Below are positions 1-31,884 of a stretch of 31,884 bases of DNA, piece after piece. This DNA is from an uncultured Oxalobacteraceae bacterium (lineage in GTDB: Bacteria > Pseudomonadota > Gammaproteobacteria > Burkholderiales > Burkholderiaceae): contig CAMLFK010000028.1 of assembly GCA_946479255.1 (NCBI GenBank), forward strand, positions 1 to 31,884, in the 5' to 3' direction. The position numbers and the translations under genes are program-made. How positions within the stretch are numbered: the first letter of the stretch is position 1; each line of letters starts with the position of its first letter. The notes below the pieces were generated by a model that saw only the letters and a list, made by a program, of their open reading frames with translations, ran no database searches and was not told where the DNA came from.

Positions 1-1
1 G

Positions 2-847
2 GGGCAGGAAGCTGGCTTCGCGCAGCAGGCGCGCGTGCCAGTACGAGGCCCAGCCCTCGTTCATGATCTGGCAGGAATGGATGGGATGGAAGTAGAACGC
101 TTCCTCCCGCACCGCCAGGAAAATGTCGCGTTCCCAGTCCTCCATGTCAGGCGCGTACTGCGCGATGAACCACAGCAGGTCGTATTCCGGCTGGGGCGGC
201 AATGGATTTCTGGTTTGCCCGCGCCATTGCGGGCCGGTGTCGCGGGCGCCCGTCAGGCGCTGGTAACGGTCCTGGAAAACGTCCGGCTCCGGCGCCTGCG
301 GTTCCGGGACGAACTCCGGATAGCGTTCGCGGTGCAGCGGCTGGTTGACGTCGATGTGGGTCTCCAGCGACAGGGCCGCATCGAGGACCGCCTCGACCCG
401 GGCCTGGCCGTGTGCCGCCAGCGCGGTTTCCAGGCGATGGGCGCGCGCGGCGCTTTGCTGCAGGATCTGGCCGCCGGCCATCGCCATGAAGCGGGCGAAC
501 AGCTGATTGTTCTTGGCGAAGTCGGCATGCCCCAGCACGTGGGCCGTGACCAGGGTATTTTCTGCCAGCGAATTTTGCTCCAGCATGAACGCATGGCAGG
601 GATCGCCAGGGAACATCACCTCGAAGATGCGCGAATGCCCCATGTGCTGGCGCACCAGCTGGTGAATATAGCGTACGCCGAAGGACCAGTGACGCATCCG
701 CACCGGCAAGCCGTACACCGCGATCTCGACCATGAAGTTGGCCGGCACGAGGTCGAAGGTGACCGGATAAAAATCCAGGCCGAGCTCGATGGCCAGTTCT
801 TCGATCCGGCGGGTATAGTCGGCCAGGGTGGCGTGGGCATCGCTCAT
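2..847 (-). CDS. SpoVR family protein (N-terminal part, cut by window start)
   Basis: The frame is open from an ATG at 847 to the window edge, giving about 282 residues of a protein whose E. coli relative YcgB is about 510 residues, so the C-terminal half lies outside. The translation begins MSDAHATLADYTRRIEEL and has SpoVR-typical stretches such as HWSFG, GHADFAKN and MNEGWASYWH. The start overlaps the stop of the upstream yeaH-like gene in an ATGA (844-847), indicating translational coupling. PrkA, YeaH and SpoVR commonly occur as one cluster in proteobacteria, induced in starvation or stationary phase. The biochemical role of SpoVR is not established. Family assignment is firm; the function is not. 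Confidence 0.9.
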   Translation of the reverse strand, partial: MSDAHATLADYTRRIEELAIELGLDFYPVTFDLVPANFMVEIAVYGLPVRMRHWSFGVRYIHQLVRQHMGHSRIFEVMFPGDPCHAFMLEQNSLAENTLVTAHVLGHADFAKNNQLFARFMAMAGGQILQQSAARAHRLETALAAHGQARVEAVLDAALSLETHIDVNQPLHRERYPEFVPEPQAPEPDVFQDRYQRLTGARDTGPQWRGQTRNPLPPQPEYDLLWFIAQYAPDMEDWERDIFLAVREEAFYFHPIHSCQIMNEGWASYWHARLLREASFLP

Positions 848-2010
848 GGCCGGGCCTCCGCATTATCCCGTTGCATTTCCTGGACGAAGAACTTACGCAG
901 TGCGCGCCAGACGTCGTCCGGTCCGGAAATCAGGCTGCTGCCGACCGCGAGTCCTTTGCGTTCGAGTTCATTGCAGAGGCGCCGCATTTCCGTTTCAAGC
1001 GACCTGGGCAATCCGGGCATGGTCTCGACATAGCCGATGTAGTTCAGCATGCTCGCCAGTTCGGTGAGCACCTGGGTGGCGGCACTGCGGTCTTCGGTGA
1101 AGTTCTCGCCATCGGAGGCATAGAACATATAGACGTTATCGTTTGCACTATTGCACTGGGTCCGCACCAGGTCGCGCACCAGGCGGAACGCGCTCGAGGC
1201 GATGGTGCCGCCCGTTCCGCTCACCTGGAAGAATTCGCTTTCATTGAATTGCCAGGCGTGCGTCGTATGGGCCACGAAGTAGGTCTGCACCTGGGCGTAT
1301 TTGCGCCGGATGCCTTGCAGCGCGAAGAAAAAGAAGGACTTGGCCAGCTTGCGCTCCGCTTGCGTCATGCTGGCGGAAACGTCGATCACGAACAGGATGG
1401 TCGCGCTCGTGCTGGGCCGGTGCCGCGTGACCAGCTGGCGGAAGCGCAGATCGTCATTGGTGAACGGTACCGGATCGTCCTGCACCGCGCGGCGCTTGAT
1501 GGCTTCCTTGACGGTACGGCGCCGGTCCAGGCGCGAACGGGCGCCGCGCTTGTCCCAGCCTTCGCGCACCAGCTCGACCTCATCGATGGCCGTGCCGGCT
1601 TGCGGTTTCAGGTCGGGCAGCTTGAGTTCGTCCCACAACCAGTCCATCACGTCGTCGATGGCGATCTCGAGCAACAGGCGCACTTCGCCCGGCTCGCCGC
1701 CGCCGTCACCGTCCTCGTCTGGAGTGTTCTCCGGCTCGCCGGGGGCCAGCAGGTCGCCGGGCTGGCCTTCGCCCTGTCCGGCGCCGCTGACACTGCGCCC
1801 GTCGGCCAGCTTGAAGCGGGCGTGTTGCAGCATGCGCACGGGAACTTGTACGGTGCGGTCCTGCGGGCCGGTGATGAGGTCCGGGCCGGCAATCAGGTCC
1901 GGCAAGTGCTGTTGGACTGCCTCGCGGACCTTTTCGTTGTGGCGCAGCCAGTCCCGCGCACCTCGCGAGAACAGGTCGTACCAGGCAGTGTTCATGGTGG
2001 CCGTCGTCAC
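844..2010 (-). CDS. YeaH/UPF0229 family protein with von Willebrand A-type domain
   Basis: A 388-residue protein of the UPF0229 (DUF444) family, slightly shorter than E. coli YeaH (about 427). A MIDAS-type motif DVSAS lies at residues 210-214 inside a VWA-like fold, suggesting divalent-metal-dependent protein binding. A low-complexity acidic/glycine stretch (residues about 75-108) precedes it. The start is GTG at 2010, chosen because GGAGGT (2022-2017) lies 6 nt upstream; an in-frame ATG at residue 6 is the alternative. It lies 19 bp downstream of prkA and overlaps spoVR by 4 bp, so the three form one operon. In enterobacteria the partner kinase YeaG and YeaH act together in nitrogen-starvation and stationary-phase adaptation; transfer of that role here is inference. 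Confidence 0.92.
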   Translation of the reverse strand: MTTATMNTAWYDLFSRGARDWLRHNEKVREAVQQHLPDLIAGPDLITGPQDRTVQVPVRMLQHARFKLADGRSVSGAGQGEGQPGDLLAPGEPENTPDEDGDGGGEPGEVRLLLEIAIDDVMDWLWDELKLPDLKPQAGTAIDEVELVREGWDKRGARSRLDRRRTVKEAIKRRAVQDDPVPFTNDDLRFRQLVTRHRPSTSATILFVIDVSASMTQAERKLAKSFFFFALQGIRRKYAQVQTYFVAHTTHAWQFNESEFFQVSGTGGTIASSAFRLVRDLVRTQCNSANDNVYMFYASDGENFTEDRSAATQVLTELASMLNYIGYVETMPGLPRSLETEMRRLCNELERKGLAVGSSLISGPDDVWRALRKFFVQEMQRDNAEARP

Positions 2011-2029
2011 GCTTCTACCTCCAGGCAGG

Positions 2030-3991
2030 CTATTCCTGCGCCAGCAATGTCGTCACGTAGTTAAGCGCCTCGCGGGCACTGTGCGCGTCGTAACCGTATT
2101 CGTCGACCAGGCGTTTTTCAACGGCGGAAATCTTGGTGCGGACTTCATCGTCTGGACGCTTGGCTGAACTTACCAGGCGCAAAACATCGCGGCGCTGCTC
2201 GAACAGGTATTGCTGGACAGCGTCGTTGAGCTGGAGATGGCTTTCCAGGCCGAACTTGGTCCCCCGTTTGTAGGCGCCCATGGCTTTGCGTACCACCTCC
2301 TGCCGGAAAGACTGCTTGCCGGATTCGGAAATATGGATCTTTTCTTCCACCGCCCGCAAGAAGCGCTCGTCGGGACGCCGCTCCTCGTTGGTGATCGGGT
2401 CCTTGATCTGACGGTTGTCCAGCATGGCCTCGACCTCGTCCAGGTATTTATTGAGCAAGTCCTGCGCCTCTTGTTCGAACGATACGAACAGCGCCTTGTG
2501 CACGTCTTCCTTGACCCAGCGGTTGTAAAAATCCTTTCGCGTCAGCACCAGATAATCGACCCATCTGCGCTTGCGCTTGGGATCGATGCGGGCATCGCTT
2601 TCGATACCGTCCTTGAGTGCCAGCAGCACGTCCATGGTCGACAGGCTCTTGCGGTTTGACTGGATGATGGCATTGGACAGGGCATTGATGACGAAACGTG
2701 GCGACACGCCCGACAGGCCCTCGTCCGGTACCTTGTCTTTATCTTTGACCCGCCGGACATCGGCGCGGTTCACTCCTTCGACCTCTTCGTCGGCATGGAT
2801 GCGCACCTTCTTGATCAGCTCTACTTCCTTGTCGTCGGCATCATGGATGCGCGAGAGCACGGCGAACACGGCCGCCGCATGCAGCACATGGGGGTCGAGG
2901 TGCACATCGCGGAAGGCCGGCGCGGCCGACGAAATGAGCTTGCGGTAAATGCGCGCCTCGTCCTTGTAATTGAGCGTGTACGGTACCTGGATGATCACCA
3001 TGCGGTCGAGCAGCGCCTCGTTTTCGCTCTCTTGCAGGAACTTGCGGAATTCAGCCAGGTTGGTGTGGGCGAGAATCGTCTCGTCCAGGTAGATCAGGGG
3101 GAAGCGCGACACCTTGACGTTTTTCTCCTGGGTCAGGGTCAGCAGCAGGTACAGGAACTCGCGCTTGACCTTGAGGATCTCGATCATTTCGAGCACGCCG
3201 CGGCTGGCCGCGTACACGGCCCCCGACCAGGACCAGGCACGCGGGTCGCCTTCGTCGCCGTACTGGGCGACCTTGGACAGGTCCACCGAGCCGACCAGGT
3301 CGGCGAGGTCGGCGGTGGTGGGGTCATGGGGCGCGTACGTGCCGATGGCGCTGCGCCCGGCCTCCGAGACAAAGAAACGTTCCACCGGCATTTGCATGAA
3401 GTCGCCGGAGAATTGCTGCTCCAGCCGTGCGCGGCAATGCGGACACAGTTCGCCGCTGATGTCGATGCCATAGGTATTGCGGCAGGCGGGCCGCATGGTG
3501 TGCGGGATCAGGTGCAGGGGCGACTCGTGGACCGGGCAGCCGGCCACCGCATACAGAGCACCCTCGTCGGTGTAGCTGTATTCTTCCAGGCCGCGCTTGA
3601 GCAGGATGACCATCGTGGATTTGCCTCCCGATGGCGGGCCGAGCAGCAGCAGCAGGCGGCGTCCCACCTCGGACCCGGCGGCGGCGGCCTTGAAATAGTC
3701 GACCACCCGTTCGATCGCATCGTCGATGCCGAACAGATCGTCTTCGAACAGGCGGCAGCGCAGGGGGCGATCCTCTTCCTCGGTACAGGTTGCGCGTATC
3801 ATGTCCCAGATGTATTGGTGCGAGCTGCGCGCGATCTGCTGGGGTGAGCGCGGCAGGATGTGTTCCATGAAGTCGGCAAAGGTGCCCGACCAGTGGCCGG
3901 CCCGATGCTGCTGGGTGAACCGGCTCAGGCTACTCAGGAATTGCTGCTGCTCCGCTGGACGGACATCCTGGTCTTCCCCAGTCATTGCCAT
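2030..3991 (-). CDS. prkA: PrkA family serine protein kinase (YeaG-like AAA protein)
   Basis: A 653-residue protein, close to the usual PrkA/YeaG length (about 640). It has an N-terminal PrkA AAA domain with Walker A GPPSGGKST at residues 118-126, a CPHC motif near residue 180, and a C-terminal PrkA kinase-like region rich in charged helices. The start at 3991 has GGAGGA just upstream (4000-3995); a second ATG two codons later has more conventional spacing, so the exact start is uncertain by two residues. It is the first gene of the operon with the yeaH-like and spoVR genes. Family members are reported as Ser/Thr kinases, and a Lon-type protease activity has also been proposed; neither is tested here. 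Confidence 0.95.
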   Translation of the reverse strand: MAMTGEDQDVRPAEQQQFLSSLSRFTQQHRAGHWSGTFADFMEHILPRSPQQIARSSHQYIWDMIRATCTEEEDRPLRCRLFEDDLFGIDDAIERVVDYFKAAAAGSEVGRRLLLLLGPPSGGKSTMVILLKRGLEEYSYTDEGALYAVAGCPVHESPLHLIPHTMRPACRNTYGIDISGELCPHCRARLEQQFSGDFMQMPVERFFVSEAGRSAIGTYAPHDPTTADLADLVGSVDLSKVAQYGDEGDPRAWSWSGAVYAASRGVLEMIEILKVKREFLYLLLTLTQEKNVKVSRFPLIYLDETILAHTNLAEFRKFLQESENEALLDRMVIIQVPYTLNYKDEARIYRKLISSAAPAFRDVHLDPHVLHAAAVFAVLSRIHDADDKEVELIKKVRIHADEEVEGVNRADVRRVKDKDKVPDEGLSGVSPRFVINALSNAIIQSNRKSLSTMDVLLALKDGIESDARIDPKRKRRWVDYLVLTRKDFYNRWVKEDVHKALFVSFEQEAQDLLNKYLDEVEAMLDNRQIKDPITNEERRPDERFLRAVEEKIHISESGKQSFRQEVVRKAMGAYKRGTKFGLESHLQLNDAVQQYLFEQRRDVLRLVSSAKRPDDEVRTKISAVEKRLVDEYGYDAHSAREALNYVTTLLAQE

Positions 3992-4270
3992 GTTTCCTCC
4001 GTGAGTGCTGACGACGGGCTTCTGTTCGACCTCTGTTCAATCAGTATCAATGCCTGAAATAGCCGCTCAATGAGGCGTATCAATGTGTGGAACTGAACCT
4101 TTTGGCAGATATTCGAGCTCGTCCGTCCGGAATGCTTGCGGAGCGGCATCTCGCATGTCGTGGGTATGTACGCCTGCGCACAGAAGGACCGGGCGCATCC
4201 TTCTAGGATGGAGATTCGGCAGGGCGGCCACGCGGCGCCACCACCATTACATTGATCAGGCTCTAATATT
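3992..4270. other. Intergenic region between divergent prkA and DUF445 genes
   Basis: These 279 bp separate two divergently transcribed genes and must hold both promoters. I looked for a sigma-54 -24/-12 element in front of prkA, as known for enterobacterial yeaG, and did not find a convincing one. Short reading frames here have no ribosome-binding site or recognisable product. I see no RNA gene or repeat. Confidence 0.5.
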
Positions 4271-5524
4271 TTGAACGGCATCGATCAGGCAGCGCGGGAA
4301 GCGGTCCAGCGTGGCCGGCTGACCTTCATGCGGCGCGTCGCCACTGGCTTGCTGGTGGCAATGGCGGTGCTGTTCGTGGTCGCGCGCTTGCTGGAAAAGC
4401 GCTATCCCGGGCTGTCGTATGCCGCTGCCTTCGCCGAGGCAGCCATGATTGGCGCGCTGGCGGACTGGTTTGCCGTGACGGCCCTGTTCCGGCATCCGCT
4501 CGGCCTGAAGATTCCGCATACGGCCATCATCCCGTCCAACAAGGAGCGCATCGGCGAAAACCTTGGCAACTTCCTTGAGCAGAATTTCATGAGCGTCGAG
4601 GTGGTGCAGGCGGAACTGGCGCGTTTCGATTTTGCCGGATCGGCCGGACAGTGGCTGACGCGGCGCGAGAATGTGCGCACGGTCAGCCGGCACCTGGTGG
4701 GCGGCTTGCCGACCTTGCTGCAAATGGTACACAACAAGGATGCGACACGTTTCCTGCGCGATGCTTTGTCCGGCTCGCTGGAAGGCGTGAAGCTGGCGCC
4801 CATGCTGTCGCGGGTGCTGTCGGTGCTGGTCGAAGGGGGCCAGCATACCGTGCTGCTCGAACGTTTCCTGGCGCTGGTGGCCAGCGCGCTGGACGAGCAC
4901 CGGCCGTACATCCGCCAGAAGGTGCACGAGCACAGTCCGCGCTGGGTGCCCAAGCTGGTCGACGAAAAGTTCTACGAACGGCTGATCGAAGGTGTACAGG
5001 ACACCCTGGACGACATCCGCAGCGAGGACGGCAACTGGCGGGCCCGCTTCCAGGCGGCGACCGACGAGCTGATCGAGAAGCTCGCCACGTCGGAGGAGTA
5101 CGAACAGAAATTGCAAGGCCTGCTGAGCAAGAGCCTGCGCCACCCCTTGTTCAGGCGCTATGTGAACCAGGTGTGGGCCAGCGCGCGCGAACGCCTGCTG
5201 GCCGACGCCGAATCCGAGGATTCGCGCCTGGCCGCGCACACCGAACAGGCCTTGTTCGCGCTGGGGCGTGCCCTCACGCGCAACCCCGCGGTCCAGCAAC
5301 AGCTCAACGTTTCGATCCGCAATTTTGCCGCCCATGCGATCGTGTCGCGCAGGGAGGTCATCGTTTCGCTGGTGCGGCGTGTCATCCGCAGCTGGGATGC
5401 CGACACCTTGTCGAGCAAACTGGAGCTGCACGTCGGGCGCGACCTGCAGTACATCCGAATCAACGGCACCATTGTTGGCGGTCTGGTCGGCTTGGTGCTG
5501 CACGCCATTTCGCAGTCCCTGTGA
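4271..5524 (+). CDS. DUF445 family membrane protein
   Basis: A 417-residue DUF445 protein. A transmembrane segment lies near residues 23-39, followed by the family-typical run through AAMIGALADWFAVTALFRHP and IPSNKERIGENLG. The remainder is a long helical, probably coiled region, and a hydrophobic C-terminal segment (near 399-412) could be a second membrane anchor. The start used is TTG at 4271; the next ATG (4328) would remove 19 residues, and neither has a strong ribosome-binding site. It converges on the acetyltransferase gene, 28 bp away. DUF445 proteins are inner-membrane proteins of unknown function (E. coli YjiN is a relative). Confidence 0.85.
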   Translation: MNGIDQAAREAVQRGRLTFMRRVATGLLVAMAVLFVVARLLEKRYPGLSYAAAFAEAAMIGALADWFAVTALFRHPLGLKIPHTAIIPSNKERIGENLGNFLEQNFMSVEVVQAELARFDFAGSAGQWLTRRENVRTVSRHLVGGLPTLLQMVHNKDATRFLRDALSGSLEGVKLAPMLSRVLSVLVEGGQHTVLLERFLALVASALDEHRPYIRQKVHEHSPRWVPKLVDEKFYERLIEGVQDTLDDIRSEDGNWRARFQAATDELIEKLATSEEYEQKLQGLLSKSLRHPLFRRYVNQVWASARERLLADAESEDSRLAAHTEQALFALGRALTRNPAVQQQLNVSIRNFAAHAIVSRREVIVSLVRRVIRSWDADTLSSKLELHVGRDLQYIRINGTIVGGLVGLVLHAISQSL

Positions 5525-5552
5525 GCGCGACGGGGCAACAGCTCAACACATG

Positions 5553-6080
5553 TCAGCCGCCTATCTTAAGCTGCCAGTAGCCGACGTCGCGCCAGGCATC
5601 GAATTTGAATCCGACTTCGCTAAAGTGCGCCGTTTTGAGAAAGCCCAGCTTTTCATGGAGCGCCACGCTGGCATCGTTGGGAAGCGCAATGCCGCCGATC
5701 AAGAGGTGATAGCCGGCGCTGCGGCACCGTTCGATCAGGGCGCGGTACAGTTTCTGTCCGTAACCTTGGCCGCCGTAAGCCGGCGCCAGGTAGACCGTGC
5801 TTTCCAAAGAGAAGCGGTAAGCGTGGCGAACCCGCCATGTGGTCGCGTAGGCATAGCCAATGACGACATCGTCCAGGCACAGCACCAGCCACGGCAAACC
5901 TGCCGCCTGGACATCTTCCTGGCGCCGCGCCATGTCATCGCCGGAAACCGCGGTCTCTTCGAAACTGACGCAAGTCTTCAGAATAAAATGGTTGTAGATG
6001 GACGCGATCGCTGCGGCGTCGTTTGGCTTGCAGTCACGGATAATCACTGGCACTGGCGGCTCCTCGAGAGAAGTTGTCAT
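5553..6080 (-). CDS. GNAT family N-acetyltransferase (phosphinothricin acetyltransferase-like)
   Basis: A 175-residue GNAT protein. The acetyl-CoA pyrophosphate-binding loop is in GGQGYGQKLY, and the C-terminal half has the PAT/Bar-type pattern IGGIALPNDASVALHEKLGF and GFKFDAWRDVGYWQ. The frame stays open upstream to 6422, but that part would run antisense through the 78-residue gene and has no family similarity, so I start at ATG 6080 (MTTSLEEPP). The ribosome-binding site is weak. Family members acetylate small amines or amino-acid analogues such as phosphinothricin or methionine sulfoximine; the substrate here is unknown. Confidence 0.88.
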   Translation of the reverse strand: MTTSLEEPPVPVIIRDCKPNDAAAIASIYNHFILKTCVSFEETAVSGDDMARRQEDVQAAGLPWLVLCLDDVVIGYAYATTWRVRHAYRFSLESTVYLAPAYGGQGYGQKLYRALIERCRSAGYHLLIGGIALPNDASVALHEKLGFLKTAHFSEVGFKFDAWRDVGYWQLKIGG

Positions 6081-6152
6081 ATTAACTGAGCCGGCTGAGA
6101 TGGCGCCGCTCCTGCGTCGAAACATTTCTAGCCCCCCAATCTGGAGGAAACA

Positions 6153-6389
6153 ATGTATATGGTGTACTGGACCGTGGTTGAAAATGAACAGCACACGCCC
6201 CAGGCGCAGCTGTTCGATTCCGCCCACATGGGCGAAGCGCTGACCTTTCTCGAAGGCTTGCGCAAGCGCCGCCGCGAGGGCGAAGACTTGCGCTTCATGT
6301 CGATGGCGTCGGAAAACCCCGACCTGGTCGGGCAACTCGGCGTGGACGTGACCGGCCCCGACTACAACTGGAAAAAGCGGCGCCGCTAG
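6153..6389 (+). CDS. Small conserved hypothetical protein, 78 aa
   Basis: A 78-residue soluble protein starting MYMVYWTVVENEQ. It ends in a basic tail (KKRRR) and has no signal peptide or membrane segment. A strong ribosome-binding site GGAGG (6143-6147) precedes the ATG, which argues that it is real. It is divergent from the acetyltransferase gene and lies 78 bp upstream of the probable CLC start. I recognise no domain. The short conserved look and good translation signals suggest a small housekeeping-type protein rather than a toxin. Confidence 0.75.
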   Translation: MYMVYWTVVENEQHTPQAQLFDSAHMGEALTFLEGLRKRRREGEDLRFMSMASENPDLVGQLGVDVTGPDYNWKKRRR

Positions 6390-6527
6390 GGCTATGCCCG
6401 GCGCTATGTTTGCCGCGTGCAACAGAAATGGTAAGATCTCGGCTCACCCATCCGCCGGCGCCATCTTCTGAAAACCTCAGCGCAACCCGAACAGATCGCT
6501 CTGCTGCCTTACGTCGCCAAGTGGCTC

Positions 6528-7694
6528 TTGCTGGCCGCCCTGGTCGCGGTACTCGCCGGCAGCGCATCGGCATTGTTCCTGTGGTCGCTGGACTGGGCCA
6601 CCGGCATGCGCGAAGCCTATCCCTGGCTGATCGCCTTGCTCCCGGTGGCCGGCTTCGCGGTCGGCTGGATCTATCTCAAGGTGGGCAAAGAAGTCGAGAC
6701 CGGCAATAACCTGCTGATCGACGAGATCCACGATCCCAAGAAAATCATTCCTCTTCGCATGGCGCCGCTGGTGTTGGGCGGAACCGTCATCTCCCATCTG
6801 TTCGGTGCCTCGGTGGGCCGCGAGGGAACCGCGGTACAGATGGGCGGCGCCCTGGCCGATCAATTGACGAATCTGTTTCGGCTGGACCAAGGCGCGCGCA
6901 GGCTGCTGATCATGGCAGGCATCAGCGCCGGCTTTGCATCGGTATTCGGCACCCCGCTGGCCGGGGCGATTTTCGCCCTGGAAGTGCTGGCCCTGGGCCG
7001 CATGCGCTACGACGCCATCCTGCCATGCATGGTGGCGGCGATCCTGGCCGACCAGGTCGGTTTGTGGTGGGGCGTGCAGCATACCCACTATGCGCTGGCG
7101 CTGCTACCGCCGATCAGTGCCTGGACGCTGGGCGCCACCATCCTTGCCGGCATCCTGTTCGGCCTGGCCGGCATGCTGTTCGCCAAGGCCACGCATGGAC
7201 TTTCCGCCTTCATGAAACGCAGGATCAGCTATGCGCCATGGCGCCCGGCCATCGGCGGCATTGCCGTCGCCCTGGCGGTCTGGGGCCTGGGCACCCAGCG
7301 CTATATCGGTTTGGGCATTCCCACCATCGTCGAATCGTTTCAGCAGCAACTGCCGGCCTGGGATTTCCTCGGCAAGATGGCTTTCACCATTGCCTCGCTG
7401 GGCAGCGGCTTCAAGGGCGGCGAAGTCACGCCGCTTTTTTACATCGGCGCGACCATGGGCAACGCGCTCGCGCCCATCCTGCAAATGCCGTTCGCCATGC
7501 TGGCGGCACTCGGTTTTGTGGCCGTGTTCGCCGGTGCCGCCAACACGCCGCTGGCGTCGACCGTGATGGCGATCGAACTGTTCGGTCCGCAAATCGGGCC
7601 GTACGCCGGCCTGGCCTGCGTGATCAGCTATCTGTTCTCCGGCCACGCCGGCATCTACCGGGCGCAGCGGGTCGGGCAGGGCAAAATGAGCTAG
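6528..7694 (+). CDS. CLC family anion channel/antiporter, CLC-F-like
   Basis: A polytopic CLC protein of at least 388 residues. The gating-glutamate loop reads GREGTAVQMGG, and the canonical GxFxP region is replaced by GGEVTPLF. The GREGT plus EVT combination resembles the fluoride/proton antiporter branch (CLC-F), so fluoride export is a plausible role, but a chloride role is not excluded. The first canonical start is TTG at 6528. Coding similarity clearly continues upstream (KTSAQPEQIALLPYVAKW) to a CTG at 6468 with no ATG/GTG/TTG, so the true protein is probably about 20 residues longer. No fluoride riboswitch is recognisable upstream. It converges on the DUF4380 gene 18 bp away. Confidence 0.9.
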   Translation: MLAALVAVLAGSASALFLWSLDWATGMREAYPWLIALLPVAGFAVGWIYLKVGKEVETGNNLLIDEIHDPKKIIPLRMAPLVLGGTVISHLFGASVGREGTAVQMGGALADQLTNLFRLDQGARRLLIMAGISAGFASVFGTPLAGAIFALEVLALGRMRYDAILPCMVAAILADQVGLWWGVQHTHYALALLPPISAWTLGATILAGILFGLAGMLFAKATHGLSAFMKRRISYAPWRPAIGGIAVALAVWGLGTQRYIGLGIPTIVESFQQQLPAWDFLGKMAFTIASLGSGFKGGEVTPLFYIGATMGNALAPILQMPFAMLAALGFVAVFAGAANTPLASTVMAIELFGPQIGPYAGLACVISYLFSGHAGIYRAQRVGQGKMS

Positions 7695-7712
7695 CGCCTG
7701 CCACCTTAAGGC

Positions 7713-8756
7713 TTACAAACCTTTCAGGCCCAGTTGGGTGGCTTGTTTGCGCAAGAAGGCAAGGTGGGCGGCGCGCGTGGCGGGACCCTGGTAGGGGATG
7801 ATGGTCCACAGTTCCGCCGCCGTCATGGTCTGGCCGGGTTGCAGCGTCTTATAGGGCGCATGCACTTCCATTTCCAGCAATCCCTTGTCCGATTGGGCCG
7901 GCTGGTAATCATTGAACAGTTCGATCTGCCCCTGTTCAGGATGGATCGCCGAGCGCGCTTGCAACTGGAACTGCACGATGAATGCCTGTTCCCCATGAAA
8001 ACCGGCCATCCATCCATACGCCGGCTGGAGGAAGATCTTGCCGACGCGGGCCATCTGGCCGGGCGGCGGCGCGACCATATCCAGGGAAAAGATCCCATCG
8101 GCCACCGTGTAGCGCAAGGGCGCGTTGGCGGGGCCGGAAACAGGCTCGGCACGCAGCTGCGCGCCATCGGCCAGGGGCACATACACCAGCGTGTCGCCAT
8201 GGGTGCGGGTATTGAACCAGATGTCCCAGGCCACCTGGCGATCACGGCGGTTGGTGGCGCTGACCTGGACCTGCAGGCTGTTCGGCTTGCCCTTTACGAG
8301 GGCGAAGCGCTTGCTCAGTGAGACCCCGGAAACCGGACTGGCCGGGCTGTCCACAATCAGTTCCCTGGCTGTCTTCCTGACCACGCTGTACTTGGCGAGG
8401 CTCAGGTAAGGATCCGGCGGCCAGACCGCTTTCTCTGCCGCGCGTTGCGGATTGGCGTTTTGATGCGACCACCATTGGCTTTGCGGCCCGAGCCATATTT
8501 CGTGGCCCAGATAGCCGACGTTTTCGGTGTTGGCGTCGATCGCTTGAGCCGGATTGCCGGCCTTCTCGTCGAGCTTGAGGAAATTCGGCTTGCCCGCCAG
8601 CGAGAAGGACAGCAGGCGCCCGCCGATTTCTTCGGTGGCGACAGCGCGAATCACGCCATTGTCGAGCTGGTGGGTGGCAATCTGCGCCCGCGCTCCGCAA
8701 GCCAGGATGGCGCAGGATAGGGCGATGGCCAGGGATACTGCTGTGCGAGTCCGCAT
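7713..8756 (-). CDS. Secreted DUF4380 domain-containing protein
   Basis: A 347-residue protein with a clear Sec signal peptide at the start (MRTRTAVSLAIALSCAILAC then AQ, cleavage near residue 25). The rest looks like a beta-rich galactose-mutarotase/DUF4380-type domain: EIGGRLLSFSL, a central GYLGHEIWLGPQSQWW stretch, and WDIWFNTRTHGDT. The start is ATG 8756 because it opens the signal peptide; an upstream in-frame extension to 8813 has no such sense. It is probably periplasmic and may handle carbohydrate, which is inference from the fold family only. It is divergent from the EAL-CBS-GGDEF gene. Confidence 0.82.
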   Translation of the reverse strand: MRTRTAVSLAIALSCAILACGARAQIATHQLDNGVIRAVATEEIGGRLLSFSLAGKPNFLKLDEKAGNPAQAIDANTENVGYLGHEIWLGPQSQWWSHQNANPQRAAEKAVWPPDPYLSLAKYSVVRKTARELIVDSPASPVSGVSLSKRFALVKGKPNSLQVQVSATNRRDRQVAWDIWFNTRTHGDTLVYVPLADGAQLRAEPVSGPANAPLRYTVADGIFSLDMVAPPPGQMARVGKIFLQPAYGWMAGFHGEQAFIVQFQLQARSAIHPEQGQIELFNDYQPAQSDKGLLEMEVHAPYKTLQPGQTMTAAELWTIIPYQGPATRAAHLAFLRKQATQLGLKGL

Positions 8757-8898
8757 ACTTCGTTCCGTTCCGCATTGTTGTTGAGACGACTTTGTATCAT
8801 ATCGGATACCCAAATTCTTTCATTTTCCCGGCATATTCATCAGACTGTCACATTTGGTGTTTATGATGAGAAACTATTATTGAATTTGGAAGAAAGCA

Positions 8899-10758
8899 AT
8901 GCTGAACCGGCAACATTTTCGGGGTTTCCCACTGCTCAGTCCGCCAAGCGCGAGCACGCGCCGCCTCAGCTATCCCAGGCTGGTGACGGCCAATGATACC
9001 GACGATGCGCTGCGCGACCACCTGGTCGACATTGTTGCCAACGGCCGCCTGAGCGCGCTGCTGCAGCCCATCGTGCGCATGGCCGACGGCGAGATCCTCG
9101 GCTATGAAGGTTTGATTCGCGGGCCATCCGACAGCGTGCTTCACTCGCCGCTCAGTCTGTTCAAGGTGGCGCGCGCGCATCGCCTGGAAGTCGATGTGGA
9201 ACACCTGTGCCGCAGCGTGGTCATCCGGCGTTTTGCCGAACTTGATCTGCCCGGAAAGCTGTTCCTCAACGTCAGTCCTGAATGCCTGTTGCTGCGCGAC
9301 GCACGCCACGGCCAGACCATGCAGCTGATCCACCAGCTGGGCATCGACCCGGCCCGCGTGATCATCGAACTGACCGAAAACCAGCCGACCTACGACTACC
9401 AACTGATGCGCGAAGCCGTGCTGCACTACCGCAACATGGGCTTCGAGATCGCCATCGACGACCTGGGCGAAGGTTTCTCCAGCCTGCGCCTGTGGTCCGA
9501 ACTGCGGCCGGAGTACGTCAAGATCGATATGCATTTTATCCAGGGCATCAACCACGACCCGGTCAAGTTGCAGTTCGTCCGCTCGATCAAGGAAATCGCC
9601 GAGCGCTCAGGCACCAGAGTGATTGCTGAAGGGATCGAAACCGAGGCCGAGCTGCTGGTGCTGCGCGACCTGGGCATCGGATTCGGGCAGGGCTACCACC
9701 TGGGCCGTCCCAGCGCCCGGCCGCCTGTCGCGGTCAGCGCCGAGATCGCTGCTACTTTGCACGGGTCGGCCATTTCGATCTACCCGCAGGACAAGCATCC
9801 GGAAAAAACCATGAGCATCAATAAGTTGCTGCGGCAAGTGACGCCGTACCCACCGACGCTGAACAATAACGAGCTGTACGATATTTTCATGGCCGACAGC
9901 AGCTTGCTGGTCGTGCCCATCGTCGACAATTGCAAACCGCTGGGTCTGGTCAGCCGCTACGACATGATCGACCACTTCGCCCGCCCTTACCAGCGCGAGC
10001 TGTACGGCAAGCGCTCGTGTACCGCCTTCATGGACGCCGGCGCGATCATGGTCGACATCGACAGCTCGCTGCAGGAACTCGGCGTCAGCATGGCCAATGG
10101 CGACGCGCATCACCTGTCCAATGGCTTCATCATTACCGAGCAAGGCCGTTATCTCGGCATGGGCACCGGCCACGACCTGATGCGCGAAATCACCCAGCTG
10201 CAGATCACCGCCGCGCGCTACGCCAATCCGCTCACCCAATTGCCCGGTAACGTGCCGATCAACGAGCATATCGAACGGCTGCAGGAGGGCGGCGCGGAGT
10301 TCTGGGCCTGTTACTGCGACCTCGACAATTTCAAGCCATACAACGACGTGTACGGCTACCGCAAGGGCGACGATGTCATCCAGCTGTTGGGTAACATCCT
10401 TGGCAAGAATATCGACCCTGACCGCGACTTCCTGGGCCATATCGGCGGCGACGATTTCATGATGCTGCTGCAAAGCGGCGACTGGGAAAGCCGCTGCCAG
10501 CGCATGCTGGCCGAATTCGAGGCCGACGTCAAAGCCTGCTACCTGCCGGAAGACCGGGCGCGGGGCGGCTTTCTCAGCGAAGACCGGCAAGGCCGCGCGA
10601 TGTTCTTCCCGCTGATGAGCCTATCGATCGGGATCATCCGGGTAGCCCCCGGCCGCTTCGGCTCGCACCACGAAATTGCCACCGCGGCCACGGCCGCCAA
10701 GTCCCAGGCCAAGAAGAGCAAGGGCAACAGCATGTTCCTGGACCGCCGCGCCAGTTAA
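8899..10758 (+). CDS. EAL-CBS-GGDEF cyclic-di-GMP protein
   Basis: A 619-residue cytoplasmic protein with no membrane segment. Order: EAL phosphodiesterase domain (residues about 45-270), a pair of CBS-like repeats (about 315-430) and a GGDEF domain (about 440-610). EAL signature residues are mostly kept: EGLIR in place of EALLR (70-74), NVSP, ELTEN (158-162), DDLGEGFSSL (187-196), KID (208-210), AEGIE (243-247). The GGDEF active site reads GGDDF (516-520), and the residues before it do not form the RxxD inhibitory site. The phosphodiesterase part looks competent; cyclase activity is uncertain. CBS domains usually bind adenosyl nucleotides, suggesting nucleotide-tuned c-di-GMP turnover. ATG 8899 is preceded by GGAAGAAAGC. 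Confidence 0.93.
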   Translation: MLNRQHFRGFPLLSPPSASTRRLSYPRLVTANDTDDALRDHLVDIVANGRLSALLQPIVRMADGEILGYEGLIRGPSDSVLHSPLSLFKVARAHRLEVDVEHLCRSVVIRRFAELDLPGKLFLNVSPECLLLRDARHGQTMQLIHQLGIDPARVIIELTENQPTYDYQLMREAVLHYRNMGFEIAIDDLGEGFSSLRLWSELRPEYVKIDMHFIQGINHDPVKLQFVRSIKEIAERSGTRVIAEGIETEAELLVLRDLGIGFGQGYHLGRPSARPPVAVSAEIAATLHGSAISIYPQDKHPEKTMSINKLLRQVTPYPPTLNNNELYDIFMADSSLLVVPIVDNCKPLGLVSRYDMIDHFARPYQRELYGKRSCTAFMDAGAIMVDIDSSLQELGVSMANGDAHHLSNGFIITEQGRYLGMGTGHDLMREITQLQITAARYANPLTQLPGNVPINEHIERLQEGGAEFWACYCDLDNFKPYNDVYGYRKGDDVIQLLGNILGKNIDPDRDFLGHIGGDDFMMLLQSGDWESRCQRMLAEFEADVKACYLPEDRARGGFLSEDRQGRAMFFPLMSLSIGIIRVAPGRFGSHHEIATAATAAKSQAKKSKGNSMFLDRRAS

Positions 10759-10767
10759 GCGAAGCAC

Positions 10768-10794
10768 AAAAAAAAGGGACCGGAAGGCCCCTTT
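10768..10794 (-). terminator. Intrinsic terminator of the prfB-HAD-lysS operon
   Basis: On the minus strand AAAGGGGCC pairs with GGTCCCTTT around a TTCC loop (one A-C mismatch). It is followed directly by a run of T residues ending at 10768, a textbook rho-independent terminator 18 bp after the lysS stop. On the plus strand the same hairpin lies 14 bp after the EAL-CBS-GGDEF gene and is followed by only three T, so it may also weakly terminate that transcript. Confidence 0.85.
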
Positions 10795-10812
10795 GTCATG
10801 CATGCTTGACGC

Positions 10813-12345
10813 TTACTCTTCGCGGCGCAGGTGCGGGAACAGCAGCACGTCGCGGATGTTCGGCGAGTCGGTGATGATCATCATCAGGCGGTCGATGCCG
10901 ATGCCGCAGCCGCCGGCCGGCGGCATGCCGTATTCCAGCGCGCGAATGTAGTCCGCGTCATAGAACATGGCTTCCTCGTCGCCCGCATCCTTGGCCGCGA
11001 CCTGCGCCAGGAAGCGTGCCGACTGGTCTTCGGCGTCGTTCAGTTCCGAGAAGCCGTTGGCGATCTCGCGGCCGACCATGAACAGCTCGAAGCGCTCGGT
11101 GATGCCTTCGCGCGTGTCCGATGCACGTGCCAGCGGCGATACTTCCACCGGATAGTCGATGATGTAAGTCGGCTCCCACAGCTGCGCTTCGGCGGTCTCT
11201 TCGAACAGTGCCAGCTGCAGCGCGCCCAGGCCCGAATGGGCATGCGGCTTGACGCCGAACGTCTTCAGCTCGGCCTTGATGAACTCGGCGTCGTTCAGCT
11301 GCGCTTCGGTATAGTGCGGCGCATACTTGTTGATCGCACCGACGATGGTCAGGCGGTGGAATGGCTTGGCCAGGTCCAGCTCGCGCCCGCCATAGGACAG
11401 GGTCGCGGTGCCGTGCGCATCGACGGCGGCCTGGCGGATCACGGCTTCAGTGAAATCCATCAGCCACTGGTAATCGGTGTAGGCCGCGTAGAACTCCATC
11501 ATGGTGAACTCGGGGTTGTGACGGATCGACACGCCCTCGTTGCGGAAGTTACGGTTGATCTCGAACACGCGATCGAAACCGCCCACCACCAGGCGCTTCA
11601 AGTACAGCTCAGGCGCGATACGCAGGTACATCTGCATGTCCAGCGCATTGTGGTGGGTGATGAAAGGCTTGGCCGCGGCGCCACCCGGGATGGTATGCAG
11701 CATCGGCGTTTCGACTTCCATGAAGTCGTTCTTTTCCATGAAGCGGCGGATCGACGACATGGCCGCGGTCCGCGCTTTGAAGGTGCGGCGCGTCTCTTCG
11801 TTCATGATCAGGTCGACGTAGCGCTGGCGGTACTTGGTCTCCTGGTCGGCCAGGCCGTGGAACTTGTCCGGCAGCGGGCGCAGCGACTTGGTCAACAGGC
11901 GCAGTTCCGAGACCTTGATGGTCAGCTCGTCGGTCTTGGTCTTGAACAGCGTGCCGGTCACGCCCAGGATGTCGCCCAGGTCGTAGTGGTGCAGGGCCGC
12001 CATGGCAGCTTCGCCCACCTTGTCGAGGGTGACGTAGATCTGGATGCGGCCATCGGCGCGCGCGCCGGACGAATCCTGCAAGGTGGCGAAAGCGGCTTTT
12101 TTGCCGGCTTCGCGCTTGAGCATCATGCGGCCGGCCAGCACCACTGCTACTTCGGCAGCTTCCAGCTCTTCACGGCTCTTGCCGCCGTACTCCTCGTGCA
12201 GCTCGGCCGCCTTGTGCTGCGGGCGGAAGTCGTTAGGGAAGGCCACGCCCTGTTCGCGGATGGCGGCCAGCTTGGCGCGGCGCTCGCTGATGATCTTGTT
12301 TTCGTCCGCCGGGGCGGCGGCGTCGGTGTGGGTGTCCGTGGTCAT
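10813..12345 (-). CDS. lysS: Lysyl-tRNA synthetase, class II
   Basis: A 510-residue enzyme (E. coli LysS 505) that charges tRNA-Lys with lysine using ATP. It has an N-terminal OB-fold anticodon-binding domain (about 65-160), then the class II catalytic core. Motif 2 is in [20 protein letters not shown], and motif 3 reads [12 protein letters not shown] near the C-terminus. The start ATG 12345 matches the family length; the first 15 residues are a typical variable tail. It is the last gene of the prfB-HAD-lysS operon, 30 bp after the HAD gene. E. coli prfB and lysS are likewise co-transcribed. Nothing is missing or unusual. Confidence 0.98.
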
Positions 12346-12375
12346 GATAGGTATCGCTAAGGTTGGTGTGAGTGC

Positions 12376-13050
12376 TTATGCCGAGAACAGCTCGGCCACC
12401 GTCAGCTCGGAAAAATCGCTGGCGATGTGGATGACGTTGTCGAAGTCGGCAAAGGCCTCGGCCGGCAGGGTGGTGGTCAGCACCACCGCGCGCATGCCGG
12501 CGCGGCGCGCCGCTTCCACGCCCAGGGGCGCGTCTTCGAAGACGATGCAGTGCTCGGGCGCGACGCCGCAGCGCTCGGCCGCGGCGAGGAAGACGTCCGG
12601 GTGCGGTTTGCCGCGCGGGACATCGGCCGCGCAGACCACGGCGTCGAAATGGCGGCGCAGGTCCAGGCCATCGAGCGTGAACACGATGTTGCCGTTGGGC
12701 GCCGCGCTGGCAACAGCCAGCTTGACGCCATCGAGCGTGGCCCGGGCGATCAGCTCGTCGAAGCCGCTGATGGTCTTGCGGTGCGGTTCGTACAGCTCGC
12801 GGTAGACCGTTTCCTTCTCATCGTTGAGGACGCGCACTTCCTCGTCGACCAGGTGCTCGCCCAGGTAGGCACGGATGATCTCATGCCCCTGGCGGCCCGC
12901 GGTGTCGCGGAAAAACTTATCGGCATCAATGTTCTGGCCGCGCCGCTCGAAGAAGGTGATCCACGAGCTGGTGTGGAAGGCCATGTTGTCGACGATGGTG
13001 CCATCCATGTCGAAAATGAAGGCGCGCGGGGCTGCGGTGGAAAGCGTCAT
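12376..13050 (-). CDS. HAD superfamily hydrolase, beta-phosphoglucomutase-like
   Basis: A 224-residue HAD protein. Motif I is FDMDGTIVD (residues 13-21) with both catalytic Asp residues. A helical cap domain follows. Motif II is in LAVASAA, the motif III lysine is in RGKPHPDVF, and motif IV is FEDAPLGVEAA. This layout matches the beta-phosphoglucomutase/phosphatase subfamily, so a sugar-phosphate or related phosphatase/mutase activity is expected; the substrate is unknown. Only 3 bp separate it from the prfB stop and 30 bp from lysS, so it is embedded in the translation operon, an addition compared with E. coli. Confidence 0.9.
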   Translation of the reverse strand: MTLSTAAPRAFIFDMDGTIVDNMAFHTSSWITFFERRGQNIDADKFFRDTAGRQGHEIIRAYLGEHLVDEEVRVLNDEKETVYRELYEPHRKTISGFDELIARATLDGVKLAVASAAPNGNIVFTLDGLDLRRHFDAVVCAADVPRGKPHPDVFLAAAERCGVAPEHCIVFEDAPLGVEAARRAGMRAVVLTTTLPAEAFADFDNVIHIASDFSELTVAELFSA

Positions 13051-13053
13051 CGA

Positions 13054-14158
13054 TTACACACCCTGCTTGAGCGAAGCCGAGATGAAGTCGTCCAGGTCGC
13101 CGTCCAGCACGCCCTTGGTATTCCCGGTTTCGAAGTTGGTACGCAAATCCTTGATGCGCGACTGGTCCAGCACGTAGGAGCGGATCTGGTGGCCCCAGCC
13201 CACGTCGGTCTTGGAGTCTTCCAGCTTCTGCTGCTCGCTCATGCGCTTGCGCAGTTCGTGCTCGTACAGCTTGGCCTTGAGCATTTCCATCGCCTCGGCG
13301 CGGTTGCGGTGCTGGCTGCGGTCGTTCTGGCACTGCACCACAATCCCGGTCGGAGCGTGCGTCATGCGCACCGCGGAGTCGGTCTTGTTAATGTGCTGTC
13401 CGCCGGCGCCGGATGCGCGGTAGGTGTCGACGCGGATGTCGGCCGGGTTGACGTCGATCTCGATCGAGTCATCCACTTCCGGATACACGAACAGGCTGGT
13501 GAACGAGGTGTGGCGGCCGTTGGCCGAGTCGAACGGCGACTTGCGCACCAGGCGGTGCACGCCGGTCTCGGTGCGCAGGTGGCCGTAGGCGTACTCGCCC
13601 TCGACCTTCAGGGTGGCGGTCTTGATGCCCGCGACCTCGCCCTCGGACTGTTCAAGGATCTCGACCTTGAAGCCCTTGCGTTCGCAGTAGCGCAGGTACT
13701 GGCGCAGCAGCATCGAGGCCCAGTCCTGGGCTTCGGTACCGCCGGCGCCGGCCTGGATATCGATAAAGCAGTTATTGCCGTCCATCGGATTGTTGAACAT
13801 CCGGCGGAATTCCATGCCTTCGATGACCTTCTTGAATTCTTCGGCGTCCGCTTCGATTGCTTCGAGCGTATCGTGGTCGCCTTCTTCCTTGGCCATGTCG
13901 AACAGGTCGCTGGCGTCGCGCAGGTCGGCGTCGGCCTTGGTCAGCGTGTGAACCACTGCCTCCAGGGCCTTCTTTTCCTTGCCGAGGTCCTGGGCGCGCT
14001 TGGGGTCGTTCCAGACGGTCGGGTCTTCTAATTCTTCGTTAACTTGTTCGAGTTTCTCTGACTTTTTATCGAAGTCAAAGATACCTCCGAAGTTCGGCTT
14101 CACGACCGGTCAGGTCGTTCAGCAGGGCGGAGAGGGCGTTAATGCGTTCGGCTTCCAT
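13054..14158 (-). CDS. prfB: Peptide chain release factor 2 (programmed +1 frameshift)
   Basis: RF2, which terminates translation at UGA and UAA. Translation starts at ATG 14158 ([13 protein letters not shown]), reads 27 codons to CTT (14080-14078), meets an in-frame TGA (14077-14075) and shifts +1 to continue from GAC at 14076 to the TAA at 13054. The product is 367 residues (E. coli 365). The protein has the SPF anticodon-recognition motif (KSPFDS) and the catalytic GGQ in [12 protein letters not shown] naive call from the GTG at 14103 is the second frame only and misses the true N-terminus. Upstream, a group II intron ends 33 bp before the ATG. It leads an operon with the HAD gene and lysS. 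Confidence 0.97.
14074..14089 (-). promoter_or_regulatory. RF2 autoregulatory +1 frameshift site
   Basis: The minus strand reads CGGAGGTATCTTTGAC: an internal Shine-Dalgarno-like GGAGG three bases before CTT, followed by the in-frame stop TGA and a C, a poor termination context. This is the canonical RF2 recoding signal. When RF2 is scarce the ribosome pauses at UGA and slips +1, raising RF2 synthesis. Both frames are continuous on either side, and the joined protein matches RF2. Confidence 0.97.
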
Positions 14159-14191
14159 GGCGTTCCGGTCTTGATAGTGAATCGGTTGAAT

Positions 14192-14232
14192 GTTGGGTAG
14201 GAACAGGCCATTTCTGGCCCATTCCCCCCGTA
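14192..14232 (-). ncRNA. Group II intron domain VI and 3' splice site
   Basis: The minus strand after domain V forms a hairpin: GGG with CCC at the base, GGAA with TTCC above it, and GGCCA-GAAA-TGGCC at the tip. A bulged A at 14198 is the expected branch-point nucleotide. The intron then ends CCCAAC at 14192. The next exon base is 14191, 33 bp before the prfB ATG. Confidence 0.85.
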
Positions 14233-14266
14233 GAACCGTGCTTGCGGCTTTCACCGCACACGGCTC
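14233..14266 (-). ncRNA. Group II intron domain V (catalytic RNA)
   Basis: An exactly 34-nt hairpin on the minus strand. It begins GAGCCGTGTGCGG, has a GAAA tetraloop, and ends CCGCAAGCACGGTTC. It contains the AGC catalytic triad near its 5' side. This is the most conserved part of group II introns and binds the catalytic metal ions. Confidence 0.95.
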
Positions 14267-14314
14267 GAGCCTATAACACAATCTCTAAAATAAAATTATG
14301 TTTTCCAAAGCTCC

Positions 14315-16012
14315 CTATTGGGGAGCCGGCTTAGTTACTTTCAAACCTAAGCTATGCACCTGGGCATGGCAGTTAGGGTGTAGCAGAACACGATTTCCAA
14401 TGGCATCCGAGCCTCCATGCACACGATATTCAATGTGATGGTCATGCCACCCGGTCGCTTTAGTCATCCTGCAGTTACACAAAGCACAAAGTCCACCTTG
14501 GTCGAGATACATGCGAATCCACTGCTTACGGTGCTTCATGTCTTCCAACATACGCTCCTGCTGCAGTTGTTCGCCGTATTGCTCCCAACTTGGATCAAAT
14601 GGGTTATACGCCCCTTTGACTTTCTTGTGCCGTTTAATCGTTGTATCAGACAATCGATACAACTGTCTAAACTCCTTACCGCCGTCTTCTGTGACTACAG
14701 GAACTGCAAACACCCAATGCCGTTCACCGACAGAGCGGAAATACTTATTCCGTATCCATTCAGCGTTCTTCCTCGGATGCCGCCGTTTCGACCACCACCA
14801 GATCGCCCTGAACAACAGACTATCCAGACGGCTGTACGTCTCCTTGGCTACTACAGGACTGTGATACTGCGCCCAGCCCCGCAATACCGGATTCAGCAGA
14901 TCAATCAATTCCATCTGCGTCACCGTCTTATGCTCGTCGATGATTTCCTTCACCTTGCGATAAAACGCTTGCACGTTTTCCTTGCTCGGTTTAATGAGTA
15001 GTGTTCCCTGATACTTGCGGAAATTCCACCCTAGAAAATCAAAGCCATCGTCGATGTGAGCGATGCGCGTCTTTTCCTCCGATAATTGAAGTCCTCGTAA
15101 TGCCAGGAACTCAACGACCCAAGGTTTGACTTCATTTTCGAGCACATCTTTTGATGTGCCTGTAATGACGAAATCGTCCGCGTATCGCACCACATGGATC
15201 TTCAGCTTATTAGCCCGGCACCCAAACTTCTTCCTGAGATAATCAGCAAGACCGGTTTCCAGACCGTTCAACGTCATGTTTGCCAGCGTCGGAGAAATGA
15301 TTCCTCCTTGAGGCGTACCAGCTTCTGTCTCCTGAAACTGGTTCTGATAAATCAAACCAGACTTCAACCACCGCTTGAGAACGTTACGATCCATAGGAAC
15401 GTTATCGTTCAGCCACGCATGATTGATGTTGTCGAAACAGCCTGCGATGTCCGCTTCCAAGACCCACTCAGCCGAAGCCTTCATGGATAGGGAAACGAAC
15501 AGTTGGGACATTGCATCTGCTGTCGAACGGTTGGTCCTAAATCCATACGAATTCGGATCACTCGTTGACTCGGATACAGGTTCCAACCCTAGAAGGTATA
15601 AGGCTTGCATGGCCCGATCCAGCATCGTGGGTATCCCAAGGGGACGTTTTTTCCCATTCGCTTTCGGTATATAGATTCTCCGCAAAGGCAGAGGTCTATA
15701 TCCACGCTGCTTCATCCTTTCAAGTGCTGCCCATTTCGTTTCAGGTGACTCCCATAGCTCACCATCTACACCTGTCGTGCGTTTGCCTTGATTCTCAGTA
15801 ACACGTTTTACCGCTAACAGCTTTGCGGATTTCGTTCGGGTCAGCATCCGTTGCAGGGCTTTCACCTTGCGCCATCGACCTTCCCGAGTTGCCTTCGCAA
15901 TTCGTATCTGCATCCCTTTCACGTTCCGCTCAACATGACGCCAACTCACATCGTGCCAGTGTTGCGGACCGCCGGAAAGCGCAGACACATCCGCGTGGAT
16001 ATGCACTTCCAT
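14315..16012 (-). CDS. ltrA: Group II intron reverse transcriptase/maturase with HNH endonuclease
   Basis: A 565-residue intron-encoded protein that assists splicing and, as a complex with the excised lariat, inserts the intron by target-primed reverse transcription. The reverse-transcriptase domain covers about 65-330: RRIYIPKANGKKRPLGIPT, the GTPQGGIISPTLAN block, and catalytic YADD at 277-280. The maturase X region (about 345-440) contains LNPVLRGWAQYHS. The C-terminal HNH endonuclease has CALC at 509-512, HDHH at 523-526 and HPNCH near 545-549. I start at ATG 16012, which has AGGAGG 8 nt upstream; a GTG extension to 16042 would include that ribosome-binding site. There is no frameshift or stop. 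It ends with TAG. Confidence 0.95.
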   Translation of the reverse strand: MEVHIHADVSALSGGPQHWHDVSWRHVERNVKGMQIRIAKATREGRWRKVKALQRMLTRTKSAKLLAVKRVTENQGKRTTGVDGELWESPETKWAALERMKQRGYRPLPLRRIYIPKANGKKRPLGIPTMLDRAMQALYLLGLEPVSESTSDPNSYGFRTNRSTADAMSQLFVSLSMKASAEWVLEADIAGCFDNINHAWLNDNVPMDRNVLKRWLKSGLIYQNQFQETEAGTPQGGIISPTLANMTLNGLETGLADYLRKKFGCRANKLKIHVVRYADDFVITGTSKDVLENEVKPWVVEFLALRGLQLSEEKTRIAHIDDGFDFLGWNFRKYQGTLLIKPSKENVQAFYRKVKEIIDEHKTVTQMELIDLLNPVLRGWAQYHSPVVAKETYSRLDSLLFRAIWWWSKRRHPRKNAEWIRNKYFRSVGERHWVFAVPVVTEDGGKEFRQLYRLSDTTIKRHKKVKGAYNPFDPSWEQYGEQLQQERMLEDMKHRKQWIRMYLDQGGLCALCNCRMTKATGWHDHHIEYRVHGGSDAIGNRVLLHPNCHAQVHSLGLKVTKPAPQ

Positions 16013-16801
16013 GCTGCTTTCCTCCTGTAAGTTGAAGTTCACTTCAATTTCACAAGCAGAAAACCATAAAGCTCCTTGTGGGAGCGTTCATAGCTCCCAC
16101 AAGTGAAAATATCCATTCGGTGGGTATCCATATCCTGATACCCACCCTTCATCTCATCCAAGACAAAGGGTTCGGCCAGCCGCCTTGCGACGATAGACCA
16201 GATAGAAGTCTGCACCCTTTCAGGCCGGGACAAAGCTTGAATCCCTATCCGAACCATTACAGCCCGGCGTTCGCTTTCTCTATCTTCCCATGCCCGCTTC
16301 TCCGTCAGTTCCCCTTGCGGGTTGCCTGCCTCATCCAAACTCTGGAAAGGCGGAGAGTCGGGTTTTCCACGTTCCCTACTTATCACAAGACCGGGTTAGG
16401 GTCCGTCTATCCTCCGGTGGCTTCATGTCGACGTATTCCGAGGTTCGAGCAGAATATCCAGCCACATACCATTTTGGTTAGTGCCTAACAGCGGTTTTGG
16501 CACCTCAATCGTTACGAAGTTTTCGACGATTCACTTAAATTACCCATACCAGCCAGCCTAGCCCCTCAACCCCGTACTGCTCGGAGAATCCACGAAACTG
16601 CCTCACGGCAGGTCGTACCCATGTGGGGGGATACATTGTCAGGAAAGCTTCACACGCACCCGTTACCAGTTACGCATGTCTCCCTAGGCTACTGTTAGTC
16701 GCATAACAGGTTTCCTGGCCATCGCGTGAAGCATTACGATGGCCAAAACAATGATAAGTAGAACTCTCGCCTATTTACACTTGGCGAATTTCGTGTCGCA
16801 C
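16013..16801 (-). ncRNA. Group II intron domains I-III and start of IV
   Basis: The 789 bp upstream of the RT gene hold the structural RNA domains, not a gene. Perfect inverted repeats mark stems: TGGCCATCG/CGATGGCCA (16716-16724 and 16737-16745), CTGTTA/TAACAG (16692-16709), GGTGGGTATC/GATACCCACC (16119-16128 and 16137-16146), and CTTGTGGGAGC/GCTCCCACAAG (16075-16085 and 16093-16103). EBS2 and EBS1 sit at 16506-16511 and 16442-16447, about intron positions 291 and 355. I have not assigned each stem to a named subdomain. Confidence 0.85.
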
Positions 16802-16817
16802 CGAACCTTCGATTATA
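16802..16817 (-). promoter_or_regulatory. Intron target site (IBS1/IBS2) overlapping a putative prfB -10 box
   Basis: Minus strand 16817-16802 reads TATAATCGAAGGTTCG, ending at the 5' splice site. TATAAT (16817-16812) is a perfect -10 hexamer; the -35 at 17-bp spacing (CGGGCA) is weak. GGTTCG (16807-16802) is IBS1 and TAATCG (16815-16810) is IBS2. If this promoter works, transcription would start inside IBS1. The promoter function is inferred; the pairing with the intron is seen directly. Confidence 0.6.
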
Positions 16818-16833
16818 CCGCAGCGCGCTCGTC

Positions 16834-16862
16834 TTGCCCGGTGGCGGACGCCTGCGTATGAT
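16834..16862 (+). promoter_or_regulatory. Putative sigma-70 promoter of cpdB
   Basis: TTGCCC (16834-16839) and TATGAT (16857-16862) are separated by 17 bp and lie 35 bp upstream of the cpdB ATG. It faces away from, and lies just upstream of, the TATAAT box assigned to prfB on the other strand, so the two promoters are back to back. Confidence 0.5.
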
Positions 16863-16897
16863 GGGCCGGGTCGCGTTTCGCCTATCAGGCCGCCCTT

Positions 16898-18895
16898 ATG
16901 CCTTATCAATTTTGCATCCCAGCTTTCACTTTGCTGTTTTCCACCTGCGCCTGGGCCAATCCACCCGCCGGCAGCACGGCCGTACTTGCGCTGCTGGAGA
17001 CCACCGATTTGCACGCCAATGCGCTCGGCTACGATTACTACAAGCTCACTCCCGAGCCCTCGTTCGGCATGGACCGCCTGGCGACCCTGATCGCCCAGGC
17101 GCGCCGCGACTACCCCAACAACCTGCTGCTCGACAGCGGCGACACCATCCAGGGTTCGGCGCTGGCCGACCACCAGGCGCTGGTCAATCCGTTGCCGTGC
17201 AACCAGACGCTCGCGGTCTACAAGGTCATGAACCACCTGGGCTACGACGGCGGTGCCATCGGCAACCATGAGTTCAACTACGGCCTGGCCTACCTGAACC
17301 AGGTCACCGGCAGCCGCCTGGACGTGGCCGGCGTGGCGCCGGAGCAGCCGGCCTGCAGCGGCCCGGCTTTCCCGCTGGTGCTGGCCAACGTCTACAGCCT
17401 CAAGACCCACAAGCCGCTATTCGAGCCGTACCGCATCATCGACAAGCAGGTCGCCGCGCTCGATGCCGAGGGCAAGCCGGTGACGGCGACCATCAAGGTC
17501 GGCATCATCGGCTTTGCGCCGCCGACCATCCTGTCGTGGGACAAGCGCTGGCTGGAAGGGCGGGTGTACACCGAGGGCGTGCGCGAGGCCGCGCGCCGCT
17601 ACATCCCCGAGATGCGCGCCAAGGGGGCCGAACTGGTGGTGGCCCTGTCGCACGGCGGCCTCGATGGCGGGCCGTATTCGCCGCAGATGGAGAATGCCAA
17701 CTACCACCTGGCACAGGTAGGCGGCGTGGACGCCATGCTGATGGGGCATTCGCACCAGCTGTTCCCCAACGCGGCCAGCACGGTCACCCAGTTCAACCTG
17801 CCCGGCGTGGACAAGGCCAAGGGCACCGTGCATGGCGTGCCCAGCGTGATGTCGCACCACTGGGGTAAGAACCTTGGGGTGATTGCCCTGCACATGCGTC
17901 ACGACGGTACCCGCTGGATGGTCGACAAGGGCAAGACACAGGTGGAAGCCCGCGCTACCCAGTTACCCGATAAATCCTTCGTGGCGCCCGATCCCGCCGT
18001 GGCTGCACTGGTCGCGGCCGAACACGCCGCCACCATCGGCTACATCAAGACGCCCATCGGCACGGCGGACTTCCGCATGTCGTCTTACTTTGCCGATGTG
18101 GGCGACGTGTCGGCGATCGCCATCGTCAACCAGGCGCAGACCGACTATGTGAAGCGCTATGTGAAGGAAAACTTGCCGCAGTATGCCGCGCTCCCCGTGC
18201 TGTCGATGGCTGCACCGTTCAAGAACGGCCACGGCGGGGTGCAGGACTATACCGACGTCGCCGCGGGCAGCCTGGCGCTCAATCACGCGGCCGATTTGTA
18301 CCTGTATCCGAATGCGCTGTATGCGGTGAAGGTGGACGGTGCGCTGCTCAAAAGCTGGCTCGAACGTGCGGCCGAGCGCTTCAACACCATCGATCCCGCG
18401 CGCAAGGAGCCGCAGGAGCTGGTCAGTACTACCTTCGCCGGCTATAACTTCGACGCGCTCACTTCACCGGACGTGAGTTATGAAATCGGCCTTGCGCAGC
18501 CTCCGGGCCAGCGTATCGCCCGTCTGAGCTATCGCGGCAAGCCGGTGGCGCCTGGTGACGAGTTCATTGTGGCGACGAATAACTACCGCGCCGCCGGTGG
18601 TGGGCAATTCCCCGGGCTCGACGACAGCAAGACCGTGATTGCCTCGCACGACACCAACCGCGATGTGCTGATCGAGTACATCAAGTCGGTCAAGTCGCTG
18701 ACGCGGGCGGCGCATGGGCAAGGGCGCAGCTGGCGCTTTGCGCGCATGAGAACCAGTGGGCCGGTGGTGTTTTACGCGCCGCCAGGCTTGATCGCGCTGG
18801 CGCGCCAGGCTGGCTTGAACAATGTGACGCAGCTGCGCGCCGACGACGGGCGCGGCAAGGGCCTGGCCGCCTACGCGGTGGACCTTGCCAAGTAG
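16898..18895 (+). CDS. cpdB: 2',3'-cyclic-nucleotide 2'-phosphodiesterase/3'-nucleotidase
   Basis: A 665-residue bifunctional periplasmic enzyme (E. coli CpdB 647) that hydrolyses 2',3'-cyclic nucleotides and 3'-nucleotides for scavenging. A signal peptide opens the protein (cleavage near CAWA-NPP, residue 20), unusual in lacking Lys or Arg in its first residues; an in-frame stop at 16859 and no other start codon leave ATG 16898 as the only choice. The N-terminal metallophosphatase domain shows ETTDLHANALGYDYY, LLDSGDTIQGS, GNHEF, ALSHGG and GHSHQ, supplying the two-metal site. The C-terminal 5'-nucleotidase domain includes TNNYRAAGGGQFPG. It is transcribed opposite to its neighbours on both sides. 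Confidence 0.95.
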   Translation: MPYQFCIPAFTLLFSTCAWANPPAGSTAVLALLETTDLHANALGYDYYKLTPEPSFGMDRLATLIAQARRDYPNNLLLDSGDTIQGSALADHQALVNPLPCNQTLAVYKVMNHLGYDGGAIGNHEFNYGLAYLNQVTGSRLDVAGVAPEQPACSGPAFPLVLANVYSLKTHKPLFEPYRIIDKQVAALDAEGKPVTATIKVGIIGFAPPTILSWDKRWLEGRVYTEGVREAARRYIPEMRAKGAELVVALSHGGLDGGPYSPQMENANYHLAQVGGVDAMLMGHSHQLFPNAASTVTQFNLPGVDKAKGTVHGVPSVMSHHWGKNLGVIALHMRHDGTRWMVDKGKTQVEARATQLPDKSFVAPDPAVAALVAAEHAATIGYIKTPIGTADFRMSSYFADVGDVSAIAIVNQAQTDYVKRYVKENLPQYAALPVLSMAAPFKNGHGGVQDYTDVAAGSLALNHAADLYLYPNALYAVKVDGALLKSWLERAAERFNTIDPARKEPQELVSTTFAGYNFDALTSPDVSYEIGLAQPPGQRIARLSYRGKPVAPGDEFIVATNNYRAAGGGQFPGLDDSKTVIASHDTNRDVLIEYIKSVKSLTRAAHGQGRSWRFARMRTSGPVVFYAPPGLIALARQAGLNNVTQLRADDGRGKGLAAYAVDLAK

Positions 18896-18905
18896 TACGG
18901 CAAGC

Positions 18906-18935
18906 TTAGTGCAGCTGCTTCGGTGGCTGCACTAA
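18906..18935 (+). terminator. Strong hairpin after cpdB, UUCG tetraloop
   Basis: TTAGTGCAGC (18906-18915) and GCTGCACTAA (18926-18935) pair perfectly. The inner TGC/GTG adds two G-U pairs and a C-G pair closing a TTCG tetraloop, all favouring the plus-strand RNA. It starts 10 nt after the cpdB stop. There is no following T run, so it may act as a 3'-end stabiliser or RNA-processing stop. It overlaps the last codons and stop of the opposite DUF2288 gene. Confidence 0.5.
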
Positions 18936-19223
18936 TACGAATGGGCTGACGACCGAGGTCCACAGCACCGCTTCTTCGGCACTCCAGCGTTCCGCCTGGG
19001 CGTCGCTCACTTTGGCGACTTTACCCTCGTTCATCCAGTGGGCGATGCTGTCCTTGTCGTCGTGCGAGATGCGCACGGCCACGTCGACCAGGTCCAGCTC
19101 GTCGCTGACATAAATGACGGAGCCCTGCGCAAAATGACGCTGCAGCTCCGACCACGGCAGGCGCGCGGTTTCGCGGTTGATCTTGATGCGCAGTTCGGTG
19201 TCGTTCTCAGGTTTCGTTTGCAT
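18906..19223 (-). CDS. DUF2288 family protein
   Basis: A 105-residue acidic soluble protein of the DUF2288 family. It has the typical run ELRIKINRETARLPWSELQR, then ELDLVDVAVRISHDDKDSI and a closing W-x6-LW..VV.PFVLVQ region. I start at ATG 19223 (MQTKPENDTELR) because the open frame upstream to 19346 is antitoxin/toxin-operon sequence read out of frame. It lies 17 bp downstream of the RES toxin gene on the same strand and is likely co-transcribed with the toxin-antitoxin pair. The function is unknown. Its C-terminal codons form the hairpin after cpdB. Confidence 0.85.
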   Translation of the reverse strand: MQTKPENDTELRIKINRETARLPWSELQRHFAQGSVIYVSDELDLVDVAVRISHDDKDSIAHWMNEGKVAKVSDAQAERWSAEEAVLWTSVVSPFVLVQPPKQLH

Positions 19224-19240
19224 AAAAATACTCGTAATTC

Positions 19241-19924
19241 TCAAATTGATTCGATCAGCGGTGTCGGCGATCCGCTCCAGGTCAGCCGATAGGCCGCACC
19301 CTTGCGTACATTGCCCACCAGCGCTGGCCGGAAGCAGGCCAGGCATGTGCCTCCTTCGTGGCGCACGCTGGGATAAATGATCCCCATCGATCCGGCGTCC
19401 AGCAGCTTGACCGCCAGCTTCTGCGATTCGATATAGCTTTCCGGGTCGAGGTATTTGACGAAGCTGTCCACCCCGCGCAGGTCGTGGAATACGCTGGTGA
19501 AGTCGGCCAGCAGTACCTGGTAGGTCACGCTGTCGTCGAAGCGGTCGATCTCGGTATATTCGACGGTCTTGTGGAAGCTGATCTCGGCCAGCGAGGTCTC
19601 GACGTCGAAGCCGCAGTACCAGGCCCCGCGCTCGCCGTCGTTGAAGCGGCTGCCCTCCGGGCGTGGATAGGTGTAGGCCGCGTTAATGATGCGGAAGTTC
19701 GGCACGCCGAACACCAGCTCATCGACGCCGATGCCGGGCAGCCCGCCGTACTCGCCGCGCAGACGCTCGTTGGTGGCGTTATCCAGGTCGAACAGGTCGC
19801 GCAGGACGTCATTGTCGTCAGCCAGCGGGCTGAGGACCGAGTCTTCGACGTCGGCGAAACGGGACGGGATCAGGCGGCAGGTGTCGAACTGGCGTAGTTG
19901 GGTGGTTGTTGGAGTGGCCGGCAA
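19241..19924 (-). CDS. RES domain toxin of a type II toxin-antitoxin system
   Basis: A 227-residue RES-domain protein. RES toxins consume or modify NAD+ (NAD+ phosphorylase or ADP-ribosyltransferase types). The family's Arg, Glu and Ser lie in GSRFND, SLAEISFHKT and YPSVRHEGG. The preceding gene is its Xre-type antitoxin, ending 2 bp before the start. I use TTG 19924 (then PATPTTTQLRQFD), with GGGGG 9 nt upstream. No ATG or GTG lies between the antitoxin stop and the conserved part, and the longer frame to 20056 runs through antitoxin coding sequence. The gene appears intact. Confidence 0.88.
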   Translation of the reverse strand: MPATPTTTQLRQFDTCRLIPSRFADVEDSVLSPLADDNDVLRDLFDLDNATNERLRGEYGGLPGIGVDELVFGVPNFRIINAAYTYPRPEGSRFNDGERGAWYCGFDVETSLAEISFHKTVEYTEIDRFDDSVTYQVLLADFTSVFHDLRGVDSFVKYLDPESYIESQKLAVKLLDAGSMGIIYPSVRHEGGTCLACFRPALVGNVRKGAAYRLTWSGSPTPLIESI

Positions 19925-19926
19925 GA

Positions 19927-20364
19927 TTACAGACCCCCACGGCGCGCATCGAGCAGCTTGCGTACGGTTTGCATTGCAAGAATGCCGCCGGCCAGCATTT
20001 GCGACAGCGGCGTGCGGCCGCCGAAGACCGGGTTCTTGTTGGGCAAGGTGATCCATTCGTCCGCCAGCTGGTCGCCGTACAGGATGTGCAGGGATTTATA
20101 GATGCCCAGCAAGTAAGAAATGCGCGTGATGCGGTCGACTTCGAGCACCCGGTCAGGATTCTTCTTCCACTCGTAGAAGGTGGAGGACGACAGGCCGCCC
20201 AGCAGTTCGCGGGCATCCTCGTCGCGCAGCTTCCATGCGGCGACCAGTTTGAAGAAGCCCTTGAGCGCGGATTTGGAGAGCCGCTCACGTTCGGCCCTGG
20301 CATTCAGATCGACCAGAACGGCGGGTTCAAAGCGACTTTTTGGATAGGCGTAAGCGAGATTCAT
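19927..20364 (-). CDS. Xre/MbcA/ParS-type antitoxin (DUF2384)
   Basis: A 145-residue antitoxin. The N-terminal part carries an Xre-like helix-turn-helix (about 30-90: LKGFFKLVAAWKLRDEDARE and LGGLSSSTFYEWKKNPD). The C-terminal toxin-binding DUF2384 domain includes NKNPVFGGRTPLSQMLAGG. It neutralises the downstream RES toxin and probably represses its own operon. ATG 20364 has GGAG 8 nt upstream. The gene leads an operon with the RES toxin and DUF2288, and a dyad overlapping its promoter is a likely operator. Confidence 0.92.
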   Translation of the reverse strand: MNLAYAYPKSRFEPAVLVDLNARAERERLSKSALKGFFKLVAAWKLRDEDARELLGGLSSSTFYEWKKNPDRVLEVDRITRISYLLGIYKSLHILYGDQLADEWITLPNKNPVFGGRTPLSQMLAGGILAMQTVRKLLDARRGGL

Positions 20365-20383
20365 GGTGGGTTGCTCCGGTTAT

Positions 20384-20418
20384 GGAGTCTTTATACTCCA
20401 ATTCCGAAGTGAGTGCAA
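20384..20418 (-). promoter_or_regulatory. Promoter and dyad operator of the Xre-RES operon
   Basis: On the minus strand TTGCAC (20418-20413) and TATAAA (20395-20390) are spaced 17 bp. The dyad GGAGT-N6-ACTCC (20384-20399) covers the -10 box, where binding by the HTH antitoxin would block RNA polymerase. The repressor-operator link is inference from antitoxin autoregulation in this family. Confidence 0.6.
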
Positions 20419-20466
20419 GCTAGCTCGCTAAGGTGCGTCCCCTCTTTGAGTATGTTCAACCTCGGC

Positions 20467-22161
20467 TCAGGCCGGCTCGGCGTGCTCGACCATCAGTTGC
20501 ACCCGCGTTACTCCGTTGTATTCATTGGCATCGAGGCGGAACGCGACCCGGGCCCGTTCCCCGACCGAGGCGGTGTGGCCGAACCAGATCGCGTCGTAGC
20601 GCTGGCCGTTGCGTTCCAGCTGCAATTTCAGGTGGCGTTCCTTGAGAATGCGCTGGCTGACCACGCGGAATTCATCGCAGAACACGGGCGGTGCGAAGCC
20701 CTGGCCCCACACCTGTCCATCCATCAGGCTGATAAATTCTGTTGTGTAATAAGCATCTTCGAGCGGTCCATCCGTTTCGATGACCCGTTCCAGTTGCTGG
20801 GCATTGAGCCAGGCGCGGCCGACTTCTTCAAACGCTTGCGAGAAGGCGTCGAAGGCCGTGTCGCGGATGGTCAGGCCGGCCGCCATCGCGTGGCCGCCGA
20901 ACTTGTCGATCAGGCTGGGGGCACGCTTGGACACCAGGTCGAGCGCGTCGCGCAAGTGAAAGCCGGGAATCGAGCGCCCCGATCCCTTGAGCCAGCCATC
21001 GCCGCCCGGCGCGAAGGTGATGGTAGGACGGAAGAACTTCTCTTTCAGGCGCGATGCCACGATGCCGATCACCCCCTGGTGCCAGCCGGCGTCGAACACG
21101 CTGATGGTGTTGCTGGTCGCCGGCTCGAAGGCGTCCAGGTAAAGCAGGGCGGCGTCCTGCATCTCCGCTTCGATCTCGCGGCGCTTCAGGTTGATTTCGT
21201 TGAGCTGCTGGGCGATGGCCCAGGCGCGGCCCTCGTCATCGGTGACCAGGCATTCGATCCCGAGCGACATGTCGTCCAGGCGGCCGGCCGCATTCAGGCG
21301 CGGTCCGAGGGCAAAGCCCAGGTCGAACGGCGAGGCGCTGCGCGGCTCGCGCCCGGCCACGCGGAACAGCGCGGCCACGCCGGCGTGCATGCGGCCGGCG
21401 CGCATGCGTTTCAAGCCCTGCGCCACCAGGATACGGTTGTTGGAATCGAGCCGCACCACGTCGGCCACGGTGCCCAGCGCGACCAGGTCGAGCAGATGGT
21501 CGAGCTTGGGCTGGGTCTGGGCGTCGAACAGGCCGCGCCGGCGCAGTTCGGCGCGCAGGGCCAGCAGCACGTAGAACACCACGCCGACCCCGGCCAGGTG
21601 CTTGCTGGGGAAGCCGCATTCGGGCTGGTTCGGGTTGACGATCACCCGCGCCTCAGGCAGCTGGTCGCCCGGCAGGTGGTGGTCGGTGACGACGACGTCG
21701 ATGCCCAGCCGTTTGGCGGCCAGCACGCCGTCGACGCTGGCGATGCCATTGTCGACCGTGATGATGATGTCGGGGGCTTTCTCGCGCGCGGTCATCGCGA
21801 CGATCTCCGGCGTCAGCCCGTAGCCGTACTCGAAACGATTCGGCACGATGTAGTCCACTTGCGCACCCATTGCCCGCAGGCCGCGCAGTGCGACCGCGCA
21901 GGCGGTGGCGCCGTCGCAATCGTAGTCGGCCACGATGGTCATCTTTTTTCCGGCACCGATCGAGTCGGCCAGGAACAGTGCGGCGGCGTCGATGTGCAGC
22001 AGGCCGCCGGGTGGCATCAGGGCGGCCAGCTCGCTGGACAGTTCGCGGCTGTCGGTCAGGCCGCGCGCGGCGTACAGGCGTGCGAGGACGGGATGCACAC
22101 CGCTCTGGCGCAGCAGTTCGGAATTGCGGAAGGAGCAGGGACGGATCGAGATGCGGGTCAT
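20467..22161 (-). CDS. recJ: Single-stranded-DNA-specific exonuclease RecJ
   Basis: A 564-residue 5'-3' single-strand exonuclease (E. coli 577) acting in recombination, mismatch and base-excision repair. The DHH-family phosphoesterase motifs are present: VADYDCDGATA (motif I), ITVDNGIAS, the diagnostic TDHH, NPNQPECGFPSKHLAGVGV, and later the DHHA1-domain stretch KGSGRSIPGFHL and GGHAMAAGL. ATG 22161 overlaps the stop of the upstream RpfE-like gene as ATGA, so the two are translationally coupled. In E. coli recJ directly precedes prfB and lysS; here about 6.3 kb intervene. Confidence 0.97.
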   Translation of the reverse strand: MTRISIRPCSFRNSELLRQSGVHPVLARLYAARGLTDSRELSSELAALMPPGGLLHIDAAALFLADSIGAGKKMTIVADYDCDGATACAVALRGLRAMGAQVDYIVPNRFEYGYGLTPEIVAMTAREKAPDIIITVDNGIASVDGVLAAKRLGIDVVVTDHHLPGDQLPEARVIVNPNQPECGFPSKHLAGVGVVFYVLLALRAELRRRGLFDAQTQPKLDHLLDLVALGTVADVVRLDSNNRILVAQGLKRMRAGRMHAGVAALFRVAGREPRSASPFDLGFALGPRLNAAGRLDDMSLGIECLVTDDEGRAWAIAQQLNEINLKRREIEAEMQDAALLYLDAFEPATSNTISVFDAGWHQGVIGIVASRLKEKFFRPTITFAPGGDGWLKGSGRSIPGFHLRDALDLVSKRAPSLIDKFGGHAMAAGLTIRDTAFDAFSQAFEEVGRAWLNAQQLERVIETDGPLEDAYYTTEFISLMDGQVWGQGFAPPVFCDEFRVVSQRILKERHLKLQLERNGQRYDAIWFGHTASVGERARVAFRLDANEYNGVTRVQLMVEHAEPA

Positions 22162-23180
22162 GGTAACAAAGAGGCAAGCGATGGCCGGCGCCAGAATGCG
22201 CGCTGGGCCAGTTTGGTGGTGGTGAAGTCGAGGTGGGCGCCGCGGTGACTAAGCAGAAGGCGCAGCTGATGCACACGCCCTGTCATGAGCGCATCGCAGG
22301 CTGGCGCAAACACGGCCTGTTCGAGATGCTGCATCTGCGCCAGCCAGCTTGACCAGTCGGCGGCCAGGGCCGGGCCGGTCAGTTCGCCGCACACCAGCAG
22401 CGCGTCTTTGCCGCCGGCGATCAGGGCCTCCAGCGAAGCGCCGCCCGGCTGGCTGAGGGCAGATAGCCATGCGGGCGCGGCGTTTGCCGCCAGCGTGGCG
22501 GGTGCCGGCCTGGCCGGGGTGGAGGATGGCGCCCATGGCCAGAAGCCGTTGATCGACGCCAGTCCCCGTGCTTCGCGCTGTGCATTGGCAGGGTGGCTGA
22601 ACCACAGCATCTGGACTTCGTTCTGCAGCTTGCGGTACTCGGCCGCACGGGTGCCGGACGGCAGCCAGTCCGTCATGTTCAGGCCGACCGCCGCATCGGG
22701 CGTGGCCGTGAGCAGATCGGCCCAGTCGTCCGCCCGCATGAACCAGGTGCCCGCGTCGCCGTACTGCAGCGGCTTGCCGCTGTCGTCGAAGTAGGGCTTG
22801 GCCGCCTCGAACAGGGCACGCGCGTGCTCGTCGGACAGCCGAAGGCCACGCTGGTCGTGCAGCAGCAAATGGCTGCGTGCTATTTCGATATGTGATGGAT
22901 TGACAATGAACCAGCTACCGTCGCCAGGCTCCAGCCCGTATCCACGCATCACCTGCGTGGCGAGCGCCGGGGCGCCATTGGCCGCCGCCGCATCGAGCTC
23001 GCGCGCCAGCCATGCTTCATAGGGCAGGGCCCGTACTTTGTCATCGATGGCAATGGTCTTGCGGGACGAAGGGCGCGACAGCAGGGTCGCGAGCGCGGGC
23101 GCTTGCATGGCGCGGATCAGGTCGGACGCGAGTTCTGGGGGAGGTAAAGCGAACGGCAGGACAAGCGAAATTTGAGTCAT
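22158..23180 (-). CDS. RpfE-like conserved protein (COG4255 type)
   Basis: A 340-residue conserved protein that in betaproteobacteria commonly sits just before recJ and is often labelled regulatory protein RpfE. It begins MTQISLVLPFALPPPELASD and contains GDGSWFIVNPSHIEIARSHL and GLNMTDWLPSG stretches. It shows no signal peptide or membrane segment. I start at ATG 23180 because the open frame further upstream lacks family similarity; the ribosome-binding site is not obvious. The stop overlaps the recJ start. There is distant resemblance to phosphoglycerate-mutase-type proteins, but I see no catalytic motif to support an enzyme call. Confidence 0.8.
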   Translation of the reverse strand: MTQISLVLPFALPPPELASDLIRAMQAPALATLLSRPSSRKTIAIDDKVRALPYEAWLARELDAAAANGAPALATQVMRGYGLEPGDGSWFIVNPSHIEIARSHLLLHDQRGLRLSDEHARALFEAAKPYFDDSGKPLQYGDAGTWFMRADDWADLLTATPDAAVGLNMTDWLPSGTRAAEYRKLQNEVQMLWFSHPANAQREARGLASINGFWPWAPSSTPARPAPATLAANAAPAWLSALSQPGGASLEALIAGGKDALLVCGELTGPALAADWSSWLAQMQHLEQAVFAPACDALMTGRVHQLRLLLSHRGAHLDFTTTKLAQRAFWRRPSLASLLP

Positions 23181-23347
23181 GCAGCATTGTAGGCCAATTG
23201 GCTGCCGACGAGAAAAATCGCCCTCAGGAAATGTGCCCCCAGGTAGGACAAACGAATACGCAGGCAGGCGCGAACGCTGCCGCCAAAAAGGCATCGGCGG
23301 CAGTACGGGCCGCAGTGCGGCCCCCAGCGACGCCGTCAAACGAGCGA

Positions 23348-24148
23348 TCAGGGTGACGGCTGCGTAGGGCTCGCTCCGGTATCGGTCTGCGCCTGAACAT
23401 CGAGCTCCACGTCACCGAAAGTCAGGCCCATGGATTCCTCGTACCAGGTTTGCACCATCGACAGATGCTCGCGCTCTTCATTGAGGGCGTTGGTGAAATC
23501 CTCCACCATATCCGGAAGGTCTTGCGAATCAGCCAGTGCCACGAGAGTTTCCCAGCCGGCGTTGTCGCTCAGCTCTGCCGTCAGTATGGCATGCAGGCTC
23601 TGGGCGATGCTGGTGCGCGGATCGTTGAGCACCTGCACCAGGCCCATGGATTCCACTCCGGCCAGATCGGCGCTCGGCGTTTGCGAGGTCGGGTCGCCCC
23701 CCAGGGTCTCGATGGCTTCCTTGACGATCATGAAATGGCGCAGCTCGTCACTGCGAATGCGGGCCAGGTCCTCCAGGGTCATGCTGATCTCGCCATCGAG
23801 CAAGGCTTCGCACTTGGTGATGAGCGCGTCGTACAGGCGCGTACCGGTGCGCTCGAACGCCATGCGCTCGCCCAGCTTGTCGAGCAGAATCTGCGGGCTG
23901 TCACCTTTGAGCATCGATACGCCCATGCCGACCGCGCCGCTTAGTGTGCTCGGCAGTGGCACCGAGCCCAGGGTTTCGGCGTTGGCGATGTAGTCGCTGC
24001 GGATCGTGGAAAGTTCGGATTCGTCGCCACTCAGCGCGTCTTCGCCCTGCAGGACTGGATCGACTTCCTGCATGGCCTTGCTGTCGACTGGCGACATCTG
24101 GATGCCGGTGCGGTTCATGCCAACGTGTTCTGTAGATACGGTACCCAT
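23348..24148 (-). CDS. Ferritin-like diiron protein, short paralogue
   Basis: A 266-residue protein whose core (about 85-235) is a ferritin-like four-helix bundle. The ligand spacing E99, E135-x2-H138, E192, E225-x2-H228 matches a two-iron site. An acidic, probably disordered N-terminus (1-55) and a Thr/Pro tail flank it. ATG 24148 is chosen because AGGAGG lies 4 nt upstream; the earlier ATG at 24169 precedes that site. It is the second gene of an operon, 52 bp after the longer ferritin-like gene. The substrate or role (iron handling, peroxide stress, oxygenation) cannot be read from sequence. Confidence 0.8.
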   Translation of the reverse strand: MGTVSTEHVGMNRTGIQMSPVDSKAMQEVDPVLQGEDALSGDESELSTIRSDYIANAETLGSVPLPSTLSGAVGMGVSMLKGDSPQILLDKLGERMAFERTGTRLYDALITKCEALLDGEISMTLEDLARIRSDELRHFMIVKEAIETLGGDPTSQTPSADLAGVESMGLVQVLNDPRTSIAQSLHAILTAELSDNAGWETLVALADSQDLPDMVEDFTNALNEEREHLSMVQTWYEESMGLTFGDVELDVQAQTDTGASPTQPSP

Positions 24149-24200
24149 GTGTCCTCCTGAAACGTGCATATTGCGTAGACTTCGTCAAAGTGGGCCTGGA

Positions 24201-25382
24201 TCAGTGCGTCGTGACGGCAGTGATGCCCTTGCGCGCCATTTCTGTGCCCGCTGTCCAGACATAGCCCGCGGCCACCGTGTCGCTCGGCGAGCCGTCGGCG
24301 TTCACCTGGTCGCGGTAGGCGATCGACATGGCGCTTTCGAGGTCGCGCGGAACGAACAGGGTTCCGTCGGTACGCAGGTCGGCTTCGGCCACCACCACTT
24401 GGCGCACGTAGTCGCGGTGGCTGCGGAAGGCCAGCGGCTCGTCGATGTCGCCGGTGATGATCTCGGCCGGGTCGCGGTTCTCAAATTTCTTGAGCATCTC
24501 GCAGGCAAGGTTGAAGTGCCCGAGCTCGTAGTCGAGAAAGCGTTCCCAGATGGCCTTGACCTTGTGGTTGGTTTCCTGGTCGATGCAGCTGTAGTAGTTG
24601 TAGCATTCGTTGGCCTCGTGCAGCACCCACTGCTCAAGCCAGCTTTCGCCCGGGTCCAGCATCGATTCGTACTGGGTCACGTGCTGCTCTTCTACCGAGG
24701 CGATCTCGGCATACAGCTGGCGCGCCAGCGGGTCGGAGAACAGCGGACCGATATTCATGTAGTAGTCGTGGGTCTGGTATTCGGCCGCGACGATGGTGAG
24801 CGCATGCATTTTCGTCAGGAAGGCGGCCTGCTTGGAATCGTACGGTGTGCGCAGGTCGTCTTCCGGGGCACGGTGATGGAAGAAGGTCGGGCGGCCCGGC
24901 AGCACGTCGGTATAGCTTTGCAGGATGTTATTGGCGTCCTTGCCTTCAAGCCGGTCCAGCAGCGCCGAGTAGCGGTACAGGTGGTCGAAGTCTTCCAGCA
25001 GGCCGAAACGGTAGACCTGGGCCAGGTAGGGGTCAGGCTCGCGCTGAGCCACCGCCGCGGTGATCTCGATGGCGACCTGCTCGTAGGCGATGGTGGTTTC
25101 CAGCGGCGAGTGGTCGGCCCCCAGCAGCCAGTTGATGGTGGTCGCCTGATGCTGCTCGGTACGCCTCACCTTGGCCAGCGGCAGGCGCAGGTCGCGGTTG
25201 AAACGCGCCGCCATGTGCCCGAAGCGCAGGGCCTCGTTTTCCATGCCATTGGTAAGGATGACGCGGATACGGCTAAACGCATCGTCGTCGAGTTTGCTCA
25301 GCGGCGACTGCACCATGTCGCGCCACGTGAATCTTTGATTGTCGAGATCCACGCCTTTTGAATCGAATAAACTGAACGCCAT
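24201..25382 (-). CDS. Ferritin-like diiron protein, long paralogue
   Basis: A 393-residue protein with no signal peptide. The C-terminal bundle shows ligand spacing E201, E231-x2-H234, E256 and E286-x2-H289, a ferritin-like two-iron pattern. The N-terminal half (about 40-145) is also helical and rich in Glu/His (RRTEQHQ, YEQVAIEI, EDFDH) and could be a second, degenerate bundle. ATG 25382 has AGGAGG 6 nt upstream; the open frame to 25481 has no other support. It heads a two-gene operon with the shorter ferritin-like gene and is divergent from the lol operon. I recognise the fold but no named enzyme. Confidence 0.8.
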   Translation of the reverse strand: MAFSLFDSKGVDLDNQRFTWRDMVQSPLSKLDDDAFSRIRVILTNGMENEALRFGHMAARFNRDLRLPLAKVRRTEQHQATTINWLLGADHSPLETTIAYEQVAIEITAAVAQREPDPYLAQVYRFGLLEDFDHLYRYSALLDRLEGKDANNILQSYTDVLPGRPTFFHHRAPEDDLRTPYDSKQAAFLTKMHALTIVAAEYQTHDYYMNIGPLFSDPLARQLYAEIASVEEQHVTQYESMLDPGESWLEQWVLHEANECYNYYSCIDQETNHKVKAIWERFLDYELGHFNLACEMLKKFENRDPAEIITGDIDEPLAFRSHRDYVRQVVVAEADLRTDGTLFVPRDLESAMSIAYRDQVNADGSPSDTVAAGYVWTAGTEMARKGITAVTTH

Positions 25383-25528
25383 ACTAGCCTCCTGTCCGGT
25401 GACGGCGCGATCCGTGCGCCGCAATGTCTTGGTTTGAGCGCCGCCCGGCAAACTGGTTCGGACTATTTTTTGACTGATCATTGCACTTGATTGGGGCCCG
25501 ATTCGATTGTGGCTATCCTGTCAAGAAT

Positions 25529-25549
25529 GAAGTTTGTGTGGCAAACTTC
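25529..25549 (+). promoter_or_regulatory. Perfect dyad in the lol operon leader
   Basis: GAAGTTTG (25529-25536) and CAAACTTC (25542-25549) pair perfectly around TGTGG, 30 bp before the lolC ATG. It could be a leader hairpin or an operator. No T run follows on either strand, so an attenuator is unlikely. Confidence 0.3.
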
Positions 25550-25579
25550 GCTCTTACGTAAAATCCATTGATGGGGACC

Positions 25580-26848
25580 ATGAGCATCATCCACAGACTG
25601 CCGTACGAATGGCTGGTCGGGCTGCGCTACACGCGCGCCGGCCGCCGCGACGGCCGCAACAGTTTTATATCGTTTATTTCGCTCATTTCCGTTTCCGGTA
25701 TAGGCCTTGGGGTGGCGGCACTGATCGTAGTGCTGTCGGTGATGAACGGCTTTCGCAAGGAAGTCACGGACCGCATGCTGTCGGTGCTGGCGCATATCGA
25801 AGTCATCGACGCGGGGCAGGGCGGCATGCCTGACTGGCGCGCCATCGAACAGACCGTCCTCAAGAACCCGGCCGTCAAGGCTGCCGCACCGTTTGTGCAG
25901 ACCCAGGGCATGCTGCTGCGTGACGGCGTGATGCGCCCGGCCCTGATCCGCGGCATCCTGCCGGCCGAGGAACCCAAGGTATCCGACATCGCCAAGAGCA
26001 TGAGCCAGGGTTCGCTGAACGATCTGCGCCCCGGTCAATTCAATATCGTGCTGGGCTACGCGCAGGCGCGCTCGCTCGGCCTGAACATCGGCGACAAGGT
26101 CACCATGGCGCTGGCCCAGGCCCAGGTCACGCCGGCCGGCATGGTGCCGCGCATGCGCAGCTTCACACTGGTCGGGGTGTTCCAGTCGGGTCACTTCGAA
26201 TTCGATAACGGCATGGCTTTCGTCCATGTCGCCGATGCGCAGAAGATGGAGCGGCTGGCCGCGCCGTCCGGCATCCGCCTGCGCATCGGCGACATGCACC
26301 AGGCGCCCCAGGTTGCGCAAGCGCTCCAGGCCAGCGTCGGCAATGCGGTCGAAGTGCGCGACTGGTCCAAGCAGAACAAGACCTGGTTTGCCGCCGTCCA
26401 GACCGAGAAGAAAATGATGATGATCGTGATGACCCTGATTATCACGGTGGCCGCCTTCAACCTGGTCTCCACGCTGGTCATGACCGTCACCGACAAGCAG
26501 GCCGACATCGCCATCCTGCGCACGCTCGGCTCCTCGCCGCGCTCGATCATGAAGATCTTCGTGATCCAGGGCGCGCTGATCGGCACCCTCGGCACGCTGG
26601 CCGGGGTGGCGCTGGGCGTGGTGGTGGCGTCGAACATCGACGTCATCGTGCCGTTCTTCGAGCGCCTGGCCGGCGCGCAGATCCTGTCCGCCGACATCTA
26701 CCAGATCACCACGCTGCCGTCCGACATGCGCTGGGTCGACGTGATGGCCATCGGCGGCATTGCCGTGCTGATGGCCTTCGTGGCGACGATTTATCCAAGC
26801 ATGACCGCCTCGCGCGTCAAGCCGGCGGAGGCGCTGCGCTATGAATAA
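25580..26848 (+). CDS. lolC: Lipoprotein-releasing ABC transporter permease, LolC-like
   Basis: A 422-residue inner-membrane permease that extracts outer-membrane lipoproteins and hands them to LolA. The order is TM1 (about 25-50: [20 protein letters not shown]), a large periplasmic MacB-like domain, and three C-terminal TMs in an FtsX domain (about 280-415). The hook-region sequence [18 protein letters not shown] resembles the LolA-binding hook of E. coli LolC. ATG 25580 ([11 protein letters not shown]) fits the family; an upstream ATG at 25571 and a TTG at 25568 are in frame. Its last 8 bp overlap lolD. It is first in lolC-lolD-lolE-like-lolD2. Confidence 0.93.
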
Positions 26849-27566
26849 TCCAGGCAATCACACCGTGCTGTCCTGCCGCGGTCTCGGCAAAACCTACGTG
26901 CAGGGCGAGTACCGCGTCGATGTGCTCAGCAAGATTGACTTTCAGGTGGCGCGCGGCGAACACGTGGCCATCGTCGGCGCCTCCGGCTCCGGCAAATCGA
27001 CCCTGCTGCACCTGCTGGGCGGGCTCGATACCCCAACCAGCGGCATCGTCACCTTGCAAGGCCAGGACATGGCCGCGCTGTCGGAATCCGCGCGCGGCGA
27101 CCTGCGCAACCGTTCGCTTGGCTTCGTCTACCAGTTCCATCACCTGCTGCCGGAATTCTCGGCGCTCGACAACGTCGCCATGCCGCTGCTGATCCGCCGC
27201 GAGAAGCGCAGTGCGGCGCGCGAGCGTGCCGCCGCCATGCTCGAGCGCGTGGGCCTGGGCCGGCGCGCGGTGCACCGGCCCGGTGAACTGTCGGGCGGCG
27301 AACGCCAGCGGGTGGCACTGGCGCGGGCGCTGGTCACCCAGCCGGCCTGCGTGCTGGCCGATGAGCCGACCGGTAACCTCGACCACAGCACCGCGCAGCA
27401 GATTTTTGCGCTGATGGTCGAACTGTCGCGCACCCTCGGCACCGCCTTCGTCATCGTCACCCACGATAAGGAACTGGCCGGGCGCTGCGACCGCGTGCTG
27501 CGCCTGACCGAACACGGCCTGCAGCCCCACGAAACAGCCAAGACTATTCAAGGCGTGAGCGTATGA
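26841..27566 (+). CDS. lolD: Lipoprotein-releasing ATPase LolD, copy 1
   Basis: A 241-residue ABC ATPase that energises lipoprotein release. Walker A is GASGSGKST, with the Q-loop in [16 protein letters not shown], signature [15 protein letters not shown], Walker [12 protein letters not shown] and switch His in IVTHD. The linker between Walker A and signature is typical LolD. It overlaps lolC by 8 bp and the next permease gene by 4 bp (ATGA), so it is translated as part of a coupled operon. It is very similar to copy 2, differing mostly at the termini and in the segment before the signature. Confidence 0.95.
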
Positions 27567-28840
27567 GTTTTCTCGATTTGAATTTCCTCGACAAGCTGCC
27601 TTATGAATGGACCGTCGGCGTGCGCTACACGCGCGCCGGCAAGCGCAGTGGGCGCAACAGCTTCATCTCCTTCATCTCCTTGATTTCCGTGTCCGGCATC
27701 GCCCTGGGCGTGGCCGCCCTGATCGTCGTGCTGTCGGTGATGAACGGCTTCCAGAAAGAAGTCACCAACCGCATGCTGTCGGTGCTGCCGCACATCGAAG
27801 TCTATGACGTGCGCGGCGCCATGCCCGACTGGGCAGGCGCGGTAAAGGTAGCGCGCGAGAACCCGGCCGTGACGGGCGCTTCGCCCTTCGTGGTCACCCA
27901 GGGCATGCTGATGTCCGACGGCGTCATGAAGCCGGCCGTGGTGCGGGGTGTGCTGCCCGAGCAGGAACTGCAGGTATCCGATGTGCCCAACAACGTCAAG
28001 CAGGGTAGCTTCGCGGCGCTGCGCGAAGGCCAGTTCAACATCGTGCTGGGTATCGAACTGGCGCGCGGTCTGAACCTCAAGGTCGGCGACAAGGTTGCCA
28101 TGGCGGTGGCGCCGGAGCAGGGCGGCAGTGCAATGGCCCCGCGCCTGGTCAATTTCAGCGTGGCGGGCATCTTCGAGGCCGGCCACTTCGACTACGATTC
28201 CGGCATGGCTTACGTGCACCTGGCCGATGCGATGCAAGTGGCCAAGGTCAATGCGCCGGCCGGCATCCAGCTGCGCATCGCCGACATGCACCGCGCGCCG
28301 CTGGTGGCGCGCGAACTGATGGCCAGCATGGGCGAGCAGGTCATGATCCGCGACTGGTCGCAGCAGAACGCCACCTGGTTCGCCGCGGTGCAAAGCCAGA
28401 AGAAGATGATGTTCGTGATCCTGGTGCTGATCATCGCGGTGGCCGCTTTTAACCTGGTCGCCACCCTGGTCATGACCGTCACCGACAAACAGGCCGACAT
28501 CGCCATCCTGCGCACGCTGGGCTCCTCGCCGCGCTCGATCATGAAGGTCTTCATGATCCAGGGCGCGCTGGTCGGCATCATGGGCACCCTGGCCGGCGTG
28601 GGACTGGGCATGCTGGTGGCGCTCAATATCGACATCATCGTGCCGGCCATCGAACGTGTGCTGGGCGTGCAGTTCCTGTCCAAGGACATCTACCTGATCA
28701 GTACCTTGCCGTCCGACCTGCGCTGGGCCGATGTGCTGGCCATCGGCGGCGTCTCGGTGGCGCTGGCCTTTGTCGCCACGCTTTACCCTAGCTACAGCGC
28801 ATCGCGCGTGAAACCGGCGGAGGCCCTGCGCTATGAATGA
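27563..28840 (+). CDS. lolE: Lipoprotein-releasing permease, second copy, LolE-like
   Basis: A 425-residue permease with the same topology as the first copy: TM1 near 30-55, a periplasmic domain, and an FtsX domain with three TMs (about 280-420). Long stretches match copy 1 almost exactly, for example [13 protein letters not shown] and [20 protein letters not shown]. The hook region differs: [16 protein letters not shown] replaces the TPAG-type hook, as would suit a LolE-type subunit that does not bind LolA. I call it lolE on that basis, with moderate confidence. It overlaps lolD copy 1 by 4 bp and copy 2 by 8 bp. Confidence 0.88.
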
Positions 28841-29543
28841 CACGAACAAGAAGAACGAAGGCGCGCCGGTGCTGGCATCGCGCGCTCTGGGCAAGACCTT
28901 TGTCCAGGGTGACTACCAGGTCAAGGTGCTGAACAATGTCGACTTCAGCATCTACCCCGGCGAACGAGTGGCAATCGTCGGCGCATCCGGCTCCGGCAAG
29001 TCGACTTTGCTACATTTGCTGGGCGGGTTGGATACCCCGAGCAGCGGGTCGGTCACGCTTCTGGAACGCGATTTCGCCAGGCTCTCCGAGACGGCGCGCG
29101 GCGATCTGCGCAACCGCTCGCTCGGCTTCGTCTACCAGTTTCACCACCTGCTGCCGGAGTTCTCAGCGCTCGACAACGTCGTCATGCCGCTGCTGATCCG
29201 GCGCGAGGCGCGCGCCGATGCGGTGAAAAAGGCCCAGGCCATCCTGGAGCGGGTAGGGCTGTCCAAACGCGTGGTGCACCGGCCGGGCGAGCTGTCCGGC
29301 GGCGAACGCCAGCGCGTTGCCCTGGCGCGCGCGCTGGTGACCCAGCCGGCCTGCGTGCTGGCCGATGAGCCGACCGGTAACCTGGATCACGCGACGGCGC
29401 AGCAGATCTTCGACCTGATGCTGGAATTGTCCAGGACCCTGGGCACTGCCTTCGTGATCGTCACGCACGATATGGAACTGGCGCGCCGCTGCGACCGCGT
29501 GCTGCGCCTGACCGAACATGGATTGCAAGCCGTGGAGAGCTAA
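28833..29543 (+). CDS. lolD: Lipoprotein-releasing ATPase LolD, copy 2
   Basis: A 236-residue ATPase with all ABC motifs intact: [40 protein letters not shown] and IVTHD. It parallels copy 1 in position, overlapping its permease gene by 8 bp, and in sequence. Most organisms have a single LolD for a LolC/LolE pair. Two intact ATPases raise the possibility of a mixed ATPase pair or dosage effect. It lies 2 bp before the tatD-family gene. Confidence 0.94.
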
Positions 29544-29545
29544 GC

Positions 29546-30349
29546 ATGTGGATCGATACCCATTGTCACCTGGATGCCCACGAATTCAACCCGCAGCCGC
29601 TCGACGTGGCACAGCGGGCAAGCGAGAACGGCGTGGCGATGATCGTCATCCCGGCCGTGGAGCGCGCTAACTTCGACGTCGTGGCGCAGCTGGGTACCGA
29701 TGCGCCGAACACCAGCTACGCACTGGGCATCCACCCCATCTGCGTGCCGCAGGCGCGCGAGGAAGACCTGGCGCTGTTGCGCCGGCGGGTGGAAGCGTCG
29801 ATGGGGGATCCAAACCTGGTGGCGATCGGCGAAATCGGGCTGGATTTTTTCATTCCCATGCTGTGCGAGCCGGCCATGCGCGCAAAGCAGGACCATTTTT
29901 TCCGCGAACAGCTGCGCCTGGCGCGCGACGTCGGCCTGCCGGTCTTGATGCATGTGCGCCGCTCGCAGGACCAGGTGCTTAAACATGTGCGGCAAATCCG
30001 CCAGCATGGCGGGATCGCCCATGCCTTCAACGGCAGCTTTCAGCAAGCCGAGATCTATATCGACCTGGGTTTCAAGCTGGGTTTCGGCGGCGCCATGACG
30101 TTTACCCGCGCGCTGCAGATCCGCAGGCTGGCCATGCAGTTGCCCTTGGAGGCGATCGTGCTGGAGACGGATGCGCCGGATATTGCGCCGGCCTGGATCC
30201 ACCCGGCCCGCAACAGCCCCGAGCACCTGCCGGCGATCGGTGCGGCGCTGGCGGAAATGCGCGGGCTCGACCCGGAACTGGTGGCGCGCGAGACCGGCGC
30301 CAATGCGTTCGCGGCGATTCCGCGCCTGCGCCCGTTGTTGCAGTCGTGA
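29546..30349 (+). CDS. TatD family metal-dependent hydrolase/DNase
   Basis: A 267-residue TIM-barrel metallohydrolase. Metal ligands are seen in DTHCHLD (residues 4-10), GEIGLDF, LMHVRR, the conserved HAFNGS and ETDAPDI. TatD proteins are 3'-5' DNases or related nucleases. The usual HS/HxR context after the second strand reads MHVRRSQDQ, a common variant in this subgroup. The start lies 2 bp after the lolD copy 2 stop, so it is probably the last gene of the lol operon. It converges on the DUF3016 gene with 3 bp between. I give no symbol because several paralogues (tatD, ycfH, yjjV) cannot be told apart here. Confidence 0.92.
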   Translation: MWIDTHCHLDAHEFNPQPLDVAQRASENGVAMIVIPAVERANFDVVAQLGTDAPNTSYALGIHPICVPQAREEDLALLRRRVEASMGDPNLVAIGEIGLDFFIPMLCEPAMRAKQDHFFREQLRLARDVGLPVLMHVRRSQDQVLKHVRQIRQHGGIAHAFNGSFQQAEIYIDLGFKLGFGGAMTFTRALQIRRLAMQLPLEAIVLETDAPDIAPAWIHPARNSPEHLPAIGAALAEMRGLDPELVARETGANAFAAIPRLRPLLQS

Positions 30350-30352
30350 ACG

Positions 30353-30841
30353 TTAACGGGCGGCGACAATTTCCTTCTTGAACCAATCGTCCAGCATTTG
30401 CTTTTCGTAAGCGTAAATCTCTTGGCTGTAGCGATTTAATCCCTGCTGGTAATTCGTGTCGGTCAGGCGGCGCTCGCCGCTGCTGACGACCTTCCCGTCC
30501 TGTTCGATGCTGTAGCGCATTTTGATTACCGGGTAATCGGCACGTCCCTTCATCACCCGGATATCCCGGACCGGCACGCGCGGAAACACTTCGCCCGCAA
30601 GGTCGATATCGAGGATTTCGACCTTCAAGGTCTGGCCGGCCGGCAGTTTGGCCGCCAGCAGGTCAAAGTGTTCCTGCAGATGCATTTCCATCGCTTCGCG
30701 TTCGCCTTTCCAGCGAGGCACGTCGCTCATTTTCTCGGTATTAACGAACGTGACTTTCGCCGGGGTAGCGGCCTGGGCGGATGCTGAAAACATTGCTGCG
30801 GTGGTAATTGCAACGGCAACGAGATGGCTAAAGTTTTTCAT
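30353..30841 (-). CDS. Secreted DUF3016 family protein
   Basis: A 162-residue protein with a Sec signal peptide (MKNFSHLVAVAITTAAMFSA, then AQA-ATP, cleavage near 24). The mature part has the DUF3016 pattern: KVTFVNTEKMSDVPRWKGER, LKVEILDIDLAGE, a basic RVPVRDIRVMKGRADYP and a C-terminal DDWF. It is probably periplasmic. I start at ATG 30841 because it opens the signal peptide; an upstream frame to 30874 is unsupported. The ribosome-binding site is weak. It is divergent from comEC, with a 150-bp intergenic region that must hold both promoters. The function is unknown. Confidence 0.85.
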   Translation of the reverse strand: MKNFSHLVAVAITTAAMFSASAQAATPAKVTFVNTEKMSDVPRWKGEREAMEMHLQEHFDLLAAKLPAGQTLKVEILDIDLAGEVFPRVPVRDIRVMKGRADYPVIKMRYSIEQDGKVVSSGERRLTDTNYQQGLNRYSQEIYAYEKQMLDDWFKKEIVAAR

Positions 30842-30991
30842 GGCAGACAGTTCCTGCGTAATTAAATTGGGCAATGTTCAATATACGCCGATCGGGGCGT
30901 TTCATGTTTAAACGGACTGTCGCATTTTGTATCAAATTGTGGATATCGATTGGCCAGCAAACTACCGGTTTCAACTTTTTCCGGAACGTTC

Positions 30992-31884
30992 ATGCGTGCA
31001 GCGATCCTCGGCTTCGTCGGCGGCGCGGCCGTGTTGCAGATACAGCCTGCCTTGCCGGACACCTTGACACTTGCGGCGCTGGCGGTGGTGGCGGTGCTGT
31101 TCGCCTTGCTGCGGCGGATCATTTGCTCCGTGGCGGCGGGCGCCATCGGCGGATTTTGCTGGGCTGCGCTGCTGGCCCACGGTGCGCTGGCGCCGAGCCT
31201 GTCGCTTGAAGATGAAGGCGCCGACATCGAACTCATCGGCACCATCGACAGCCTGCCGCACCGCTTCGACGGCGGGGTGCGCTTCAACTTCGCGGTCGAG
31301 CAGGCACGCGGGGCGCGCCATAGCGTGCCGCCGCGGGTATCGCTTGCCTGGTACAGCGGCTACCGTTCGGCCGGCACGCCCATTGCCCAGGTCCGGCCGG
31401 GAGAACGGTGGCGGCTCACCGTCCGCATGCAGCGCCCGCACGGCAGCGCCAACCCGTATGGCTTCGATTATGAACTGTGGCTTCTGGAGCAGGGCGTGCG
31501 CGCCACCGGCTATGTGCGTCCGGCCGGCGCGCCCCCCCGGCGGCTGGAGAGCTTCGTCGCCAGCCCGCATAATGTGGTGCAGCGCACACGCGCGGCGCTG
31601 CGCGACCGGATCGAATCCGCATTGGCGGACAAGCCCTATGCCGGCGTGATTGTCGCCCTGGTGGTGGGCGACCAGCGCGCCATCGAGCAGTCCGACTGGA
31701 ATGTCTTCAACCGCACCGGCATCGGGCATCTGATTTCCATCTCGGGACTGCACGTCACCATGGTCGCGGGCTGCTTTGCGATGCTGCTGTCGTTCTTGTG
31801 GCGTCGGTCATTCTTCACCGATGCCCAGCTGCCCCTGCTGCTGCCGGCCCCGAAGGTCGCCGCACTGGCCGGCGCTTTGGCCGC
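30992..31884 (+). CDS. comEC: ComEC/Rec2 family DNA internalization protein (N-terminal part, cut by window end)
   Basis: The open frame starts at ATG 30992 (MRAAILGFVGGAAVLQIQ) and runs off the window after 297 codons; family members are about 750-850 residues. Hydrophobic N-terminal segments (about 1-65) are followed by the DUF4131 OB-like domain (PYGFDYELWLLEQGVRATGY). The competence domain then opens with VIVALVVGDQRAI and the diagnostic HLISISGLHVTMVAG. ComEC forms the inner-membrane channel for single-stranded DNA uptake. GGAA lies 6 nt before the ATG. It is identified confidently despite truncation. Confidence 0.92.
   Translation, partial: MRAAILGFVGGAAVLQIQPALPDTLTLAALAVVAVLFALLRRIICSVAAGAIGGFCWAALLAHGALAPSLSLEDEGADIELIGTIDSLPHRFDGGVRFNFAVEQARGARHSVPPRVSLAWYSGYRSAGTPIAQVRPGERWRLTVRMQRPHGSANPYGFDYELWLLEQGVRATGYVRPAGAPPRRLESFVASPHNVVQRTRAALRDRIESALADKPYAGVIVALVVGDQRAIEQSDWNVFNRTGIGHLISISGLHVTMVAGCFAMLLSFLWRRSFFTDAQLPLLLPAPKVAALAGALA

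Follow-up and report, generated by a model that had tools for sequence, protein, structure and literature searches.

A lineage of mobile group II introns probably addressed to the -10 box of sigma-70 promoters, with a member in the prfB leader of an uncultured Oxalobacteraceae bacterium

Introduction

In the consulted parts of a 2015 review (PMC4424553), bacterial group II introns are assigned three target specificities, mostly outside housekeeping genes. For one well-described element, EcI5, the portion of PMC2882425 drawn on here places the contacts of the intron-encoded protein (IEP) at C-18, C-17, A-15, A-14 and T+5, i.e. just upstream of IBS2, and in the portion of PMC4465626 used here a large insertion at the intron's 5' extremity marks a groEL-type subset lineage. 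We found no report of promoter insertion by group II introns among the titles and abstract beginnings of the open literature; a 2007 paper on specialised lineages, cited in that same portion of PMC4465626, may overlap with the present work.

The window analysed here, a stretch of 31,884 nt from an uncultured Oxalobacteraceae bacterium (contig CAMLFK010000028.1), carries a group II intron just upstream of prfB, the gene for release factor RF2. The solved chain closest to its IEP is 6me0_C (E 4.5e-184), which we take to be the T. elongatus intron. Judging from the sites and guides of its relatives, the window element is probably (we would say about 0.8) a mobile group II intron of a lineage for which the -10 box of sigma-70 promoters serves as the DNA address.

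Results

The window intron and its insertion site

The features of the locus are as follows (positions in the window).

13054..14158, minus strand: prfB (RF2), with its programmed +1 frameshift site CGGAGGTATCTTTGAC kept at 14074-14089
14159..14191, minus strand: remainder of the prfB leader, the 33-nt 3' exon stretch
14192..16801, minus strand: group II intron, 2610 nt, 5' GTGCGAC..CCCAAC 3', with an empty site in relatives
14268-14192, minus strand: domains V and VI, Rfam Intron_gpII D5/D6, 62.7 bits
14315..16012, minus strand: IEP, RT-maturase-HNH, 565 aa, ATG at 16012 as likely start
16442-16447, minus strand: EBS1 (CGAACC), 6/6 pairs with the 5' exon
16507-16511, minus strand: EBS2 (CGATT), 5/5 pairs with the 5' exon
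16710-16562, minus strand: part of domain I, Rfam group-II-D1D4-7, 117.9 bits
16802..16807, minus strand: IBS1 (GGTTCG), final six bases of the 5' exon
16810..16814, minus strand: IBS2 (AATCG), hexamer positions 4-6 plus two bases
16812..16817, minus strand: prfB -10 hexamer TATAAT, 10 nt ahead of the intron's 5' end
16815, minus strand: IBS2a-type position (hexamer position 3, T), pairing with A at 16513
16898..18895, plus strand: divergent 2',3'-cyclic-nucleotide phosphodiesterase gene (cpdB-like)

The element combines D5/D6 with a bulged A, a GUGYG 5' start, EBS1/EBS2 complementarity and an internal RT-maturase gene, as a group II intron does. D5/D6 folds (z -6.0) with the bulged branch-point A lying seven bases from the 3' end, at 14198. 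The IEP carries the domains RVT_N, RVT_1, GIIM and HNH, keeps an undamaged YADD motif and matches TIGR04416 with 367.5 bits (cutoff 300); AGGAGG precedes its likely start ATG at 16012, and the first start codon in frame, at 16042, is a GTG. The preliminary description had read the intron as intact, with both ends, D5, D6, EBS1, EBS2 and an undamaged RT-X-HNH protein, and Rfam, the domain search and the pairing bear it out. No near-identical plasmid copy of the window intron was found.

To see the site as it stands elsewhere, we searched 97 genomes of one family for prfB, obtained a match in 89 and fetched the best 30 of these 89 loci, 29 of which have a readable upstream flank (the other, L087, is cut). 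In 29/29 readable relatives TATAAT is found no more than 80 nt upstream of the prfB start, so none of them has an intron between the two. Four (L086, L093, L095 and L100) run through the junction uninterrupted as ..TATAATCGAAGGTTCG^ATT.., matching the joined flanks of the window. The empty site that the preliminary description had proposed to look for in relatives is therefore there and conserved, and the coordinates likewise uphold its placing of a precise insertion in the prfB leader, 33 bp before the start. The insertion is real, precise and, in the prfB sample of 29 relatives, private to the window. Because the 3' exon contains the prfB ORF and its start region undamaged, the unspliced RNA could serve for translation. 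Scanning the minus strand over 13900-17000 with the E. coli consensus brought up no sigma-70-like site, and so no sign of a rescue promoter within the intron; the same scan misses the prfB promoter too.

Relatives of the intron form a clade with a common insertion habit

Searches with the IEP covered three samples that share a few genomes: the Duganella family (392 genomes, 47 of them matching at E 1e-100), the order of a Burkholderiales genome (399 genomes, 11 matching at 1e-150) and a Pseudomonas family (398 genomes, 53 matching at 1e-150). From the matches found, 72 extra places, a subset, were taken, and 156 loci were parsed overall. Loci were chosen for the similarity of their IEPs, and the GTGCGAC motif served to locate the 5' ends. 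In a FastTree tree of 147 IEPs, the introns lying behind promoter-like boxes (promoter-type introns) form one clade of 99 tips with support 100, or 99 when the tree was rerun with 12 added loci. The window IEP falls inside this clade, which was seen in Burkholderiales and Pseudomonadaceae. Seven of the 99 tips are without a 5' end and two more (L023, L024) were dropped because their 5' ends are unplaceable; the 90 left represent 71 distinct sites. Outside the clade, 51 introns have a 5' end; 41 of them were retained and give 36 distinct sister sites, and ten with doubtful ends or consisting of fragments were dropped, including L008, a fragment showing the promoter pattern. A class-level sample of 369 genomes added 12 new loci, 0 of them in the clade, and by eye none of the ten with a candidate 5' end has a promoter-type exon; this sample also includes already-known clade copies, in G007 and G444.

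The distance from the 5' end to the IEP is ~900-1290 nt in most clade members, and 759 nt in the window, 782 nt in L004 and 717 nt in L178 and L179. An antisense ORF present in L001-L003 was seen in four relatives, the query's own record included, and two copies scanned matched no Pfam family.

The initial relatives were 12 loci, eight of them with both ends readable, and already had the pattern before unrelated genes. At 67 of the 71 distinct clade sites, which are partly related by descent so that the counts are not fully independent, a TAnnnT hexamer lies 9-12 nt upstream of the intron; the gap is 10 in 55, 11 in 7, 9 in 3 and 12 in 2. The background frequency of TAnnnT (35/5964 positions) would give 1.7 of 71, and in the sister lineages 1 of 36 distinct sites has the hexamer at gap 9-12. 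The window, with TATAAT, gap 10 and EBS2 5/5, fits the clade pattern. The pattern at gap 10-12 was written down after nine loci and before further fetching; among distinct sites fetched later it holds at 57/63, with 50/63 at gap 10. We considered whether the way loci were found could favour promoter motifs, and rejected this since they were found through the IEP and GTGCGAC, and sister introns from the same searches are without the hexamer.

The four clade sites without TAnnnT are L147 (decayed hexamer, mismatched guides), L132 (by eye, after a stop codon), L058 (hexamer CATAAT) and L028, whose guides fit TAATAA at gap 10; coaD follows L058 and ybaK follows L028. Five introns outside the clade (L065, L169, L172, L180 and L185), also without TAnnnT at gap 9-12, have weak hexamers at that distance under a looser score.

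The -35 signal is weak or absent. With E. coli scoring, a first test gave no enrichment (mean -0.03 vs 0.14 in control windows) and a second none either; in a third, spacer 17 had the second-best mean of 60 offsets, the best being spacer 8, for which we have no explanation.

The guides are matched to each site and keep register with the hexamer

For a blind covariation analysis we took 70 introns whose exons all differ, aligned their 5' parts and compared for each column the pairing with the intron's own exon and with the exons of other introns. Two clear peaks emerged, one for EBS1 against exon positions -6..-1 (z 22.5) and one for EBS2 (z 17.3). From -1 to -6, EBS1 forms Watson-Crick pairs in 57, 50, 68, 65, 58 and 52 of 70 introns. 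Anchored on the hexamer, EBS2 makes 5/5 pairs in 55 of 68 introns and at least 4/5 in 65; base by base (hexamer 4, 5, 6 and the next two) the pairs number 64, 66, 67, 65 and 59 of 68. At 11 of the 12 sites with a gap other than 10, it is the hexamer, not the insertion point, with which EBS2 stays in register; the exception is L028 with its fit to TAATAA. Further, the base preceding the EBS2 loop A pairs with hexamer position 3 in 65/67 introns (33 expected), and from its place we infer that this pair is the published EBS2a-IBS2a. The guides are diverse, 55 different EBS1 and 35 different EBS2 occurring among 68 introns. Since EBS1, EBS2 and EBS2a are complementary to each intron's own site, the RNA guides read that site: positions 3-6 of the hexamer, another two bases, and the six that directly precede the insertion.

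T1 is present in 65/68 hexamers and A2 and T6 in 68/68; as the hexamer search demanded the latter two, the fair measure for them is the 67/71 of TAnnnT. The EBS2 base facing position 6 is A in 67/67 introns (L028, L132 and L147 set aside); L028 carries T there. In sister introns all four bases occur at this place, among the 16 of 36 with a mismatch-free EBS2 in the CGT-n-A frame, and the ribozyme frame therefore tolerates any base facing position 6.

One pair of copies speaks to the order of events. L039 and L074 are 99.9% identical and lie in one genome at different sites; the site of L074 is TATTTT with gap 10, and L074 carries L039-type guides, which by eye match 5/6 IBS1 and 3/5 IBS2 bases. 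The pair shows a recent jump to a TATTTT+10 site, and the mismatch favours ectopic insertion first and guide re-matching later.

The genes behind the insertion sites are many and unrelated

Picking downstream ORFs by an automatic rule yielded 51 clusters for the clade as a whole; the 67 hits fall into 49 groups, in which we count no fewer than 37 distinct targets, made up of 34 named gene families plus three tRNA genes. NCBIfam named 34/49 groups from one representative per cluster (40 proteins scanned; prfB by separate assignment). The named targets are FKBP isomerase, IS66 transposase, nucleoside bisphosphate phosphatase, response regulator, acuI, amgK, ampD, argF, argH, cbiE/T, coaBC, dapA, def, degS-like, dinG, dnaX, efp, ftsY, glnS, lipB, lptD, mepK, mrcA, pmbA, ppiB, prfB, ribF, rimO, secB, serS, tcdA, ubiE, ygfZ and yjgA. 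Several names fall below the curated cutoff (e.g. lptD, mrcA, dinG, amgK, ppiB, pmbA, mepK, FKBP isomerase and response regulator), partly because proteins were scanned only up to 400 residues. By eye, tRNA genes open three groups (L118, L133, L137). The remaining twelve groups are unnamed, with L191 and L194 lacking a 3' end and L117 being, by eye, the FKBP gene again; the downstream proteins of L054 and L128 matched no NCBIfam family. A locus at erpA, L046, is without a 5' end.

An ORF starts on the same strand within 70 nt downstream in 57 of the 66 distinct sites scored (median 30.5 nt), as counted from automatic picks that are sometimes not the true start, prfB for instance being scored at its post-frameshift GTG. 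In most cases the host ORF downstream of the intron is intact; in L005, L006, L123, L178 and L179 the 5' exon ends with an ATG codon. Many of the downstream genes are housekeeping genes, and many of these are presumably essential. A search for dnaX in 59 genomes led to 30 fetched loci, of which 24 have a readable start; each of the 24 shows TAnnAT upstream of it and is free of an intron at that place, and one dnaX locus, L216, has by eye the exact 5' exon letters of L144.

Discussion

We propose that the lineage finds its sites by the -10 box. The RNA guides read hexamer positions 3-6, two more bases and the six preceding the insertion, and hexamer bases 1-2 (T, A) would be read by the protein, by analogy with EcI5. 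Transcription from sigma-70 promoters starts ~7 nt past the -10 hexamer, so the intron would reverse-splice at ~+4 of the transcription unit. The captured promoter would then transcribe the intron, whose RNA would need only ~4 nt of 5' exon, and in most cases the host ORF and its start region would be left intact, so that the site is transcribed and the insertion does little harm. New promoters would be reached through ectopic insertion and guide drift, the guides being re-matched later. Selection on the guides for splicing alone is disfavoured, as IBS2 lies upstream of the expected transcription start and its pairing is kept nonetheless; since IBS2 would not be in the transcript, the kept pairing points to selection at the DNA target.

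Whether RNA polymerase itself takes part is a further matter. The intron RNP might invade the non-template strand exposed in the polymerase open complex, whose melted region extends from about -11 to +2/+3, a span that the guide pairing roughly covers; T1, A2 and T6, the best-conserved bases of sigma-70 -10 boxes, would then be invariant because sigma needs them. We hold such transcription-coupled targeting to be a tentative possibility. It would account for T1 in 65/68 hexamers, for A2 and T6 as measured by TAnnnT at 67/71 sites, and for T6, a base-paired position that could drift with the guide like positions 3 and 4 but almost never has, whereas any base is found at position 6 in sister introns; it would also provide the melted DNA required for reverse splicing. 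However, polymerase is not needed to produce this pattern if a protein reads TA and the guide base is conserved; T6 would moreover be contested between sigma and the intron guide, and the weak -35 signal is of no help. The full version, in which the introns invade active promoters via the open complex, with guides spanning the bubble and sigma's key bases as the fixed address, is doubtful.

The preliminary description had treated the insertion as isolated and as possibly placing RF2 supply under splicing control. The intron does lie between a conserved -10 box and the prfB start, and at the five other loci, where the 5' exon closes with the ATG, splicing would matter directly. In our judgement this account of the window is nonetheless unlikely: the insertion is one of 67/71 alike in the clade, and the prfB ORF and start are wholly in the 3' exon, where unspliced RNA may be translated. 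Nor does it stand that an insertion before an essential gene is unusual here, for the same habit runs across the lineage (67/71 distinct sites at gap 9-12), and since a position 10 nt past the -10 box is the rule of the lineage, insertion before a housekeeping gene is not singular.

It is improbable, too, that the introns target A+T-rich TAnnnT motifs with no link to promoters, such motifs being mostly promoters anyway in G+C-rich genomes. The weak -35 signal and the recent copy L074 at TATTTT would suit a motif of this kind, but an ORF start follows within 70 nt in 57/66 sites, three further sites precede tRNA genes, and the prfB and dnaX hexamers are conserved in intron-free relatives. Survivor bias alone, i.e. 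wide insertion with persistence only just behind promoters, where introns are transcribed and harmless, sits well with the often housekeeping genes downstream and their mostly intact ORFs but is very improbable, as host selection would accept any leader position and fails to fix the gap at exactly 10 (55/71) or the EBS2 register with the hexamer.

If the -10-box address is true, it would be a fourth specificity beside homing sites, terminators and attC, and would explain how such introns coexist with important genes. It also raises the testable question whether a retroelement can enter via the DNA melted by RNA polymerase, and the site-matched guides provide, as a data set made by nature, dozens of solutions to DNA targeting.

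Among known systems, class C introns are likewise a lineage addressed to a transcription signal and not to one gene, in the account given by the consulted parts of PMC4424553; they are without an endonuclease domain and use terminator/attC motifs, whereas the window intron has HNH and a promoter box. Membership of the window intron in class C is ruled out by its HNH domain and its insertion 10 nt past a -10 box, not after a terminator hairpin. The Azotobacter groEL stop-codon intron (Ferat et al. 2003; PMC4465626, in the portion used) belongs to a neighbouring IEP lineage and also sits at the edge of an essential gene, but the groEL-type introns in our set (L170, L171, L174 and L187, where groEL was recognised in the exon by eye) lie outside the promoter clade, at a site without a -10 box. 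The EBS2a-IBS2a interaction of IIB1/IIB2 introns, in the part of PMC9294222 consulted, adds one extra pair beside EBS2-IBS2, as in the promoter clade; there it is a general duplex-opening device, whereas in the promoter clade the pair falls inside the -10 box. Finally, EcI5 and the Thermosynechococcus TeI introns (CL/IIB1) resemble the window lineage in RT-maturase type, EBS/IBS logic and guide divergence, as far as the portion of PMC2882425 drawn on here describes them; their sites are set by guides and a few IEP contacts, whereas in the window lineage the fixed part of the address would be the -10 box.

Promoter signals and exon edges at the insertion sites

Across the sites occupied by the clade, whose members lie mostly ~10 nt past a -10 hexamer (TAnnnT), the mean score for a -35-type site peaks at a spacer of 8 upstream of the hexamer and not at 17. 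At five of the related group II intron loci collected from other genomes (L005, L006, L123, L178 and L179), the 5' exon ends with the start codon ATG and the open reading frame resumes in the 3' exon, so that the mRNA may begin with a first exon scarcely longer than the AUG itself.

Recent copies and possible recombinants

Introns L039 and L074 occupy different sites of one genome, are 99.9% identical and carry identical guide sequences; this pair is the product of a recent jump.

Two other loci may be of mixed ancestry. L156 shares the 24 exon bases directly upstream of the intron with L131 and L134, two introns at the lptD site, and its 3' exon runs into tig; such mixed flanks perhaps arose by recombination between intron copies. 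For the count of sites, L156 was merged with L134. L147, inserted upstream of efp next to a decayed hexamer, has the same guides as L148, an intron at the dnaX site, and differs in them from its neighbour L146; it is perhaps also a recombinant.

An insert with an antisense ORF

Three introns carry an extra insert close to the intron 5' end, absent from the window intron and from L004:

L001 3897-4196, minus strand, insert with antisense ORF
L002 3917-4273, minus strand, insert with antisense ORF
L003 3880-4179, minus strand, insert with antisense ORF

The ORF is short (~99 aa) and conserved among the three; a Pfam scan of the L001 and L003 copies returned no family.

Other genes and sister introns

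The window also contains:

19241-20364, a gene for a RES-domain protein and one for an Xre/MbcA/ParS-type antitoxin, both lying between recJ and cpdB
25568-29543, two gene pairs in tandem, made up of similar membrane-protein and ATPase genes, lolC/lolD-like by eye

Outside the promoter clade, nine sister introns (L072, L073, L075, L078, L126, L190, L227, L229 and L235) are inserted in the anticodon arm of genes that by eye resemble tRNA-Gly; in L075 the T-arm and acceptor end are present in the 3' exon.
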